From NCBI RefSeq assembly GCF_000185805.1, contig NC_014926.1, forward strand, positions 762,418-826,417: 64,000 nt of DNA, in the 5' to 3' direction. The stretch's first letter is position 1, and each line of letters opens with the position of its first letter. Origin of the DNA: Thermovibrio ammonificans HB-1. GTDB lineage: Bacteria > Aquificota > Aquificia > Desulfurobacteriales > Desulfurobacteriaceae. The notes beneath the pieces were generated by a model, which saw only the letters and a program-made list of their open reading frames with translations, had not been told where the DNA came from and searched no databases. Both the position numbers and the translations under genes were made by a program. Positions 1 to 64,000 of the stretch are shown here, piece after piece.

Positions 1-1
1 A

Positions 2-2209
2 GAGGTTAACGCTTTCGTTACCGAGTCCCTCTTTTCCGGTCTCGGAAGGAACCTCTCTTACGTTAGCGTCCCTCGTCGGGAGCAGACGGTAAGGCTTACC
101 CTCCTTAAGCGGATAGCGGGGTGGATGCCCGTTGTAGTTGTGGATTACATGGAGAAGCCCAGGTCTGCCGCTGCAAGGGAGCTTGCCCGGAGGATAATGG
201 GGCTCGGCTTTATACCTTGGATAACAAATAAGAGCCTTACCGCCCTCGGGGAGGGTGTTTACCACCTGTTTAACAGGAAGATACTGCTCCTTTACGACCC
301 GAAGCTCTCTTCCGCCTCCAACTCCGACGTTCACAGGATAGTTCAGACGCCCCTTGAGTGGCTCGGTTACGCTCCCACTCCCGTTCCCATAACCAGCCTT
401 GATGACTACCTGAAGACCCACTACCTGCCCAAAGGGGTTGTTGTATGGAACTTCAGGCCGGAGCTTTCCGAGAAGCTTACAGAAGAGCTCCTTGCCCTGC
501 GCTCTAAAGGAGTAAAGGTGTTCATTATGGATATCAGCTCCTTTACGGACTCCCAGCTGAAGAGGCTCGGCGTTAAGTCTTTCCCCAATAAAAAACCCTT
601 TGCTCCGTTGAAGCTCGTTTACCACTTTAAGGGCTACCCTTTTGAGGTTAAGGCCTATCCGACTCCCACCGATACCTTTGTGGTTCCCGAGGGTAACTAC
701 AGGGCCCTTTTGGAGTTCGTCAACCCCTTGGGGCAGCGCTTTGTTCCTGTAGCCGTAACCGACTGGGGAGGCTACGGCTACAGCCAGTACCTTGTAAAGG
801 ACATGTTCAACGACGTCCTCTGGGTTTGTAACCCCTTTGTCCTCTTCAGGGAGGTTTTCGGCTCTCTCCCCCTTGTGCCCGACGTAACTACTGAGTCGGG
901 AAGCCGGATACTCACGGTTCACCTCGACGGCGACGGCTTTGCCGATAAGTCTGCGGTTGTTCCCGGAGAGTATACGGGAGAGGTGTTGAGGGATAAGATT
1001 TTCAAGGTCTTTAAGGTTCCCCATACCGTTTCGGTTATAGTGGGAGAGCTCGACCCTCATGGCCTCTACCCGGATAAGGCGGAAAGGCTGATGGCCGTTG
1101 CCCGCTCTATATTTGCTCTACCCAACGTTGAGCCTGCAAGCCACACCTACTCCCACCCCTTTAACTGGTGGGATATATACCTTATGAGCCTCGGTAAGAA
1201 GCTTCCACCTCCCAACCCTAAGGAGCTGCCCTACGGCTACCACCTGAACATTCCCGGCTATACGAAGGTGAGCATCTCCAAGGAGATAGACTACTCTGTT
1301 CACTTTATAGACCGTTACCTTACTCCACCCGGGAAAGAGGTTAAGGACTTTCTCTGGTCGGGGGATTGCGACCCGCCTGCACCGGTTGTAAAGAGGGTTT
1401 ACGACCTGAAGCTCTACAACGTAAACGGCGGCGATACCACCATAAGCGACACCTTTCCTTACCTGTGCAGAGTTTCCCCCATGGGGATAAACAAGGCCGG
1501 TTACTTCCAGGTTTACGCTCCCTTCCAGAACGAAAACGTTTACACAAACGAGTGGACCGTTAAAGACGGCTACTTGAGAGTCATATCCGGTTTTAAGCTC
1601 ACCGACTCTCCCAGAAGGTTAAAACCCATTTCGATTTACTACCACTTCTACTCCGGAGAGGACCCGAGTGCCTTTAACGCTCTGAAGGCCGTTTACAGGT
1701 GGGCACTCTCTCAGGAGGTTGTTCCCCTTTACCTATCTCAGTACGCTCAGAGGGTTCTTGAATTTAGGGGTACGGCTGTTGCCTCCTTTAACGACGGCAG
1801 GCCCGGTTTGGTTGTCTGCTCTGCCGGTTCTTTAAAAACTGTTCGGATTGATAGTGGCAGCGCTCCTTCCGTTTCGGCCTCTCGGGGAGTTGTAGGTTAC
1901 AGGCGTATTAACGGTTCGATTTACGTTACCCTGTCTCCGGAAAAATGTAGGGTATTGCGCTTTGGCGGCGGCAGTCCGTTCAGGCTTGTTCGCTCCAACG
2001 GCGTTGTTACTTCCTTTGACAGAAAGGGAGACGGCTATTTCCTATCGCTTAAGAGCGAGACAGACGGCCTTGAGGCCGTTTTTGACGTTTCCCCTGCTTG
2101 CAGTGTGAAGGTCCTTTCCAAGGGTGCAAAGGTAAGAAAAGAGGGGGAGGTTTTAAAGGTTGAGTCTCCAGAGAAAGAGGTTAGACTGGAAGTCCATTGC
2201 AAGGGTTAA
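2..2209 (+). CDS. pelA: PelA-like exopolysaccharide hydrolase/deacetylase (5' end outside window)
   Basis: The reading frame is open to the left edge, so the gene starts outside the window and about 735 residues are visible. PelA is a periplasmic enzyme that trims and de-N-acetylates the Pel polysaccharide. The visible N-terminal part resembles the end of the glycoside-hydrolase (GH114-like) module. The middle carries a polysaccharide-deacetylase module: HLDGDGF (near 920-940) supplies the metal and catalytic aspartates, and HTYSHPF (near 1142-1162) the metal-binding histidine pair. The phrase DVTTESG just before the first motif also matches the PelA type as I recall it. The C-terminal 150 or so residues look like a beta-rich accessory domain. 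Two TPR/porin genes follow directly, as expected for pelA-pelB. No other pel gene (pelC-pelG) is in the window, so they would lie to the left. Confidence 0.82.
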   Translation, partial: EVNAFVTESLFSGLGRNLSYVSVPRREQTVRLTLLKRIAGWMPVVVVDYMEKPRSAAARELARRIMGLGFIPWITNKSLTALGEGVYHLFNRKILLLYDPKLSSASNSDVHRIVQTPLEWLGYAPTPVPITSLDDYLKTHYLPKGVVVWNFRPELSEKLTEELLALRSKGVKVFIMDISSFTDSQLKRLGVKSFPNKKPFAPLKLVYHFKGYPFEVKAYPTPTDTFVVPEGNYRALLEFVNPLGQRFVPVAVTDWGGYGYSQYLVKDMFNDVLWVCNPFVLFREVFGSLPLVPDVTTESGSRILTVHLDGDGFADKSAVVPGEYTGEVLRDKIFKVFKVPHTVSVIVGELDPHGLYPDKAERLMAVARSIFALPNVEPASHTYSHPFNWWDIYLMSLGKKLPPPNPKELPYGYHLNIPGYTKVSISKEIDYSVHFIDRYLTPPGKEVKDFLWSGDCDPPAPVVKRVYDLKLYNVNGGDTTISDTFPYLCRVSPMGINKAGYFQVYAPFQNENVYTNEWTVKDGYLRVISGFKLTDSPRRLKPISIYYHFYSGEDPSAFNALKAVYRWALSQEVVPLYLSQYAQRVLEFRGTAVASFNDGRPGLVVCSAGSLKTVRIDSGSAPSVSASRGVVGYRRINGSIYVTLSPEKCRVLRFGGGSPFRLVRSNGVVTSFDRKGDGYFLSLKSETDGLEAVFDVSPACSVKVLSKGAKVRKEGEVLKVESPEKEVRLEVHCKG

Positions 2210-3221
2210 GGTTTTCAGTTTCTGGGAGATACTGGCCTTTGTGGTTTTCGTTTTGTTTGTGGCCTATCTCCTCTTTCCGAAGGGGAAGATAGAGGAGTTT
2301 TTCGTTGAGGACCCCAACTACAACTACCCCCTTGCAAAGTACTACGTTGAGAGCGTTCTTGCCCACTCTAAGAGCCCCCGGCTCGTTTTTACTCTGGTGG
2401 AGAAGAACTTGTCGGTTGGAGAGTTCGGCAGGGCTTACGACCTGCTGAACAGGTATGCCGGCATTTTAAACGCTCCCGGCTACAGGGATAAGTTCTTCGC
2501 TCTGAAGTTGAAGGCCCTTTTGGGGCTTTACTCCACCGCAAGGCCCGCCGAGAAGGAGCTCTATAAGGAGAAGGTTGTTGCACTGCTTAAGAAGCTGCTT
2601 AACAGCGGCGGGGTTTCAAGCCTTGAAGCGGTTTACTCAACCGCTTTAACCATAGGGGCCCTTGATGTTGCAGAGAGTGCTGCCTATAAGCTTGCCCTTT
2701 TAACCGGGGAGGAGCGGTGGCTCCGCAAGGCCATAGACCTTGCATGGGCCGAAGGGGATACTTCCACCCTTAAAGGGCTTTTGGAGCTCTGTCTTTCCAG
2801 GTGTCGGCTCTCCGATGCCGACTTGAAGAAGTTCTTTACCGTGGCGCTTCAGATTAAGGATGAGAAGCTCTACACTGAGGTTGCCCGTAGGCTCATCGAT
2901 AGGGGTGTTTTTACCTACCAAGACCTGAAGAAGCTAATAGATGTTGAGCTTGCAAAACGTAACTATCGGGGGGCCCTCGACTTCTGTAGGGCCTTTTTAA
3001 AACGCAACGGCTCGTTTAAGGTCCTCAAGGAGTGTTTGAATCTTGCAATGTGGTCGGGTAACAGAGGTGTAGTTGAGGAGTTAATCAGGGAGAACCTCGG
3101 CCGTTACACCTCGAAGGATGCCCTCTCTTTCTTCCTGAAGGTGGCCGTTGCCCAGAACTTAAGGCGGCTCTCTGTGGAGCTTGCCGATAGGCTGTTGAAG
3201 CAGTACGGAGGAGAGAAATGA
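2160..3221 (+). CDS. Membrane-anchored TPR protein of the Pel locus (split PelB N-terminus or PelE-like)
   Basis: This 353-residue protein has a basic N-terminus, one hydrophobic segment at about residues 22-42, and then helical repeats of TPR type to the end. It should sit in the inner membrane with the repeats in the periplasm. The start is a TTG inside the end of pelA, about 9 bases after a GGGGGAGG ribosome site. No ATG or GTG lies in frame before the membrane segment. Its stop overlaps the ATG of the next gene (ATGA). P. aeruginosa PelB is one long TPR-plus-barrel protein, and here the membrane-proximal repeats seem to be a separate gene. A PelE-like role is the alternative, since PelE also has membrane segments and TPRs. 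The protein could link the cytoplasmic-membrane synthase to the outer-membrane exporter. Confidence 0.6.
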   Translation: MSLQRKRLDWKSIARVKVFSFWEILAFVVFVLFVAYLLFPKGKIEEFFVEDPNYNYPLAKYYVESVLAHSKSPRLVFTLVEKNLSVGEFGRAYDLLNRYAGILNAPGYRDKFFALKLKALLGLYSTARPAEKELYKEKVVALLKKLLNSGGVSSLEAVYSTALTIGALDVAESAAYKLALLTGEERWLRKAIDLAWAEGDTSTLKGLLELCLSRCRLSDADLKKFFTVALQIKDEKLYTEVARRLIDRGVFTYQDLKKLIDVELAKRNYRGALDFCRAFLKRNGSFKVLKECLNLAMWSGNRGVVEELIRENLGRYTSKDALSFFLKVAVAQNLRRLSVELADRLLKQYGGEK

Positions 3222-6200
3222 GGAGAGTGCTTATTGCCGCTTCCCTGTGGCTGGCTCTTACCGCTCCCGCCTTAGGGAAGTTCTACTCCATTCAACTTGT
3301 TACCACCAACTCCTACGGGAGGGCGGAAGCATTTTTAAAGAAGTTGCCCCCGGCTATAAGGAGAAAGGCGTTTGTCTACAGGACAGACTCGGGGTACTAC
3401 ACGGTCAGGTACCTTGTTTCACCTACGGTTAGGGCTTTAAGGGAGAAAGTTACCGAACTTGAAGAGCTCGGGATAAAGAGTTACTCATTCGTTGAAACCG
3501 ATGTGAAAAAGCTACGGGGAGCAGGGCAGAAACCTGCCGGTGAAGTTTCTGCCCCTTCCGTTCCTGAGAAACCGGAAGAGAGCAGGCAGGGCCATGTGGG
3601 CCTCGATTTTCTCTACTCCGTTTACCTGGGTAACGGAGACCTAAAGGGGGCGCTAAAGGTTGCCCAACTCGCCGTAAAACGCCACCCAGACAGTTTAAAG
3701 TGGTGGAAGAGGCTTGCTACCGTGGCCGTGTGGCTGAACAGGCCGAAAGTGGCCTTGAAAGCTTACAGGGAGCTTGTTTTTAGGTTCCACCGCTACGAGT
3801 ATGCTCGGCCCCTTTACTCTGTTGCCCTTGCGGTGGGAGACTTTGAAACTGCCCTTAAGAGTGTGAAGTTCCTTGTAGCTTCCGGGGAAGGAAACGTTGA
3901 CTATACTGATATAGTTGACCTCTTCCACAGGGTCGGTCGGCCCGAGGAGGGGGCCGACTTTTTGGTTGAGCACTTTTCCAATAACCCCGATGCCCTTCAT
4001 CTTGCCTTTAATATCTACTGGTACAGGGGAGAGCTTCAAAAGGCGTTAAAGGTCCTCGACCTTATACAGCAGAGGTTCGGCCTATCCCCTGAGGACAGGC
4101 TCGCAAAGGCAAGGCTCCTTTTTGCCATGCACAGGCTTAAAGAGGCCCTTGCCACCTTAAAGGAGGAGTGGCGGAAAGTTAACAGCGTAGACTACCTGAA
4201 CACTCTGGAGTCTCTGAGCTGGAGCCTCGGCGACTTTAAAACGGCTGTAGAGGTTGCCGAAAGGCTCATAGAGCTCGACAAGGCAGATGAGACCGACTTT
4301 ACCCGCGTTATCTACTATTACTACTACAGGGAGCCCGAGAGGGCCGTTAAGTACGCAAAGCTCGGATTTGATAAGTTCGGTAAACCTGACTTCTTTGCCA
4401 ACTATCTCTTCCTGCTTGCCTCCTTGAAGCAGTGGGACAAGGTGGTTGAGTCGGTGGACTCCCTGCCCGACAGGCTGAGGAGGAGGCTCCTTGCCGACCC
4501 TACTATCGGCCTCACCTACGCCTCCGCCCTTGTTAAGCTGGGTGAGAAGGAAAGGGCACGGCGGCTGCTGTTCAGCTACCTCAACGGTAACCCATCGCCC
4601 GACGTTCTGGCCGAGCTTATCTATCTCAGTATAGATATGAAGGACTACCCCACCGTGGAGAGCCTTGTCAGAAGGTACAAAGATTACTGTAGCCAAGTTC
4701 CGGAGGCCTTTGCTGCGGCTTATCTCTTCCTCCAGAACGGTAAGAAAGCCTTAAAGTGTTTTAGCCTGATAAAAACCAAGAACCCCAACTTGCTCCTTAC
4801 AGAGGCCGATGCCCTCGAGCTCTACGGCGACGTTCGAAGGGCTTGGACCCTGCGTTTTAGAGTTTACAACTACACCAAGAAGCTCATAAAAAAGGGAGTT
4901 CACTCCCCCGACGTTGTTGAGGCCTACCTTCGCTCTTCAATCTTTTACCAGCCTGCAGACAGGTTTGAGAGGGAGTTCCTGAGGCTTAAGCGTTACCTCT
5001 CGAAGGAAATCGCAAGGGATATCTACCTTACCTACCTCCTCTATAAGGGGCGGGAGAGTGAGACCGCCTACCTTTGGAAGCGAAAAGATGAGGAGCTTGC
5101 GCCCTGGATGAAGCTCACCCTTGCCCTCTACTGGGAAGACAGGTACCTGATGAATAGGCTTGTGAAGCTCTACCTTCCCATACTTCCCATCAGGGATAGA
5201 GTTACGGCCCTTGAAGAGGTGGGGGAGTTCGGCAGGGCTTTTTGGATAGCCGTTAAGGGTATGGATGAGAACCCCAAAGACGCCGAGCTTATGAAGCAGT
5301 TTAGAGACCTTGTTGTAGATAAGGCTTCCCACTACTACCTTGAGCTTACCGATTACGGCGTTAAGGGGGTGAACCTCCTTTCCCTCTCTCAGGATTTAAG
5401 GTTGCACCTTACCGGAAACTACTACCTGAACGTTAAGGATACCTTTAGATACGACATCTCTCGGGGGAACGTTTTTGACACCAAGAGGGGGTTGAACAGG
5501 ATTTCTGTTGGCCTTGAGCGTCTGCTCGACTACAACAGGTCGCTCTTTGCCGGTGTAACTGTAGTTAGGGGGGGAAGCCACACTTTAGGTGGAGGTTACT
5601 TAGGGTACACCGCTCAGCTCTGGCACCAGTCTACGGCCACGCTTACCCTGTTTAAGGGTGAGCTGACAGATGAGTCCTTCCTGAGCTCCTTAGGAGTTGT
5701 TCGAAGGGGGGCACAGCTTGAGTTCACCTTCCCCTTCTACAACAGGCTCTCCCTTTTCACTTCCCTCTCCTATAACAGGTACTACTCCCTCGACGGCAGT
5801 TACGTAGGTAACAGTAGAAAACTCTACACCGAGCTCTCTTTTCAGGAGCGGAGTCAGTACCCCGACTATAAGTTCCGCCTCTTTTTAAACCTTAACAGCT
5901 ACTACGAGACCGACCATACGGGAACCTACGTTGACAGGCTCTCGGGTAAGGAGAGGGAGAATGTTCTGCCCAGCGGCTTTTACTCTTTAGGCGTTGGTGT
6001 TAACTGGGGCTTTGACCACAGGGACTCTTTTATAAAGAGCTGGAGGCCCTACTTCGACGGCTCTGTAAGCTACAACAGCCAGTACGGAGCCGACTGTTCA
6101 CTTGTGGTAGGTGTAGGCGGCAGGCTCACGAGGAAGGATAACTTTCACGTGGAGCTGGGAACGTTTAACAGCTTTAACGCTTTGAACTCCTGGGGCTGGA

Positions 6201-6232
6201 TTCTCAGCTCCGGGTATAGAAGGTGGTTTTAG
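3218..6232 (+). CDS. pelB: PelB-like outer-membrane exporter with SPOR-like domain, TPRs and beta-barrel
   Basis: The 1004-residue protein starts with a signal peptide (cleavage near residue 20, after APALG). Residues about 21-100 look like a SPOR fold: short hydrophobic strands, an AEAFLKKL helix, then a second strand-helix unit. A Pro/Glu-rich linker at about 103-130 leads into a long helical TPR superhelix to about residue 690. The last 300 residues alternate aromatic and polar residues, as in a beta-barrel, and end in phenylalanine like many outer-membrane proteins. TPR plus porin after PelA matches PelB, which carries Pel polysaccharide through the periplasm and out. The SPOR-like domain, which would bind denuded peptidoglycan, is not a PelB feature I know. 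The ATG overlaps the previous stop. Confidence 0.72.
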   Translation: MRRVLIAASLWLALTAPALGKFYSIQLVTTNSYGRAEAFLKKLPPAIRRKAFVYRTDSGYYTVRYLVSPTVRALREKVTELEELGIKSYSFVETDVKKLRGAGQKPAGEVSAPSVPEKPEESRQGHVGLDFLYSVYLGNGDLKGALKVAQLAVKRHPDSLKWWKRLATVAVWLNRPKVALKAYRELVFRFHRYEYARPLYSVALAVGDFETALKSVKFLVASGEGNVDYTDIVDLFHRVGRPEEGADFLVEHFSNNPDALHLAFNIYWYRGELQKALKVLDLIQQRFGLSPEDRLAKARLLFAMHRLKEALATLKEEWRKVNSVDYLNTLESLSWSLGDFKTAVEVAERLIELDKADETDFTRVIYYYYYREPERAVKYAKLGFDKFGKPDFFANYLFLLASLKQWDKVVESVDSLPDRLRRRLLADPTIGLTYASALVKLGEKERARRLLFSYLNGNPSPDVLAELIYLSIDMKDYPTVESLVRRYKDYCSQVPEAFAAAYLFLQNGKKALKCFSLIKTKNPNLLLTEADALELYGDVRRAWTLRFRVYNYTKKLIKKGVHSPDVVEAYLRSSIFYQPADRFEREFLRLKRYLSKEIARDIYLTYLLYKGRESETAYLWKRKDEELAPWMKLTLALYWEDRYLMNRLVKLYLPILPIRDRVTALEEVGEFGRAFWIAVKGMDENPKDAELMKQFRDLVVDKASHYYLELTDYGVKGVNLLSLSQDLRLHLTGNYYLNVKDTFRYDISRGNVFDTKRGLNRISVGLERLLDYNRSLFAGVTVVRGGSHTLGGGYLGYTAQLWHQSTATLTLFKGELTDESFLSSLGVVRRGAQLEFTFPFYNRLSLFTSLSYNRYYSLDGSYVGNSRKLYTELSFQERSQYPDYKFRLFLNLNSYYETDHTGTYVDRLSGKERENVLPSGFYSLGVGVNWGFDHRDSFIKSWRPYFDGSVSYNSQYGADCSLVVGVGGRLTRKDNFHVELGTFNSFNALNSWGWILSSGYRRWF

Positions 6233-6282
6233 CCGTTTTGAGAGCTATATTTGTCTCCCTGACTCTTTAATGGAGGTTTAAG

Positions 6283-8445
6283 TTGCCTATTCTCCTTGAA
6301 GGTATTTACGACGGTAAAAAACTTCAGCGGGAGCTGAAGAAACTCGGCTTGAGGAAGGGAGACGTAAGGGAGGTTTTCATAGCCAACGGCAAAACTCTCA
6401 TTTACCTGAAGGATGAGAGCCTGTGTAGTATTTACTCCGACTTTGTTCCCTCTGAGGAGGAGGCTGAGGAGATAAAGAGGGTTCACCTTTACGTTGAGAG
6501 GTTTAAGTACCTTATCGACGTTGAACGGCTTGCAGAGATAGAGGCCCAGGAGGAGGAGATAAGGAGGCTTTCAGGCAGGGAGAGGGAGCTTCTGGGCCGT
6601 GCCATTCTCGACCTTAAGGGAACCAAGGCGGGAACAAAGTTTCACCTTCACCTTGTTCGGTTCTGGAGGGAAAAACCCATAGAGACGGAGATAACCACAG
6701 GCGACATAGTTCTTGTTAGTAAAGGTAACCCCTTAAAGAGCGACTTACTCGGCACAGTTGTAAGGATTACGGAGAAAACCGTAACCGTTGCGTTTGATAA
6801 CCGCCCTCCAAACTGGGTTTACAAGAGAGGGGTTCGGATAGACCTCTACGTTAACGACGTTACTTTCAAGCGGATGGAGGAGAACTTAGAGGAGCTCAGG
6901 CACGCCAGCGGCCGCCAGCGTGAGCTTCGAAACACCGTTATAGGCCTGAGAGAGCCGGAACATTTTACCGAGATACCCTTTGAACCTGTTGACTCCAGGC
7001 TCAACGAAACTCAGAGACTTGCCGTTTCAAGGGCTTTAGGTTCTCCGGACTTTTTCCTCATTCACGGCCCTCCCGGCACAGGGAAAACCAGCACTATTAC
7101 CGAGCTTATCGTTCAGCTTGTAAAGCGGGGTGAAAAGGTTATAGCCACTGCCGACTCCAACATTGCCGCAGACAACATACTCCTCAACCTCTCCAAGTAC
7201 CCGGATTTGAAACTGGTAAGGATAGGTCATCCTGCAAGGGTTCTGGAAGAGCTTGAGAGGTTCTCCATTTACGCCCTCTTTGAAGAGCACCCTAAGGCTC
7301 AGAAGGTAAAAGAGGGGTGGGAGAGGGTGAAGGAGCTTATAGAGAAGCGGGACCAGTTTACAAAGCCCGTTCCCCAGCTCCGCAGGGGTATGAGCGACGA
7401 TGAGATTGTTTACTTCGGCAAGAAGGGAAAGAGCTTCCGCGGCGTTCCCAAAAAGCTCATGCGCTCCATGGCCGAGTGGATTTTGGCGAACTACGAAATA
7501 GATGTGAGGATTAAGGCCCTAAAGGAGATGGAGACCCACATCTTCAGGGAGATAATCGCCGATGCCGACGTTGTAATCTCCACAAACTCCATGGTGAAGT
7601 CGGAGCTCCTTGAAGGTTTCCACTTTGACTCTGCCGTTATAGATGAAGGCAGCCAGCAGGTTGAGCCCTCCACTTTGATACCCATAGCCCGGGCCAACCG
7701 TTTCTTCATTGCCGGCGACCATAAGCAGCTTCCCCCCACTGTGGCGAGTGAAGAGGCCAAAGAGCTTGAGAGAACCCTTTTTGAGAGGCTCATCTCTACC
7801 CACGGCGAGCTCTCCTCGATGCTGCGGGTTCAGTACAGGATGAACGAGAAGATAATGGAGTTCCCCAACAGGGAGTTCTACGAAGGTAAGCTCGTAGCCG
7901 CCCCGGAGGTAAAAGAGAGAACCCTTGCAGACTTCAACCTTGAGGCGCCGAGGAAGTTTAAGAAGGTCCTCGACCCTTCCGTTCCCCTCGGCTTTATCGA
8001 TACAAGCTCTATAAACGCCTACGAGTTTCAGCCCGAAGGTTCCACCTCTTACGAGAACTACGAAGAGGCCAAGATAGCCGTTGAGGTGGCCCTTGAGCTT
8101 CACCGTATGGGCCTCGACAGGAGGGAAATCGGCATTATCACCCCTTACGCCGCCCAGGTGAAGCTTATAAAGCAGCTCCTTGCAGAGAGGGAGTTTAAGG
8201 TTGAGGTTAACTCCGTAGACGGCTTTCAGGGGAGGGAAAAGGAAGCCATAATCGTCAGCTTCGTTCGCTCCAACGACGAAGGGGAGATAGGTTTTCTGAA
8301 GGACCTTCGCCGGCTCAACGTTGCCATAACGCGCCCCAGGCGAAAGCTGGTTGCCATTGGGAACACGAAAACCTTAAGCAGCCACTCCACCTACAGCCGC
8401 TTCATAGAGCACGTAAAGAGGGAGGGAGAGTTGGAGAGGGCCTAA
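6283..8445 (+). CDS. UPF1/IGHMBP2-like superfamily 1 DNA/RNA helicase
   Basis: The 720-residue protein is an SF1B helicase of the Upf1/SMUBP-2 (IGHMBP2) group, which unwinds DNA or RNA with ATP. The N-terminal 230 residues contain the family beta-barrel and stalk. Walker A, GPPGTGKTS, is near residue 261; motif II is IDEGSQQ; motif III is GDHKQLPPT; motif IV is around QYRMNEKI; the C-terminal motifs include DGFQGREK and VAITRPR. The start is TTG at 6283, placed 5 bases after GGAGG at 6272-6276. The 50-base gap from pelB holds no clear promoter. The gene ends one base before the opposing fumarylacetoacetase-family gene. Bacterial members are poorly characterised, so the physiological substrate is unknown. 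Confidence 0.88.
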   Translation: MPILLEGIYDGKKLQRELKKLGLRKGDVREVFIANGKTLIYLKDESLCSIYSDFVPSEEEAEEIKRVHLYVERFKYLIDVERLAEIEAQEEEIRRLSGRERELLGRAILDLKGTKAGTKFHLHLVRFWREKPIETEITTGDIVLVSKGNPLKSDLLGTVVRITEKTVTVAFDNRPPNWVYKRGVRIDLYVNDVTFKRMEENLEELRHASGRQRELRNTVIGLREPEHFTEIPFEPVDSRLNETQRLAVSRALGSPDFFLIHGPPGTGKTSTITELIVQLVKRGEKVIATADSNIAADNILLNLSKYPDLKLVRIGHPARVLEELERFSIYALFEEHPKAQKVKEGWERVKELIEKRDQFTKPVPQLRRGMSDDEIVYFGKKGKSFRGVPKKLMRSMAEWILANYEIDVRIKALKEMETHIFREIIADADVVISTNSMVKSELLEGFHFDSAVIDEGSQQVEPSTLIPIARANRFFIAGDHKQLPPTVASEEAKELERTLFERLISTHGELSSMLRVQYRMNEKIMEFPNREFYEGKLVAAPEVKERTLADFNLEAPRKFKKVLDPSVPLGFIDTSSINAYEFQPEGSTSYENYEEAKIAVEVALELHRMGLDRREIGIITPYAAQVKLIKQLLAEREFKVEVNSVDGFQGREKEAIIVSFVRSNDEGEIGFLKDLRRLNVAITRPRRKLVAIGNTKTLSSHSTYSRFIEHVKREGELERA

Positions 8446-8446
8446 G

Positions 8447-9223
8447 CTACTCCCTCTCCTCCTCTGCGTAGTTTATGAGGGTTCCTATTCCCTCGATTTC
8501 CACTTCCACCCTGTCTCCCGCCTTCAGGGGCCCGACTCCCGGCGGGGTGCCGGTTGCTATAACGTCTCCCGGCAGGAGAGTCATAATCTGTGATATGAAC
8601 GAAACGAGCTCAAAGGGCGAGAATATCATGTCGCTGGTGTTTCCGCTCTGCTTTACTTCGCCGTTGACCCTTGTGGTTATCTGGAGCCCCATCGGGTCTA
8701 TGTCGGTGTTGAGCCATGGGCCGTAGGGGGCAAATGTATCGAACGACTTTGCCCTTGTGTACTGGCCGTCTTTTCTCTGAAGGTCCCTTGCGGTTACGTC
8801 GTTAAAGCAGGAGTAGCCTAAGATGTAGTCGGGGGCCTCCTCCGGGGAGACTTTTCTGCACTTCCTCCCTATTACTACGGCGAGCTCCCCTTCGTAGTCT
8901 ACCCTGCTGGACATTTTGGGCAGGAATATCCGCATTTTGTTGGCTATAACCGCCGTGGAGGGTTTCATGAACAGCAGGGGCTCTTCCGGAACCTCTTTGC
9001 CCATCTCCTCGGCGTGTGCCCTGTAGTTGAGGCCTACCGCCACGATTTTGGAAGGCCTTGTAGGTGAGAGAAATTTCACCTCCTTAAAGGAGACGGTTTC
9101 ATCAAGCGGAGTAACGCCCTCCATGAGCTCAGAGACCTTTGTCTCCTTAACGGGAACTATCTCCCTCCCCTTAACTATCCCGTAGATTGTCCTCTCACCC
9201 CACTTAAATCTCCCTATCTTCAC
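8447..9223 (-). CDS. Fumarylacetoacetate hydrolase family protein
   Basis: The protein has 258 residues, typical of small single-domain FAH enzymes (FAHD1, HpaG/HpcE type), which hydrolyse or decarboxylate beta-keto acids such as acylpyruvates or oxaloacetate using Mg2+. Recognisable elements in order are [11 protein letters not shown], a metal-binding [31 protein letters not shown], and the C-terminal [13 protein letters not shown]. It is the last gene of the leftward run starting at birA, 12 bases after the preceding unrecognised gene, and it meets the helicase gene tail to tail. No neighbouring degradation genes indicate a substrate, so oxaloacetate decarboxylase or acylpyruvase housekeeping activity is as likely as aromatic breakdown. 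Confidence 0.88.
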
Positions 9224-9235
9224 CCTCTCCTCCTC

Positions 9236-10057
9236 TTAAACCACGGCTACTGCAAACATTTTACCACTGAGGGCCACCCTCTCTCCCTCCTTTACCGGCT
9301 CTACGTGCGGGGAGAGAACCCTCAGCTCGAACTCTTCTGCGAAGAGGTCTACAACCGTTAGTTGTCTTCCTTCTACCTCTTCCGTGCCCAGGGCGGTTAC
9401 TATGCCGACCACGCTGTAGCTTCCCTCACTCGAGAGTATGCAGGTGTCGAAGAGCTCTTCGGGGCGGGTTTTAAACTCCTTTATCAACCTTTTGGCCTCC
9501 TCTTCCCCTACCTCCCTTTCGAGTTTTTCAACCGCCCGGGGGTTGCCCTTTACCGCCATTTTAAGCACTTCTCTGTTCTCGTCGGCAATCTGGTCGAAGT
9601 GGGTAAGGGGCGGTATTCTCTTGACTTTTCGGGAGTAGATGGAGAGGAGAAGCTCTATCTCGCCGGAGAGCTCCTGGGGGAGTTGGCAGAGGTTGCACAG
9701 CTCGAAGAAGAAGCTCGTTCCGGTTGTTACCTCAACAGCCTCGCTCAGCAGCGTAAACTCGTCGAAGGAGTTTATTTTGAAGTTAAAGTCTTCAAAGGTG
9801 TACAGAACACCCGCCCTGTATCCGAGGTAACAGCCTAAAGGTTTTTCCTCTTCCCGGGAGAAGAAAGAGTCCCTTTTCTTCTCCAACAGGTAGAGGTAGG
9901 TTGAGAAGTTCTCGTCGATTTCGGCGTGGCGGCAGATGAGCTTTTCCTGGCTGTCGAGTAGGTCTTCGAACACGAAGTGTTTTACTTCTACCGTTTCTCC
10001 CTTGGACTTTTTGCACAGTTGGGGCGGAAGCTCCAGAATACTGAAACTCTCGTCCAT
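9236..10057 (-). CDS. Unrecognised protein, possibly DUF3881-like
   Basis: I do not recognise this 273-residue, acidic, soluble protein with confidence. ATG at 10057 is chosen because GGGAG lies 5 bases upstream; an in-frame TTG at 10069 is the alternative. The N-terminal half contains an aromatic-rich beta region (around YLGYRAGVLYTFEDFNF) and a CNLC pair. The middle is helical and charged. The C-terminal 70 residues look like a small beta-barrel (ELFDTCILSSEGSYSVVGIV, then GERVALSGKMFAV). The tail, with a helical stretch followed by a D/Y-rich barrel, reminds me of Firmicutes DUF3881 proteins, from memory and without a search. It sits between ndk and the FAH-family gene, separated from ndk by a GC-rich hairpin. 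Confidence 0.5.
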   Translation of the reverse strand: MDESFSILELPPQLCKKSKGETVEVKHFVFEDLLDSQEKLICRHAEIDENFSTYLYLLEKKRDSFFSREEEKPLGCYLGYRAGVLYTFEDFNFKINSFDEFTLLSEAVEVTTGTSFFFELCNLCQLPQELSGEIELLLSIYSRKVKRIPPLTHFDQIADENREVLKMAVKGNPRAVEKLEREVGEEEAKRLIKEFKTRPEELFDTCILSSEGSYSVVGIVTALGTEEVEGRQLTVVDLFAEEFELRVLSPHVEPVKEGERVALSGKMFAVAVV

Positions 10058-10078
10058 TAACTCTCCCAATTGAGTTAA

Positions 10079-10096
10079 CGGGGGCCGATGCCCCCG
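10079..10096 (-). terminator. GC-rich hairpin between ndk and the next gene
   Basis: A perfect 7-bp stem, CGGGGGC/GCCCCCG, with a four-base loop lies 5 bases past the ndk stop and 21 bases before the next start codon. No run of T follows on the minus strand, so it is more likely a partial attenuator or mRNA-end stabiliser than a strong intrinsic terminator. Confidence 0.45.
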
Positions 10097-10101
10097 GGAA
10101 T

Positions 10102-10530
10102 TTAATACTGGTCGTGTATCTCCAGCTGGTTGAAGAAGAACGGAATCTCGTAGGCGGCAGACTCGGGGGAATCGGAGGCGTGAACGGCGTTCCTGCCTAC
10201 GTCTGTTCCGTACTTCTTCCTTATTGTTCCCTCGGCTGCCTTTGCCGGGTCGGTTGCACCGATTATCTCCCTTACCCTTGCTATTGCGTTCTCACCTTCG
10301 AGAACCATCGGAACGCACGGGCCGGAGGACATAAAGTCGGTAAGTTCATCGTAGAAGGGCCTCTCTTTGTGGACGATGTAGAACTTCTTTGCCTGCTCCT
10401 TTGTGAGGTGAACCATTTTTATTGCAAGGAGCTTCAGGTCGTTCTCCTGGAGTATCCTTACAATGTCTCCCACTGCGTTCTTCTTCACGGCGTCCGGCTT
10501 TACTATAACCAGAGTTCTCTCAACTGCCAT
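10102..10530 (-). CDS. ndk: Nucleoside-diphosphate kinase
   Basis: The 142-residue protein matches the usual Ndk length. It transfers the terminal phosphate of ATP to other nucleoside diphosphates through a phosphohistidine. The N-terminus ERTLVIVKPDAV is the family signature and the active-site stretch NAVHASDSPESA places the catalytic histidine at residue 117. Its start overlaps the end of nfi by 11 bases, so the two are probably translated together. A GC-rich hairpin follows the stop. Ndk is a housekeeping cytoplasmic enzyme, and I see nothing unusual in the sequence. Confidence 0.97.
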   Translation of the reverse strand: MAVERTLVIVKPDAVKKNAVGDIVRILQENDLKLLAIKMVHLTKEQAKKFYIVHKERPFYDELTDFMSSGPCVPMVLEGENAIARVREIIGATDPAKAAEGTIRKKYGTDVGRNAVHASDSPESAAYEIPFFFNQLEIHDQY

Positions 10531-11224
10531 ATTCTCCTCCTCCTTGGGATTTGCCCTGTATTATAACCTTTCTAACAGACTGCAGGTAGTTGTGCGCCAA
10601 CCGTGTTGGTTCCGGAAGCCTGTACTTGGTGCAGCTTGAGAGCACCAGCTCGGCCGCTTCCTCCGGAGTTACTAAGTGACCCGGAGAGACGTAAACCGGT
10701 TTAACGTTCCTTTTGGTCCTTAAGGCGTAGCCGAGTACCGTGCCCGTTTTCGGGTCTGTGATGGGAGAGCGGCATCCCCTTTCCCTGCAGGGCTCTTGGA
10801 ACTCCCCGTAGAGGGGCTTTTTGGCGCACCCTACCGTGGGTATTCCCGTTACCACCCCCAGGTGTGAGGCTATTCCGAGTTTTCTGGGGTGGGTTATTCC
10901 GTGGCCGTCCACCACGATAAGGTCGGGGGTGTGTTTCAGCCTTTTCAGCGTTTTTAAAAGGAGGGGAAGCTCTCTGAAGGCCAGAAAGCCGGCCACGTAA
11001 GGTATCTCTACCTTAAGGGTTTCGTAGTGCTTTTCTACAACCTCCAGTTCCGGGTAGGTTAAAACCACAAATGCCCCTATTCCCGTGGTGGGGTTTTTAA
11101 AAGGGTCTAAAAACGTTAAGTCGCATCCGGCAATGAGTTTCGGTTCCCTTGTAAGGGGCGTTATTTTCACCTTTTCAGCCAGAGCTTTCTGGGCTTTAGC
11201 CGCTTTCTTAAAGGAGAACTTCAA
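10520..11224 (-). CDS. nfi: Endonuclease V (deoxyinosine 3' endonuclease)
   Basis: The 234-residue protein is endonuclease V, which cuts the second phosphodiester 3' of a deoxyinosine and so starts repair of deaminated adenine. This is a frequent lesion at high temperature. The three acidic metal ligands are visible: D35 in AGCDLTF, E85 in FRELPLL, and D106 in VVDGHGITHP. The downstream stretch HLGVVTGIPTVGCAKKPL and the C-terminal VYVSPGHLV are also characteristic. The start is TTG and overlaps the lptG stop as TTGA. The stop overlaps ndk. Placement after lptG is operonic rather than functionally informative. Confidence 0.95.
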   Translation of the reverse strand: MKFSFKKAAKAQKALAEKVKITPLTREPKLIAGCDLTFLDPFKNPTTGIGAFVVLTYPELEVVEKHYETLKVEIPYVAGFLAFRELPLLLKTLKRLKHTPDLIVVDGHGITHPRKLGIASHLGVVTGIPTVGCAKKPLYGEFQEPCRERGCRSPITDPKTGTVLGYALRTKRNVKPVYVSPGHLVTPEEAAELVLSSCTKYRLPEPTRLAHNYLQSVRKVIIQGKSQGGGEYGS

Positions 11225-12288
11225 CTTTCCACCCTCCCCAGGAGGAACAGCCCAACGGCCCCAAATAGCAGGAGCGGAGCGAAGGCTGCGTAAAGGGGCG
11301 GAAGGACCTCACTCTTCCCCAGGCTCAGAAACAGCGATACGGTAATCCACATAGATACAACGATTATTGCCGCAAGCAACACCGTGTAGCCCTTTTTATT
11401 CCTCGGGTTGTAAACCCCAAAGGGTATTCCGATTATCGCCGTTATAACCGGAAGCAGCCCGAGTGCCAGCTTTGAGTAGAGCTCCACCCTGAGGTAGTTG
11501 GTATCGTAGTTGAGCTTACTCAATCTCTTTATGGTCAGGAATAGCTCTAAGAGCCCCATTGCCTCCGGGTTGTTTACCGACAGAAGTAGCTCCTTTACGC
11601 TTACCCCCAAATTTATAGGAAGCGTTTCCTTCTCAGTGCTCTTTAGCTCTTTAAAATCCCTTACAAAGACTTCCCTGAGAAGCCACCTACCCCCGCCCTT
11701 GTAAATGGCCTCTTCTGCGTCTATTCTCCCCGTAGGCGAGAAGTCTTTAACCTTTATTATGCTTACCCGCTCCGCCCTCTTGTTTTTTGGCAGGAGCTCC
11801 CAGAAGAACACAAAATCTCCTGCTCTGTCCTTGAACCACACGCCCGGAACCTTTTGGGGGCCGTTTGTCACCTCTTCTCCGGCCTTAAGGGCAATCTCCG
11901 TTGCCCTTTTAAGGCCTGCCGGCAGTAAGGTCTCCTGAACGGCCACGGAGGCTACCGATGCCAGCACTCCGAGGATAACGAGGGGAGCCGAAAACCTGTA
12001 GGTGCTTATGCCCAACGCCCTTGCAACTGTAAGCTCGCTGGTTTCGGAAAACCGAGAGAGCGTAACCATAGTGGCTATGAGAGTGGCTATGGGAATAACC
12101 CTTACTCCGTAGAGGGGAAGCCTCCCCAGGATGTATGCGGCCGCCCCCGACGCTCCCACCTTGGAGACCATGTTGAAGTGGCTTACAAAGTCTATAACGG
12201 CAAAGAGGGTGAGAAACGTGGTCAGTGTCAGGAAGAAGAACTTGACCCCTTCGGAGAAGACGTATCTGTCGAGCTTCTTTATCACCAC
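11221..12288 (-). CDS. lptG: LptF/LptG family LPS export permease (second copy)
   Basis: The 355-residue membrane protein belongs to the YjgP/YjgQ family. With LptB it forms the ABC transporter that extracts lipopolysaccharide from the inner membrane and passes it to LptC/LptA. Three hydrophobic segments lie in the first 120 residues, a soluble periplasmic jelly-roll region at about 130-260, and three more at the C-terminus, with the family phrase GIPFGVYNPRNKKGY. The start is GTG at 12288, overlapping the preceding permease gene by 7 bases. Which of the pair is LptF and which LptG cannot be settled by eye; I name this one LptG from gene order. It shows that the cell has an LPS-bearing outer membrane. 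Confidence 0.85.
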   Translation of the reverse strand: MVIKKLDRYVFSEGVKFFFLTLTTFLTLFAVIDFVSHFNMVSKVGASGAAAYILGRLPLYGVRVIPIATLIATMVTLSRFSETSELTVARALGISTYRFSAPLVILGVLASVASVAVQETLLPAGLKRATEIALKAGEEVTNGPQKVPGVWFKDRAGDFVFFWELLPKNKRAERVSIIKVKDFSPTGRIDAEEAIYKGGGRWLLREVFVRDFKELKSTEKETLPINLGVSVKELLLSVNNPEAMGLLELFLTIKRLSKLNYDTNYLRVELYSKLALGLLPVITAIIGIPFGVYNPRNKKGYTVLLAAIIVVSMWITVSLFLSLGKSEVLPPLYAAFAPLLLFGAVGLFLLGRVES

Positions 12289-13361
12289 CGCGCTCCAACG
12301 TTTATCCGAATGCGCTCGCTTACCGCCAGTTTATAGAGTAACAGAGCCGCCGCACCGAATACCACATCGGGCAGAAGCGCCAAAAGGGGTTGCCCGGTTT
12401 TCAGGGCAACCTTCTTAGAGAAGGTGTAGAGTATGTAGTAAAGCACGATGAGAAGGAGGCTAATCAGAACTCCCACACCTATGGAGCCTCTGGGAATTGA
12501 GACCGCTATGGAGAATCCGATTATCCCCACTATCAGCGAGGCAAACGCCAGTGCGGTTCTCTTTACAACGGCAACTCTGGCCTCTTTATCCCTCTCTTTG
12601 AGGAGCTGGAATAGGGTTTTGTATTTGGCTGCCTTGAACCTCTCTTTTCTGGTGAACTTGTAGAGTTCAACCGTGTAGCTCTTGAACTTTATGAACTTGA
12701 ACTCTTTCGGTTTTTTCCAGTCTACAACTTGGGCACTGCCGTCTTCTATGTCGAGGAAGACGGTGTCTCCCTTTGTCCTCAGGAAGCCCCTTCTGCCGAA
12801 AGCTGTTACGAGTTTCTCCTTCTTCTGTAGCGACGCCATGAAGTTTACAAGGAGCCCCTTTTCCGGGTAGAGCTTCTCAACGTAAAACGTTACACCGGGG
12901 AAGTTGCTGGAAAACCTCTTCTCTGTGATACTCAAGGTTATCTTCTTCCTCAGGAGCTCTTCCAGCTCCCTCTTCATTGCAACGTTGCTCTTTGGGGCAA
13001 GGAACATAAGTGAGTAGAAGGAGAGGAGCGAGAATATGAGGCCGAGCAGGAAAACCGGTTTTGACAGCTCTTTCAGGCTTATGCCGCACGATTTTGCGGC
13101 CGTAAGCTCGTTGTTGCTGTTCATCCCTATGAACACTATAACAACCGAAAGAACGAAGGACATCGGAATCACTATCCCGAGGAACGCCGGTAGCCCTTTG
13201 GCAAGAACCGAGAGGAAGTCCAGGAAGGAGACCCCTTTCCCGAGGACGGTTTCTGCTATGGTCGATGCCCTGTCCATCAGGATTACAAAGAGGAAGAGGG
13301 CGGAGCTGAGGGCCGCCACCCGGGTGATTTCGAAGGCTATGTACCTGTGAAGGACCTTCAT
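12282..13361 (-). CDS. lptF: LptF/LptG family LPS export permease (first copy)
   Basis: The protein has 359 residues when started at ATG 13361, which overlaps the secF stop as ATGA. The frame is open 47 codons further upstream, but that extension lies inside secF and lacks hydrophobic character, so I reject it. The N-terminus MKVLHRYIAFEITR followed by a hydrophobic helix is typical of LptF. Membrane helices occur near residues 13-33, 50-75 and 95-120, and three more at the C-terminus. Residues 130-260 form the periplasmic domain. IVIPMSFVLSVVIVFI and SCGISLKELSKPV match the family coupling-helix region. It is paired with the following homologue for LPS export. Confidence 0.87.
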   Translation of the reverse strand: MKVLHRYIAFEITRVAALSSALFLFVILMDRASTIAETVLGKGVSFLDFLSVLAKGLPAFLGIVIPMSFVLSVVIVFIGMNSNNELTAAKSCGISLKELSKPVFLLGLIFSLLSFYSLMFLAPKSNVAMKRELEELLRKKITLSITEKRFSSNFPGVTFYVEKLYPEKGLLVNFMASLQKKEKLVTAFGRRGFLRTKGDTVFLDIEDGSAQVVDWKKPKEFKFIKFKSYTVELYKFTRKERFKAAKYKTLFQLLKERDKEARVAVVKRTALAFASLIVGIIGFSIAVSIPRGSIGVGVLISLLLIVLYYILYTFSKKVALKTGQPLLALLPDVVFGAAALLLYKLAVSERIRINVGARW

Positions 13362-14245
13362 TTCACTTTCTTCATATACTTGTACCAGTCGACCACAATG
13401 GCGCTTGCGATGAATATCGAGGAGTACGTTCCCACGGTTATTCCGACCAGGAGCACAAATGCAAAGTCGTTTATAACGCCTCCGCCGAAGAGGTAAAGGC
13501 ACAGAACTACGAAGAGGGTTGTCAGGGAGGTTATGATTGTCCTTGAGAGGGTTTGATTGATACTGTCGTTAACTATCTCCTCGAAGGGCTTGCTCCTTAA
13601 GTAAACCTTCATGTTCTCCCTGATTCTGTCGTAAACTACTATGGTGTCGTTGATGGAGTAACCTATAACCGTTAGGAGCGCCGCTATAACCGGGAGGCTG
13701 AACTCCCTTCCCACGGCCATGAAGACGCCGGTTGTGGCCAGTGCGTCGTGGATGAGGGCCAGTACGGCTCCCACGGCAAAGATGAACTCAAAACGCCAGG
13801 CAACGTATATAAGGATGCCTATTAGGGCGTAGATGATGGCCATTATCCCTTTTTCGCGGAGCTCTTTCCCTACGGTCGGGCCTATCATCTCAACTTTCAG
13901 AATCGTTACGCCACTTTTAAAGTGCTCTTTGAGCTTCCGCCGTATTGTCTCTACCGTTTTGTTGGTATCTCCCGTAGCCGGGGCCTTTATCATGAACTCG
14001 TTCTCCCCTTGAACGTTCTGAACGGTCACACCTTCTACGCTCCCTTTGAAGATTTCCCTTATCTTCCCGGTTGTTATCCCCGGCTCTTCCACCTTAACGA
14101 GGACGAGGACGCCGCCTGTAAAGTCGATTCCGAACTTGGGCCCCTTTATGAAGGCACCGTAGAGCCAGGTTCCCAGGATTAGTGTAAGGGAGAACAGGTA
14201 TGCCCAGTAGCGTTTACCGATGAAGTCGAACTTTCTTTCCATCAA
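13358..14245 (-). CDS. secF: Protein translocase subunit SecF
   Basis: The 295-residue inner-membrane protein partners SecD and uses proton motive force to complete protein export through SecYEG. The first membrane helix is at about residues 13-32, followed by the hallmark GPKFGIDFTGGVLV. A periplasmic domain extends to about residue 135. The last five helices include the conserved GYSINDTIVVYDRIREN and an SRTIITSLTTLFVV stretch. Two adjacent methionine codons (14245 and 14242) could start it. It begins 6 bases after secD and its stop overlaps the lptF start. Length and motif order are normal. Confidence 0.97.
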   Translation of the reverse strand: MMERKFDFIGKRYWAYLFSLTLILGTWLYGAFIKGPKFGIDFTGGVLVLVKVEEPGITTGKIREIFKGSVEGVTVQNVQGENEFMIKAPATGDTNKTVETIRRKLKEHFKSGVTILKVEMIGPTVGKELREKGIMAIIYALIGILIYVAWRFEFIFAVGAVLALIHDALATTGVFMAVGREFSLPVIAALLTVIGYSINDTIVVYDRIRENMKVYLRSKPFEEIVNDSINQTLSRTIITSLTTLFVVLCLYLFGGGVINDFAFVLLVGITVGTYSSIFIASAIVVDWYKYMKKVK

Positions 14246-14251
14246 CGGCTC

Positions 14252-15922
14252 CTAAATCTTGAAGAGTTTTGGTTTGTACTTAACGATTAGGTCGAGGAGA
14301 ACCTTGGTTACGAAAACTGCAGTGAACATGCTGGTCATGATGCCCAGCGACAGGGTAACGGCAAACCCTTTGATGGGGCCGGTTCCGAACTGGAAGAGAA
14401 CCGCCGCCGCTATAAGGGTTGTAACGTTTGAATCCAGAATTGTTCCCCAGGCCCTTGCAAATCCTGCCTCTACTGCCGAGTAGAGGTTTCTGCCCTTGCG
14501 AAGCTCCTCTTTAATCCGCTCAAAGATGATAACGTTCGCGTCTACCGACATTCCGATTGTGAGAATGAAGCCGGCTATACCGGGCAGCGTCAGCGTTGCC
14601 CCTATAAGGGCCATCAGGGCCCAGAGGATTATCACGTTCATGAGCAGGGCCGCGTCGGCTGCTATTCCTGCCGTTTTGTAGTAAACGAGCATAAAGAGCA
14701 TTACAACTATTATGCCCGCTACGCCCGCCTTTATTCCCTTCTCTACCGACTCCTTACCCAGGGAGGGGCCTACGGTGGTCTCTTCCACTATCTTGACCGG
14801 TGCAGGAAGGGCTCCCGCCCGCAGGACGATTGCAAGGTCTCTGGCCTCTTGGTAGGTGAACTGTCCCGATATCTGGCCCCTGGCACCTATTTCGCTTCTT
14901 ATTACCGGTGCCGACTGGACTTTGTTGTCGAGAACTATTGCAAGGCGCGTTCCTATGTGGTGTTTTGTGTAGTTCCTGAAGATTTTTGCTCCCTGGGAGT
15001 TTAGAACGAAGCTAACGGCGGGAAGGCCGTTTTCGTCTTGGCTGGGGTAGGCGTCTTTAAGGTAGGCTCCCGTTAGAATGGGCTCTCTTTTGACGAGGAA
15101 GAAGTTGTAGGCTACAACTCTTCCCTCTTTGTTCTTTATCTCCTGTAGCAGGAGCTGCTCGTCTTCGGGAACGTTCCCTCCGAACTTTTTAACGAGCTCT
15201 TCAAGGTTTTTGACTTTTATAGGCTCTTTCCGCCCCTCCTCTACGAGGAAGAACTTGGGGCCTGTGGGAGAGGGTTCAACTTCTACTGAAGCCCCCGGAG
15301 GTACCTTCCCTCCCAGGTTTACTATCATCTGGTTCGGGGACCTGAACTCCGCCACTACCTCTTTAAACTCGAGGTTTGCTACTTTGCCTATGATTTTCTT
15401 CGCCCTTTCGGGGTTCTTAACGCCGGGAAGCTCTACTATTATTCTGTCTTTGCCGTTTCTGACGATTACCGGCTCTGCAACCCCCAGCTGGTCTATCCTG
15501 TTCCTTATGGTCTCGAGGGCCTGTTCGGCGAGTCTGTCTATCTCTTTGGAAACGTAGGAAGGCTTCAGGCTTAATGTGAGCCTGTTTCCGTTCCGCTTAA
15601 TTGCAAACATCCTGCCGTAGTCTTCCTTTATCAGCTCTTGTGCCTTCTGGGCGGCATCTGCGGTGAGCATCTCGATTTCTATGGTCGTTCCCTTCCTTAC
15701 GGCGCTCACAACGGGGAGGTTCTCCTCTTCGAGGCTCCTTTTGATGTCCCTGAGTGCTGCTGAGACTTCGTTCTCGAGGGCTTTTTGTGTCTCTATCTGG
15801 AGAACGAGGTGAGTTCCGCCTTTGAGGTCCAGACCCAGGTTTATCGGCTTTGTGAGGGCAACGTAGAGGGAGCCTACAAGAACTGCGAGTATGAAGAGAA
15901 CCTTCCACTTGAGGTTTTTCAT
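14252..15922 (-). CDS. secD: Protein translocase subunit SecD
   Basis: With ATG at 15922 the protein has 556 residues. The frame is open for 14 more codons but these lack a ribosome site and precede the membrane anchor. The first helix (about 7-25) is followed by LGLDLKGGTHLVLQ, the SecD signature. Long periplasmic P1/P4 domains contain NRIDQLGVAEPVI and VVVELPGV-type strands. The C-terminal membrane block carries GMSVDANVIIFERIKEELR, where the acidic residue is linked to proton-driven movement. It directs a late, pmf-driven step of Sec export together with SecF. No yajC gene precedes it; an HD-domain phosphohydrolase does. Confidence 0.97.
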   Translation of the reverse strand: MKNLKWKVLFILAVLVGSLYVALTKPINLGLDLKGGTHLVLQIETQKALENEVSAALRDIKRSLEEENLPVVSAVRKGTTIEIEMLTADAAQKAQELIKEDYGRMFAIKRNGNRLTLSLKPSYVSKEIDRLAEQALETIRNRIDQLGVAEPVIVRNGKDRIIVELPGVKNPERAKKIIGKVANLEFKEVVAEFRSPNQMIVNLGGKVPPGASVEVEPSPTGPKFFLVEEGRKEPIKVKNLEELVKKFGGNVPEDEQLLLQEIKNKEGRVVAYNFFLVKREPILTGAYLKDAYPSQDENGLPAVSFVLNSQGAKIFRNYTKHHIGTRLAIVLDNKVQSAPVIRSEIGARGQISGQFTYQEARDLAIVLRAGALPAPVKIVEETTVGPSLGKESVEKGIKAGVAGIIVVMLFMLVYYKTAGIAADAALLMNVIILWALMALIGATLTLPGIAGFILTIGMSVDANVIIFERIKEELRKGRNLYSAVEAGFARAWGTILDSNVTTLIAAAVLFQFGTGPIKGFAVTLSLGIMTSMFTAVFVTKVLLDLIVKYKPKLFKI

Positions 15923-15964
15923 TCTGCTCTCCGTCTCAACTTGGTATCGCCAAATGATACACAA

Positions 15965-16633
15965 TTAGAGGTCTGTGTCGTTTATCTTGAGCCGGAACTT
16001 AAACCCTAAGACTTCGGTTGCCCGTCTGCACATCTCCATTCTGGGCTGGAATATAGAGAAGTAGTCGAGGAGGTCGGAGATTTCGGTGTCTATCTTCAGG
16101 ACGAGCTTCACCACCCTCTTCTCTTTATCCACCTCGAGGTTGCTGAATAGAACGGCGTAGTTGACTCTATCGTGAATGTCCTCCTTTATGTTCCCCTCTT
16201 TTCTCACCCGGGTTCTGTGGACGTGGGATTTATCGGCCACAACAAGCGCTGCTGCCACTTCCGTTGCCGGCTCTCCGGTTCCCTCCTCGTGGTTACCTAT
16301 TGCAAAGGTTATCTCGGTGAGGTGGTCGTCGAGGAATCCTCTGCCCTTGAGCAGTTGGTATGCAAGGATTGCACCGCTCTGGGCGTGGTCGTGGCGGCTC
16401 ACTATGTGGCCTATGTCGTGTAGGAGCCCTGCAACACCCGCAAGCTCGGCAAGGACTCTGTCTCCAACCGTCTTAAGCAGTAACCACCGGGCTTTGTTTG
16501 CCACCCAGCTTACGTGTTTTATGCCGTGGTCGGTGTAGCCCATACGTTTAAGGAAGTAGTCGGCCCGTTCTATGTAGTAGAGGATTCTCTTGTCTTTCAT
16601 GAGCTCTCTGAAGGTGGGAAATTCAAACTCCAC
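15965..16633 (-). CDS. HD-domain metal-dependent phosphohydrolase
   Basis: The 222-residue soluble protein contains an HD domain with the expected metal ligands: H40 (GIKHVSWV), H72-D73 (GLLHDIGHI) and D134 (VVADKSHV). A further HDH motif sits at 81-83 and GNHEEGTG at 113-120. Such proteins hydrolyse phosphate mono- or diesters of nucleotides, but the substrate cannot be read from sequence. The C-terminal 70 residues form a mixed alpha/beta extension seen in thermophile and archaeal homologues as I remember them. It overlaps birA by 11 bases upstream and lies 42 bases before secD. Confidence 0.85.
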   Translation of the reverse strand: MEFEFPTFRELMKDKRILYYIERADYFLKRMGYTDHGIKHVSWVANKARWLLLKTVGDRVLAELAGVAGLLHDIGHIVSRHDHAQSGAILAYQLLKGRGFLDDHLTEITFAIGNHEEGTGEPATEVAAALVVADKSHVHRTRVRKEGNIKEDIHDRVNYAVLFSNLEVDKEKRVVKLVLKIDTEISDLLDYFSIFQPRMEMCRRATEVLGFKFRLKINDTDL

Positions 16634-17306
16634 GGATGCTTACCTCTCCGGAAAAGAGTCTCGTTATCTGTCCGTCTCTTTCAACAACGAGTGCTCCGTC
16701 TGTGTCTATGCCCAGGGCCCTTGCCCGAAAACGCTCGTTTTCCCGAACTACCACCACTTCCCGCCCTATTAGGGGGCACTCCCTCTCAAACTCCCTTGGG
16801 TTGAAGCTTCCCTCTTTGAGCCGGGCGTGAAGCTCTAAAACGTTTTTGTGGAGCGACTTAAGCAGGGTGTTGTAGTTGAATTCTATCCCTTCGGCACTGA
16901 GAGAAGTTGCCGGTTTTTCAAGGTTTTGAAGCTCCTCTTTCCCGTAGGAAAGGTTTATGCCGACTCCTACAACCAGCCTGTCCTTCGTTCGCTCAACGAG
17001 AATCCCGCTCACCTTCTTACCTTCTATGTAAACGTCGTTTGGCCACTTCAGGTAGAAGCGGTTGTCCAGCTCTTTGAGCGTTTTCAGAACCGCCACGCCG
17101 AAAGCCACGCTTACAATTGGCAGGTTTAGCCTCTCGAGAATAAACGAGGCGTACAGCCCCTTTCCGGCCTCAGAGAGCCAGCTTCTTCCCCTTCGGCCCC
17201 TGCCTGCCCTCTGCTTTCGGGCCACAACGCAGAGGCCGTGCTTGAAGGGGAGCCTTTTGGCTTCGTCGTTTGTGGAATCTACCTCTTCGAGGAAGACGAT
17301 TTCCAT
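16623..17306 (-). CDS. birA: Biotin--[acetyl-CoA-carboxylase] ligase (BirA, class I)
   Basis: The 227-residue protein attaches biotin to carrier domains through biotinyl-AMP. It carries DSTNDEAKRL, the biotinyl-adenylate loop AGRGRRGRSW, LKWPNDVYI with the catalytic lysine, KKVSGILVE, and VVGVGINL. A small C-terminal SH3-like domain follows. There is no N-terminal helix-turn-helix, so it is a class I enzyme and not a repressor. The ATG at 17306 is preferred; a TTG two codons upstream is possible. No Shine-Dalgarno is seen and a TATAAA box lies about 9 bases upstream, so the transcript may be leaderless. A bioW gene at 25484-26248 shows the cell probably makes its own biotin. Confidence 0.94.
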   Translation of the reverse strand: MEIVFLEEVDSTNDEAKRLPFKHGLCVVARKQRAGRGRRGRSWLSEAGKGLYASFILERLNLPIVSVAFGVAVLKTLKELDNRFYLKWPNDVYIEGKKVSGILVERTKDRLVVGVGINLSYGKEELQNLEKPATSLSAEGIEFNYNTLLKSLHKNVLELHARLKEGSFNPREFERECPLIGREVVVVRENERFRARALGIDTDGALVVERDGQITRLFSGEVSIRGV

Positions 17307-17341
17307 GGCCAAATTTTATAAAACTCCCTATAATTGCCGCT
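17307..17341. promoter_or_regulatory. Divergent promoter region between birA and prmC
   Basis: The 35-bp gap holds a perfect TATAAT at 17329-17334 reading towards prmC, whose ATG follows at 17342, and a TATAAA (17320 to 17315 on the minus strand) reading towards birA, whose ATG is at 17306. The TATAAA lies in a perfect 10-bp palindrome, TTTTATAAAA (17314-17323). Neither gene has a Shine-Dalgarno sequence. The -10 to ATG distances (about 7-9 bases) imply transcripts that start at or next to the start codon. No clear -35 boxes are seen. Confidence 0.55.
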
Positions 17342-18193
17342 ATGAAGTGGAACGTTGGTAGTTTGCTTAAAAGAGCTTCTGAAATCCTCAAAGAGAGGGG
17401 CTCACCCACCCCCAGGCTCGACGCCGAGCTGCTGCTCGTTCACTCCCTCGGCCTGAAGGGCAGGGTAGAGCTCTACACCCAGTTCGACAGACCCCTTACC
17501 GACGACGAGGTGGAGCGTTACAGGCAGCTTATAGTGAGGCGGGCCAAGGGGGAGCCCGTAGCCTACATAACCGGGAAGAAGGAGTTCTACGGCTTTGAGT
17601 TCCTTGTAGATAGGGGAGTTCTGGTTCCCCGGCCGGAGACCGAGCTCCTGGTAGACGTTGCCCTTTCCTACCTAAAGGGGAAACAGGGAAAAACGGTTGT
17701 TGACGTTGGCACCGGCTCCGGCTGCGTAATCCTTACCCTGTGTAAACTCCTTGGAGACGCTAACCGCTACTACGGTGTTGACCTTTCACCCAAGGCTTTG
17801 GAGGTAGCCGAGAAGAACAGGGAGAGGCTCGGCTGCTCCGTGACCTTCCTCAGGAGCAACCTCCTTGAAGCTGTAGACTTCCCCGTGGATGCCGTTGTGG
17901 CAAACCTCCCCTACGTTCCCGTTGGCGATAAGAGGCTCCACAAGTGGGTTCTGAAGTATGAGCCGGCCATGGCCCTTTTCGGCGGAAAAGACGGCCTTGA
18001 GCTCATAGAGCGGCTTATCGTTCAGGCAAAGGAGAAGATTAACCCTAAGGGGTTCATAGCCCTTGAGGTTGGAGAGGGCCAGGCCGATAGGGTAAAATCT
18101 CTCCTTGAAACCGCCGGCTTCCTGAACGTCAAGTCTTTTCGCGACCTTTCCGGGATTGAGCGCGTAGTTGTCGGGGAGAAGAATGGAGAGTGA
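17342..18193 (+). CDS. prmC: Peptide chain release factor N5-glutamine methyltransferase
   Basis: With ATG at 17342 the protein has 283 residues. PrmC methylates the glutamine of the GGQ motif of release factors RF1/RF2. An N-terminal helical domain (TPRLDAELLLVHSLGL) is followed by the SAM-binding fold: VVDVGTGSGCVILTL, YGVDLSPKAL, and the substrate-glutamine motif, here ANLPYVP instead of the more usual NPPY. EYFG-type VPRPETELLV precedes the SAM site. The frame is open 24 codons upstream, but this lies in birA and has no ribosome site. It is the first gene of an operon with murA and hisG, and its stop lies 11 bases inside murA. Confidence 0.95.
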   Translation: MKWNVGSLLKRASEILKERGSPTPRLDAELLLVHSLGLKGRVELYTQFDRPLTDDEVERYRQLIVRRAKGEPVAYITGKKEFYGFEFLVDRGVLVPRPETELLVDVALSYLKGKQGKTVVDVGTGSGCVILTLCKLLGDANRYYGVDLSPKALEVAEKNRERLGCSVTFLRSNLLEAVDFPVDAVVANLPYVPVGDKRLHKWVLKYEPAMALFGGKDGLELIERLIVQAKEKINPKGFIALEVGEGQADRVKSLLETAGFLNVKSFRDLSGIERVVVGEKNGE

Positions 18194-19487
18194 AGAGAAG
18201 TTCATCATAAGAGGAGGCAGGGAGTTAAGGGGAACGGTTAAGGTCTCCGGCTCGAAGAACGCCTCTCTGCCGATAATTTTTGCCTCTATCCTTACCGGCT
18301 CCCTTACCCTCCACAACGTTCCGAGGTTAACAGACGTTTTTACCGCCTGCAAACTCCTTGAGGCTATGGGTTTTCACACCTCGTTTTCGGGGAATACCCT
18401 TAAGGTATCCTTCTCGGGGGACCTCAACCCCGTTGCCCCCTACGAGCTGGTTATAGCCATGAGGGCCTCTATTCTCACCCTCGGTCCGCTCCTTGCCCGC
18501 TACGGCAGGGGGAAGGTGTTCCTGCCGGGAGGGTGTGCAATAGGCGTGAGGCCGGTAGACCTGCACCTTAAGGGGCTGTCCCGTTTGGGGGCCGATATTA
18601 AGGTCTACCACGGCTTTATAGTGGGAGAGGTTAAGGGAAGGCTCAAGGGGGCCGAGATATACTTTGACTTCCCGACAGTTGGCGGAACAGAAAACGTTCT
18701 GATGGCGGCGGTTCTTGCCGAAGGGAAAACGGTTATCCGTAACGCCGCGAAAGAGCCGGAGATTGTTGACCTCGCAAGGGCTTTAAAGAGGGCCGGAGCA
18801 GTTATAGAGGGAGAGGGAACGGACGTCATAGAGGTTTGGGGTGTTGATGAGCTCTCTCCCTTTGAGTATACGGTTATGCCCGACAGGATAGAGGCGGGCA
18901 CTTTTATGTCGGCGGTTGCCGCCGCCGGAGGAGACGTTGTGATAGAGGATTTCCCCTCTTACGCCCTCAAGGCGGTTGTGGATAAATTTTCCGAGGCCGG
19001 CCTTGTTGTAGAGGAGCTCCCCGGCTCGAAAGTGAGGGTTGTAAAGAGGGAGCGCCTCAGGGGAACCGACATAGTGACCCAGCCTTACCCGGGCTTTCCC
19101 ACCGACATGCAGGCCCAGTTTATGGCCGCCATGTGCCTTGCAGAGGGGGATTCTGTAATCAGGGAGACTATCTTCGAGAACCGTTTTATGCACGTTCCCG
19201 AGCTTCAGCGCCTTGGAGCCAACCTTAAGGTAGACGGCAACACCGTTTTTGTCCGCGGCGTTGAGGAGCTGGTGGGGGCGAAAGTTACTGCAACAGACCT
19301 TCGGGCAAGCGCTTCACTGGTTATAGCCGGCCTTGCTGCCAAAAACACTACCGAAGTTTATAAAATTTGCCACCTCGACAGGGGCTACGAGCAGATGGAG
19401 GTGAAGCTCCGGGCCCTCGGGGCCGACATCGAGAGGGTTAAAGAGAAGGAGGAGCAGTTTGGAGAAGGTAACGTTTGCCCTTCCTAA
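18183..19487 (+). CDS. murA: UDP-N-acetylglucosamine 1-carboxyvinyltransferase
   Basis: MurA catalyses the first committed step of peptidoglycan synthesis, transfer of enolpyruvate from PEP to UDP-GlcNAc. With ATG at 18183, 8 bases after GGGGAG, the protein has 434 residues. The N-terminal [20 protein letters not shown] and the PEP-binding cysteine (C118, in [17 protein letters not shown]) are as expected, so the enzyme should be fosfomycin-sensitive. Later motifs are [24 protein letters not shown] and [13 protein letters not shown]. The family pseudo-repeat of two inside-out barrels fits the length. The C-terminus is slightly extended and overlaps hisG by 29 bases. Confidence 0.97.
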
Positions 19488-20100
19488 AGGGAGGCTCTTA
19501 AAAGAGGCGGTTGACTTCCTCTCCTCTGTGGGGATAGATGCATCTGAAGTCTTAACTCAAACGAGAAAGCTCATATTTGAGTGGGAGGGCTACAGGTTTC
19601 TGCTTGTGAAGCCTATGGACGTTCCCACCTACGTTTACTACGCGGCGGCCGACCTCGGAATAGCCGGAAAAGACGTTATAGAAGAAAAAGGTTACGACCT
19701 CTACGAGCCCTTCGACCTGGGCTTTGGGGCCTGCAGGCTCTCCGTTGCCGAGCCGGTAAACGCCCCCGAGCCCTACGACCTTGAGAAGCTCTCCTATATA
19801 AGGGTTGCAACCAAATATCCCAGGATAACCGATGCCTACTTCAGGAGTAAGGGGATTCACCCGGAGATAATAACCCTCTACGGCTCTGTAGAGCTTGCCC
19901 CCCTTGTGGGTCTTACAGACAGAATAGTTGACCTCGTTCAGACCGGTAACACACTAAAAGCCAACGGCCTTAAAGAGGTAGACACAATACTCCACTCGAC
20001 CGCCAGACTCATAGTGAACAAGGCGAGCCTGAAGACCAAGTACTCCCTCATAAAGCCGATTCTCGATAGGGTGAAAGGGAAGCTCCTTACTCAAAAATAA
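19459..20100 (+). CDS. hisG: ATP phosphoribosyltransferase, short form
   Basis: The 213-residue protein is the short form of HisG, which joins ATP and PRPP in the first step of histidine synthesis. The short form lacks the C-terminal regulatory ACT-like domain and normally needs HisZ, a HisS-like partner, for activity and feedback control; no hisZ is in this window. Motifs are [10 protein letters not shown] at the N-terminus, KPMDVPTYVYYAAADLGIAGKDV, the DGC-like FGACRLSVA, IRVATKYPRIT, and the PRPP-binding LVDLVQTGNTLKANGL region. The start is TTG at 19459 after AAGGAGGAGCAG. It ends 14 bases inside the opposing purU gene. Confidence 0.95.
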   Translation: MEKVTFALPKGRLLKEAVDFLSSVGIDASEVLTQTRKLIFEWEGYRFLLVKPMDVPTYVYYAAADLGIAGKDVIEEKGYDLYEPFDLGFGACRLSVAEPVNAPEPYDLEKLSYIRVATKYPRITDAYFRSKGIHPEIITLYGSVELAPLVGLTDRIVDLVQTGNTLKANGLKEVDTILHSTARLIVNKASLKTKYSLIKPILDRVKGKLLTQK

Positions 20101-20941
20101 CGGTTTTATTGTCGTAAACGAGCACCTTATTCTCAAGGTGCCACTTTACCGCCCTTGCAAGAACGAGCTTCTCAAGGTCTCGCCCCTTCCTTATCATATC
20201 CTCCACGCTGTCCCGGTGGGTGACCCTTACAACGTCCTGCTCTATTATGGGGCCCTGGTCGAGCTCCTCAGTTACGTAGTGGCTCGTTGCCCCGATTATC
20301 TTCACCCCCCTTTCGTAGGCCCTGTGGTACGGCTTTGCGCCTACAAAGGCCGGTAGGAACGAGTGGTGGATGTTTATTATCCTGTTCCTGAACCTGTTGA
20401 CGAACCGGTCGCTTAAAATCTGCATGTAACGGGCAAGGACTATTAGGTCTATCCCCTCCCTTTCGAGTATCTCTATCTCCCTTTCCTCGGCTTCCCGCTT
20501 GTTCTCCCTGCTTTTGGGCGAGTAGACAAACGGAACCCCGAACATCTCAACAACGGGCTGAAGGTCCCTGTGGTTACTGATAACGGTAACGAGCTCTCCT
20601 TTTAGCTCTCCCGCTTTAAACCGGTAGAGCAGCTCGTAGAGGCAGTGGTCGTACTTTGAAACAAATATCGCCACCCGCTTCACCTCGGAGCTGAAGTGAA
20701 GCTGGTAGTTCATCTTAAACTGCTGGGCTATCGGCCTGAAGGCCTTCTCTATTTCGCCTTTCGGAATCTTGAAGCCCGAAAGGTCCCACTCAATCCTCAT
20801 GAAGAAGATGCTCTTCTGGAAGTCTATGTGCTGGTCGGCGTGAAGGATGTTGCCTCCGTTCCTTGCGATAAACCCGGTGACCTCGGCAAGAATCCCCTTC
20901 CTGTCGGGGCACGAGATGAGCAGCGTTGCGGTTTCAGCCAT
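20087..20941 (-). CDS. purU: Formyltetrahydrofolate deformylase
   Basis: The 284-residue protein hydrolyses 10-formyltetrahydrofolate to formate and tetrahydrofolate, balancing one-carbon pools. Residues 1-85 form an ACT domain (LLISCPDRKGILAEVTGFI). The catalytic formyltransferase fold follows, with ISNHRDLQPVV, ARYMQILSDRFV, and the catalytic NIHHSFLPAFVGAKPYH and GATSHYVTEELDQGPI, where Asn/His/Asp residues act. It starts 3 bases after glmS on the same strand, so it is probably co-transcribed with it. Its 3' end overlaps hisG. The formate released can feed PurT-type purine synthesis or energy metabolism; this is inference. Confidence 0.95.
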   Translation of the reverse strand: MAETATLLISCPDRKGILAEVTGFIARNGGNILHADQHIDFQKSIFFMRIEWDLSGFKIPKGEIEKAFRPIAQQFKMNYQLHFSSEVKRVAIFVSKYDHCLYELLYRFKAGELKGELVTVISNHRDLQPVVEMFGVPFVYSPKSRENKREAEEREIEILEREGIDLIVLARYMQILSDRFVNRFRNRIINIHHSFLPAFVGAKPYHRAYERGVKIIGATSHYVTEELDQGPIIEQDVVRVTHRDSVEDMIRKGRDLEKLVLARAVKWHLENKVLVYDNKTVIFE

Positions 20942-20944
20942 CTC

Positions 20945-22771
20945 CTACTCCACGGTTACACTTTTGGCCAAGTTCCTGGGCTGGTCTACGTCGTATCCGA
21001 GGAAGTCTGCAATGTAGTACGCGAGTAATTGTAAAGGAATTACGTTGAGCACGGGAGAGAGCAATGGGTGCGTTTCGGGAACCTCTATTTTGAAGTCTGC
21101 AAGTTTACTTACGGCAGAGTCTCCCGGGTTCACCACTGCAACAACTCTTCCCTTTCTCGCCTTAACCTCCTCTATGTTAGACAGTACCTTCTCATAAACC
21201 GGTGACTTTGTTGCCAAGAACACCGCCGGAACCGTTTCATCGATTAGGGCTATGGGCCCGTGCTTCATCTCCCCTGCCGGGTACCCTTCTGCGTGGATAT
21301 AGCTAATCTCCTTCAGCTTTAAAGCCCCTTCAAGGGCTATGGGGTAATTTACGTGTCTGCCCAAGTACAGGGCGTTTTTTGCCCTGTAGAGCTTCAGCGC
21401 TATCTCCTTTACCCTCTCTTCCTCCTTTTCCCTGTTGAGGAAGGCTTCCGCCTTCGATGGAATGGACATTAGCTCCTTAAACAGGGAGTCAAACTCCCTT
21501 TGACCGAGCTTACCCCTTCTCCTTCCGAAGCAAAGGGCAAGGAGGAGTAAAACGGTTAACTGAGTTGTGAAGGCCTTGGTGGAGGCTACGCTGATTTCGG
21601 GACCCGCGTAGGTGTAGATTACGGTATCTGCCTCCCTCGTTGCCGTTGAGCCGATGACGTTGCATATCGTCAGTACTTTCGCTCCCCTCTCCTTGGCAAG
21701 CCTCATCGCCGCAAGTGTATCGGCCGTTTCCCCCGACTGGGTAATTGAAATCACCAGGTCCCGGTTCTTAACTATCGGGTCCCTGTAGCGAAACTCCGAG
21801 GCGTAATCTACCTCCGTCGGGATTTTTGCCAAGTTCTCAAAGAGGAACTTCCCTATGAGGCCGGCGTGGTAGGAAGTCCCGCACGCTACTACCGTTATCC
21901 TCTCTACCTCTTCCGGCTCTATGCCCTCTACCTTCCCGCTCTCAAACCACTGGAGGTTCCCGCTTATGGTGTCTGCAATCGCTCGGGGCTGCTCGTTTAT
22001 CTCCTTAAGCATAAAGTGTTTGTAGCCGCCCTTCTCTGCCTGTGCCAGCGACCAAGGTATCTTTACCGCCTCTTTCTTAACGGGCTCTCCGTTGAATGTG
22101 AAAACCTCTACAGAGCTTCTGTCTATAACCGCGGCTTCAAAGTCGTTCAGGAATATGGCCCTGTCTGTATAGGCGAGGAAAGCCGGAACGTCGGAGGCCA
22201 CGAAGTTCTCCTCCTCTCCTAAACCTATAACCAGGGGGCTGTCCTTCCTGGCTACGAATATCTTGGTCGGCTCTTGGGTTGTTATAACCGCCAGGGCAAA
22301 TGAACCCTTTAGCCTGCTGAGGGCATTAAGGAAGGCCCTCTTGAACACTTTTTCCCTTTTAAGCTCCTCCTCTATGAGGTGGACTACCACTTCGCTATCT
22401 GTCTCGGAGCGGAAAGTGTGGCCGAGCTCTGCCAGCTCCCTCTTAAGCTCTTGGTAGTTCTCTATTATTCCGTTGTGGACGAGGGCTATCCTGCCGTCGC
22501 AGCTCAGGTGGGGATGGGCGTTAAGGTCTGTGGGGCTGCCGTGGGTTGCCCACCTTGTGTGGCCTATGCCCGTTGTGGCGCGTAGGTTCAGGGGTCTGAG
22601 CTCCCTCTCGAGCTCTCTGATTTTCCCCTTCTTTTTGAACACCTGGATTCTGCTGTCTACTATCAGGGCTATACCGGCAGAGTCGTACCCTCTGTACTCA
22701 AGCCTTTTAAGGCCGTCTATGAGTACGTACTCTGCTATTCTATCGCCTGTATATCCTACGATTCCGCACAT
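20945..22771 (-). CDS. glmS: Glutamine--fructose-6-phosphate aminotransferase (isomerizing)
   Basis: The 608-residue enzyme makes glucosamine-6-phosphate, the entry to UDP-GlcNAc for peptidoglycan and LPS. The N-terminal MCGIVGYTG gives the nucleophile Cys2 after Met removal. The class II glutaminase domain includes GIGHTRWATHG and NGIIENY. Two SIS sugar-isomerase domains follow (VACGTSYHAG, SITQSGETADTL, EISVASTKAFTTQ), with the C-terminal DQPRNLAKSVTVE tail that closes the active site. It is the first gene of a two-gene unit with purU and divergent from mnmE. The short upstream region leaves no space for a glmS ribozyme. Confidence 0.98.
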   Translation of the reverse strand: MCGIVGYTGDRIAEYVLIDGLKRLEYRGYDSAGIALIVDSRIQVFKKKGKIRELERELRPLNLRATTGIGHTRWATHGSPTDLNAHPHLSCDGRIALVHNGIIENYQELKRELAELGHTFRSETDSEVVVHLIEEELKREKVFKRAFLNALSRLKGSFALAVITTQEPTKIFVARKDSPLVIGLGEEENFVASDVPAFLAYTDRAIFLNDFEAAVIDRSSVEVFTFNGEPVKKEAVKIPWSLAQAEKGGYKHFMLKEINEQPRAIADTISGNLQWFESGKVEGIEPEEVERITVVACGTSYHAGLIGKFLFENLAKIPTEVDYASEFRYRDPIVKNRDLVISITQSGETADTLAAMRLAKERGAKVLTICNVIGSTATREADTVIYTYAGPEISVASTKAFTTQLTVLLLLALCFGRRRGKLGQREFDSLFKELMSIPSKAEAFLNREKEEERVKEIALKLYRAKNALYLGRHVNYPIALEGALKLKEISYIHAEGYPAGEMKHGPIALIDETVPAVFLATKSPVYEKVLSNIEEVKARKGRVVAVVNPGDSAVSKLADFKIEVPETHPLLSPVLNVIPLQLLAYYIADFLGYDVDQPRNLAKSVTVE

Positions 22772-22807
22772 TTTGGCCTCTTCTGTCGGTGGTTTAAATT
22801 GTTCTGT

Positions 22808-22836
22808 AGTATAGCAACCTGACTTTGGAGGTGGAA
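22808..22836 (-). promoter_or_regulatory. Probable glmS promoter
   Basis: Reading leftwards, TTCCAC (22836-22831) and TATACT (22813-22808) are separated by 17 bases. The predicted start would give a leader of about 30 bases to the glmS ATG. The -35 matches only 3 of 6 and overlaps the mnmE ribosome-binding site on the other strand. Confidence 0.4.
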
Positions 22837-22837
22837 T

Positions 22838-24247
22838 TTGGAATCACTTGATTACCTGTGTGAAGACACCATAGCCGCCATCTCTACGCCGATAGGTAAG
22901 GGAGCTATAGGTATTGTCAGGATTTCGGGCAAAGACGCCCTTACCATCCTGAGGAGGCTCTTTAGGACTAAGGGCGGCAAGGAGAAGCTCGAGTTTGAGG
23001 ACCGAAAAATGTACTACGGCCTTGTTGTTGACAGGTTCGGAGAGCCCATAGATGAGGTTCTTGCCGTTTACATGAAAGCACCTAAAACCTTTACGGGTGA
23101 GGATGTTGTTGAGCTTCACGTCCACGGCGGCATAGTAGTGGTCAGAAAAGTTCTCCGGGAGGTCCTCGCCTGCGGGGCAAGGCTTGCAAAGCCCGGTGAG
23201 TTTACCATGAGGGCCTTCATCCACGGCAAAATAGACCTCGTTCAGGCCGAAGCTATAAACCAGCTTATAGAGGCAACGAGCGAGCTTTCGGCAAAGGTTG
23301 CACTTGAGCAGCTTGAGGGGAAGCTCTCTAAGAGAATCAAGGAGCTTCAGACCCGCCTCCTCGAGCTTAAAGCCGTTATAGAGGCGGCTGTTGACTTCCC
23401 CGACGAAGAGGTGGAGATAATAGAGTCCCACCGCATTAAGGAGCACCTTCGCGGGCTCATCGATGAACTTGAAAAACTCATACAAACTTACAGAGAGGGA
23501 CGCTACATCCGGGAGGGGATAAAAGTCGCAATAGTCGGCAGGCCAAACGTAGGCAAGTCCTCGCTCCTCAACGCGATACTCCAGGAAGAGAGGGCAATAG
23601 TAACCGAAATACCCGGAACCACAAGGGACGTTATAGAGGAGACGGTAACCTTCAAAGGGCTTCCCGTAAGGCTCCTCGATACCGCAGGCATAAGAGAGTC
23701 GGCCGACGTTGTAGAGAGAATAGGAATAGAGAAGAGCCTTAAAAGCCTAAAAGAAGCCGATGTTGTCCTCTTTGTCCTCGACGGCTCCGAAGGCCTCACC
23801 GAAGAGGACCTTAAAATAGCCTCTCTCCTTAACAGGAAAGACAACGTAATCGCCGTTATAAACAAAGCTGACCTCGCTCTCAAACTCACCTGCGAGCAGC
23901 TAAAAGAGACCCTTGGCGTTGGCCGTTGTGTGATTATAAGCGCAAAAGAAGGTAAAGGGATAGACGAGCTTGCCTCTGCCATGATGGAGCTCCTTCTCCT
24001 TGAACCCGAATCTCTGCTCGGGGGGGATGAAGTTCTCATAACCAGCGAGCGCCACAGGGAGCTCTTGGAGAGGGCGAAGACCTCCCTCGAAAAAGCTTTA
24101 AACAGCCTTAATCTTGGCTACGAGTCTCCTGAGTTCCTCTCGATGGATATAGACGATGCCCTTAAAGCCCTCGGTGAAATTGTGGGAGAAGTGACAACCG
24201 AGGATATGTTTGATATCATCTTCTCCCGATTTTGCATAGGAAAGTGA
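22838..24247 (+). CDS. mnmE: tRNA modification GTPase MnmE (TrmE)
   Basis: The 469-residue protein works with MnmG to install the carboxymethylaminomethyl group on wobble uridine 34. The N-terminal folate-binding domain starts with DTIAAISTPIGKGAIGIVRISG, followed by a helical domain. The inserted G domain has GRPNVGKSS (near 233-241), GTTRDVIEE, DTAGIRES and NKAD. The C-terminal CIGK holds the conserved catalytic cysteine. The start is TTG at 22838, after GGAGGTGG, because no ATG lies at the right place. It leads an operon with an M23 peptidase and a bactofilin. The G-domain half uses more ATA and AAA codons than neighbouring genes. Confidence 0.97.
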   Translation: MESLDYLCEDTIAAISTPIGKGAIGIVRISGKDALTILRRLFRTKGGKEKLEFEDRKMYYGLVVDRFGEPIDEVLAVYMKAPKTFTGEDVVELHVHGGIVVVRKVLREVLACGARLAKPGEFTMRAFIHGKIDLVQAEAINQLIEATSELSAKVALEQLEGKLSKRIKELQTRLLELKAVIEAAVDFPDEEVEIIESHRIKEHLRGLIDELEKLIQTYREGRYIREGIKVAIVGRPNVGKSSLLNAILQEERAIVTEIPGTTRDVIEETVTFKGLPVRLLDTAGIRESADVVERIGIEKSLKSLKEADVVLFVLDGSEGLTEEDLKIASLLNRKDNVIAVINKADLALKLTCEQLKETLGVGRCVIISAKEGKGIDELASAMMELLLLEPESLLGGDEVLITSERHRELLERAKTSLEKALNSLNLGYESPEFLSMDIDDALKALGEIVGEVTTEDMFDIIFSRFCIGK

Positions 24248-24256
24248 TGAGGAGTT

Positions 24257-25156
24257 ATGGGTAGGAGAAGCGGTAAACTTCAGGTTATAGTCATAAAGGA
24301 CGAGCTCGGTAACTACCTGAGCTTCAAACTCTCGAAGCGCTTCCTCTTTTCCTCTGTTCTCCTTCTGCTTGCCGCTCTTTGCGGCCTTGCCGCTTACTCC
24401 GTATATGCCTTTAAAGAGCTTTCCCGCCTTCAAGAGAGCAGGCAGGCCCTCTCCTCTAAGGTGAAAAACCTTGAATCAAAACTCGCAATTGTACAGGCCC
24501 AGAGGGAGCGCCTTAAGGAACGGGTTGCCCAGCTTGAAAAAGAGCGGGTAAAAACGGTTGAGGCCCTTGCCGAGAGGGTAAAGCAGATAGACGCCCTTAT
24601 GAAGGAGGTAGGGGTAGACTACCCCAAATCCTCCGGGGAGGGCGGCGTTTCCCTGCCCCTCGACTCCCTTCTAACGAGCGGCGTTGTTCCCTTTAAAGAC
24701 CTTGTGGGCGGAGTAGATGCGCTCATAAAAGACCTTAAAGACACTCCCCTCGGCTACCCTACAGAGGGGCGTATAACCTCTAAGTTCGGCCTTCGCAGGA
24801 ATCCGGTAACCGGAGCCCTTGAGTTTCACCTCGGTGTGGATATAGCCAACAGGTGGGGCACCCCCGTTAGGGCCACCGCCGACGGTGTTGTTGTTAGGGC
24901 CGGCTGGTGCGGCCTTATGGGGCGTTGCGTAGAGATTAAGCACGGCAGCGGAATATACACCTACTACGGCCACCTCTCGAAGATTACCGTTTTTAAGGGA
25001 GAGCACGTTAGCAGGGGTATGATTATCGGGATTATGGGAAGCTCCGGCAGGAGTACAGGTCCTCACCTGCACTACTCGGTCAGGATAGACGGAAAGCTTG
25101 TAAATCCACTACCCTTTATGGAGGCAGGCCTTGCTGGGAAAGGGAAAAAAGGATGA
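24257..25156 (+). CDS. M23 (LytM-type) peptidoglycan endopeptidase with membrane anchor and coiled coil
   Basis: The 299-residue protein has one membrane helix at about residues 29-51, a heptad-rich coiled coil at about 52-115, and a C-terminal M23 peptidase domain from about 165. All zinc ligands of an active LytM enzyme are present: H191 and D195 (HLGVD) and H270/H272 (GPHLHYSV). It should cut peptide cross-links in the periplasm. It overlaps the bactofilin gene by 26 bases. An M23 peptidase next to a bactofilin is a widely seen pair that shapes the cell wall in curved or helical bacteria such as Helicobacter (Csd1/CcmA). A cell-shape function is inferred from that. Confidence 0.92.
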   Translation: MGRRSGKLQVIVIKDELGNYLSFKLSKRFLFSSVLLLLAALCGLAAYSVYAFKELSRLQESRQALSSKVKNLESKLAIVQAQRERLKERVAQLEKERVKTVEALAERVKQIDALMKEVGVDYPKSSGEGGVSLPLDSLLTSGVVPFKDLVGGVDALIKDLKDTPLGYPTEGRITSKFGLRRNPVTGALEFHLGVDIANRWGTPVRATADGVVVRAGWCGLMGRCVEIKHGSGIYTYYGHLSKITVFKGEHVSRGMIIGIMGSSGRSTGPHLHYSVRIDGKLVNPLPFMEAGLAGKGKKG

Positions 25157-25505
25157 CCTTGAGAACCAAGAGATTAAGAGTATCCTTGCAGAGGGCCTGA
25201 GAGTAGAGGGGAACGTTAAGGCTCAAGGGAAAATCCGGATAGATGGCCAGATAACTGGCGATGTGGAAGGGGAGTTTATCCTCTTCGGGAAAAGCGCTTC
25301 TGTAAAGGGGAATGTCTCTGCCAAGAAGGTTGTTCTCATGGGAACTGTAGAGGGAGACCTCATAGTGGACTCCCTTGAGCTTAAGTCAACGGCCAGGGTA
25401 AAAGGCAACCTTACCGTTAAGGAGCTCACCGTTGAACCGGGAGCCTCTATGGAGGGCTCGGTAAGGAGCGGCTCTTTTCTCTCTCAGAGCTCCAAGGAGA
25501 AGTAG
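25131..25505 (+). CDS. Bactofilin (CcmA family) cytoskeletal protein
   Basis: The 124-residue protein is a bactofilin, which polymerises without nucleotide into filaments at the inner face of the membrane. Residues about 20-110 form the right-handed beta-helix: repeated short strands with glycines, as in LRVEGNVKAQGKIRIDGQI, DVEGE and KGNVSAKKV. The flanking tails are disordered and charged. The start is a TTG inside the end of the M23 peptidase gene, so the two products are translationally coupled. It probably positions that peptidase for cell-shape control. It ends 22 bases inside the opposing bioW gene. Confidence 0.92.
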   Translation: MLGKGKKDDLENQEIKSILAEGLRVEGNVKAQGKIRIDGQITGDVEGEFILFGKSASVKGNVSAKKVVLMGTVEGDLIVDSLELKSTARVKGNLTVKELTVEPGASMEGSVRSGSFLSQSSKEK

Positions 25506-26248
25506 CCCGAGGCTTCCGTTACTATTACCGGCTCTCCCTTCAGGTATTCGGCGAGCTTCTTAAAGGAGCAACCCTTTTTGACGAAAATCGCCCTTCCCCC
25601 CTTTTTAAGCCCTTTGGGCTTTATCCCTTCTACTCTAAAGTAGCCCTTCCCTTTGAGGGATATGTAGCCGGTTGTGTAGTCGGGGTCGTCGGAGATGCAC
25701 AGTTCCCCCAAAACGTCCGGGTGGTGTAGAACCTTTGTAGATAGCACAAGTGCCTCTGCGAAGTTCTCGGTGAACTTATCTCCGGCGAGCCTTTGAAGCT
25801 CCCTTCTCAGCTCCTCTGTTCCGTCCAGCATAGAGGCCCTTACACCTTTGAACCTGTCTTCCTCGAGCCTTCTCCCTTCCGGGACCTCTATAACGGCTGC
25901 TCCCCTCATTACAGAGCCGTTAGGTGCCGGGCCTTTAAGGAGCAGTTTGTAGGTTTTAACTACCAGCTCTTCCGGGATAAGCGGGTAAGAGAGCCTCCTC
26001 AGAACCTCTTCTACTGGCAGTCTACTTCTCACCTCAAAAACGGGCAGGGCTTTCAGTTTCAAGGGCTCTTTCTTCAGCTTTTCAACCTTGACGTTTATAA
26101 AGTCGGCTTCCCCCCTTGAGTGGTGCTTTGCCCTTCTCAGCAGCTCTAAAACGGTTTGCTCAACCTCCTCTTCTTTCACTATTCTCTCGGCTCCCGATAT
26201 GTGGACTCCCCCCTTAGAGCTTCTCATCTTCACGCTGAACAGGGCCAT
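25484..26248 (-). CDS. bioW: 6-carboxyhexanoate--CoA ligase (pimeloyl-CoA synthetase)
   Basis: The 254-residue protein matches BioW, which activates free pimelate to pimeloyl-CoA through an adenylate and so begins biotin ring synthesis. The N-terminal SVKMRSSKGGVHISGAERIV is the clearest family signature. Further matches are the region around RGAAVIEVPEGRR and the C-terminal GGRAIFVKKG. The ATG at 26248 has GGAG about 5 bases upstream and lies inside the end of mscS. BioW replaces the BioC/BioH route of enterics. No other bio gene is in the window apart from the ligase birA at 16623-17306. Confidence 0.9.
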   Translation of the reverse strand: MALFSVKMRSSKGGVHISGAERIVKEEEVEQTVLELLRRAKHHSRGEADFINVKVEKLKKEPLKLKALPVFEVRSRLPVEEVLRRLSYPLIPEELVVKTYKLLLKGPAPNGSVMRGAAVIEVPEGRRLEEDRFKGVRASMLDGTEELRRELQRLAGDKFTENFAEALVLSTKVLHHPDVLGELCISDDPDYTTGYISLKGKGYFRVEGIKPKGLKKGGRAIFVKKGCSFKKLAEYLKGEPVIVTEASGYFSLEL

Positions 26249-27365
26249 TTAACTCCACCTTCAGAGGGTTTCTGAACCACAGGTCGTTTTGGGGAAAAGG
26301 AATCTCTACGCCGTGGGCCTCAAACAGCTTCTTTATCCTCTCGTGGACCTGACTCCTTGCTCCGTAGGCGAGGTCTTTATTCTCCACGTAGTAAATTAGC
26401 TTGAAGAGCAGGGCGCTGTCTCCAAAGTTTATGAAGTAGACCGAAGGCGGCGGGTCCTTTAAGATTCCTTTTACCCCTTTTGTCGCCTCTATCAGGAGCT
26501 TCTTAACCAGCTCAACGTCTGAGCCGTAGGCCACGCCTACCTCAACCGAGTCTTTAACTTTGGGCTCTGGGTAGAGGGCGTTCTCTATTACCCCTTCTGT
26601 GAGCTTCGAGTTGGGAACGGTTATAAGGTTGTTCCCCGTTATCGTTATTATCTGGGTGGTTCTCAGCCCTATGTCGTAAACGTAGCCTTCAACGTCTATA
26701 TCCCTTATGTAAACTCTGTCCCCTATTCTGAACTGCCTGTCTGTAACCAGCAGAATTCCCGAGATGAAGTTCTTAATCGTGTCCTTTGCCGCAAGGCCCA
26801 CTGCCAAGGAGCCCACTCCCAACGATGTTACCAGTGAGGTTACGTTAAAGCCGAGCCTGTCGAGAACGGCAATTACGGCTACTATCACAACGAAAACGTT
26901 GATGATTTTGGAAATCATCGAGTAGTAGGTGTCTACAAGGGGCCTCTCTGAAGGTGTGACCTTCTTCTTAACTCCCTGGGCAAAAGCCTCGAAGGCAAGG
27001 TCGAGCAGTTTCGTCGCTATTACGGTTGCAACCGCAACGTAGAGTATGAAGAAAACGAGGTTTACAACCTTTAAGAGCTGCTGCGGCAGGTTGAGTTGTA
27101 TAACAGCACCGTTGAGGAACAGCAGAGAGAGGAAGTAGGAGACCCACCGGGATACCCTGATTACGGTCTTTTCCTTCTTAGAGAGCCTTCCGTCCCTTAG
27201 GGCCGCCTTTAAGAGGAGCTTCGTTATGAGCTTCTGGCTCCACAGGGATACAACCGACAGGAACAGGAACACTGCCGCCAGGGTGTACTCAACCTTAACC
27301 CACGGAACAGCCTTAGAGACCGCCTCGTTAACGGCTTCTTTAAAAGCTCCCAGGCCGTTCATCAC
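26214..27365 (-). CDS. MscS-family small-conductance mechanosensitive channel
   Basis: The 383-residue membrane protein releases solutes during osmotic downshock. Hydrophobic segments lie near residues 25-45, 65-88, 95-120 and 150-172. The pore-lining TM3 follows as SLGVGSLAVGLAAKDTIKNFISGI with its Gly/Ala packing. The cytoplasmic beta domain has FRIGDRVYIRDIDVEGYVYDIGLRTTQI and VPNSKL, both hallmarks. The C-terminal mixed domain ends with the conserved IPFPQNDLWF-like phrase. It begins where dtd ends (ATGA-type overlap) and overlaps bioW by 35 bases. It has extra N-terminal helices compared with E. coli MscS (286 residues). Confidence 0.93.
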   Translation of the reverse strand: MMNGLGAFKEAVNEAVSKAVPWVKVEYTLAAVFLFLSVVSLWSQKLITKLLLKAALRDGRLSKKEKTVIRVSRWVSYFLSLLFLNGAVIQLNLPQQLLKVVNLVFFILYVAVATVIATKLLDLAFEAFAQGVKKKVTPSERPLVDTYYSMISKIINVFVVIVAVIAVLDRLGFNVTSLVTSLGVGSLAVGLAAKDTIKNFISGILLVTDRQFRIGDRVYIRDIDVEGYVYDIGLRTTQIITITGNNLITVPNSKLTEGVIENALYPEPKVKDSVEVGVAYGSDVELVKKLLIEATKGVKGILKDPPPSVYFINFGDSALLFKLIYYVENKDLAYGARSQVHERIKKLFEAHGVEIPFPQNDLWFRNPLKVELNGPVQREDEKL

Positions 27366-27808
27366 AGCTCCTTATTGGTTAAAACGAACGTAACGGGGCC
27401 GTCGTTCACGAGGTGGACCTTCATGTCGGCGCCGAATATGCCGGTTTCAACCTCTACCCCCTCCTCCCGACACTTCTCCACAAACAGGTTGAACATCTCT
27501 TCCGCTTTTGCCGGCTCTTCAGAGGACTGAAAGCTTGGCCTTCTGCCCTTCTTACAGTCGGCGGCAAGGGTGAAGTTGGGAACGGCTAAAACCTTACCCC
27601 CTATGTCCTTAACCGAGAGGTTCATCTTGCCCGAACCGTCTTCAAATATCCTCAGGTTCACCACCTTTTTCGCCATTTTATCTACGTAGGACTTTAAATC
27701 TCCCTTCTCAAACCCTATGAGAACCACTACTCCCTGCTCTATCTCCCCTACGGTTTCACCGGACACCACAACTTTTGCGTTTAGAACCCTTTGGACGCAC
27801 GCCTTCAT
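27362..27808 (-). CDS. dtd: D-aminoacyl-tRNA deacylase
   Basis: The 148-residue protein hydrolyses D-amino acids and glycine from mischarged tRNA. MKACVQRVLNAKVVVSGE starts the family signature, and GPVTFVLTN near the C-terminus is the Gly-cisPro motif that gives chiral selection. The other active-site motif, usually SQFTL, is PNFTL here (VPNFTLAADCKKGRRPSF). This is a non-conservative change at two positions, although the surrounding residues are normal. Whether this alters specificity is unknown. The gene starts 3 bases after marC and its stop overlaps the mscS start. Confidence 0.95.
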   Translation of the reverse strand: MKACVQRVLNAKVVVSGETVGEIEQGVVVLIGFEKGDLKSYVDKMAKKVVNLRIFEDGSGKMNLSVKDIGGKVLAVPNFTLAADCKKGRRPSFQSSEEPAKAEEMFNLFVEKCREEGVEVETGIFGADMKVHLVNDGPVTFVLTNKEL

Positions 27809-27811
27809 CTT

Positions 27812-28426
27812 CTACCCCGCACTCCACAGGTGTTTTACTCCCTCAACTACGAACTGAGAGCCGAGGGCCCCTACAAACAGGCCGAAGACCCTAACGGTGA
27901 CCCCTATGCCCGTGGGGCCCACTTTTCTTGCCAGCAGGCTGGCCTTCTCAAGAGTAAAGTATATTACTGCTACCGTTAAAACCACGGCGGCTACAAGCTG
28001 GGCAAGCTGGGAGGCGCTCTGAACCTCCTCCCTAAAGATTAAAAGCGTTGTAAAGGTTCCGGGCCCGAACAGTATCGGGATACCTATGGGGATTACCGCT
28101 ATCTCGTCCTTCTCCTGCAGGGCCTCCTCTTCCCTCTTTGTGTGTTTCGTTTTGGGAGGGTTGGCCTGTAACATCTGAAAGGCCATGCTGAGCAGTATGA
28201 GGCCGCCGAATATCTTAATGCTGTATATGTTCACCCCCATTATCTTTAAAAGCCCCTGGCCGAAGAGCAGCGTAACGAAGGAGGCCACCAAAACCGTTGC
28301 AGAGGCTTTAAAGGCCACCCGTTTAATCTCCTCTTCCTCTCCCGGCAGTAGGGTGGCAACCATTACCGCTGCGAATATCGGGTCAACAATCACAAGGAGG
28401 GAGATTAGGTACTTAAAAAGCTCCAA
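27812..28426 (-). CDS. MarC family integral membrane protein
   Basis: The 204-residue protein has six predicted membrane helices and the MarC pattern: an N-terminal LLVIVDPIFAAVM region, an internal FGGLILLSMAFQML, a charged cytoplasmic loop with KTKHTKREEE, and IPIGIPILFGPGTFTTLLI. MarC proteins are widespread but their function is not settled; the old link with multiple antibiotic resistance was not supported for E. coli MarC. The gene overlaps ubiA by 14 bases upstream and is 3 bases from dtd downstream. Confidence 0.9.
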   Translation of the reverse strand: MELFKYLISLLVIVDPIFAAVMVATLLPGEEEEIKRVAFKASATVLVASFVTLLFGQGLLKIMGVNIYSIKIFGGLILLSMAFQMLQANPPKTKHTKREEEALQEKDEIAVIPIGIPILFGPGTFTTLLIFREEVQSASQLAQLVAAVVLTVAVIYFTLEKASLLARKVGPTGIGVTVRVFGLFVGALGSQFVVEGVKHLWSAG

Positions 28427-29288
28427 CTCTCCTCCAGAGGAAGTCCAGTAGTGTGAAGAAGAAGACCGTAAGGGATATGTAACCGTTTAGGTTGAAGAAG
28501 GCGTAGCCTATTTTACTCCTGTCCCTTGCCACTATTATGTGCTCTTTAACCATTAGGGCGGCCGAAATTGCAAGTCCTATGTAGTAAAGGGGGCCCATGC
28601 CCTCCTTTACCCCCACGTATATCAGGCCGGCCAGGGTGAGCACGTGAAACAGCCTCGACAGCAGCAGGGCCTTTTCTACCCCCAGCCTTGCCGGTATGGA
28701 GTAGAGCCCCTCCTTTCTATCGAACTCTACGTCTTGAATGGCGTATATAACGTCGAACCCGGCAACCCACAGGCCTACCGAGGCCGAAAGCACCAGTGCC
28801 GTGGAGTCTACCGTTCCTTTAACCGCTATCCACGCTCCCAGGGGTGCAAGGGCTATTGCAATGCCGAGAACTATGTGGCACAGGCTCGTAAACCGTTTTG
28901 TAAAGGAGTAGAGCGTCAGCACCCCTATTGCAACGGGGGAGAGCTTCAAGGCCAACGGGTTGAGCTTGTAAGCCGCAAACACCATAATGGCAAATCCCGC
29001 CACCGCCAGTAGGAGGGCTTCCCACTTCCCTACAACGCCCCTCGGGATGTGCCTGTTTGCCGTTCTGGGGTTTTTGGCGTCTATATCGGCGTCTATAAGC
29101 CTGTTCAGGCTCATTGCCGCGGTTCTCGCCCCGAACAGGGCCACCGATATCCAAAGCAGCTGCCTTAGGGAGGGGAACCCCTTTGCGGCAAGTAGGGCGG
29201 CTGTAAGGGCAAACGGCAGGGCAAAAACGGTGTGTTCAACCTTTATAAGCTCAAGGTAGTTCTTTGCCTTCTCCGCCAAGCTACCCAT
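28413..29288 (-). CDS. ubiA: UbiA-type prenyltransferase for quinone synthesis (UbiA/MqnP)
   Basis: The 291-residue integral membrane enzyme attaches a polyprenyl chain to an aromatic ring precursor. The first Mg-diphosphate motif is NRLIDADIDAKNPRT and the second is around DVIYAIQDVEFDRKEG; both are complete. About eight hydrophobic helices are visible. In bacteria using the futalosine menaquinone route this family member is called MqnP. Because the window suggests a menaquinone-using thermophile, MqnP is a plausible name, but I cannot exclude 4-hydroxybenzoate as substrate. The gene overlaps the HAD phosphatase gene by 8 bases. Confidence 0.9.
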   Translation of the reverse strand: MGSLAEKAKNYLELIKVEHTVFALPFALTAALLAAKGFPSLRQLLWISVALFGARTAAMSLNRLIDADIDAKNPRTANRHIPRGVVGKWEALLLAVAGFAIMVFAAYKLNPLALKLSPVAIGVLTLYSFTKRFTSLCHIVLGIAIALAPLGAWIAVKGTVDSTALVLSASVGLWVAGFDVIYAIQDVEFDRKEGLYSIPARLGVEKALLLSRLFHVLTLAGLIYVGVKEGMGPLYYIGLAISAALMVKEHIIVARDRSKIGYAFFNLNGYISLTVFFFTLLDFLWRRVGAF

Positions 29289-30078
29289 TTACAAGCTCCC
29301 TGCAGTAGCCTGCGTGGGGGAAGACGTAGTCGGGGTGAAGCTCTTTCGGTATTTCTGCGAGAACCTCTTGGGTCGGGTACTTGCCGCTGAGGACGAATAC
29401 CGTTTTAAAGCCTGCGACCTTTTTCCCCTCTGCAAGGTCTGTAAACGGGTCGTCACTTACCATGTAAACCTTTTTGGGGTCGGAGATTCCCAGAAGCTCA
29501 AAAGCCTTCTTGAAATACTCCTTAGAGGGTTTACCGAAAGAGGTAACAGGCCTGTTTGAGGCGTAAGAGATGGCCGTTGCTATGGCGCCTACGCTCGGGC
29601 CCACCAGGCCGTCGGGGTCGAGTATCAGCCTGTTCATGTGGAACGAAAAGAGCTTCGCTCCGTTCTTAACAACCGCCGAAGTTGCCGTTTTCAGCTTCCC
29701 GTAGTTTATCTCTCTGTCCCTGCCTACAACCACGGCGTCTACTTTATGGTCTTCCCTTACCTCAAAACCCTCTTCCCGGAAGAACTCTTTAACTTTATCG
29801 GTTCCGAGGAAGTAGATGGACTTTACCCCTTCCCTCTTTAAAAAGAGACTTGCAAGGAGCGACGGAGAGAGGATTTTCTCCCGTGTAACGGGGAATCCCT
29901 TCTCCCTGAGAATCTCCGCAAGTACCGTGGGCTTCTCGGTAGAGTTGTTGGTTGCCACCAGCCACGGAATCTTCCTCTCTTCAAGCTCTTTAACGAACTC
30001 CAGGGCTTCGGGAATTGGCGTATAGCTCTTATCCTTCACCAAAGTCCCTTCAAGGTCCAGGAGAAATCCCACCATCAC
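29281..30078 (-). CDS. HAD-superfamily (NagD-like, IIA) phosphatase
   Basis: The 265-residue soluble protein is a HAD phosphatase with a C2-type cap, like NagD. Motif I is FLLDLEGTLV, where the second aspartate of the usual DxD is Glu (D-L-E). Motif II is WLVATNNSTEK. The cap includes VVVGRDREINYGKL. Motifs III/IV are SFGKPSKEYF and YMVSDDPFTDLAEGKKVAGF. Substrates in this subfamily are small phosphorylated metabolites and cannot be assigned here. The D-to-E change in the general acid/base position is known in some family members but could lower phosphatase activity. The GTG start overlaps the symporter stop; an ATG follows at the second codon. Confidence 0.88.
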   Translation of the reverse strand: MMVGFLLDLEGTLVKDKSYTPIPEALEFVKELEERKIPWLVATNNSTEKPTVLAEILREKGFPVTREKILSPSLLASLFLKREGVKSIYFLGTDKVKEFFREEGFEVREDHKVDAVVVGRDREINYGKLKTATSAVVKNGAKLFSFHMNRLILDPDGLVGPSVGAIATAISYASNRPVTSFGKPSKEYFKKAFELLGISDPKKVYMVSDDPFTDLAEGKKVAGFKTVFVLSGKYPTQEVLAEIPKELHPDYVFPHAGYCRELVNG

Positions 30079-31274
30079 TTACCCCATACGCTCCTTGAGA
30101 TGATTGCTGCGCCGATTATATCACCGAGAACGTTAACAGCCGTTCTGCACCTGTCGAGGAACCAGTCTATTGCCAGGATTATCCCTATTCCCTCAAGGGG
30201 AACGCCTATAGACTTTAAAACGAGCACCATCGTAACGAGTCCCGCCTCCGGGATGCCTGCGGCTCCTATTGCCGCAAGGGTTGCCGTGAGGAAAACGGCC
30301 AAGTACTGGGGGAGCGACAGCTCGATTCCGTAGCTCTGGGCGAGGAATATTGCGGCAACGGCCTCGTACAGTGCGGTTCCGTCCATATTAACGGTTGCTC
30401 CTAAAGGGAGGGTAAACTCGGCTACCTCCCTCTTTACCCCGGCCTCAACGGCCCTCTCGATTGTTACCGGCAGGGTTGCCGAAGATGAGGCTGTTGCAAA
30501 AGCGGTTATAAGGGCCTCCTTTACTCTAAGGAGCAGCTTGTAAGGGTTCTCCCGGGTTACCACAAAGTAGATGAGGGGAAGGGTGATGAAACCGTGGACG
30601 GCAAGCCCCAGCAGGACGGTTGCCGTATACTTGCCGAGCGACTTTAAAACGGGCACTACGGCCTGGGCCCCTCCCATTGCCGCTACCTTATAGGCTATCA
30701 GGGCAAATATTCCTACCGGGGCGAGCCTCACTATCCAGCCTGTAAGCCTCATCAACACCGTGTCGAGCTCTTCGAGCACCTGTTTGAGGAGAAGCTCCCT
30801 CTCCCACTCTACCGATATTGCCGCAAGGGAAAAGAGCATTGTGGCAACAATTACGCCGAGCACGTTAAAGTTTACGAGAGCCTCAAACAGGTTCGGAGGA
30901 ACGAGGGAAGTTACAAGGCTCTCCAGCGAGAACCCGGCCTTTTTAACCTCAACCGCTCCTGCTGCCAGTTTTACCCCCTCTCCGGGTTTTAAGAGGATAA
31001 CCACCGCCAACCCGGTTGCAACTGCCAGGGCCGTAGTGGTTGTGTAGTAAACAAGAGCCCTCAGGCCTATCGAGCGAAACCGCTCTAAGGTTTCCATGTT
31101 TAAAACGGCGTTGGCTATAGAGACCACAATCAGCGGCAGAACAACCATCTTCAGTGCGTTCAGAAAGAGCTCGCCTACAACCTTAACCTTTAGACCCGCT
31201 TGGGGGAAAAGACCCCCTACCAGAAATCCTGCCACTACGCCTGCCACCATAGCCGCAACAAACCTACCCTTCAA
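30075..31274 (-). CDS. Dicarboxylate/amino acid:cation symporter (DAACS family)
   Basis: The 399-residue membrane protein belongs to the GltP/DctA family, which imports glutamate, aspartate or C4-dicarboxylates with protons or sodium. Several conserved parts are visible: an N-terminal LFLNALKMVVLPLIVVSI, the serine-rich hairpin TAFATASSSATLPVTIE, the NMDGTA motif of TM7, the second hairpin TAIGAAGIPEAG-type sequence, and DWFLDRCRTAVNVLGD, where arginine favours acidic amino-acid or C4-acid substrates. The start is TTG at 31274 with AGGAGG 5 bases upstream. It heads the seven-gene leftward run ending at bioW and is divergent from ychF. Confidence 0.94.
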   Translation of the reverse strand: MKGRFVAAMVAGVVAGFLVGGLFPQAGLKVKVVGELFLNALKMVVLPLIVVSIANAVLNMETLERFRSIGLRALVYYTTTTALAVATGLAVVILLKPGEGVKLAAGAVEVKKAGFSLESLVTSLVPPNLFEALVNFNVLGVIVATMLFSLAAISVEWERELLLKQVLEELDTVLMRLTGWIVRLAPVGIFALIAYKVAAMGGAQAVVPVLKSLGKYTATVLLGLAVHGFITLPLIYFVVTRENPYKLLLRVKEALITAFATASSSATLPVTIERAVEAGVKREVAEFTLPLGATVNMDGTALYEAVAAIFLAQSYGIELSLPQYLAVFLTATLAAIGAAGIPEAGLVTMVLVLKSIGVPLEGIGIILAIDWFLDRCRTAVNVLGDIIGAAIISRSVWGK

Positions 31275-31318
31275 CTCATCCTCCTGCCCTTTGTGCTCTC
31301 AATAAATCTAAGACCCCC

Positions 31319-31346
31319 TTCACACGGAGCGGGTCGGGTCTATAAT
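31319..31346 (+). promoter_or_regulatory. Sigma-70 type promoter of ychF
   Basis: TTCACA (31319-31324, 5 of 6 matches to TTGACA) and a perfect TATAAT (31341-31346) are 16 bases apart. The start would lie near 31353, giving a leader of about 32 bases with AGGAG before the ATG. This is the best-looking promoter in the window. The rest of the 110-base gap to the divergent symporter shows nothing else I can support. Confidence 0.7.
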
Positions 31347-31384
31347 CCACTATCTAAAACTACCTTACGAGTCAGGAGAGGAAG

Positions 31385-32488
31385 ATGGGATTCAACTGCG
31401 GAATAGTGGGTCTGCCCAACGTGGGGAAGTCTACCCTTTTTAACGCCCTTACGAGTTCGGCCAAGGCCGAGTCTGCAAACTACCCCTTCTGTACCATTGA
31501 GCCCAACGTGGGGATAGTAGAGGTCCCTGACGAGAGGCTCTACAAAATTGCCGAGGTGGTAAAACCCAAAAAGGTTACACCCACAACCATAGAGTTCGTT
31601 GATATAGCCGGCCTTGTGAAAGGGGCAAGTAAAGGGGAAGGTTTGGGTAATCAGTTTCTCGCCAACATTAGGGGTGTAGATGCCATAGCCCACGTTGTCC
31701 GCTGCTTTGCAGACGACAACGTTGTTCACGTGGACGGCTCTGTAGACCCTATCAGGGACATAGAGACAATAAACCTTGAGCTGGTTTTAAAAGACCTTGA
31801 GAGCGTTGAGAGGCGTATCCAAAAGGTTGCCAAGCAGGCAAAGAGCGGCGATAAAAAGTTGAAGGCCGAGCTTGAAGCCCTTGAGCGTATAAAGGCCATA
31901 CTGGAGGCCGGCGAGAGGGTTTACCCTCACCTTAAAGAGCTCGACGAAGAGGGCAAAAAGGTGGTGAAGGAGCTTGCCCTCTTAACAGCCAAGCCGGTGA
32001 TGTACGTTGCCAACGTAGATGAAGAGGCCCTCTTTGAGGACAACGAGTTTGTCCGTCAGGTGAAAGAGTTTGCTGCCAAGGAGGGGGCTCCCGTTGTGAA
32101 GATATGTGCAAAGGTAGAGGCAGAGCTCGCCGAGCTCGAGCCGGAGGAGAGGAAAGAGTTCTTAAAGGAGCTCGGCCTTAAGGAGCCCGGACTTAACGCC
32201 GTTATACGGGAAGGTTACAGGCTTTTAGACCTTATAACCTTTTTCACCGCCGGTGAGCAGGAGGTTAGGGCCTGGACCGTTAAGAGGGGGACCAAGGCTC
32301 CTCAGGCGGCCGGGAAGATTCACTCCGACATAGAGAGGGGATTTATCAGGGCGGAAGTTATACGCTACGAAGACCTCATAAGGGAGGGCTCCATTCAGGC
32401 CTGTAAGGAGAAGGGCCTTATGCGCCTTGAGGGTAAAGATTACGAAGTTCAAGACGGAGATGTAATCTACTTCAGGTTCAACGTATGA
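31385..32488 (+). CDS. ychF: Ribosome-binding ATPase YchF (Obg family)
   Basis: The 367-residue protein is the universally conserved YchF/OLA1, which binds ribosomes and prefers ATP over GTP. The N-terminal [16 protein letters not shown] is the P-loop. G2 sits around [12 protein letters not shown]3 is [20 protein letters not shown], and the family-specific G4-like region is [10 protein letters not shown], in place of NKxD. A coiled coil spans about 130-190 and a TGS domain forms the C-terminus ([20 protein letters not shown]). The stop overlaps recO as ATGA. It starts the rightward operon ychF-recO-addA. Confidence 0.97.
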
Positions 32489-33135
32489 AGTTCAGGGCTT
32501 TTGTCCTTAAAAGCGCGTATCTCGGTAAGGGCCTGCGGGTCCTTACCGTTTACGGGGAGAAGGTGGGGAGTCACTCTTTAATCGTTAAGGTCCCAAAAGA
32601 GGAGTTTCCTTTAAAGTACGAGCCCTTCTCTCTAACCTTTTTCTCTGTGAAGGAGTTGGGCGAAAAGAGGGAGGTTGTTGGGGCCAGGTTGATACGCTCC
32701 CACTTCCCCTCTTCTGTTGCCCAGTTTAAATACCGCTTTAAGCTGACGGGGCTGCTGGTCGGGAAGCAGCTTCCGTGGGAGGAGAGGCTCTTTAAGCTCC
32801 TTGAGAGCTACCTTCCGATAACTTCTGACTTTAAACTGGCCTACCTGATGTTCCTTCTGAAGTTTACCTACATAGAGGGGCTCTACCCGGTTTTGAACAG
32901 GTGCGTTGTTTGCGGTTCCTTCTCCTTTAACGCCTTTTCCCTTAAAGAGGGCGGTGTTGTGTGTGAGCGCTGTGCCTCCGGGGGAGAGCTCCCCTGGAGT
33001 TACAGGGACTCAAAGCTTGCCCTCAGGCTGACGAAGCTCCCTTTTAAGGAAGCCAAAGGGCTTCACCTTCCCGGTGAAGGTTACCGCAGGCTCGTGTCCG
33101 CTTTTGAAAAACACCTGGCTCAGAGGACCCAATGA
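32485..33135 (+). CDS. recO: DNA repair protein RecO
   Basis: The 216-residue protein is RecO, which with RecR loads RecA onto SSB-coated single strands and anneals DNA. The N-terminal OB fold is recognised in [25 protein letters not shown] helical middle follows, with a zinc-finger-like CVVCG...CERC near residues 138-160. Length is slightly below the usual 240. The start overlaps the ychF stop and the stop overlaps the following helicase start, so expression with a RecB/AddA-like nuclease is likely coupled. Confidence 0.88.
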
Positions 33136-36008
33136 TAGAGCTCATAGGGGCCAACGCAGGTGCCGGGAAAACAACCGAGATAGTATCCCGTTACGTTGAG
33201 TTTATCAGGCAAAAGTTTTCCGTTGATGAGGTTGTTCTGACTACCTTCACTGAAGCTGCGGCCGCTCAGCTGAGGGACAGGGTCAAGCTGGCCCTGATTG
33301 AGGAGATTTCCTCTTGCGTTAATGATGAAGGGACTAAAGAGCACCTTGAGACCCAACTTCTCTACCTACCTACGGCCCCGATAGGAACCATTCACTCGTT
33401 CTGTTTTGAGCTTCTGCGCCGTTTCGGTGTTTCAAAGGGGCTCATCTCCCTGGAGGCGAGGCTTGCCTCTCCCATAGAGGTTGCAGAGCTTGCAGAGAGG
33501 GCTGTTGAGTCTGCCGTTGAGGAGGTTTACTCTGCGGATTCTGAAGGGTTTAGGAAGCTCCTTACCGCAATAGACCCCAACGGTCTTGAGGGTCTTTTAA
33601 CCGTTGAGCGTTTCCTGAAGGAAGTTATCCACCACAGAACCCGTTTCCCTTTTGTCCATACGGTCTCCCCGGAGGAGTTTTTTGAAAAGGCCGGAAGGGA
33701 GTTTAAGTACATCTACAGGGAGGTTTTCGGTAGTAAAAACACCCTCGTGAAAGAGCTTCTCAAAGGCTTTAAAAGCCTAAAACTCGGCTCTTTTGAACTC
33801 TCCCGCAACCAGGTTAAGAAGAGGAAAAAGCTTGAGGTTGAAAAGGTAAAACTTTTACACGAGCTTCTCGTTAAAGCCCTTGCCCGCTACGATGAACTCC
33901 TTAAGGAAAACGAGCTTCTGGACTACAACTCCCTGCTCATAAAGGCTGAAAAACTCGTGAGGGAAGCCCCGAGCGAGGTTCTCTCAAGCTACAGAGTCTT
34001 CATTATAGATGAGTTTCAAGACACAGACCCAATCCAGTGGCGCATAATCGAAACCCTCTACGAAGCTTCACAGAGAGGCGGGAGCGAGATTTCCGTTCTC
34101 CTCGTGGGAGACCCGAAGCAGTCCATATACCGTTTCCGCTCGGCCGACGTTAACCTCTGGAACAGGGTTAAGGAGTGGGTGAAGGAGAAGGGAGGGAAAG
34201 TTACCGAGAAAACCGAAAACTACCGCTCCGGGCGGAAACTTCTGGAGTTCTTTAACACCGTGTTTAAAGAGCTCTACCGAAAAACCACCTCCCACCCGGC
34301 GGAGCTCGACTTTGTCCCCTTTAGACCCTCTGAGAGAACAGCGGAAGGGGGGCAGGTAGAGGTTATCCCCATCAAAAGCCTCTCCTCTTACGGCCTTGCC
34401 CCCTTTGTTAGGTACGCGGTTTCTAAGCTTAAACCTTACGCCGAGCGGGGAACGGCGGCGGTTATTGCAAGGAGCTGGTCAGCCCTTGTTCCCTTTGCCC
34501 GTTACCTTAAAGAGAACGGCATTCCCTTCACCTACCTCTCCTCAAGCCCCTACCGCTCAGAGGCCTTCGAGGAGCTTCTAAACCTTCTGAAGTTCACTCT
34601 CAACCCCAACGACTACACCTCCCTTTTCTTCCTCCTCACCTCCCGCTTTTTGGGACTCACCCACCCCGAAGCCCTCGATCTTGTAGAGGAGGTAAAAGAG
34701 GAGGGCGAATCCCCATTACTCCGCTACAAGCTCTTCAGAGAGCTTAAAGACTTCCGCTCACAGCTGAAAGAGAGGAGCGTTCACCCTTACTCCCTCCAAA
34801 TCTACTCCCTCCTTTTGAGGCTGGGCTACCTTTCCGCCCTCCGCCTCTCCGACCCCGACTCCTTCTCCTCGCTCCTTGACCTGCTGTGGGAAATCCACAC
34901 CGTGGAAACCGTAGAGAGCTTCACCTTCGAGGAGCTCGTCCACTACCTTGAGGGTCTGGGAGGTGACTCGGCCTCTTCGGCCGCCCGGGTTCCGGAAAGG
35001 GGCTTCGTTCTTACCACAATCCACAGCTCTAAGGGCCTTGAGTTCAATGCCGTTGCAGTTGTTCCCTGGGATAAACCTCGCCCCTCTTACAGCCGCTTCA
35101 CCTACTCAAACATCGGTTACGCCGTTAAGCTCCACGCCCCCCGTTACGACTTCTCCGAGGAAGAAGAACACCTTAAGCCCTTCTACAACTGGTGCGCTTC
35201 CCCTTACTTCTTCTACCTGCAGAAGCTCAACGACTTCCTCAACCGCTTAGAGGAAAAAAACCTCTTCTACGTTGCCCTTACGCGGGCAAAGGAGGCCCTT
35301 ATCCTCGGCTTGAAGGAGCGAGGTAAAGGGAAGTTCTCCACGGGCTCCATCACCTTCGACTCTTCGCTCCTAAAGGGTTACCTAAAGCAGCTTCCAGAAA
35401 ACCCTCCCGCTGTTCGACCGGACCGGAGCTTTGTCCCGAAGCTCCTTCCCGAGCCCAGCGTTAACCACATCAAAATTAGAAGGCCCAGCGACCACGCCGA
35501 CCCTGAAGAGCTCTCCACAAAAGAGAACCCTCACCTGCCCAACGGAACGTCTCCCACCGAGTACGGCGACGCCGCCCACGCCCTCTGCGAGGCCTTCCTT
35601 AAAGGTGCCGACATCGATAGGGCCGTTAACTACGCCCTCGGCCACGTTTTAAACCCCACCCCATCCCTTGAGGAGCGCCTGAGGGAGCTCTACAGGAAGC
35701 TCTCCTCCAACAACCCCTTCCCCTTAGAGGGCTCCATTCGCTTCGAAACTGAACTTCCCCTTCTGTTCTACTCCGAAGATTCAATCCTGAGGGGCAGGGC
35801 AGACCTTGTCTTCTTTAAGGAGGGAGGCTCTGTAGAGGTGTGGGACTTTAAAACCGGCCTTAAGGAGGAGGCCAAGCTGAAGCTCTACAGGGAGCAGCTT
35901 ACCGCCTACGCCGACGTTTTCCGTCGGGCCGGCTACACCGTAAATAGGCTGGTCCTCCTCTTCCTCGACGAGCCCCCTGACGTCTGGCTGGAGCAGTTTG
36001 AACCTTGA
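33132..36008 (+). CDS. UvrD/AddA-type helicase with RecB-like nuclease domain
   Basis: The 958-residue protein combines an SF1A helicase with a C-terminal PD-(D/E)XK nuclease, as in AddA and RecB. Walker A is GANAGAGKTTE (residues 6-16), motif II is IDEFQDTDPIQW (D293), VGDPKQSIYRFRSAD and YRSGRKLLEF follow, and motif V is TIHSSKGLEF. The nuclease core is GRADLV near residue 889, VWDFKTG with D905 and K907, then YREQLTAYA. It is shorter than Bacillus AddA (over 1200). No AddB partner is in the window. It is translationally coupled to recO. The second two-thirds is richer in C-ending codons than the first third, which may mean nothing. Confidence 0.88.
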   Translation: MIELIGANAGAGKTTEIVSRYVEFIRQKFSVDEVVLTTFTEAAAAQLRDRVKLALIEEISSCVNDEGTKEHLETQLLYLPTAPIGTIHSFCFELLRRFGVSKGLISLEARLASPIEVAELAERAVESAVEEVYSADSEGFRKLLTAIDPNGLEGLLTVERFLKEVIHHRTRFPFVHTVSPEEFFEKAGREFKYIYREVFGSKNTLVKELLKGFKSLKLGSFELSRNQVKKRKKLEVEKVKLLHELLVKALARYDELLKENELLDYNSLLIKAEKLVREAPSEVLSSYRVFIIDEFQDTDPIQWRIIETLYEASQRGGSEISVLLVGDPKQSIYRFRSADVNLWNRVKEWVKEKGGKVTEKTENYRSGRKLLEFFNTVFKELYRKTTSHPAELDFVPFRPSERTAEGGQVEVIPIKSLSSYGLAPFVRYAVSKLKPYAERGTAAVIARSWSALVPFARYLKENGIPFTYLSSSPYRSEAFEELLNLLKFTLNPNDYTSLFFLLTSRFLGLTHPEALDLVEEVKEEGESPLLRYKLFRELKDFRSQLKERSVHPYSLQIYSLLLRLGYLSALRLSDPDSFSSLLDLLWEIHTVETVESFTFEELVHYLEGLGGDSASSAARVPERGFVLTTIHSSKGLEFNAVAVVPWDKPRPSYSRFTYSNIGYAVKLHAPRYDFSEEEEHLKPFYNWCASPYFFYLQKLNDFLNRLEEKNLFYVALTRAKEALILGLKERGKGKFSTGSITFDSSLLKGYLKQLPENPPAVRPDRSFVPKLLPEPSVNHIKIRRPSDHADPEELSTKENPHLPNGTSPTEYGDAAHALCEAFLKGADIDRAVNYALGHVLNPTPSLEERLRELYRKLSSNNPFPLEGSIRFETELPLLFYSEDSILRGRADLVFFKEGGSVEVWDFKTGLKEEAKLKLYREQLTAYADVFRRAGYTVNRLVLLFLDEPPDVWLEQFEP

Positions 36009-36032
36009 CAAAACAGTGGTATATTTTATTCT
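36005..36032 (+). promoter_or_regulatory. Promoter of the SQR-like flavoprotein gene
   Basis: A perfect -35 TTGACA (36005-36010) contains the stop codon of the upstream helicase gene. TATTCT (36027-36032, 4 of 6) lies 16 bases further. The leader is about 22 bases with GGAGG at 36051-36055. It separates the respiratory-type gene from the recO-addA operon. Confidence 0.55.
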
Positions 36033-36061
36033 TAAATTCCGATTAACTGTGGAGGAGCGTA

Positions 36062-37252
36062 ATGGCCCCGAAGGTTCTTGTCTTGGGAGGAGGTATAGGA
36101 GGGGTAGAGGCCGCATTTGCGCTGTGCCACAAATGCTTTAACGTTGAGCTTATATCCGATAGAGACTACCTCTACATCTACCCCATATCCATCTGGATAC
36201 CTACCCACGAGTACAACTGGGAAGATGTAACCCTTCCCCTTGAAGAAGTGGCCAGGGTGAACGGCTTCAAGTTCACCAAAGGTAAAGTGGAGCGGATAAG
36301 CGTAGCCGAAAAGAGGGTCTACCTTGAAGACGGAACGGTAAAGGAGTACGACTACCTGGTTATAGCCCTCGGCGGGAGCAAGGTGAAGCACAAGGGGAGC
36401 GAGCACTTCCTCTCCATCTGCGGTCACCCTGAAGAGTCTTTAAAGCTCAGGGAGAGAATAGACCAGCTGATAAAACAGGGAGGCGGCGTTATCGCCGCAG
36501 GATTTGGCGGGAACCCCAAAGACCCCTCCGGAGTTAGAGGAGGCCCCGCCTTTGAGTTTGTGTTTAACCTCGACTGCTACTTTAAAAAGCTCGGCGTTCG
36601 CGATAAATTCCAGCTTCACTTCTTCGCCCCCATGCCCAAACCGGGTATCCGGCTGGGGGAGAAAAACGCCGAGAAGGCCTACAAGATGCTCGACAAACTG
36701 GGAATAAAGCGCCACTTCGGCAAGAAAATCAAAGAGTTTAAGCCCGACGGCGTTCTCTTTGAAGACGACACCTTTTTAAAAACCGACCTTACAATGTTTA
36801 TACCCGCAACCAACGGCCACCCCGTTTTCCAGCGTTCCGACCTTCCCCTTAACGAGGCGGGCTTTATCAAAATAGAGCCCACCTGTGCCGTTGAGGGAAC
36901 CGACGAAACCGTTTGGGCCATAGGAGACAGCGCCGCCCTTGAAGGCCCTAAGTGGAAAGCGAAGCAGGGCCACCTTGCCGAAGTTATGGCGAGAATCGTG
37001 GCGAGGAACCTTGAGAACAAGGTGAAGGGAGACCCCAAGAGGGAAGACTACATCCACCACCTCCACATCCTCTGCCTTATGGATATGGGACCCTGTTGGA
37101 TGAGCGGCGCTCTCGTTCTCAGAGACGACAAAAAGGCCATAATGATGCCCCTGCCCTTCATAGGCCACTCCCTCAAAAAACTGTGGGGCTGGTACTACAA
37201 GGCGAGTAAGCTCAAGAAAGTTCCGAGAATACCCGGATTTGACGCGCCCTAA
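36062..37252 (+). CDS. SQR/FCC-like FAD-dependent oxidoreductase
   Basis: The 396-residue flavoprotein has the two-dinucleotide-binding-domain fold of sulfide:quinone reductase and flavocytochrome c sulfide dehydrogenase. The FAD Rossmann motif is LVLGGGIGGVEAA, ATG loop LVIALGG, and the second FAD motif VWAIGDSAAL. The C-terminal region (LCLMDMGPCW, then GWYYKASKLKKVP) resembles the SQR quinone/membrane-binding end. The cysteine expected just before the GPAYEF-type motif is missing (GVRGGPAFEF here). Cysteines are at 22, 25, 120, 172, 275, 338 and 345, so a classical SQR disulfide is uncertain. C22 and C25 form a CHKC motif right after the FAD-binding helix. It has its own promoter and overlaps the next gene by one base. 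Confidence 0.75.
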   Translation: MAPKVLVLGGGIGGVEAAFALCHKCFNVELISDRDYLYIYPISIWIPTHEYNWEDVTLPLEEVARVNGFKFTKGKVERISVAEKRVYLEDGTVKEYDYLVIALGGSKVKHKGSEHFLSICGHPEESLKLRERIDQLIKQGGGVIAAGFGGNPKDPSGVRGGPAFEFVFNLDCYFKKLGVRDKFQLHFFAPMPKPGIRLGEKNAEKAYKMLDKLGIKRHFGKKIKEFKPDGVLFEDDTFLKTDLTMFIPATNGHPVFQRSDLPLNEAGFIKIEPTCAVEGTDETVWAIGDSAALEGPKWKAKQGHLAEVMARIVARNLENKVKGDPKREDYIHHLHILCLMDMGPCWMSGALVLRDDKKAIMMPLPFIGHSLKKLWGWYYKASKLKKVPRIPGFDAP

Positions 37253-37965
37253 TGGAGAGATTCGGCCTTATAGAGACCGTTCGGGTAGAAAAGGGGAGGG
37301 CCGTTCTGCTCGACTACCACTTTAAGCGTATCTCCTCTTCGGCAGAGGCCCTCTCCCTTCCCTTTAACCTCTCCTTTGAGGAGTTCGGGAAGGCTGTAGA
37401 GTCTGCCGCCACCTACGATCCGGCCCTTGTCAGGTTTACCTTAACAGAGTCGGGCTATACCCTCTCTTCCCGCCCCTGTATAAAGCGGCAGGAGGCGGCT
37501 TTAATGCCTTTTTACGGAGTTGTCAGGGTTTACTCCGACCTTTCCCTTCATAAAACCGTAGACGTTATGTCCTCCCTCTACGCCTTAAAAGCGGCCCAGA
37601 GCAAGGGATTCGACGAGGCCCTCCTCTTTGACTGTAGAGGATTTGTTTCGGAGGCCGCCTTTGCAAACCTCTTCTTCGTAAAGGGAGGGGTTCTCTTTAC
37701 CCCTTCTCTCAAGTGCGGGGCTCTGCCTGGAACGAGGCGGGCCTTTATAGTTGACCTTGCCCGCCAGATGGGGCTTCCGGTTGTGGAGGGGTTCTTCTCA
37801 CTTGAGGGGCTTCTTAGTGCAGATGAGGTCTTTATAACGAGCGCCCGGGAGGATACCTGTCCGGTTGTCAGGGTGGGGAGCTTCAGCCTTCCCCGGCCCG
37901 AGGGAAAGCCCCTTTGGCTTCGCATAAGGGAGGCAATTGAGTGGAGGGAGAAGCAGGGGCGGTAA
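37252..37965 (+). CDS. pabC: Class IV PLP-dependent aminotransferase / aminodeoxychorismate lyase-like
   Basis: The 237-residue protein is a fold-type IV PLP enzyme. Its GLIETVRV N-terminus, a catalytic lysine in LHKTVDVMSSLYALKAAQ, FDEALLFDCRGFVSEAAFANLFFV, and the phosphate-binding PGTRRAFIVDLA fit PabC, which releases pyruvate from aminodeoxychorismate to give 4-aminobenzoate for folate. It is shorter than IlvE (about 300), supporting PabC. No pabA or pabB is near, so D-amino-acid transaminase activity is an alternative. The start is ATG overlapping the previous stop (TAATG). It meets cheY tail to tail with a 4-base gap. Confidence 0.78.
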   Translation: MERFGLIETVRVEKGRAVLLDYHFKRISSSAEALSLPFNLSFEEFGKAVESAATYDPALVRFTLTESGYTLSSRPCIKRQEAALMPFYGVVRVYSDLSLHKTVDVMSSLYALKAAQSKGFDEALLFDCRGFVSEAAFANLFFVKGGVLFTPSLKCGALPGTRRAFIVDLARQMGLPVVEGFFSLEGLLSADEVFITSAREDTCPVVRVGSFSLPRPEGKPLWLRIREAIEWREKQGR

Positions 37966-37969
37966 ACCC

Positions 37970-38371
37970 CTACTTCCCGAGGGAGGAGAATATCTTCTCG
38001 AGTTTCTCCTTCAGGGTTTCTGCCGTAAAGGGCTTAACGATGTAGTTGTTAACTCCGGCCTTTATGGCCATGAGAACGTTCTCCTTCTTTGCCTCCGCCG
38101 TGACCATCAGAATCGGGAGGTGTTTGAGCTTCTCGTCCTTCCTTATCTCCTGAACCAGCTCTATACCGGTCATGTTGGGCATGTTCCAGTCGGTTATTAC
38201 CAGCCCGTACTTGTCGGGGTTCTGGCGGAGTATCTCAAGGGCCTGCTTGCCGTCTTCGGCCTCGTCTACGTTCTTGTAGCCCAGCTGGGCAAGCAGCGTT
38301 TTCAGAATCTTCCTCATAGCCGCCATATCGTCCACTATGAGGATTTTTATGTTCGGGTCGGGCATTCCCAT
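37970..38371 (-). CDS. cheY: Chemotaxis response regulator CheY
   Basis: The 133-residue protein is a single receiver domain. The acidic pocket is D14/D15, the phosphoacceptor is D61 in VITDWNMPNMTG, the switch threonine is T91 and the conserved lysine is K113 (YIVKPF). DWNMPNM is the canonical CheY phrase. Phospho-CheY should bind the flagellar motor switch. It is the last gene of the che group and lies 10 bases after cheV. No flagellar gene is in the window. Confidence 0.96.
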   Translation of the reverse strand: MGMPDPNIKILIVDDMAAMRKILKTLLAQLGYKNVDEAEDGKQALEILRQNPDKYGLVITDWNMPNMTGIELVQEIRKDEKLKHLPILMVTAEAKKENVLMAIKAGVNNYIVKPFTAETLKEKLEKIFSSLGK

Positions 38372-38381
38372 TCTCTTCCTC

Positions 38382-39347
38382 CTACTTTGTGATTGCGTAT
38401 TGGTGAACCAGCTTTATCAGGTCTGGGGCATCAAATTTTACAAGATGTGCGTCTGCCCCTACAAACCTACTCTTATCCACGTTGGCCCTGTCGCTAAGCG
38501 ACGTGTTGATGATTATCGGTATCTTGCTGAGCTCGGGGTCTTCCTTCACCTTCCTGGTGAACGTTAGGCCGTCCATGCCGGGCATCTCTATGTCGGAGAT
38601 TATCAGCTGAACGTAGTCGGTAATGTCCTTTCCGGTGGCCTTTGCCTCCTCCAACCACTTGTGGAGTATCTGTAGGGCCTCTATGCCGTTTTGGGCCTCG
38701 AATACGGTGTGGCCGTCTGCCTCGAGTATGCGCCTGATAATCTTCCGGGCAACGGGGCTATCGTCCAGTATGAGGATTTTGAACCTGCCCTTCTTCTGGA
38801 TGCCCTCTACCTCGGTTGTCTCCTCTATGCCGAATATCTTAATCATTCCCAGCTCGTCGAGGATTCCCTCGAAGTCAAGGAGCAGCAGTAGCTTGTTGTC
38901 CTCTATCTCCACAACCCCTACAACTTTTCCGCCCAGCTTCTCGTCTACGCTCTTTGGGGGCCTTTTAATGTCTGCCCACTTTATACGCCTTATCCTCTTG
39001 GCCTCGTGGACGATTACGCCGATTATCTCCCTGAGGAACTCCATAACGATTACGTACTTCCCAGCCTTCGGGGGCTCTTTAATCTTCATCCACTTGGCCA
39101 GGTTGATTATGGGAACCATCTGCCCCCTGATTTTGGCCATACCTTCTGCTTCGGGGGGGAGCCCCGGCGCCTTTATGATGTCCTTGGGCCGGAAGATAAC
39201 CTCCTTAACCTTGGCGACGTTAACACCCAGTATCCACTCGTAGGTAGAGCCGTCGTCCAGTATCTCGTACATCCTGAAGTCTATTATCTCCAGCTCGTTG
39301 GCGCCGGTTTCGAGGATTTTGGGTAGAAGCTCTCTCTTCTTAGCCAT
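38382..39347 (-). CDS. cheV: Chemotaxis coupling protein CheV (CheW-receiver fusion)
   Basis: The 321-residue protein has an N-terminal CheW-like domain (about 20-165, including VKEVIFRPKDIIKAPGLPPEAEGMAKIRGQ) and a C-terminal receiver domain (from about 192, ILILDDSPVARKIIRRIL, phosphoacceptor Asp near 249 in IISDIEMPGMDG). CheV couples receptors to CheA, and its receiver acts as a phosphate sink or adaptation device. It lies 3 bases after the chemoreceptor gene. In species that lack CheR/CheB, CheV is thought to take over adaptation; neither gene is seen in this cluster. Confidence 0.95.
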   Translation of the reverse strand: MAKKRELLPKILETGANELEIIDFRMYEILDDGSTYEWILGVNVAKVKEVIFRPKDIIKAPGLPPEAEGMAKIRGQMVPIINLAKWMKIKEPPKAGKYVIVMEFLREIIGVIVHEAKRIRRIKWADIKRPPKSVDEKLGGKVVGVVEIEDNKLLLLLDFEGILDELGMIKIFGIEETTEVEGIQKKGRFKILILDDSPVARKIIRRILEADGHTVFEAQNGIEALQILHKWLEEAKATGKDITDYVQLIISDIEMPGMDGLTFTRKVKEDPELSKIPIIINTSLSDRANVDKSRFVGADAHLVKFDAPDLIKLVHQYAITK

Positions 39348-39350
39348 AGC

Positions 39351-41237
39351 TTACGCCCTTTCACCGCTTTTCTCTTTGTTTGCCATGATAATGGCCGCAA
39401 TGGCCTTGATGAGGTTGTCGGAGAGCCTGTTTGTAACCTCGCTGAGGTCGTGCTCTTTCTGCTTAATCTCCTCTACGTTGTCGTTGTTAATCGCCAGGAG
39501 GAGCTCCTTGAGCAGCAGTTTAACCTCAAAGAGGGTCTCCTCCACATCGGCAAAGAACCTCTCGAGCTCGGGGTACTTCTTTATGAGCTCGGCAATATCC
39601 TTGTTCTGCGGGCTCAGCTCCCTAAGCAGCGAGTCGGCCTCGGCCACTACGGAGATGTCGGGGGCGAGGTTCTCTATGAACTTGCCCTTGATAATGTCGT
39701 TTACCTTGTTTGTGAACTCGCCCAGTTTTGCCAACTTCTCAAGCAGCACGGAGGCGTCGCCAATATCCATAATGTAGAAGGTCTCCCATATCTTCTGGAG
39801 GCTTGCGTCTGTCTTTTCGGCAATCTTGATAATCTTGTCGGCCTCCTCCCTTACGGAGCTGATGAGCTTGTTGGACTCGTGGATGTTCTCTACTATCTCG
39901 TCGATTTTCTCCTTCTGAACGCTTACAACGTCGGAGAGGTTGTTGATGACTTTGAGAACGTCTTCGGAGGCGTTTTTCAGTGAGGAGTAGGTCTGCTGGT
40001 TGTCCTTGAAGATGTTCATTCCCTCTTCCACCGCGCTTACGCTCCTGTTGGTTATCTCGGCGGTTCTGCCCATCTGCTCTCTCATGTTCTTAACAACTTC
40101 CCTAATCTCTATGGCAGACTTGTTGGTCCTCTCTGCCAGCTTCCTTACTTCGTCTGCAACAACCGCAAAGCCCCTACCGGCCTCACCGGCCCTTGCGGCC
40201 TCTATTGCGGCGTTGAGGGCAAGGAGGTTTGTCTGCTCTGTGATAGAGGTGATGACCTCAACTACCCGGTCTATCTGCTCCGTTTGTGCCTGGAGGGACT
40301 TGACCACCTCCTCCATCTCCTTGGTGATGTTCCTTATGTACTTCATCTGGTCGATAGACTCTATGGTCTTGCGCTCGGCGTTCTCCAGCTCTTTAAGGAC
40401 GAACTTGTAGTTTTCAAGCAGCTTGTTCGAGACTTCTACCAGCTTGTTTACGGTCTTCTCTATCTCCTCGGTGGCCTCAATCTGCTCCTTGGAGAGGTTA
40501 AGGGTCTCTTTGAGCTCCCTTATTGCAACCGATATGGCAACTATAGTGGCCAGGTTGTTTATGAGGGACTGCTTTGTGGCTTTAAGGTTCTGGAGGAACA
40601 TGCGGCGGGAGTTTTCAAGCTGCTTCTCTATCTGCTTTTCGGCCGTTGCGTCCTTCCAGGTGGCCATGTAGTAGCGGATTGAGCCGTCTCTGTTTGCTAT
40701 TGCGTGGCGGTAGGAGGCCATAACGTAGGGGCCTACGGGTATATCTGCGTTCTTCTTGTGCTCTCCCGGCCTGAGGGCCTTCAGAAGCTCCTTTACCCTT
40801 TCGGGGTCTTTGTGGAATACGTGGATGCTGGTGCCGATTATCTTGTCTGGGTCTATGCCGAACTCGGAGATGAAGGCGTCCCGCCACTTGTTTGCAATTT
40901 CTAAGGCCCTCCTGTTGGCGTAAACCACAACGTTTCCGGCCCTGCCGGGCTTAAAGTCGGGAGTTGCAAGGAATATGGCCTCCTCCATTAGGGAGTCGAG
41001 TATCTGCTGGTACATGTAGATGTCGTTGTCCATCTCTTTGATTTTCTCTTCACACTCCTTGAGCTTCTTCCGAAGCTCCATGTTCTGGCTGGAGAGCTGG
41101 GATACCTCCTCTTTCATTTTCTCCTTTTCACTCTCCAGCTTCTCGCAGTTCTGTTTAAGTCGGCTGTTTTCAATCCTTAAAGCGTCCAGTTCTTTCCTTA
41201 ACTTCTCAATCTCCCTCTTCTCCCAAGAGCAGAACAT
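39351..41237 (-). CDS. Soluble methyl-accepting chemotaxis protein with PAS-like domain
   Basis: The 628-residue receptor has no membrane segment, so it should sense a cytoplasmic cue. Residues 5-70 form a charged coiled coil. Residues about 75-200 look like a PAS domain ([51 protein letters not shown]), suggesting a redox, flavin, heme or ligand signal. The signalling hairpin tip is [20 protein letters not shown], followed by [18 protein letters not shown]. After the signalling helices an unusual 150-residue helical tail (about 480-628) continues, including [16 protein letters not shown] and [14 protein letters not shown] do not recognise it as a CZB zinc domain. It is the only receptor in the window and is embedded in the che operon. 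Confidence 0.92.
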
Positions 41238-41239
41238 TT

Positions 41240-41743
41240 TTACTCCTCCTGATTAAATATTGTTTCAATGTTTAGTATTATGAGAAGGTCCTTCTCAAGT
41301 TGGACAACTCCCTGAATGAACTTCACGTCTATGCCGATTGTCCCTATCGGTTCGGGGAGTATGTCGCTTTCGGGGAACTTAATGGAGCCTATGATTTTGT
41401 CTACTATAACCCCAACTTCTCCTTTGGGGGTATCTATTATCACGATTTTGTTCTTTTTATAGATGTCTTCCGGTATGGTGAACTTTATGCCGAGGTGCTC
41501 TTTAAGGTTTACAACCGGAACGATTTTACCCCTGAGGTTCATAACCCCTATAACGTAAGAGGGAGCCTTGGGAACCGGGGTTACGTCCCGGTTGCTGGTT
41601 ATCTCCACAACCTCCTCTATGGGGACGCTGACCAGCTCGTTCTCGAGCTTAAAGGCGATAACTTGGACCTCTTTTTCGTGAATCTCCCCTATGAGCTCTT
41701 CTACGCCTACGATGTTTATCTCTTTCTTCTCCTCGTTGCTCAT
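41240..41743 (-). CDS. cheW: Chemotaxis coupling protein CheW
   Basis: The 167-residue protein is a single CheW domain that links receptors to CheA. Family elements are [51 protein letters not shown] and [16 protein letters not shown]. The first 25 residues are an extra acidic, lysine-rich lead. Its ATG overlaps the cheA stop (ATGA), so coupling in amount with CheA is likely. It lies 2 bases before the receptor gene. Confidence 0.96.
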
Positions 41744-43728
41744 CGCTTAGCCCCTATCAGTTTTACTTTGTAGTCCGACAGCAGGGAGTTGAGGTCGAGT
41801 ATGAGAACCACCCTACCGTCTCCGGCTATTGTTGCTCCCGCTATTCCGGGTATGTCTGCAAGGAGCTCGCCCAGCGACTTGATTACTATCTCCTCTTCGC
41901 CGTAGAGGTTCTCTATGGAGACGGCTATGTAGCGCTCTCCCACTTTAACGATTACTACAAAGTGCTTGGAGTTTTTGTCCTCCAGCTCAAGCAGCTCGTT
42001 CAGCGAGAAGAGCGGCAGGACTTCGTCGCGGAGCATGAAGCTTTTGAAGCTCCCTACGTCTTTCACAAGGCTGTCGTCGTAGCGGACAACTTCTATAACC
42101 GCGTGGAGGGGAACGGCGTAAACTTGGCCGTTTACCCCTATCATAAGGCTCCTGATGATTGCAACCGTGAGGGGGAGCTTCAGAATAATGGTTGTCCCCT
42201 TGCCCGGCTCGCTGTCTATCTCTATAGAGCCCCTTAGGGAGTGGATTGTGTTTGCAACAACGTCCATTCCCACTCCCCTGCCGGAAACGTCGCTCACCTT
42301 GTCTGCGGTGGAGAAGCCGGGCAGGAATATGAGTTCGTAGGCCTCTTTGTCGCTCATCTGGGCGGCCTGTTCCGGTGTTATGAGGCCTTTCTCCAGGGCT
42401 TTCTTTTTAACCTTTTCGGGGTCTATGCCCCTTCCGTCGTCTTGGATGCCGACAACTATGTGGTCGCCCTCGTGGTAGGCAAAGAGCCTTATCGTTCCGA
42501 CTTCCGGTTTACCTTTGGCTATCCGCTCTTCCGGCGGCTCTATTCCGTGGTCGAGGGCGTTCCTTACAAGGTGAATCAGCGGGTCTTCCAGTTTATCGAG
42601 GATTGAGCGGTCGAGCTCTGTATCTTCACCCTCTATGATGAGCTGAACCTTTTTGTTGAGCTTCCTCGCAAGGTCCCTCACCAGCCTCGGGAACTTGCTG
42701 AATATCTTCTTAATCGGCTGCATACGCAGCTTCATAACGGCAACCTGAAGGTCGCTAACGGTTCTGTCGAGGCTGGTGACCGCTTCAACCAGCTTTTCAA
42801 CCTCTTCGCTTCTACACTCCCTCTCTACGTCTGCCGTTACCCTCAGGATTCTGTTCCTGTCGAGGACGATTTCCCCGACCAGGTTCATCAGGTTTTCTAC
42901 CCTTTCAACGTCTACCCTTATGGTTTCCGTTGTCTTTTTGGCAGGTTTGCTCTCTTTCGCCGTCTTTTTGGAGCTCTGCTGTTGGGGTTGGGGCTGTTTC
43001 TGGGTCTGTTGCGGTTTGGGTTGGGGTTGCTCGGGTTGGGGCTTTTGCTCCTGAGGCTCTTCCTTTTTCTTCGGTTTTATGAGGTCTTTTATATCTTTGC
43101 CTTCCTCTATAAGCTTCTCTATTTCGGGGATTACCTCCATAGGACGTTTGTCCGGAGGCATCAGAATTATCTCTTCGAGTATCCCCGCAAGGTCCTTGTC
43201 GGGGTACTGTTTAATCAGCTCCTTCAGTTTATCGGAGATGCCTTCAACAAACTCGTACTCTTCCGCCTCTTTACCTTCGCTCTCCTTTTTCTCCTCGCCG
43301 CCGGAGGTGGCTGAGGAGGGTGAGCCCCCCTCTAATACTGAATCAAGGTTCTTTAGGAGGTTCTCTATTTCGGACATCTCCGGCAGCTCGCCATCTTCTT
43401 TGAGCATCTGGAGGGCCGTTTTGAGCTGGTCTATGCCCTCCAGGATAATGTCCATTATCTCCGGCGTGAGCTTCAGCTCGTCGTTACGGAGTTTGTTGAA
43501 GATGTCCTCTATACGGTGGGCTATCTCAACTATCGGCGTAAGGTTTAAGAACCCCGCTCCCCCTTTAAGGGTGTGCATTCCCCGGAAGATTTTGTTCAGG
43601 AGCTCTTTGTCTTCCGGGTTGTTCTCAAGGTCTACGAGGTCTTGGTCCAGGTTCTCCAGTATCTCCTCTGCCTCTACTAAGAACTCCTCCAGTATCTCTT
43701 GAAGCTCTTCCGGTATGTTTACCTTCAT
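41740..43728 (-). CDS. cheA: Chemotaxis histidine kinase CheA
   Basis: The 662-residue kinase has an Hpt domain with phosphoacceptor H52 (FRGMHTLKGGAGFL). A middle charged region (about 140-210) stands in place of a clear P2 domain, then a Gln/Pro-rich linker (about 214-245) of repeated QPQP units. Dimerisation and ATPase domains follow (LVRNALDHGIEPPEER N box, DDGRGIDP G1, GFSTADKVSDVSGRGVG, GKGTTIILKLPLT). The C-terminal CheW-like domain is the receptor-coupling part. It starts 9 bases after the cheZ-like gene. The Q/P linker is long for the family. The absent or divergent P2 suggests weaker or different CheY docking. Confidence 0.96.
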   Translation of the reverse strand: MKVNIPEELQEILEEFLVEAEEILENLDQDLVDLENNPEDKELLNKIFRGMHTLKGGAGFLNLTPIVEIAHRIEDIFNKLRNDELKLTPEIMDIILEGIDQLKTALQMLKEDGELPEMSEIENLLKNLDSVLEGGSPSSATSGGEEKKESEGKEAEEYEFVEGISDKLKELIKQYPDKDLAGILEEIILMPPDKRPMEVIPEIEKLIEEGKDIKDLIKPKKKEEPQEQKPQPEQPQPKPQQTQKQPQPQQQSSKKTAKESKPAKKTTETIRVDVERVENLMNLVGEIVLDRNRILRVTADVERECRSEEVEKLVEAVTSLDRTVSDLQVAVMKLRMQPIKKIFSKFPRLVRDLARKLNKKVQLIIEGEDTELDRSILDKLEDPLIHLVRNALDHGIEPPEERIAKGKPEVGTIRLFAYHEGDHIVVGIQDDGRGIDPEKVKKKALEKGLITPEQAAQMSDKEAYELIFLPGFSTADKVSDVSGRGVGMDVVANTIHSLRGSIEIDSEPGKGTTIILKLPLTVAIIRSLMIGVNGQVYAVPLHAVIEVVRYDDSLVKDVGSFKSFMLRDEVLPLFSLNELLELEDKNSKHFVVIVKVGERYIAVSIENLYGEEEIVIKSLGELLADIPGIAGATIAGDGRVVLILDLNSLLSDYKVKLIGAKR

Positions 43729-43737
43729 CTCCGCTCC

Positions 43738-44256
43738 TTAGAGTCCAAACTGTTTCATTATCTGGTCTACATCTTCCTGGGTAACCTCTTTCTTCCACTC
43801 CAGCTCTTCTATCTTCTTCTGAATCTCCTCCTGCTCCTCCTGGGGTTTGTCCTCCAGGCCTGCAAGGAGGGCTATTTTAAGAATACTTTTTTCGAGCTCC
43901 GATAGGAAGTTTTTAACCTTTAGGAGCCTTTGGGCGAGTATGTCCTGAAACTCAAGCAGCGTTAGGGCCGTCATCAGGTTGTTTAGGGTTGTTGTGAGTA
44001 TCGAGGTGAGCTTCTGAGCCTCCTCCCCTTTGAGGTTCCCTGCGAGCTCTATGCCCTTTTGAAGCTCTTCAAGGGAGTTTCCTATGAGGTCTATGAGCTT
44101 CTTCGTTGCCTCTTCGCTTTCGGAAATCGCCGTATCTATGTGCTGGTTGACCGCCTTGAACCCTTTGTGGTGGGCAGAAACCTTAGAGATTTCGCTCTTG
44201 AAGGACTCTACCAGGTTGAGAAGCTCCTTCAACTCGTCAAGCAGGCTCTTTTCCAT
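43738..44256 (-). CDS. cheZ: CheZ-like CheY phosphatase
   Basis: The 172-residue, all-helical protein has the two functional marks of CheZ: EFQDILAQRLLKV, giving D105 and Q109 with the same spacing as E. coli D143/Q147, and a C-terminal CheY-binding peptide VDQIMKQFGL that resembles the VDDLLxxLGF tail. It is shorter than E. coli CheZ (214) and poorly conserved elsewhere, like the remote CheZ of epsilonproteobacteria. It heads the che group, 64 bases after ftsZ. The intergenic region contains no convincing promoter, although CTGAA/TTCAG arms flank an AT-rich centre. Confidence 0.82.
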   Translation of the reverse strand: MEKSLLDELKELLNLVESFKSEISKVSAHHKGFKAVNQHIDTAISESEEATKKLIDLIGNSLEELQKGIELAGNLKGEEAQKLTSILTTTLNNLMTALTLLEFQDILAQRLLKVKNFLSELEKSILKIALLAGLEDKPQEEQEEIQKKIEELEWKKEVTQEDVDQIMKQFGL

Positions 44257-44320
44257 ACCGCCCCTCCAAACCGGAAAGCTGAAAGTTTATATTCAGGTAT
44301 CGGCCTGGAGGGGGAAATTT

Positions 44321-45433
44321 TTAGTCCTCTTTGAGCTCCTTCAGCAGGCTCGAAAGGTCTATATCCAGCTCGTCTACCGTCTCCCTCGTCTGGAACGGCG
44401 GCTCAGAGTTGGAAGACCTTGAAGAGTAGGTACTCATCTCGGTGAACGAGGTGCTCAGCGCTCTTCCCTTCTCGTCGAAGCCTGTGGCTATAACGGTAAC
44501 CTCTATGGAACCCTCCAGCTTCTCGTCTACCGTTACGCCGAAGAAGAAGTTCGTATCGTCCCTCTTTGCCCTCTCCTTTATGAGGCCGGCTGCGGCGTAG
44601 GCCTCATCGAGGGTAAGGTCGCTGCCTCCCGTAATGTTAACCAGTATCCTGCTGGCCCCCTCAACCTGGGCGTTCTCAAGGAGAGGGTTGTCTATGGCCT
44701 TGCGGGCCGCTGTAAGGGCCCTGTCTTCCCCGCTTGCCTCTCCTATTCCTATGAGGGCGTAGCCGCCGCTGTGCATAACCGTTTTAACGTCTGCAAAGTC
44801 CAGGTTTATAAGGCCCGGCCTTGTGATAACCTCTGTTATCCCTTTAACCGCCTGATAGAGGACGTTATCTGCCAGCTTAAAGGCGTTTAAGATGTTCATA
44901 TCCTTGGGGGCAATCGTTAGCAACTTCTGGTTCGGAATCACCATCAGGGTATCTACAAACTCTTTTATCCTCCTTATCCCTACCTCTGCGTACTCCTGCC
45001 TCTTCCTGCCCTCGAAGTCGAAAGGCCTCGTTACAACGCCTACGGTCAGAATTCCCATGTCCTTTGCAACCTTTGCCACTATAGGAGCTGCGCCGGTTCC
45101 CGTGCCGCCGCCCATGCCGGCGGTTATAAAGACCATGTCGGCACCTTCGAGAACTTCCCTGATTTTCGGCTCGTCCTCGAGGGCCGCCTGCTCGCCGATT
45201 TCCGGCTTGCCGCCTGCTCCGAGCCCTTTGGTGAGCTTCTCACCGATTTGAACCTTTACCGGAACCGGAAGCCTTGAGAGAACTTGAGCGTCGGTGTTTA
45301 TGGCTATAAACTCAACTCCTTCAATTCCCATCTCGAACATTCGGGCTACGGCGTTTCCGCCTCCGCCCCCTACGCCGATAACCTTTATAACCGGCCCCTG
45401 AAACAGGTCGTCGGCTATGTCAAAAACGGGCAT
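44321..45433 (-). CDS. ftsZ: Cell division protein FtsZ
   Basis: The 370-residue tubulin homologue forms the division ring. The tubulin signature GGGTGTG is at residues 108-114, [11 protein letters not shown] at the N-terminus binds nucleotide, and the T7 loop [11 protein letters not shown] supplies the catalytic aspartate. After the globular core (about 320) a short linker rich in Ser/Thr leads to the end, ...[15 protein letters not shown]. The usual conserved tail peptide IPAFLR, which binds FtsA and ZipA, is not present as such. ftsA is directly upstream (10-base gap) and the che genes are downstream. Confidence 0.97.
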
Positions 45434-45443
45434 CCACTACCTC

Positions 45444-46685
45444 CTATATAAGGTCTAAGATGAACCTGCGGATTATTTGGAAGATACTGCCGGAGCCTCC
45501 GGGCTCTTTTATCAGGTCCTCTTTAACGTCTTCAATTCTCTCGCTGTTGTTAAGGGACCTAACGTAGTTCACAACCCCCACTATAGGGGCCAGGGTGGGG
45601 TCGTCTGTTCCCTTGGGCTTTGCAACCTCTGCGGGGGCTTTAAACACCTTCTCGGTTAAAGTGGTTATCTCTTTTAAGTTTGTCAAGCCGCCGGTTAGGT
45701 AAACCCTGTTTAGGTTCTCTATGAAGCTGGGGTCCTTCTCGTTCAAGTCGGAGATTATGTCCTTGAACAGCTCCTTGAGCTTCAGGTGTATAAGCGCCGC
45801 AATCAGCACTTTTGGAGCCTTCCTCACCTTCTTACCGTAGTTTATGTCTATTGTCTCCTCCTGGTTAACGGCGAAGGCGTAGGCGTATCCGTACTCCCTG
45901 TACAGCCTCTCCGCCTCCTGGCGGCTCACCTTGAGCTTCTGGATTATGAACTTTATTATGTCCTCTCCTCCGAAGGGAACGTGCTTCAGGAGGACCGGCT
46001 TATCCTCCCTGAAGTAGAGAACTTCTGTATTTCCCGCTCCTATGTGGATGAGCAGGTTGTTGTTGAAGTAGCTATCTTCTCCCTTTATGCTGTAATAGGA
46101 GGCAAGCACCTGGAGAACACCGCCTTTGAGCCTGAGACCGGCCTCTTTGAATAGGTCTTCAACGGTTTTCATGTAGTTCTTGGCCGCAAGTATCACAAAG
46201 GCCCTTATTGTGAGCTCCCTTCCGCTGTGGCCTATCGGGTTCTGGATGCCGTCTACGTTGTCTACCTTAAACTCCTGGGGGATTATGTGTAGTATCTCGT
46301 ACTTAGTTTTTACCGGGCTGCCCAGCCTTCTCAGGAGCTCGTCTTTCGCCTTGTTTTTAACTGCGTTAACGTCGTTGTAGGTTATGGTTTTGAGGGTAGG
46401 CAGTGTTATCTTCGACTCCACCTGAAATCCCAGAGTGTAGCTCCCCGGCACTACAACGTAGGCTTCGTTCGGAACCGTGGCCGGAGACTCCAGTTTAACC
46501 TTGTTTATCGCCGAGGTCAGAGTTTCCTTTGCCGATGTGGCGTTTACAATCGTTCCGCTGTTTATTCCCCTTGAGGGGGTCTGTTTGACCGTGAGCTGTT
46601 TTATCTCGCCCGACTTTAACACGGCGAGGCCGGCTCTGACGGTGCTCGTCCCCAGGTCTACGGTTAAGACTTTCTGTTCAAGCAT
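45444..46685 (-). CDS. ftsA: Cell division protein FtsA
   Basis: The 413-residue actin-like protein anchors FtsZ to the membrane. The N-terminal VLTVDLGTSTVRAG is the phosphate-1 loop, NLLIHIGAGNTEV is the phosphate-2 loop, and VYLTGGLTNLKEI the adenosine loop. The C-terminal segment SIFQIIRRFILDLI forms an amphipathic helix typical of the membrane-targeting sequence. The start lies 22 bases inside ftsQ. Order ftsQ-ftsA-ftsZ is the classical arrangement. Confidence 0.95.
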   Translation of the reverse strand: MLEQKVLTVDLGTSTVRAGLAVLKSGEIKQLTVKQTPSRGINSGTIVNATSAKETLTSAINKVKLESPATVPNEAYVVVPGSYTLGFQVESKITLPTLKTITYNDVNAVKNKAKDELLRRLGSPVKTKYEILHIIPQEFKVDNVDGIQNPIGHSGRELTIRAFVILAAKNYMKTVEDLFKEAGLRLKGGVLQVLASYYSIKGEDSYFNNNLLIHIGAGNTEVLYFREDKPVLLKHVPFGGEDIIKFIIQKLKVSRQEAERLYREYGYAYAFAVNQEETIDINYGKKVRKAPKVLIAALIHLKLKELFKDIISDLNEKDPSFIENLNRVYLTGGLTNLKEITTLTEKVFKAPAEVAKPKGTDDPTLAPIVGVVNYVRSLNNSERIEDVKEDLIKEPGGSGSIFQIIRRFILDLI

Positions 46686-47398
46686 TTCTGCTGCCTCCCT
46701 CTTACCAGCATGTCGTGAAAGCGGAAATCGTAGATTCCGGGGTTCAGTCCTTCGGCCATCTCCCTGAAGTGTTGGAAGTTGTGCCAGGAGTTGGCTTCGG
46801 GGCTCAGGTACACAAGGACCTTGTTATCCCCCAGAATCAGTTTCACCCCTGTGTCCGTAAAGAGTATCTCGGGCGGTTTACCCTTAAGCTGCAACTGCTT
46901 AACCTTATCTTCGGTTAGTTTTATCTCCATTTTAACAGTTTTCTTTAATTTGAGAAACCCGTTTTCGACTGTAAAAGGCGGCGTTTTACCGCTGTAGTAG
47001 AGAACCGTGACCCCTTTCGGTATACCGGGGACTCTGTCTAAAACGAAGTCGTTCTCCCCGATTACGTAGGTGTTTCCGTTGTAGAAGATGTAGAGAGAAG
47101 GCCTCGTTTCCCATACTCTAACCTTTAGAACGTCTCCCGAGGCGCTCACCTCCGAGTGCCGCACCCAGGGGAGGCTGTTTAGGGTTTCCTTTAGCTCCTC
47201 TACCGTTTCGGGAGTTATGTTCTGCCCCGGCTGAACCATGGAGAGGAGGAACTCGCTTATCCTCCCCTTCCAGTTCCCGTGGCGCTCAACTATGGATATC
47301 TCTATGCTCTTGAGTTTGCTCGGGGCGGTTAAAACCGCGTAAGTTGCCAGCCCGACAGCTATTAGCACTGCAACGGCCAGAAGGAGGGCGCGCTTCAT
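46664..47398 (-). CDS. ftsQ: Cell division protein FtsQ/DivIB
   Basis: The 244-residue protein has a short cytoplasmic N-terminus, one membrane helix at about residues 4-24, and a periplasmic POTRA-type domain (LKSIEISIVERHGNW, then LNSLPWVRHSEVSASGDVLKVRVWE) followed by the FtsQ beta domain. PWVRHSEVS matches the family motif. It links early and late division proteins. It starts on the ddl stop (ATGA overlap) and overlaps ftsA. No ftsL or ftsI precedes the cluster in this window. Confidence 0.9.
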   Translation of the reverse strand: MKRALLLAVAVLIAVGLATYAVLTAPSKLKSIEISIVERHGNWKGRISEFLLSMVQPGQNITPETVEELKETLNSLPWVRHSEVSASGDVLKVRVWETRPSLYIFYNGNTYVIGENDFVLDRVPGIPKGVTVLYYSGKTPPFTVENGFLKLKKTVKMEIKLTEDKVKQLQLKGKPPEILFTDTGVKLILGDNKVLVYLSPEANSWHNFQHFREMAEGLNPGIYDFRFHDMLVRGRQQKCLNRKS

Positions 47399-48273
47399 TT
47401 GGGAAGCATCTCCGCTATCAGCTCCTCAAACTCCATCCCTGCGGCTTTTGCCGCCTTCGGCAGCAGGCTCCTCTCTGTGAGCCCCGGTATGGTGTTAATC
47501 TCGAGCAGAACCGGTGAGTTGTACTTGTCGAGCCTGAAATCGACCCTCACGGCACCCCGGCATTCGAGCACCTTATAGGCCTTTTCGGCCAGCCTGCACA
47601 GCCGCTCCTGTGTTTTCCTGCCGAGCTCTGCCGGAACTACGTACTCGGTGCGGGAGTCTGAGTATTTGGCCTCGTAGTCGTAGAGCTCTCCCGGGGTGAG
47701 GATTTCAACCGGCGGAAGCGGTCTACCGTTTAAAACCCCAACCGTTATCTCCCTTCCCTCTATAAACTCCTCTATTAGTGCTTTTGCGTCAACTGTTAGG
47801 GCCTCGTTAACCGCCCTTTCGAACTCCTCTTGGCTCTTTACAAGCGAGAGGCCTACGCTTGAGCCCACCCTTGCCGGCTTTACTATACAGGGTAGCTCGG
47901 CCGGTTCGGGTATTTCTTGGCCCCTGAAAACCGTAATGCCTGCGGGCACTCTTATTCCGTGGCTCTTCAGAAGCCTTTTTGTAAGGTCTTTATCTATTGC
48001 CACTGCGCTGGTTGTTACTCCGCAGCCTGTGTAGGGAATGCCCATAATCTCTAAGAGGCCCTGAACTGTTCCGTCTTCACCCGGCGAGCCGTGGAGGGCA
48101 AGGAATGCTACGTCGGGGGACTCTGCGGCCAGTTTTAGGGGAAGCTCCTTTGTCAGCTCGAGCTTTAAAACTCGGTGGCCGAGCTTCTTCAGGGCCCTCT
48201 CTACGCTTTCGGCGCTTTTCCTGGAGATTTCCGCTTCCGGTGAAGGTCCTCCGTATATGAGCGCAACTTTCAC
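47395..48273 (-). CDS. ddl: D-alanine--D-alanine ligase
   Basis: The 292-residue ATP-grasp enzyme joins two D-alanines for the peptidoglycan stem. Motifs are VALIYGGPSPEAEISRKSAE, HGSPGEDGTVQGLLE, PYTGCGVTTSAVAIDK, PARVGSSVGLSLV, EEFIEGREITVGVLNG and LLEINTIPGLTERSLLPKAA. The ligand for the terminal residue is D-Ala type rather than D-lactate, judged by the normal family phrases. The GTG start overlaps the murF stop (GTGA). It sits between murF and ftsQ, part of the dcw group. Confidence 0.96.
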   Translation of the reverse strand: MKVALIYGGPSPEAEISRKSAESVERALKKLGHRVLKLELTKELPLKLAAESPDVAFLALHGSPGEDGTVQGLLEIMGIPYTGCGVTTSAVAIDKDLTKRLLKSHGIRVPAGITVFRGQEIPEPAELPCIVKPARVGSSVGLSLVKSQEEFERAVNEALTVDAKALIEEFIEGREITVGVLNGRPLPPVEILTPGELYDYEAKYSDSRTEYVVPAELGRKTQERLCRLAEKAYKVLECRGAVRVDFRLDKYNSPVLLEINTIPGLTERSLLPKAAKAAGMEFEELIAEMLPK

Positions 48274-49568
48274 TTCAGCCTCTCTCTTATCAGCTCAACC
48301 GCCTCCTCGAGGCGGTTGCCCCTGGAGCCTTTGACCAACACGGTTTTCCCTCTGAAGGGGAATTCGGAAATAAACTTAATAAACTCTTCTCTGTTTGTAA
48401 AGTGGAAACCTTTACCTTTAAAAGTCTTTACCGTTTCCTCTGTTTGGGCCCCGAAGGCTATCAGCTCTTCTATGCCGAGGGCGTTGAGCAGCTCTCCCAG
48501 CTTTCTGTGCTCTTTCGGCCCTTCTTCCCCGAGCTCCAGCATCTCCCCGAGAACGGCCACCTTCGGTCCGTTGAACGACGCCAGAACTCTGACGGCGTTC
48601 TCCATGGAGACCGGGTTTGCGTTGTAGCAGTCGTCTATCAGCGTGCCATTCGGCAGCCTCTCTACGGAGCACCTGTGCTTCGGAGGGGAAAACTCTCTCA
48701 CAACTTTAACCAGCTCTCTAAGTGGAATCCCCAGCTCCAAAGCCACGGCGGCGGCAACTGCCGCGGCATTTACGATTGAGTAGCCGGGAATGGAGCTTTC
48801 GAGCTGGAGCTCTTCCTTCCCCGCTTTCAGCGTGAACAGGGTTCTGCCCCCTTTTATTCCCCAGTTTTTAACCTCAACTGTTCCGCCTCTCCCTACCGTA
48901 AGGCACTTATCTGCGCGGCACATTTCCTTGAGCTCTACCGGCACCACGGCAACTTCGGCACCTTCGGTAATAGATAGCTTCTCCTTTTTTATTGCCTCTA
49001 ACGTTTTAAACCCTTGGGTGTGGGCCTTACCGACCGTTGTAACCACTGCAACGTGGGGCTTTACGGTTTTGGTGAGCCGGGCAATTTCTCCGGGGGAGTT
49101 CGTTCCCAGCTCCTGAACCAAAAAGCGGGCGCTTTCTGGCAGGTTGGAGAGGGTGTAGCACACTCCAAGGAGGTTGTTGAAGCTCTTTTTACTGGTGTAG
49201 CAGTTTCTTCCCAGCAGCTTCCCCAGCAGCTCTTTCGTTGTTGTTTTCCCTACGCTCCCCGTTACGCCTATGACCGTTCCTTTAAACTTTTCCCTCTTCC
49301 ACCTTGCCAGCCTCTCGAAGGCCTCTAAGGTATCTCTTACTACAACTTGGAACTTGCCGGGCGGAAGCTCTACTCTCCTCTCTGTGAGGGTTCCGGCGGC
49401 TCCTCTGCTGAAGGCGTCGTTTATGAAGAGGTGGCCGTCTCTCCTCCCCTTAACGGGGATAAAGAGCTCCCCCTTTGCTATCTCCCTTGAGTCGAAGTGG
49501 ACGCCGCCGAACCTGCCGCTCCCTACAAGCTCCCCTTTAACTATTTCCGCCAGCGTTTTTGCGTCCAT
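48270..49568 (-). CDS. murF: UDP-MurNAc-tripeptide--D-Ala-D-Ala ligase
   Basis: The 432-residue Mur ligase adds the D-Ala-D-Ala dipeptide to UDP-MurNAc-tripeptide. N-terminal HFDSREIAKGELFIPVKG binds the uridine nucleotide. GVTGSVGKTTTKELL is the ATP loop, KSFNNLLGVCYTL is typical of MurF, and NCYNANPVSMENAV-type sequence (here DDCYNANPVSME) is the MurF signature. HRCSVERL precedes it. The start lies 32 bases inside murE. Together with Ddl directly downstream it completes the stem peptide. Confidence 0.96.
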   Translation of the reverse strand: MDAKTLAEIVKGELVGSGRFGGVHFDSREIAKGELFIPVKGRRDGHLFINDAFSRGAAGTLTERRVELPPGKFQVVVRDTLEAFERLARWKREKFKGTVIGVTGSVGKTTTKELLGKLLGRNCYTSKKSFNNLLGVCYTLSNLPESARFLVQELGTNSPGEIARLTKTVKPHVAVVTTVGKAHTQGFKTLEAIKKEKLSITEGAEVAVVPVELKEMCRADKCLTVGRGGTVEVKNWGIKGGRTLFTLKAGKEELQLESSIPGYSIVNAAAVAAAVALELGIPLRELVKVVREFSPPKHRCSVERLPNGTLIDDCYNANPVSMENAVRVLASFNGPKVAVLGEMLELGEEGPKEHRKLGELLNALGIEELIAFGAQTEETVKTFKGKGFHFTNREEFIKFISEFPFRGKTVLVKGSRGNRLEEAVELIRERLK

Positions 49569-50994
49569 AGAGCTCCCTCACCGTCTCTTGGTCGCTAAAA
49601 GGTAGCTTTTTGCCGGCCACTTCTTGGTAGTTTTCGTGCCCCTTACCGGCAATCAGCAGGTAGTCTGCTTGCCCTTTACCCCTTAGGGCGAGCTCTATAG
49701 CCCTTTTCCTGTCCAGCTCTACGGTTACCTTTCCTCTCAGCTCTTCGGGGATTCCGGCAACCACCTCTTTGGCTATCTGCTCCGGCGGCTCGCTTCTTGG
49801 GTTGTCGCTTGTGACTATCACCGAATCGGCAAGGGTTGCAGCTATTTTTCCCATTACCGGCCTTTTCGTTCTGTCTCTGTCTCCGCCGCAGCCGAAAACG
49901 ACAATGAGCCTGCCGGAGCAGGCCTTTTTCAGAGCGTTTAAGGCTTTTTGGAGGGCATCGGGGGTGTGGGCGTAGTCTACAAACACGCCGGGAACAACTT
50001 CTTCCATTCTCCCCGGAACTTTAACGTTTTTAAACGCCTCTTTTAGGTTTAACGGCTCGAACCCCAGCTCTGAGAGCAGGGAGAATGCAGCTGTAACGTT
50101 GTAGCCGTTAAACTCTCCTTTAAGGTTGTGCTTTACCTTTACTGCTCCTTTTGGGGTTCCGATTAGAACGCTTCCTTCGGGGTCTATTGCCTCTATTGTG
50201 TAGTTTCTGCTCTTTTTGCCGTAGGTTACGGTTTTCCCGCCGTTTACCGCCCTGAGGGCCGAAAGGGTTGTTCCGTAGGGGTCGTCGCGGTTTACCACCG
50301 AGAGTTTGCTGAGCCTGAAGAGCTTGGCCTTTGCCAGGAAGTACTCTTCGAGGTTCCCGTGGTAGTCTAAGTGCTCCGGGGTGAGGTTTGTAAATATGGC
50401 CCCTTCAAACTCTATGCCGTGGACCCTGTGTTGGTGGAGCCCGTGGGAAGAGACTTCGCAGACCACAAACTCGCAACCCCTGTTTTTTAGCTCTTTCAGC
50501 ATTTTGAAGAGCTCAACGGCGGAAGGGGTGGTTCTGCTGCTGGGGTGGAGCTCTTCTTCGCTCCCCCACGAAACGGTTCCTATTATCCCCGCTTTTACGC
50601 CGAGCCTGTTTAGAGCCTTAAAGAGCAGAAATGTGGTTGTTGTTTTGCCGTTGGTTCCTGTTACTCCCAGGATTTTCAGCTCTTTCTGTGGGTTGCCGTA
50701 AAGGTTCGCAGCGGCGGTTGCAAGTGCCTTCCTTGAGTTCTCAACGAGCAGGACCGGTTTCCCGGCGGCCGAGAGCTTCTCGAACCACTTCCGGGAGTCG
50801 GTTACAACGGCCGAGGCCCCTTTTTTCAGGGCTTCCTCTGCAAAGGTGTTGCCGTTGACTTTGGTCCCCCGAACTGCGAAGAAGAGAAAACCGGGCTTTA
50901 CTTCCCTTGAGTCTGCGGTTATCCCCTTAACTTCGACGTCGGGAGCCCCCCCGCACAGCAGGGGAACCCCCTTAAGGAGGTGAGGGAGTTTTAT
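49537..50994 (-). CDS. murE: UDP-MurNAc-tripeptide synthetase MurE with probable ATA start
   Basis: Translated from ATA at 50994 the protein has 485 residues, the normal MurE length. The frame upstream of ATG 50502 clearly encodes the missing N-terminal domain, including ITADSREVKPGFLFFAV and the ATP loop GVTGTNGKTT (110-119). The ATP loop would be lost if the ATG were used. No ATG, GTG or TTG occurs in frame between 50502 and 50994. The ATA overlaps the upstream stop (TAA at 50993-50991) and lies 7 bases after AGGAGG. The phrase SDNPRSEPP indicates meso-diaminopimelate as the added amino acid. The reading XKLPHLLKG fits the usual MKLxxLL start. A sequencing error or another non-standard start cannot be excluded. 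Confidence 0.93.
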   Translation of the reverse strand: MKLPHLLKGVPLLCGGAPDVEVKGITADSREVKPGFLFFAVRGTKVNGNTFAEEALKKGASAVVTDSRKWFEKLSAAGKPVLLVENSRKALATAAANLYGNPQKELKILGVTGTNGKTTTTFLLFKALNRLGVKAGIIGTVSWGSEEELHPSSRTTPSAVELFKMLKELKNRGCEFVVCEVSSHGLHQHRVHGIEFEGAIFTNLTPEHLDYHGNLEEYFLAKAKLFRLSKLSVVNRDDPYGTTLSALRAVNGGKTVTYGKKSRNYTIEAIDPEGSVLIGTPKGAVKVKHNLKGEFNGYNVTAAFSLLSELGFEPLNLKEAFKNVKVPGRMEEVVPGVFVDYAHTPDALQKALNALKKACSGRLIVVFGCGGDRDRTKRPVMGKIAATLADSVIVTSDNPRSEPPEQIAKEVVAGIPEELRGKVTVELDRKRAIELALRGKGQADYLLIAGKGHENYQEVAGKKLPFSDQETVRELYGRKNAGGNS

Positions 50995-51290
50995 TGTTCG
51001 CCCTCCTTGATGGTCTCCTCGAGCTTCTGGATTTTCTGCTCAACTTCTTCGAGGATGTTCTTCTTCTCCTCTTCGGTCATGCTGCCTTCGCCGGAGGAGA
51101 CGAGCTGTTTTATGGAGTCGGCTATCTCCTTAACCAGGTTCTGGGCCCTCTCGGGCAGGTCGCTCTCCTTTATCTGTTCTTGAAGCTCTTCCAGTTTCTT
51201 TAGAAGCTCCTCCCTTTTGGTGGTGGCCACCACAGCTGCGCCGGCACCTACGAGTGTTCCCAGGAGGAACAGAACGGAGCCTTTTTTCAT
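50991..51290 (-). CDS. Small YtxH-like membrane/coiled-coil protein
   Basis: The 99-residue protein starts with a hydrophobic, glycine-rich helix (about 4-24, SVLFLLGTLVGAGAAVVAT) followed by about 70 residues of Lys/Glu-rich heptads. This is the layout of YtxH-type proteins, whose role is unknown. It should be membrane-anchored. Its end contains the Shine-Dalgarno sequence and part of the start codon of murE, so its translation may control murE. By position it sits where ftsL or another small bitopic protein lies in other dcw clusters, but there is no sequence evidence for FtsL. Confidence 0.72.
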   Translation of the reverse strand: MKKGSVLFLLGTLVGAGAAVVATTKREELLKKLEELQEQIKESDLPERAQNLVKEIADSIKQLVSSGEGSMTEEEKKNILEEVEQKIQKLEETIKEGEQ

Positions 51291-51333
51291 CTCTAACCTC
51301 CCGCAATCTAATGCTTACGCTTCTAAATTAAAC

Positions 51334-51618
51334 CTAACCGCCCCTTCTTCCAACCCTCTTAACGAAGGAGACAACGGTATTTACTGCCTTTACGGCCTCT
51401 GTCAGCGTGTTTACTGCTGCCTTTAGCTCTACAACTGCCGGCCTCAGCTGGTTGTTAACCGTATCTACGCTCTCGCTCACCTTTTCGAGGAGCTCGTTTA
51501 CCTTGGTAACCAGCTCCCTTATGGCCTTAAAGGAGACTATGAAGAATACAACGGCTCCTATCGTTACAAGAACGGTGCAGAGAGCTATTACGGTAAGGTC
51601 GAACTCGATGAGTGTCAT
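51334..51618 (-). CDS. Small DUF948-like membrane/coiled-coil protein
   Basis: The 94-residue protein has an N-terminal membrane helix (about 8-32, VIALCTVLVTIGAVVFFIVSF) and then an amphipathic helical region with regular hydrophobic spacing (ELVTKVNELLEKVSESVDTVNNQL). This is the pattern of DUF948/YoxC proteins, with no known function. The basic end VKRVGRRGG is notable. It begins 1 base after the moaA stop and is followed after 43 bases by the YtxH-like gene. The pairing of DUF948 and YtxH proteins is known in Firmicutes general-stress operons, as I recall. Confidence 0.72.
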   Translation of the reverse strand: MTLIEFDLTVIALCTVLVTIGAVVFFIVSFKAIRELVTKVNELLEKVSESVDTVNNQLRPAVVELKAAVNTLTEAVKAVNTVVSFVKRVGRRGG

Positions 51619-51619
51619 C

Positions 51620-52591
51620 TTAACCTCCGATTGTGAACATCTTCCTTGAGCAGCCGAGGCTCTCCAGCGCCTCTACGCCGTTTACGGCCGACTTTGCAAG
51701 TAGTGCCTGCGCCACCGCCAACTTGAGGTGGTGGGGCCTGTAGCCTTCAGACCGAATTATACTTTTAAGGTCGATTTCCCTTTCAGACATCAGGCAGAGC
51801 CTCAGCTTTCCGTCGGAGGTGAGGCGGAGCCTGTTGCAGTTGTCGCAGAAGTGCTCGCTGACGGAGGGGATAAAGCCCACGGAAACGTTTAAATTTTCGG
51901 GTTTAAAGCTTTTGGCCGGCCCCTGTTTCTTTACTTTAACGGGCCTTAGAGAGCCGAAGGCCCTCTCCACCTTCTCTTTAACCTCTTGAAGGGGAACGAA
52001 CCGCTCCTTTGAGAAGAAGGGGCCCCCTACGGGCATTACCTCTATGAACCTTATTTCTACTCCTTCCTCTGCTGCAAACGCTACAAGGTCTAAAACTTCG
52101 GTATCGTTAAAGCCTCTTATAACTACGGTGTTTATCTTTACGGGTGTGAGACCTACCCTTTTGGCTTCCCTTATACCCTCTATTACCTGCCGGAGGGCTT
52201 TTTCCGTTGTGCCGGTTATAAAGGCGAACTTCTTAGGGTCCAGTGTATCGAGGCTCACGTTTACCCTTTTCAGTCCCCTCTTTTTGAGCTCCCCGGCTTT
52301 CTCCTTCAGGAGGAATCCGTTGGTTGTTGCCGTTATTTCGGTTATCCCCGGAACTTCCGACAGCAGCGATACGAGGTTTTCAACTCCCTGCCTGATGAGG
52401 GGCTCGCCCCCCGTTAGTCTTACCGAGTTAACGCCGAACTGGGCGAAGGTTTTTACTATCTCGGTAATCTCCTCGTAGGTGAGGAGCTCTTTGTGGGGAA
52501 TGAACTCCCTTACCCCTTCAGGCATGCAGTAGCGGCACCGGAAGTTGCACCTGTCTGTTACCGATACCCTTAGGTAGTTTACTTTTGCCAT
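51620..52591 (-). CDS. moaA: GTP 3',8-cyclase MoaA (molybdenum cofactor synthesis)
   Basis: The 323-residue radical-SAM enzyme converts GTP to 3',8-cyclo-GTP, the first step of molybdopterin synthesis. The N-terminal cluster motif is TDRCNFRCRYCMPEG. RLTGGEPLIR follows, and the second [4Fe-4S] site is CDNCNRLRLTSDGKLRLC. The C-terminal double glycine, needed for activity, is present (TIGG). ATG at 52591 has GGAG about 10 bases upstream. No other moa gene is in the window, so it heads an operon of unrelated wall and division genes. Molybdenum or tungsten enzymes are implied elsewhere in the genome. Confidence 0.96.
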   Translation of the reverse strand: MAKVNYLRVSVTDRCNFRCRYCMPEGVREFIPHKELLTYEEITEIVKTFAQFGVNSVRLTGGEPLIRQGVENLVSLLSEVPGITEITATTNGFLLKEKAGELKKRGLKRVNVSLDTLDPKKFAFITGTTEKALRQVIEGIREAKRVGLTPVKINTVVIRGFNDTEVLDLVAFAAEEGVEIRFIEVMPVGGPFFSKERFVPLQEVKEKVERAFGSLRPVKVKKQGPAKSFKPENLNVSVGFIPSVSEHFCDNCNRLRLTSDGKLRLCLMSEREIDLKSIIRSEGYRPHHLKLAVAQALLAKSAVNGVEALESLGCSRKMFTIGG

Positions 52592-52774
52592 TGGTTAAAG
52601 CTCCGTTCGTAGATTATACTAATTTTAGAATAGCCCTTTTTGCCCGATTGCTTAAACAATAAAAAGAGAGGGTTGTTCTATGATTCACGATTTTTTCACG
52701 GGCCCTTCACAAACCTTTTACGGTCTGCCTTTAAACTCAATCTCAGCGATTCAAAATTCAAAGGGGGAAAGGTT
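52592..52774. promoter_or_regulatory. Divergent intergenic region, moaA / first TetR gene
   Basis: This 183-bp gap is the largest in the window. Reading leftwards, TATAAT (52618-52613) lies 22 bases before moaA, with no good -35. Reading rightwards, TTCACA (52706-52711) and TTTAAA (52730-52735) are 18 bases apart and may be a weak promoter for the TetR gene. A tandem ATTCAAA repeat (52749-52762) and two TTCAC copies flanking GGGCCC could be binding sites. I see no RNA gene. Confidence 0.42.
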
Positions 52775-53377
52775 ATGAGAGAGAGGATTGTAGAGGCTGC
52801 GGAGAAGGTTTTCTCCGAGAAGGGGTTTTACGAGGCAAAAGTCTATCAGATTGCCGACCTTGCAGAGGTTTCGGTGGGAACCATCTACCGTTTCTTCAAG
52901 AGTAAGGAGGAGCTCTACGCAGCAGTTCTGAAGAAGAAGCTTACGGAGCTTGAGAGGCGGGTGGAGAAGAGAACTAAGCACAAGTCTCCGGAAGAGGCCA
53001 TTAAGGCCTACATAGAGACCGTTGTCGATTTCTTCGACGAGGAGCGCTCCTTCTTCGAGATATTCATGAGGGAGGTCGGAAGCCTTTCCATAATAGACGA
53101 GGAGCGTTTCGAGCTTTCCGAGTGGTACAAGGGCTACGTTAAAAAGCTTGCAAGAATAGTCTCCAGGGGTGAGAGAAGGGGGGTTTTCAAGGAGCTCGAC
53201 CCTGTTGGTGTTATCCTTGCAATCTCGGGGGCCGTAAAGAACCTCCTCTACTGCTCTATGAAGGGGTTTGTGAACCTCTCCTCCGATGAGATTAAGAAGC
53301 TCCTGGTTGAGCTCTTCTTTAAGGGGCTGCTCACCTCCTCTTTCTCGGAGGGCAAGGCTCTCGTAACTTCCAAGTAA
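52775..53377 (+). CDS. TetR/AcrR-family transcriptional regulator (first)
   Basis: ATG at 52775, after GGGGGAAAGG, gives 200 residues. The frame is open 45 codons further upstream, but that part is low-quality sequence in the intergenic region. The helix-turn-helix is RERIVEAAEKVFSEKGFYEAKVYQIADLAEVSVGTIYRFFKSKEEL, of which the recognition helix is VSVGTIYRFF. The C-terminal helical half would bind an inducer. It precedes a second TetR gene by 51 bases and a drug-type efflux operon, which it may regulate. The recognition helix differs from that of the second regulator, so they probably read different operators. Confidence 0.92.
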   Translation: MRERIVEAAEKVFSEKGFYEAKVYQIADLAEVSVGTIYRFFKSKEELYAAVLKKKLTELERRVEKRTKHKSPEEAIKAYIETVVDFFDEERSFFEIFMREVGSLSIIDEERFELSEWYKGYVKKLARIVSRGERRGVFKELDPVGVILAISGAVKNLLYCSMKGFVNLSSDEIKKLLVELFFKGLLTSSFSEGKALVTSK

Positions 53378-53390
53378 CTTTTAAAACTGT

Positions 53391-53420
53391 TATACTCTCA
53401 GGTAAGTGCTTACTTACCTG
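53391..53420 (+). promoter_or_regulatory. -10 box and 9-bp-arm palindromic operator of the efflux operon
   Basis: TATACT (53391-53396) is followed directly by a perfect inverted repeat: CAGGTAAGT (53399-53407), GCTT spacer, ACTTACCTG (53412-53420). The arms and short spacer fit a TetR dimer site placed over the transcription start, so binding would block the promoter. It lies 9 bases before the second TetR gene's TTG. No clear -35 box is seen. Confidence 0.6.
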
Positions 53421-53428
53421 GGGGTCCC

Positions 53429-53980
53429 TTGAAGGCTCGCGACAGGATACTGGAGATTGCGTATCAGCTCTTCTCCGAGAAGGGGTACAGGGGGGCCACA
53501 ACCAGGGAGATTGCCGAGAGGGCCGGTTTCTCCGAGGTGACCCTTTTCAGGATTTTCGGCAGTAAGGAGAGGCTCTTCAGGGAGGTCCTTGAACGTTACT
53601 CTTCCGTTCTGGATATTGAGTCCCTTGTTGAGGGTGGGAAGCCTCCTTCCAGAGAGCTTCTCACCCGCGTAGCCCTCTCCCTCTACGGCTCTCTCAGAAA
53701 TAACGAGAGGCTCATACGGATACTCCTCTCGGAGGCCCCCAGCCACTCTACCACCGACTCTGTTACCTGCGTTTACAGGGATTTTGTGAACCGGCTCGAC
53801 TCTCTGATAGCCCGGGTTCTCTCGGTTCCGCCCTCTTCTCCTCTTCCACGGATTTTTCACGGTTCACTGTTCAGTCTCTTCCTTTCTGAGGAGCTCTTCG
53901 GAGGAAAGAGGCTCTCCGATGGAGAGCTTCGGGCCTTTGTAGAGGAGCTCGTTTCCCTTTTCGTCGGAGGTGAGCGTTGA
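53429..53980 (+). CDS. TetR/AcrR-family transcriptional regulator (second, probably local)
   Basis: The 183-residue protein has a TetR helix-turn-helix: ARDRILEIAYQLFSEKGYRGATTREIAERAGFSEVTLFRIFGSKERL, recognition helix SEVTLFRIFG, and a helical C-terminal ligand domain. The start is TTG at 53429, 9 bases after the palindrome at 53399-53420, with only a weak ribosome site (GGGGG). It overlaps the EmrA-like gene as TTGA. As first gene of the eight-gene efflux operon with a palindrome at its promoter, it is the best candidate for an autoregulating repressor. Confidence 0.92.
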   Translation: MKARDRILEIAYQLFSEKGYRGATTREIAERAGFSEVTLFRIFGSKERLFREVLERYSSVLDIESLVEGGKPPSRELLTRVALSLYGSLRNNERLIRILLSEAPSHSTTDSVTCVYRDFVNRLDSLIARVLSVPPSSPLPRIFHGSLFSLFLSEELFGGKRLSDGELRAFVEELVSLFVGGER

Positions 53981-55239
53981 GGCGACTTTTCACCCTTTTG
54001 GGGCTCGTTGCCGTTCTTACCGTGACTGCCTGGTTCGGTTACTTCCTCTACCTCCACTACAGGTTTGTTGTTACCGATAACGCTTTTCAGTCTGCCAACT
54101 TTACGGCCGTATCTACCGAAGATGTTTCGGGAAAAATAGTGAAGCTCTACGTTAAGGAGTTTCAGAGGGTATCTAAGGGGCAACCCCTTTTTAAGGTTGA
54201 CGACTCTTCCTACAGGGAGAGGCTCCGCCAGGTTGAGGCCCAGCTGAAGGCCGTTGATGCCCAGATAGAGGCGGCGAAGCTCAGGCTATCCCGCCTTCAG
54301 GTTCAGCTTCCCGCCTCCGTCGGCGAGGCCGAAGCGGCTCTTTCGGGGGCTAAAGCCTCTGTTTCTGCCCTTGGGAGGCAGCTTTCTGAGGCAGAGGCCA
54401 ACTACAGGGCAACCCTTGCCCAGGCACAAGCTGCGGTTCCCGCAGCCCGCTCGGCCCTTGAAGCTGCAAAGGTGGACTTGGAGAGGTGGAGGCGCCGGCT
54501 GGAGCGCTACAGGGCCCTCTACGAAAGGCGGGTCATATCGCTTCAGCAGTTTGAAGACGTTAAAGCCGCTTACTACAAGGCCCTTTCCGCTTACAGGGCT
54601 GCAGAGTCGAGGCTCGTTCAAGCCGACTCTTCCCTTAAAAAGGCGGAGGCCCTAAAAGAGCAGGTTAAAGCCCTTGAAGCCCGTTTGAAGGCGGTCCGGG
54701 CAAAGGTTGTAGCCTATGGGCAGAGGCTCAAAGCCTCTGAAGCCTCTTTGAAGCAGATAGAGGAGACCCGTGCCCTGCTGAAGGAGCTCCTTGCCCGCAG
54801 AAAGGCTCTTGTTGCCCAGGAGGCCCAGGTTAAGCTGCTCCTTTCCCACACCCTCGTTAGGTCTCCGGTGAGCGGTTTTGTGGCAAAGCGCTGGAAGGAG
54901 GTGGGAGACTTTACCTCTCCGGGGCTTCCCGTTTTCTCCGTTTACGACCCCTCTTCCTTTTACGTTCTTGCCTGGATAGATGAGGATAAGGTTCGCTTTA
55001 TCCGCAATGGGACCGAAGGAAGGGTTGAGCTTGAGACCTGCGGAAGGAGCTTCAAAGCCCGCGTTGTTGCGGTAGGTAGGTCTGCAGGCTCCGTTTTTGC
55101 CCTGATACCCCGGGATACCTCCCAAGGGGAGTACACAAGGGTTGTTCAGAGGGTTCCCGTAAAGATAAAGGTGTTTAACGTTCCCCTTGAGTGTGTAAAG
55201 CCCGGAACCAACGTTACCGTTTACCTGAGGAAGCGATGA
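53977..55239 (+). CDS. EmrA-type membrane fusion protein (HlyD family)
   Basis: The 420-residue periplasmic adaptor links an MFS pump to TolC. One membrane helix lies at about residues 5-27, then the first half of the lipoyl domain with DNAFQSANFTAVSTEDVSGKIVKLYV, typical of EmrA. A very long Ala/Leu/Arg-rich coiled-coil hairpin covers about 75-285, followed by the second lipoyl half (VRSPVSGFVAKRWKEVGDFT) and a beta-barrel (YVLAWIDEDKVRFIRNGTEGRVELE). The start is TTG with GGAGG 6 bases upstream. The stop overlaps the emrB-like start. Confidence 0.93.
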   Translation: MRRLFTLLGLVAVLTVTAWFGYFLYLHYRFVVTDNAFQSANFTAVSTEDVSGKIVKLYVKEFQRVSKGQPLFKVDDSSYRERLRQVEAQLKAVDAQIEAAKLRLSRLQVQLPASVGEAEAALSGAKASVSALGRQLSEAEANYRATLAQAQAAVPAARSALEAAKVDLERWRRRLERYRALYERRVISLQQFEDVKAAYYKALSAYRAAESRLVQADSSLKKAEALKEQVKALEARLKAVRAKVVAYGQRLKASEASLKQIEETRALLKELLARRKALVAQEAQVKLLLSHTLVRSPVSGFVAKRWKEVGDFTSPGLPVFSVYDPSSFYVLAWIDEDKVRFIRNGTEGRVELETCGRSFKARVVAVGRSAGSVFALIPRDTSQGEYTRVVQRVPVKIKVFNVPLECVKPGTNVTVYLRKR

Positions 55240-56792
55240 AGAGGGTCTTCTTCCTCGGTGGCTTAATAGTTGCCGGTATGTTTATGACCCTTCTGGACAC
55301 CACCATAGTGGACATTGCCCTCCCCCATATGATGAGCGCCTTCGAGGTAGAGCCCGACGATATCCAGTGGGTTATAACCTCTTACATGGTCGCCTCGGCC
55401 GTTTCGATGCCGGTTGTAGGTTGGCTCGGGGGCAGAATCGGCCACAGGAACACCTACCTTTTGGGGATAGCCCTCTTTACGGCTATGAGTGCCCTGTGCG
55501 GCCTTGCCCCGAACCTCGATTTTATGATTTTCGCAAGGACCCTCCAAGGGGTGGGTGAGGGCCTTGCGGTTCCCATGACGATGACGCTTCTTTTTGAGCT
55601 CTTCCCTCCCGAGAAACGGGGGGTGGCAATGGGGCTCTTTGCCCTGGGAGCAACTTTCGGGCCGTCGCTGGGTCCCACCCTCGGGGGCTACATAACCGAA
55701 CACCTGAGCTGGCGCTGGATATTCTACGTTAACCTCCTTCCCGGGGTTCTTGTTGTTTACCTGCTCACCCTGTTTATGGAGGACGACCGCCACCTCCACA
55801 GAAGCGATAAACCCCTTGATATTCCGGGTCTGCTGCTCCTTGCCGCCTCCCTGACCTCCCTCATTGTTGCCCTCTCCAAGGGCAACAGCTGGGGTTGGGA
55901 CTCGATGAAGGTTGTATCCCTCCTTTACTTCTTCTTCATTTCCCTTGTGCTCTTTGTGTTCTACGAGCTGAGAACCGAAAACCCCCTTGTAGAGCTGAGG
56001 ATTTTCAAGTTTCCCTTCTTCCGCTACCCGGTTATCTCCCTAACCCTCTTCGGTATGGGGGTTTACGCCTCCTACTTTCTACTGCCCCTTTACCTTGAGA
56101 AGCTCCGGGGCTTTCCGACCATAACAGCGGGGGAGATTCTCTTCTGGCCCTCTATGGCCACCGGCCTTGTGAGTATGGTTGTGGGATTCCTTATAGACAG
56201 GAAGCTCCTGAGTAAACGGACCTCAATAGTAATCGGCGTCCTCATTTTCACCTTCGGAACTTACCTGCAGACCGCCCTCGACCTCGACATGAGTAAATCG
56301 GAGGTTGTTCTCTACCTGCTTCCCTGGGGAGCCGGGATGGGCTTCTTCTTCCCCGCCCTCTCTCAGGTCTCCTTGGGCTCTTTGAAAGGAGAGCTTCTCC
56401 GCCAGGCCTCCGGCCTTCAGAACCTTTTAAGGCTGGTCGGGGGCAGTGTGGGGACTGCGGTCTCCACCTACATTTTGGTCTCCTCCCAGCCGAAGCACTT
56501 CGTTCACCTTACCCAGGAGGTTTCCCCCCAAGCACCGCAGGTTGTTTACTTCCTGAACAGGTGGAAGGAGCACTTCCTTTACGACTGCTCCTCGGTTCCC
56601 CAGATTGCCTCGGAGCAGGCCAAGGGGGTGCTTGCGAAGCTCTTTTCCCTGCACGCCTTCTGGCACTCCTTCGGAGATGCCTTCTTCTTCGCCCTCGTTT
56701 GCGGGGTTTTAACTTTAATACCAGCCCTCTTCGTGGAGGAAAGCGGTGAGAGCGGTGTTGATAGCCTTAATTTTAAGCCTTCTGACGGTTAG
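55236..56792 (+). CDS. EmrB/QacA-type MFS drug exporter (DHA2, 14 TM)
   Basis: ATG at 55236 (ATGA overlap with the adaptor) gives 518 residues. The frame opens 15 codons earlier but that part is not hydrophobic. The protein has about 14 hydrophobic segments. Family motifs are LDTTIVDIALPHM (motif D1), QWVITSYMVASAVSMPVVGWLGGRIGHRN (motif A), ARTLQGVGEGLAVPM (motif B), and FALGATFGPSLGPTLGGYI (motif C of antiporters). DHA2 proteins export hydrophobic drugs, bile salts or fatty acids by proton exchange. With the EmrA-type adaptor and TolC-type channel it makes a complete tripartite pump. Confidence 0.94.
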   Translation: MKRVFFLGGLIVAGMFMTLLDTTIVDIALPHMMSAFEVEPDDIQWVITSYMVASAVSMPVVGWLGGRIGHRNTYLLGIALFTAMSALCGLAPNLDFMIFARTLQGVGEGLAVPMTMTLLFELFPPEKRGVAMGLFALGATFGPSLGPTLGGYITEHLSWRWIFYVNLLPGVLVVYLLTLFMEDDRHLHRSDKPLDIPGLLLLAASLTSLIVALSKGNSWGWDSMKVVSLLYFFFISLVLFVFYELRTENPLVELRIFKFPFFRYPVISLTLFGMGVYASYFLLPLYLEKLRGFPTITAGEILFWPSMATGLVSMVVGFLIDRKLLSKRTSIVIGVLIFTFGTYLQTALDLDMSKSEVVLYLLPWGAGMGFFFPALSQVSLGSLKGELLRQASGLQNLLRLVGGSVGTAVSTYILVSSQPKHFVHLTQEVSPQAPQVVYFLNRWKEHFLYDCSSVPQIASEQAKGVLAKLFSLHAFWHSFGDAFFFALVCGVLTLIPALFVEESGESGVDSLNFKPSDG

Positions 56793-58035
56793 CTCCCGGG
56801 CCGGAGAGCTCGACAGGCTCATCTACTTGGCCTTCTCCTCTAACAAGGAGGTTCAGAAGGCCAAAACCGAGCTGAAGATATCCTCGGTTGAGTTTAAAGA
56901 GGCGGTAACGGGGTACTTCCCGAAGGTGGAGCTCTCCTACTCCAGGAACTACTTGAACTCTGTTCCCACTTACACCTTCTCCCTTCCGGGCTTGCCGCCT
57001 TCCGGCTTTTCCCTCTTCAACAAGAGTTTCTACCAGTTTAAGGTTGAGGCCGTTCAGCCCCTTTTTACAGGAGGTAGAGTTTCAAACTCGGTGAAGCTCA
57101 GGAGTTTTCAGGAGAGGGCCTCCTACTACACCCTCCTTGAGGTTTTAAACAGGGTTGCCTATCGGGTAAAGAGGAGTTACTACAACTACCTGAAGGCAAG
57201 GGCCATGCTCAACGTTGCAGAGGCAACCCTTCGGGCCGCTAAGGCTCACTACGCAGTTGTGAAGGCCTTCTACGATGAAGGTATAGTGGCAAGGAGAGAC
57301 CTCCTTGAAGCTCAGGTAAAGCTGGAGGAGGCTAAACAGCAGGTTGTGAAGGCGAAGGGCCTTGTTGAAGTGGCCAGGGAGCAGCTCAGAACCGTTGTCG
57401 GTGCCGGTAAGCTGCCTCCCCTTTCCGGCTGTTTAAGGGCGACCCCTGTGAGCTTGCCTCCCCTTGAGGAGCTTATACAGAGGGCCTACAGGCAGCGCCC
57501 CCTCCTTAAGGCCCTTAAGGCCGCCGAAGGTGCGGCCCGCTCGGGGGAGCGGCTTGCCGTCTCCTCTTTCATGCCTGAGCTCCTCTTGGGAATCTCCTAC
57601 CAAAGGACATCTCAGTACCCGGGGCTTTCCCCCTTTAGCTCAACTGCGGTTGCCGTAACTTTCCGGTTCCCCCTCTTTGAGGGAGGTAGGCGTTTCCTGG
57701 AGCTTGAAAAGGCCAGACTCCAAATCGATAAGGCCCGCCTCTCCCTTGAAAGGGCAAAAGAGGAGGTGAGGCTTCAGGTGGTTTCGGCCTACACCGAGTT
57801 TAACAGCGCGAGGAAGCAGCTCGACGTTGCTAAGAAGATGGTTGAGGAGGCCAGGGAGCTTCTCCGCGACTCCAGGGAGCGCTACAGGGAACACGTTGGC
57901 ACCTCTACCGAGGTGGTTGACGCCATAGCTTACCTACAGAGGGCCAGGAGTTCGCTTGTTTCGGCCCTTGCCGACTACGAAACGGCCCTTGCGGCCCTCA
58001 GGTGGGCCGTTGGTGCCGGAGGAGGTGAGCGGTGA
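56746..58035 (+). CDS. TolC-family outer-membrane efflux protein
   Basis: The 429-residue protein starts with GTG after GGAGGAAAGC, 47 bases inside the MFS gene, and has a signal peptide (about 1-20, LIALILSLLTVSSRAG). Two homologous helical halves are seen, each with coiled-coil helices, as expected of OEP repeats: SSVEFKEAVTGYFPKVELSYSRNY and SGERLAVSSFMPELLLGISYQR. FNNSFYQ-like and LFEGGRRFLELEKARLQ strands and helices match the family. It forms trimeric channels across the outer membrane. It lies between the MFS pump and the ABC pump and may serve both. Confidence 0.93.
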   Translation: MRAVLIALILSLLTVSSRAGELDRLIYLAFSSNKEVQKAKTELKISSVEFKEAVTGYFPKVELSYSRNYLNSVPTYTFSLPGLPPSGFSLFNKSFYQFKVEAVQPLFTGGRVSNSVKLRSFQERASYYTLLEVLNRVAYRVKRSYYNYLKARAMLNVAEATLRAAKAHYAVVKAFYDEGIVARRDLLEAQVKLEEAKQQVVKAKGLVEVAREQLRTVVGAGKLPPLSGCLRATPVSLPPLEELIQRAYRQRPLLKALKAAEGAARSGERLAVSSFMPELLLGISYQRTSQYPGLSPFSSTAVAVTFRFPLFEGGRRFLELEKARLQIDKARLSLERAKEEVRLQVVSAYTEFNSARKQLDVAKKMVEEARELLRDSRERYREHVGTSTEVVDAIAYLQRARSSLVSALADYETALAALRWAVGAGGGER

Positions 58036-59198
58036 GGCTCTTTTTCCTCTTCTCTGCGCTGTTGTTTTTCTTTTCCTGCGGTTCTGAACAGAAGACCACC
58101 CTTTACCTTAACGGCCGGATAGAGGGGGACCCTTACCTGGTTGAGAGCAAATACCCCGGGAAGGTTGTGAAGCTCATGTGCGACGAGGGGGACTCCGTTG
58201 AGAAGGGGCAACCCCTTGCAGAGCTTGATTCAAAAGAGCTTAACGCCCGTTTGAAGGAGGCGGAGGCGGCCTACAAGGCTGCTCTTTCTGCGTGGAGGGC
58301 CAAGGAGCAAGAGGTGGCGGCCCTGGAGAGGCAGGCAGACTCTCTGAGGGAGCGCATCTCGGAGCTCACTTCCGCTGTTCCCCTTCAAACCAGCTCTGCC
58401 GAGAAAGAGGTTGAAGCTCTTGAAGGGGAGCTTCACGCCCTTGAGGCCCAGAAGAGCTCCCTTGCGGCAACTTTCTGGAAAGCGGAAAGGGACTATAAAC
58501 GCTTTGAGGCCCTTTACAGGCGGCGGGTTATCTCCCAGAGCCGCTACGAACAGGCGAAAGTTGCCTACGAGAACGCCAAAGCCTCTTTAAGGGCCGTTGA
58601 GGGCAAGATAGAGGCTCTGAAGTCTCAGCTTGCCGCTGCACGGGAGAAAGTGAAGCTCTCTCGGACCCGCTGGAAAGAGGTTGCCTCCTTAAAGAAGGAG
58701 CTCGCCTCTTTGCTTGAAAGGCTCAAGGCCGCCTTGGCCGAGGCAAAGGGTTACAGACACAAAGCCGCTTCGGCTAAAGCTGTAGTTGAGCGGGTTAAGG
58801 CGATGCTTTCGGATATGGTTATCCGCTCCCCCGTTAACGGGGTTGTTGCGGAGAAGCTCGTTGAGCCTGGGGAGGTTGTAGCTCCCGGGAGGCCCCTCTT
58901 TGTCATCTACAACCTTAACAGGCTCTACTTTGAGGGCTTCGTTCCGGAGAAGGAAATAGGCCTCATTCACCTTGGCCAGAGGGGTTACGTTGTTGTCGAC
59001 TCCTACCCCGGTAAAAAGTTCCCCGTTGTTGTTACCTACGTTGCAACAAAGGCGGAGTTTACCCCCAAGGAGGTTCAAACTAAGGAGGAACGGGTAAAAG
59101 AGGTCTTTAGAGTTAAGCTGAGGCTCCTTGAGAACCCCCGCCACCTCCTTAAGCCGGGTATGCCTACAGACTGTTACGTTTACCTGGAGAGAAAGTGA
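58032..59198 (+). CDS. Lipoprotein HlyD-family adaptor of the ABC exporter (YbhG-like)
   Basis: The 388-residue adaptor has a short hydrophobic N-terminus ending in FFFSCGS, a likely lipobox with Cys16, so the protein is probably lipid-anchored in the periplasm. Lipoyl and coiled-coil elements are LNGRIEGDPYLVESKYPGKVVKLMCDEGDSVEKGQPLAEL, an Ala-rich helical hairpin at about 70-250, and VIRSPVNGVVAEKLVEPGEVVAPG. It overlaps the TolC-type gene by GTGA and the ABC ATPase gene likewise. Its place before a fused ATPase and two ABC-2 permeases matches E. coli ybhG-ybhF-ybhS-ybhR. Confidence 0.92.
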   Translation: MRLFFLFSALLFFFSCGSEQKTTLYLNGRIEGDPYLVESKYPGKVVKLMCDEGDSVEKGQPLAELDSKELNARLKEAEAAYKAALSAWRAKEQEVAALERQADSLRERISELTSAVPLQTSSAEKEVEALEGELHALEAQKSSLAATFWKAERDYKRFEALYRRRVISQSRYEQAKVAYENAKASLRAVEGKIEALKSQLAAAREKVKLSRTRWKEVASLKKELASLLERLKAALAEAKGYRHKAASAKAVVERVKAMLSDMVIRSPVNGVVAEKLVEPGEVVAPGRPLFVIYNLNRLYFEGFVPEKEIGLIHLGQRGYVVVDSYPGKKFPVVVTYVATKAEFTPKEVQTKEERVKEVFRVKLRLLENPRHLLKPGMPTDCYVYLERK

Positions 59199-61036
59199 AC
59201 GTTGTAGAGGCCAGGGAGCTCTACATAACCTACCGTAAGGGAAGAGTGGTTGCCGTGAACGGCCTCTCTTTTGCAGTTCCTAAAGGGGCCGTTTTCATCT
59301 TTATAGGGCCCGACGGAGCCGGTAAGTCCTCCACTTTGAAGGCCGTTGCCGGAGTTTTAACTTACAACGGCGGGAGTTTGAGAACCTTCGGAGTTGACCC
59401 CAACAACGATAGGGCTTTCAGCAGGATAAGAGAGAGGCTCTCTTTCATGCCCCAAGGCTTGGGGCACAACCTTTACAAGCGGCTTTCGGTTCTGGAGAAC
59501 CTCAGGCTCTTTGCCGAACTTTACGGCCTTTCTAAGAAAGAGAGGGAGGAGCGTATAGAGCTTCTCCTTAAAGTCACCGGCCTTGAACCCTTTAAAGGGC
59601 GCCTTGCGGGTCACCTGTCCGGCGGTATGATGCAGAAGTTATCGCTTGCCTGCGTTCTTCTTCACCGGCCGGAGCTCCTCATCCTCGATGAGCCCACAAC
59701 CGGCGTAGACCCTATCTCTCGCAGGGAGATATGGAGGCTCCTCTACCGCTACAACCGAGACGGCATGACCATTCTCCTCTCAACCTCCTACCTCGACGAG
59801 GCGGAGAGGGGAACGGCGCTCCTCCTCATGAACAGGGGAGAGGCCGTAGTCTCCGGGGAACCGGAGCGGGTGGTCAAAACCCGCTATCCCGTTTTTGAAG
59901 CTCGGGGTCCCGACGTAGAAAAGGCCTACAGCGTGGTTTGGAGCTTCTCGAACAACCCCAGACTGAAAAGGGGGCGTTTGCGGTTTACGGCCCCTAAGGA
60001 GAGGGTAGAAGAGGGGCTGAGGGGCCTTAACGTTGAGCTTAGGGAGGTTGAACCAACTCTTGAAGACCTGTTTGTTGAGAAGGTGGGGCTGAAGAGGGTG
60101 GAAATCCCGGACGACTTTAAACCCTCTGCTGAAATCCCGGAAGAGGCGGTTGTTGTTGACTCCGTGGTGAAGAAGTTCGGCTCTTTTACTGCTGTTAAAG
60201 GGGTTTCCTTCACGGTTAAGAGGGGGGAGATATTCGGCCTTTTGGGGCCCAACGGTGCCGGTAAAACTACCCTGATAAAGACGATTCTCGGCCTCTACAG
60301 GCCCAATGCCGGCAGGATTGTGGTTGCTGGAAGCTCCGAGCCGAGTAAAATAAAGAGGCTTGTGGGCTACACCTCTCAGAAATTCTCCCTCTACTCCGAC
60401 TTAACCGTTTTCGAGAATCTCGTTTACTGGGGAAACGCCTACGGGCTTGCCCCCAAGGTAGTTAAAGCCCTCGTTGAGAAGACCGCCTCTTACTTCGGCC
60501 TCGATGATTACCTGGGCGAGCTTGTGGAGAACCTGCCCTTAGGGGTAAAACAGAGGGTATCGCTTCTGTCTGCCCTTTTACACTCGCCTTCGGTCCTCTT
60601 CCTCGACGAGCCAACTTCCGGGGTGGACCCTGCCGAGAGGGATGCCTTTTGGCAGGCCATAAGGCTGCTATCGCGCCGGTTCGGCGTTACGGCCATTGTG
60701 ACCACCCACTACATGGACGAGGCGGAGTACTGCGACCGGGTGGCCCTTATGAGCAGGGGAGAGCTTGTTGCCCTCGGTTCACCTGAGGAGCTTGAGCAGG
60801 AAGTGGAGAGGGAGCTTGGAAAACCCTTTCTGCTTTCATGTAAAGACCCCTTTGAGGCCGAAGAGCGGCTTGTTGCCGCCGGTTACCGGGCAACCCTTTA
60901 CGGCCGTAAGGTGAAGTTTTTTTCTGCAGAGAAGGTTACTCCCGAAAAGATACGCTCCTTAGGGATAGAGCCTTACTCTTTAAAACCCTCTGCCGTTACT
61001 ATGGAAGACGTTTTCGTTTTTAAGGCGGGAAGATGA
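59195..61036 (+). CDS. Fused two-domain ABC transporter ATPase (YbhF-like)
   Basis: The 613-residue protein holds two ABC domains. The first has Walker A GPDGAGKSS (about 33-41), signature LSGGMMQK, and Walker B LILDEPTTGVDP. The second has GPNGAGKTT (about 350) and LFLDEPTSGVDP, but its signature is degenerate: LPLGVKQR where LSGG is expected. One composite ATP site may therefore be inactive, as in several asymmetric ABC exporters. It powers the two permeases that follow. GTG start overlapping the adaptor gene. Confidence 0.94.
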   Translation: MNVVEARELYITYRKGRVVAVNGLSFAVPKGAVFIFIGPDGAGKSSTLKAVAGVLTYNGGSLRTFGVDPNNDRAFSRIRERLSFMPQGLGHNLYKRLSVLENLRLFAELYGLSKKEREERIELLLKVTGLEPFKGRLAGHLSGGMMQKLSLACVLLHRPELLILDEPTTGVDPISRREIWRLLYRYNRDGMTILLSTSYLDEAERGTALLLMNRGEAVVSGEPERVVKTRYPVFEARGPDVEKAYSVVWSFSNNPRLKRGRLRFTAPKERVEEGLRGLNVELREVEPTLEDLFVEKVGLKRVEIPDDFKPSAEIPEEAVVVDSVVKKFGSFTAVKGVSFTVKRGEIFGLLGPNGAGKTTLIKTILGLYRPNAGRIVVAGSSEPSKIKRLVGYTSQKFSLYSDLTVFENLVYWGNAYGLAPKVVKALVEKTASYFGLDDYLGELVENLPLGVKQRVSLLSALLHSPSVLFLDEPTSGVDPAERDAFWQAIRLLSRRFGVTAIVTTHYMDEAEYCDRVALMSRGELVALGSPEELEQEVERELGKPFLLSCKDPFEAEERLVAAGYRATLYGRKVKFFSAEKVTPEKIRSLGIEPYSLKPSAVTMEDVFVFKAGR

Positions 61037-62139
61037 GGATTTCTCGGGTTGCTGCTATTGTGAAGAAGGAGGTTCGGGAGCTTCTCAGAGACCCGATTTC
61101 CCTTCTGACACTTTTCCTCGTTCCCGTTTCTATGATGCTCGTTTTCGGCTTCGGGTTGAAGCTCGACGTTAAAAAGGTCCCCTTTGCCGTTCTCGACCAG
61201 GATAACTCCCGCCTCTCAAGGGAAGTCACCTGGCAGTTTGTCTCAAACAGGGAGTACTTCACCTTTAAGGGGAGTGTTGTCTCCTACTCGGATGCCGACA
61301 AGCTCCTTAACTCCGGAAAGGTTATGCTCGTTCTCGTTTTCCCTCCTAAGTTCGAAAAAGAGGCCTTAGAGAAGAAGAGGGCCGAGTTTCAAGCACTCAT
61401 AGACGGCACTTTCCCCTACAGGGCCGAAGTTGTTAAGAGTTACGTTGAAGCGGCCGTTGCCGCCTTTAACCTTTCACGGAGCCACAGCTCCCTGCCGGTT
61501 GAGGTAAAGCCCCGTTACTGGTTTAACGAATCTCTAAACCAGGATAGGGTTGTTGCGGTTGGAACTCTGGCCGTTGTGCTCATGATATCCCCGGCCGTTT
61601 TTGCTGCGCTGCTGATAGTTAAAGAGAAGGAGTCGGGCTCCATATACAACGCTTACACCGCTCCGATTACTAAAGGGGAATTTTTGGTGGGGAAGCTCCT
61701 TGCCGGCTTTTCGATATCGATTCCCAACGCCTTAATCTGCTTGGGTATGGTTCTCTTTATCTTTGGCGTTTACCCAAAGGGGAGTCTTTTCCTCCTTATA
61801 GTGGGTACTCTGCTTTACCTGTTCGTTGCTACGGCTTTCGGCCTTTTTATGTCAAACTTTTTCAACTCCCAGGCGGCCGCTTTTATAGGCACTACCGTCC
61901 TCACCATAGTGCCTTCTATCCTCTACTCGGGTTACCTTACCCCCCTCTTCTCCATGGGTGAAAGTGCAGTTGTTACCTCTCACCTGGTTCCGGCCTTTTA
62001 CTACTTAAAGTTCCTTAAAGGCGTTTTCTTTAAAGGAGTGGGCCTCTCCCGGCTCTGGCCGCAGCTGTCGGCCCTACTGGCTGCATTTTCCATCCTCTTC
62101 GGGGCCACTTACTTAACCTTTAAGAAGAGGGAGCGGTGA
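61033..62139 (+). CDS. ABC-2 type permease, first (YbhS-like)
   Basis: The 368-residue protein has one N-terminal helix (about 24-44) after the basic RVAAIVKKEVRELLRDP, a large periplasmic domain to about 170, and five helices from about 175 to 360, typical of ABC2_membrane_3 proteins. KEKESGSIYNAYTAPITKGEFLVGK is the characteristic cytoplasmic coupling segment. With the next gene it forms the transmembrane heterodimer. ATG start overlaps the ATPase stop; its stop overlaps the next GTG. Confidence 0.93.
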   Translation: MRISRVAAIVKKEVRELLRDPISLLTLFLVPVSMMLVFGFGLKLDVKKVPFAVLDQDNSRLSREVTWQFVSNREYFTFKGSVVSYSDADKLLNSGKVMLVLVFPPKFEKEALEKKRAEFQALIDGTFPYRAEVVKSYVEAAVAAFNLSRSHSSLPVEVKPRYWFNESLNQDRVVAVGTLAVVLMISPAVFAALLIVKEKESGSIYNAYTAPITKGEFLVGKLLAGFSISIPNALICLGMVLFIFGVYPKGSLFLLIVGTLLYLFVATAFGLFMSNFFNSQAAAFIGTTVLTIVPSILYSGYLTPLFSMGESAVVTSHLVPAFYYLKFLKGVFFKGVGLSRLWPQLSALLAAFSILFGATYLTFKKRER

Positions 62140-63221
62140 GCTATTTGGTTCTCCTTTATAAAGAGATTGTTCAGTTCCTCAGGAACAGGGGGTTACTCCT
62201 CTTTGCCGTTTATGCCTTTACTCTCGACATCTACTTGGCAGCAAACGGCATAGACCTCACCCTTAAAAAGGCCCCCTTTTACGCCCTCGACAGGGACCTT
62301 TCTCACACCTCAAGGGAACTCATATCCCGCTTCCCTCCCTACTACTTCAACTTCAGGGGATACCTGCTCAACGACTCCCAGGTAGACGAAGTTCTCCTAT
62401 CGGATAGAGCCGTTGGGGTTGTTGTTTTCCCTCCCGATTTCGAAAGGGACCTTCTCAGCGGGAGGAAAACGGAGGTAGCCCTCTTTGTAAACGGGGCGGA
62501 GCTCAGCTCCAGCTACCTCTTTTCCGCCTATGCTACCCGCATAATACTTAACTTCCTTACGGCTTCTCTCTATAAACCTTTTGTAGAAGTGGAACCCAGG
62601 GTTTTCTACAACCAGAGCTGTTCAAGCCGCCTCTTTATGGCCTACTCGGAACTTCTGACCATGATAACCCTCTTCCTCCTTTTGCTTCCCGCCTCGGCGG
62701 TGGTTCTTGAAAAAGAGCGGGGAAACATAGAGATGGTGATTGTGTCACCTTTAAAGCCGGAGCTCTTTGTGGCTGCAAAGGCAGTCTCTATGGGAATAGT
62801 CGTTCTGCTTTTTACGGCTTTTGCCCTTTTGTTTACCGTTAAGCACCTTGTAGGTGTAAAATTTGCAGGCTCTTACTGGGACTTTCTCCTCCTTACTGCC
62901 GTTTACACCTTTGCCGCTACCGGCCTTTCCATGTTCATTGCGGCGGTTTCGGAGAATATGCTTCAGGTCTCTCAGCTGACCATTTTAATTTTGATTCCGA
63001 TTCTCTACCTGTCGGGTAACTGGACTCCCATAGACGCAATGCCTCGGGTTTTGCAGTGGCTTTCGGTTCTTTCTCCTCTTAAGTACTACGTGAACGGTGC
63101 GTTCTCTATTGCCATTAAGGGACTCTCTGTCTGGAGCTTAAAGCGGGAGCTGTTTGTTCTGCTCCTCCAGGGAATTGGCCTCTTTGGCTTGGGAACCGTT
63201 ATCCTCAAGCGACGCAGGTAG
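62136..63221 (+). CDS. ABC-2 type permease, second (YbhR-like)
   Basis: The 361-residue partner permease shows the same layout: basic start YLVLLYKEIVQFLRNRG, one helix, a periplasmic domain with the KAPFYALDRDLSHTSRE pattern, then five helices. KERGNIEMVIVSPLKPELFVAAK is the coupling segment. It is shorter at the N-terminus than the first permease. GTG start overlaps the previous stop (GTGA). The last 84 bases overlap, in the opposite direction, the end of cas6. It is the last gene of the efflux operon. Confidence 0.93.
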   Translation: MSYLVLLYKEIVQFLRNRGLLLFAVYAFTLDIYLAANGIDLTLKKAPFYALDRDLSHTSRELISRFPPYYFNFRGYLLNDSQVDEVLLSDRAVGVVVFPPDFERDLLSGRKTEVALFVNGAELSSSYLFSAYATRIILNFLTASLYKPFVEVEPRVFYNQSCSSRLFMAYSELLTMITLFLLLLPASAVVLEKERGNIEMVIVSPLKPELFVAAKAVSMGIVVLLFTAFALLFTVKHLVGVKFAGSYWDFLLLTAVYTFAATGLSMFIAAVSENMLQVSQLTILILIPILYLSGNWTPIDAMPRVLQWLSVLSPLKYYVNGAFSIAIKGLSVWSLKRELFVLLLQGIGLFGLGTVILKRRR

Positions 63222-63965
63222 CTTTACAAGGCCTACTTTCCCGAAACCCATCGTGGTTTTCCTTCCTACCCCTGCGTACTTTGCAAAGTTGAAGAGGGCG
63301 TTTGCCCAGCGCTTTATCTCCCTTTCTTCCTCCGGTAGGTACAGGAAAACCCGCCCCCTAAACCCGGTGATTTTTGCCCTGTCGGAGAGTTCTACTTTCT
63401 GTGTTTTTATCCAGCACCCGGAGGGAACGAGGGAGTTCCCGAGCTTTTTGGCCACTTCCACCGGGACTTTATCCGGTGAGAATGTGTTCCACTTTCTTGT
63501 AAGGCTCTTTACAATCAGTGTAGGGTCGGGTAACGGGTAGTCGTAGTTTCCCCGTTTGAAAGAGGTTGGGGATTTGAACTGAAGGGTGAAGTCCTTCTCC
63601 GGGGGGAGCTTCATCAGCTCCTTGTAGCTCTCGGCCTCTGTAACCTTAAATCCGGTGAAATCTGCCCTTTTCCCTCCAACTTTTAGTTCTCTTTTAAAGG
63701 CGTTTAAGGTCAGCTCCTTTGCTATGGGGCCGAACAGCTCGGGTTTGAGGACGTTTATCTCAAGGTGGAGTTTCCTTGTTGTCTCTTTCTCTTTAAACAG
63801 CTCTCTGCAGAATAATGTGAATGGCTTTACGGCACCTTTGTGGAAAAACTCGCCGGTTTCCTCCCCTATCATTTGGAAGAAGAGACCGTGAATATGTTTG
63901 GGTTTAAGCTCTCGGGTGGGAAGCTCCTCCTCTATCTCTACGTATGCGAATATCTTAATCGGCAT
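63138..63965 (-). CDS. cas6: CRISPR-associated endoribonuclease Cas6
   Basis: The 275-residue protein is a Cas6, which cuts CRISPR precursor RNA inside each repeat. The N-terminal ferredoxin-like fold begins MPIKIFAYVEIEEEL, with HIHGLFFQMI and KPFTLF. The C-terminal GVGRKTTMGFGKV (232-242) is the glycine-rich loop of the family. A non-conserved tail of about 26 residues follows, encoded in the overlap with the permease gene. No CRISPR repeat is seen between here and the right edge, and no other complete cas gene, so the array and effector genes lie beyond the window. The ATG overlaps a partial upstream gene. Confidence 0.9.
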   Translation of the reverse strand: MPIKIFAYVEIEEELPTRELKPKHIHGLFFQMIGEETGEFFHKGAVKPFTLFCRELFKEKETTRKLHLEINVLKPELFGPIAKELTLNAFKRELKVGGKRADFTGFKVTEAESYKELMKLPPEKDFTLQFKSPTSFKRGNYDYPLPDPTLIVKSLTRKWNTFSPDKVPVEVAKKLGNSLVPSGCWIKTQKVELSDRAKITGFRGRVFLYLPEEEREIKRWANALFNFAKYAGVGRKTTMGFGKVGLVKLPASLEDNGSQAKEANSLEEQNKQLPL

Positions 63966-64000
63966 CTTCTATCTCTAAAAAGCACCAGCCTGGAGTTTCA
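63955..64000 (-). CDS. 3' end of a leftward gene upstream of cas6 (cut by window edge)
   Basis: A leftward frame is open from the right edge to a TAA at 63955-63957 and ends in WCFLEIEDAD. It overlaps the cas6 start by 11 bases, like most genes in this window, which suggests an operon. Only 14 codons are visible, so the product cannot be named; another cas gene is the natural guess. Confidence 0.4.
   Translation of the reverse strand, partial: ETPGWCFLEIEDAD

Follow-up and report, generated by a model that had tools for sequence, protein, structure and literature searches.

A probable AUA start codon for murE in Thermovibrio ammonificans HB-1 and AUN starts of pdxA and infC in the Desulfurobacteriaceae

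The murE gene of the thermophile Thermovibrio ammonificans HB-1 very probably begins at an ATA codon, judging from the position of that codon, the spacing of its Shine-Dalgarno sequence, the extent of the coding signal and the use of AUN starts elsewhere in the family. Translation from AUA at position 50994 of the window (the whole 64,000-nucleotide stretch of DNA analysed here), with AUA acting as an authentic weak start, is the explanation in which we place high confidence. Conservation of infC and pdxA indicates that AUN starts are real in the Desulfurobacteriaceae, and the AUN start that the vitamin-B6 gene pdxA keeps across the family is a more interesting result than the murE ATA.

The murE frame and its start column

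murE encodes UDP-N-acetylmuramoyl-tripeptide synthetase and occupies 49537..50994 on the minus strand, 485 codons counted from the ATA at 50992..50994. The protein predicted from this codon is a complete MurE (NCBIfam TIGR01085, 509 bits) whose N-terminal length lies within a few residues of that of solved MurE structures. The gene is present in a single copy in the genome, the remaining matches being weak Mur-ligase and FolC-type relatives. A preliminary description had the frame stop-free up to 50994, encoding a MurE N-terminus with no ATG, GTG or TTG upstream of 50502. All of this was confirmed except the extent, as the frame is actually open further, from 51039 to 49537 on the minus strand. 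The first canonical start in frame, ATG 50502, lies 164 codons past the ATA; an absence of this length has P ~0.003 from codon frequencies and, taken alone, is only mildly unusual.

The minus strand reads ATCAAGGAGGGCGAACAATAAAACTCCCTCA from 51011 to 50981, and the junction of murE with the upstream gene contains ATCAAGGAGGGCGAACAATAAAACTCCCTCACCTCCTTAAG on that strand. The upstream ORF ends in GGC GAA CAA TAA, and murE, in frame -1 relative to it, crosses the junction as GGA GGG CGA ACA ATA AAA CTC CCT. The ATA is overlapped by the upstream TAA stop (50991..50993, minus strand; ATAA, a 4-nt overlap) and is preceded at 7 nt by AAGGAGG (51002..51008, minus strand), which lies within the 3′ end of the upstream gene; the overlap and spacing described earlier were read directly on the minus strand. 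Across the ATG genes of the genome the Shine-Dalgarno-ATG spacing is mostly 4–7 nt, and the 7 nt of murE falls within this range.

An unsupervised coding score was used to survey 864 kb (40 stretches and the window; 49% of the genome and 774 genes) for genes whose coding signal extends ahead of their first canonical start. murE ranked first in this survey, with a coding signal that begins exactly at 50994.

The nearest relatives of this genome belong to one family, the Desulfurobacteriaceae, from which 19 relatives with a readable murE start were compared. The ATA stands in the same column as the start codons of all 19, as had been claimed for the position where MurE proteins start. The aligned codon is TTG in 12, ATG in five and GTG in two; the start column therefore matches in the junction alignment proposed earlier, and ATA occurs in 0/19 relatives. 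The first MurE residues align without gaps right after the start and form a conserved xLxxLL segment, in which Leu-3 and Leu-6 never vary among 13 sequences and Leu-7 hardly does. No ATG, GTG or TTG is found at or near this conserved N-terminus in the window, where an AUN codon occupies the homologous start column behind a good Shine-Dalgarno sequence. Since no relative carries it, the ATA appears to be private to Thermovibrio ammonificans HB-1 or derived. The canonical starts of the relatives argue against a conserved regulatory role of the ATA, not against an ATA start here, and at 44–57% identity these relatives are too distant to decide the base itself.

Initiation next to the upstream stop

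The small upstream gene (50991..51290, minus strand) encodes 99 residues with an apparent N-terminal membrane segment followed by a coiled coil. It gave no above-threshold Pfam or NCBIfam match, Pfam YtxH included, which leaves the label 'YtxH-like' given to it in the preliminary description without support from these collections. An ORF with the same C-terminal coiled-coil pattern precedes murE in the relatives whose contig reaches that far (not L002), and the small gene before murE is conserved in the family. Among the 19 genomes in which both genes were readable, the window included, the gap between them is -11 to +8 nt in 18 and +42 nt in one. The 4-nt overlap in the window gives the stop-start proximity of a termination-reinitiation coupled pair, a geometry that makes coupling of the two genes plausible. 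Downstream, murF (48270..49568, minus strand) overlaps murE by 32 nt and heads a continuing series through ddl, ftsQ and ftsA, with a GTGA overlap at murF-ddl, ATGA at ddl-ftsQ and 22 nt at ftsQ-ftsA. Overlaps thus run from gene to gene down the operon, which makes murE a single link in that coupled series and not a special switch. The share of co-directed gene pairs that overlap is highest in Aquificae, at ~30% (PMC6728339).

Initiator fMet-tRNA would start on the murE AUA with the help of AAGGAGG at 7 nt. A ribosome just ending the upstream gene, about one base from the AUA, would already cover AAGGAGG and would probably aid this start, by which a weak AUA might still yield enough of the essential MurE. 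That coverage favours re-initiation as the economical account; the Shine-Dalgarno sequence could also recruit ribosomes de novo. The earlier proposal that murE translation depends on re-initiation therefore holds for the geometry, and the dependence itself does not follow, because so strong a Shine-Dalgarno sequence would also allow de novo initiation. In this lineage an ATGA overlap probably gave rise to the ATA through a single G-to-A transition. Such a change from ATGA to ATAA would be an easy step, as no other mutation is needed and the upstream gene retains a stop, TGA becoming TAA.

A perfect complement of AAGGAGG, CCTCCTT, lies in murE codons 5–8 (50974..50980, minus strand). The two form a predicted hairpin with the ATA in its loop, which hides the Shine-Dalgarno sequence at 37–75 °C. 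Equally good or better hiding was obtained with 37.5% of synonymous murE recodings. At murE the hairpin is not stronger than the coding sequence requires, and it was rejected as an evolved gate: it does not exceed synonymous recoding here and does so only weakly in one clade. The AUN start is conserved among relatives for pdxA and infC, the pattern of an IF3-responsive start of the infC type; for murE it is found in one genome only. Neither the hairpin nor the unconserved codon supports regulation of murE, whether by a setting of its dosage, as proposed earlier, or by IF3. On the best reading the murE ATA would be a weak start that is tolerated, not a switch that has been conserved.

Alternatives to an ATA start

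The alternative that survives best, although unlikely, is that the true base is G, so that murE would have an ordinary ATG within a canonical ATGA overlap, the ATA being a product of faulty sequencing or assembly. Overlaps of the ATGA type are common (PMC6728339), ATG is one base away and no relative has ATA. Against this, the assembly consists of two contigs and is 99.99% complete, and a single unexplained in-frame stop (L160, TAG) was met among the 774 genes in 864 kb, so that the error rate looks low. The AUN starts of infC and pdxA in the same sample are also real by conservation. With substitution errors rare and two AUN starts proven by conservation, a real ATA is much likelier than an error.

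Rather less probable still is an internal start at CTG. One observation does speak against the ATA: codons 12–13 are CTG CTG and follow the SD-like stretch TAAGGGGGT, which lies 5–8 nt away and could serve as the Shine-Dalgarno sequence for either codon, giving a MurE with the N-terminus MLCGGAPDVEVK. CTG is a usable non-canonical start in E. coli, and one seems to be used by a radical-SAM gene (L159) of the same genome. Such a start would delete the xLxxLL segment, which is intact here and whose Leu residues are conserved in 13 sequences; moreover, the coding signal reaches up to the ATA and the start of every relative lies upstream of the CTG codons.

Ribosomes might also slip by -1 as they finish the upstream gene and so fuse the small protein to MurE; the -1 frame of murE, with 15 open codons ahead of the ATA, would suit this. 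Such a frameshift is very improbable, as GGC GAA CAA TAA is by inspection not slippery and the relatives have intergenic stops in various frames with gaps up to +8 or +42, so that a fusion is not conserved. It is scarcely credible that translation starts only at ATG 50502, the earliest canonical codon in the frame, and that the sequence upstream has decayed: a protein made from there would be missing the first domain and the ATP loop GVTGTNGKTTTT, full coding signal runs through the supposedly decayed part, which relatives conserve, and the genome has no second murE copy.

AUN starts of pdxA and infC, known systems and the wider survey

In all 14 Desulfurobacteriaceae genomes checked, pdxA starts with ATT, ATA or ATC and never with ATG, GTG or TTG (loci L130:10260 (+) and L189-L202; G000:C2 about 115260). 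None of the 14 has a canonical start upstream of the AUN codon. The Shine-Dalgarno core lies 7 nt from the start in 12 genomes and 6 nt in two, and the geometry of murE, AGGAGG followed by 7 nt, is that of pdxA. Three genomes (G004, G009 and G014) have ATG or TTG at pdxA codon 7, where a shortened product is conceivable; in the other 11 the next canonical codon comes 26 to 147 codons downstream. Outside the family, the seven genomes with a match start pdxA with ATG or TTG. infC starts with ATC here; most relatives use ATT and a few ATC or ATA (loci L123 and L143:5781 (+)). Among the papers searched, none described an AUU start of pdxA. Rare ATA, ATT and ATC starts are already known elsewhere; here they are a family habit, pdxA included. 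Gene finders restricted to ATG, GTG and TTG would probably cut murE short or drop it in this genome, and likewise pdxA across the family; genes that are essential can then seem damaged or absent. That pdxA keeps its AUN start in the whole family also offers a natural experiment on why bacteria retain weak start codons.

In E. coli, infC and pcnB have AUU starts (cited in PMC13009471), which belong to the AUN class that IF3 discriminates against. The murE AUA shares this class; the E. coli infC start is autoregulatory, whereas feedback is not part of the murE case as read from sequence. Natural AUA starts of Staphylococcus aureus (infC, ccpN and citZ) reach ~10–30% of AUG in reporters and have an extended Shine-Dalgarno sequence (PMC13009471). 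Like these, murE is a chromosomal gene with an AUA behind a strong Shine-Dalgarno sequence, but its ATA overlaps an upstream stop, unlike theirs, and is read in the sequence of one genome, whereas that of ccpN is shared with B. subtilis and has been tested with a reporter (PMC13009471). In Listeria monocytogenes, rsbW start mutants retain lower but real translation in the order ATG > ATA > ATT (PMC13068326). murE resembles them in the single-base change at an operon-internal start overlapping the upstream gene; the rsbW cases are mutants of a stress regulator, whereas that of murE is the fixed start of an essential wall gene (PMC13068326). As in ATGA termination-reinitiation, murE has a 4-nt overlap with its Shine-Dalgarno sequence inside the upstream gene, but combines an AUA start with a TAA stop where ATGA overlaps have TGA (PMC6728339). 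In E. coli, raised IF3 lowers both re-initiation and non-canonical initiation (PMC2268962). It is a tentative and rather doubtful idea that the Desulfurobacteriaceae maintain a small AUN set, made up of infC, pdxA and, in this species, murE, that abundant IF3 turns down as a group; if true, the set would link the supply of wall precursors and of pyridoxal phosphate to the condition of the translation machinery.

Besides murE, the survey gave infC (ATC), pdxA (ATT) and the radical-SAM gene apparently starting with CTG as clear cases. The last (L159:9780-8121 (-)) has its apparent CTG start behind AGGAGGTAGTAG, and CTG is also found in the congeners G002 and G003. The pattern AGGAGGN{3,9}ATAA occurs 91 times in the genome versus 24 for a reversed-pattern control, and its ATGA version 131 versus 57 times; these counts were rejected as a source of further ATA starts, being too unspecific. 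The one unexplained in-frame stop is a TAG near the N-terminus of an Ion_trans/RCK potassium-channel gene (L160:2797-1456 (-)), which may be a pseudogene, an error or a gene with an internal start.

A selD-like and a ferredoxin-like gene were set aside as cases without a canonical start, since they have an in-frame TGA instead. The ferredoxin-like frame (L142:14711-15167 (+); G000:C2:1084720-1085124) carries its TGA in 12/12 family genomes with the gene and is a probable selenoprotein, with TGA read as selenocysteine. Selenocysteine is probably also encoded by the in-frame TGA of the selD-like, that is, selenophosphate-synthetase-like, gene (L148:11266-11268 (+)) and by that of a peroxiredoxin-like frame in genome G005 (L180:18098-18096 (-); TFV-TGA-PTE).
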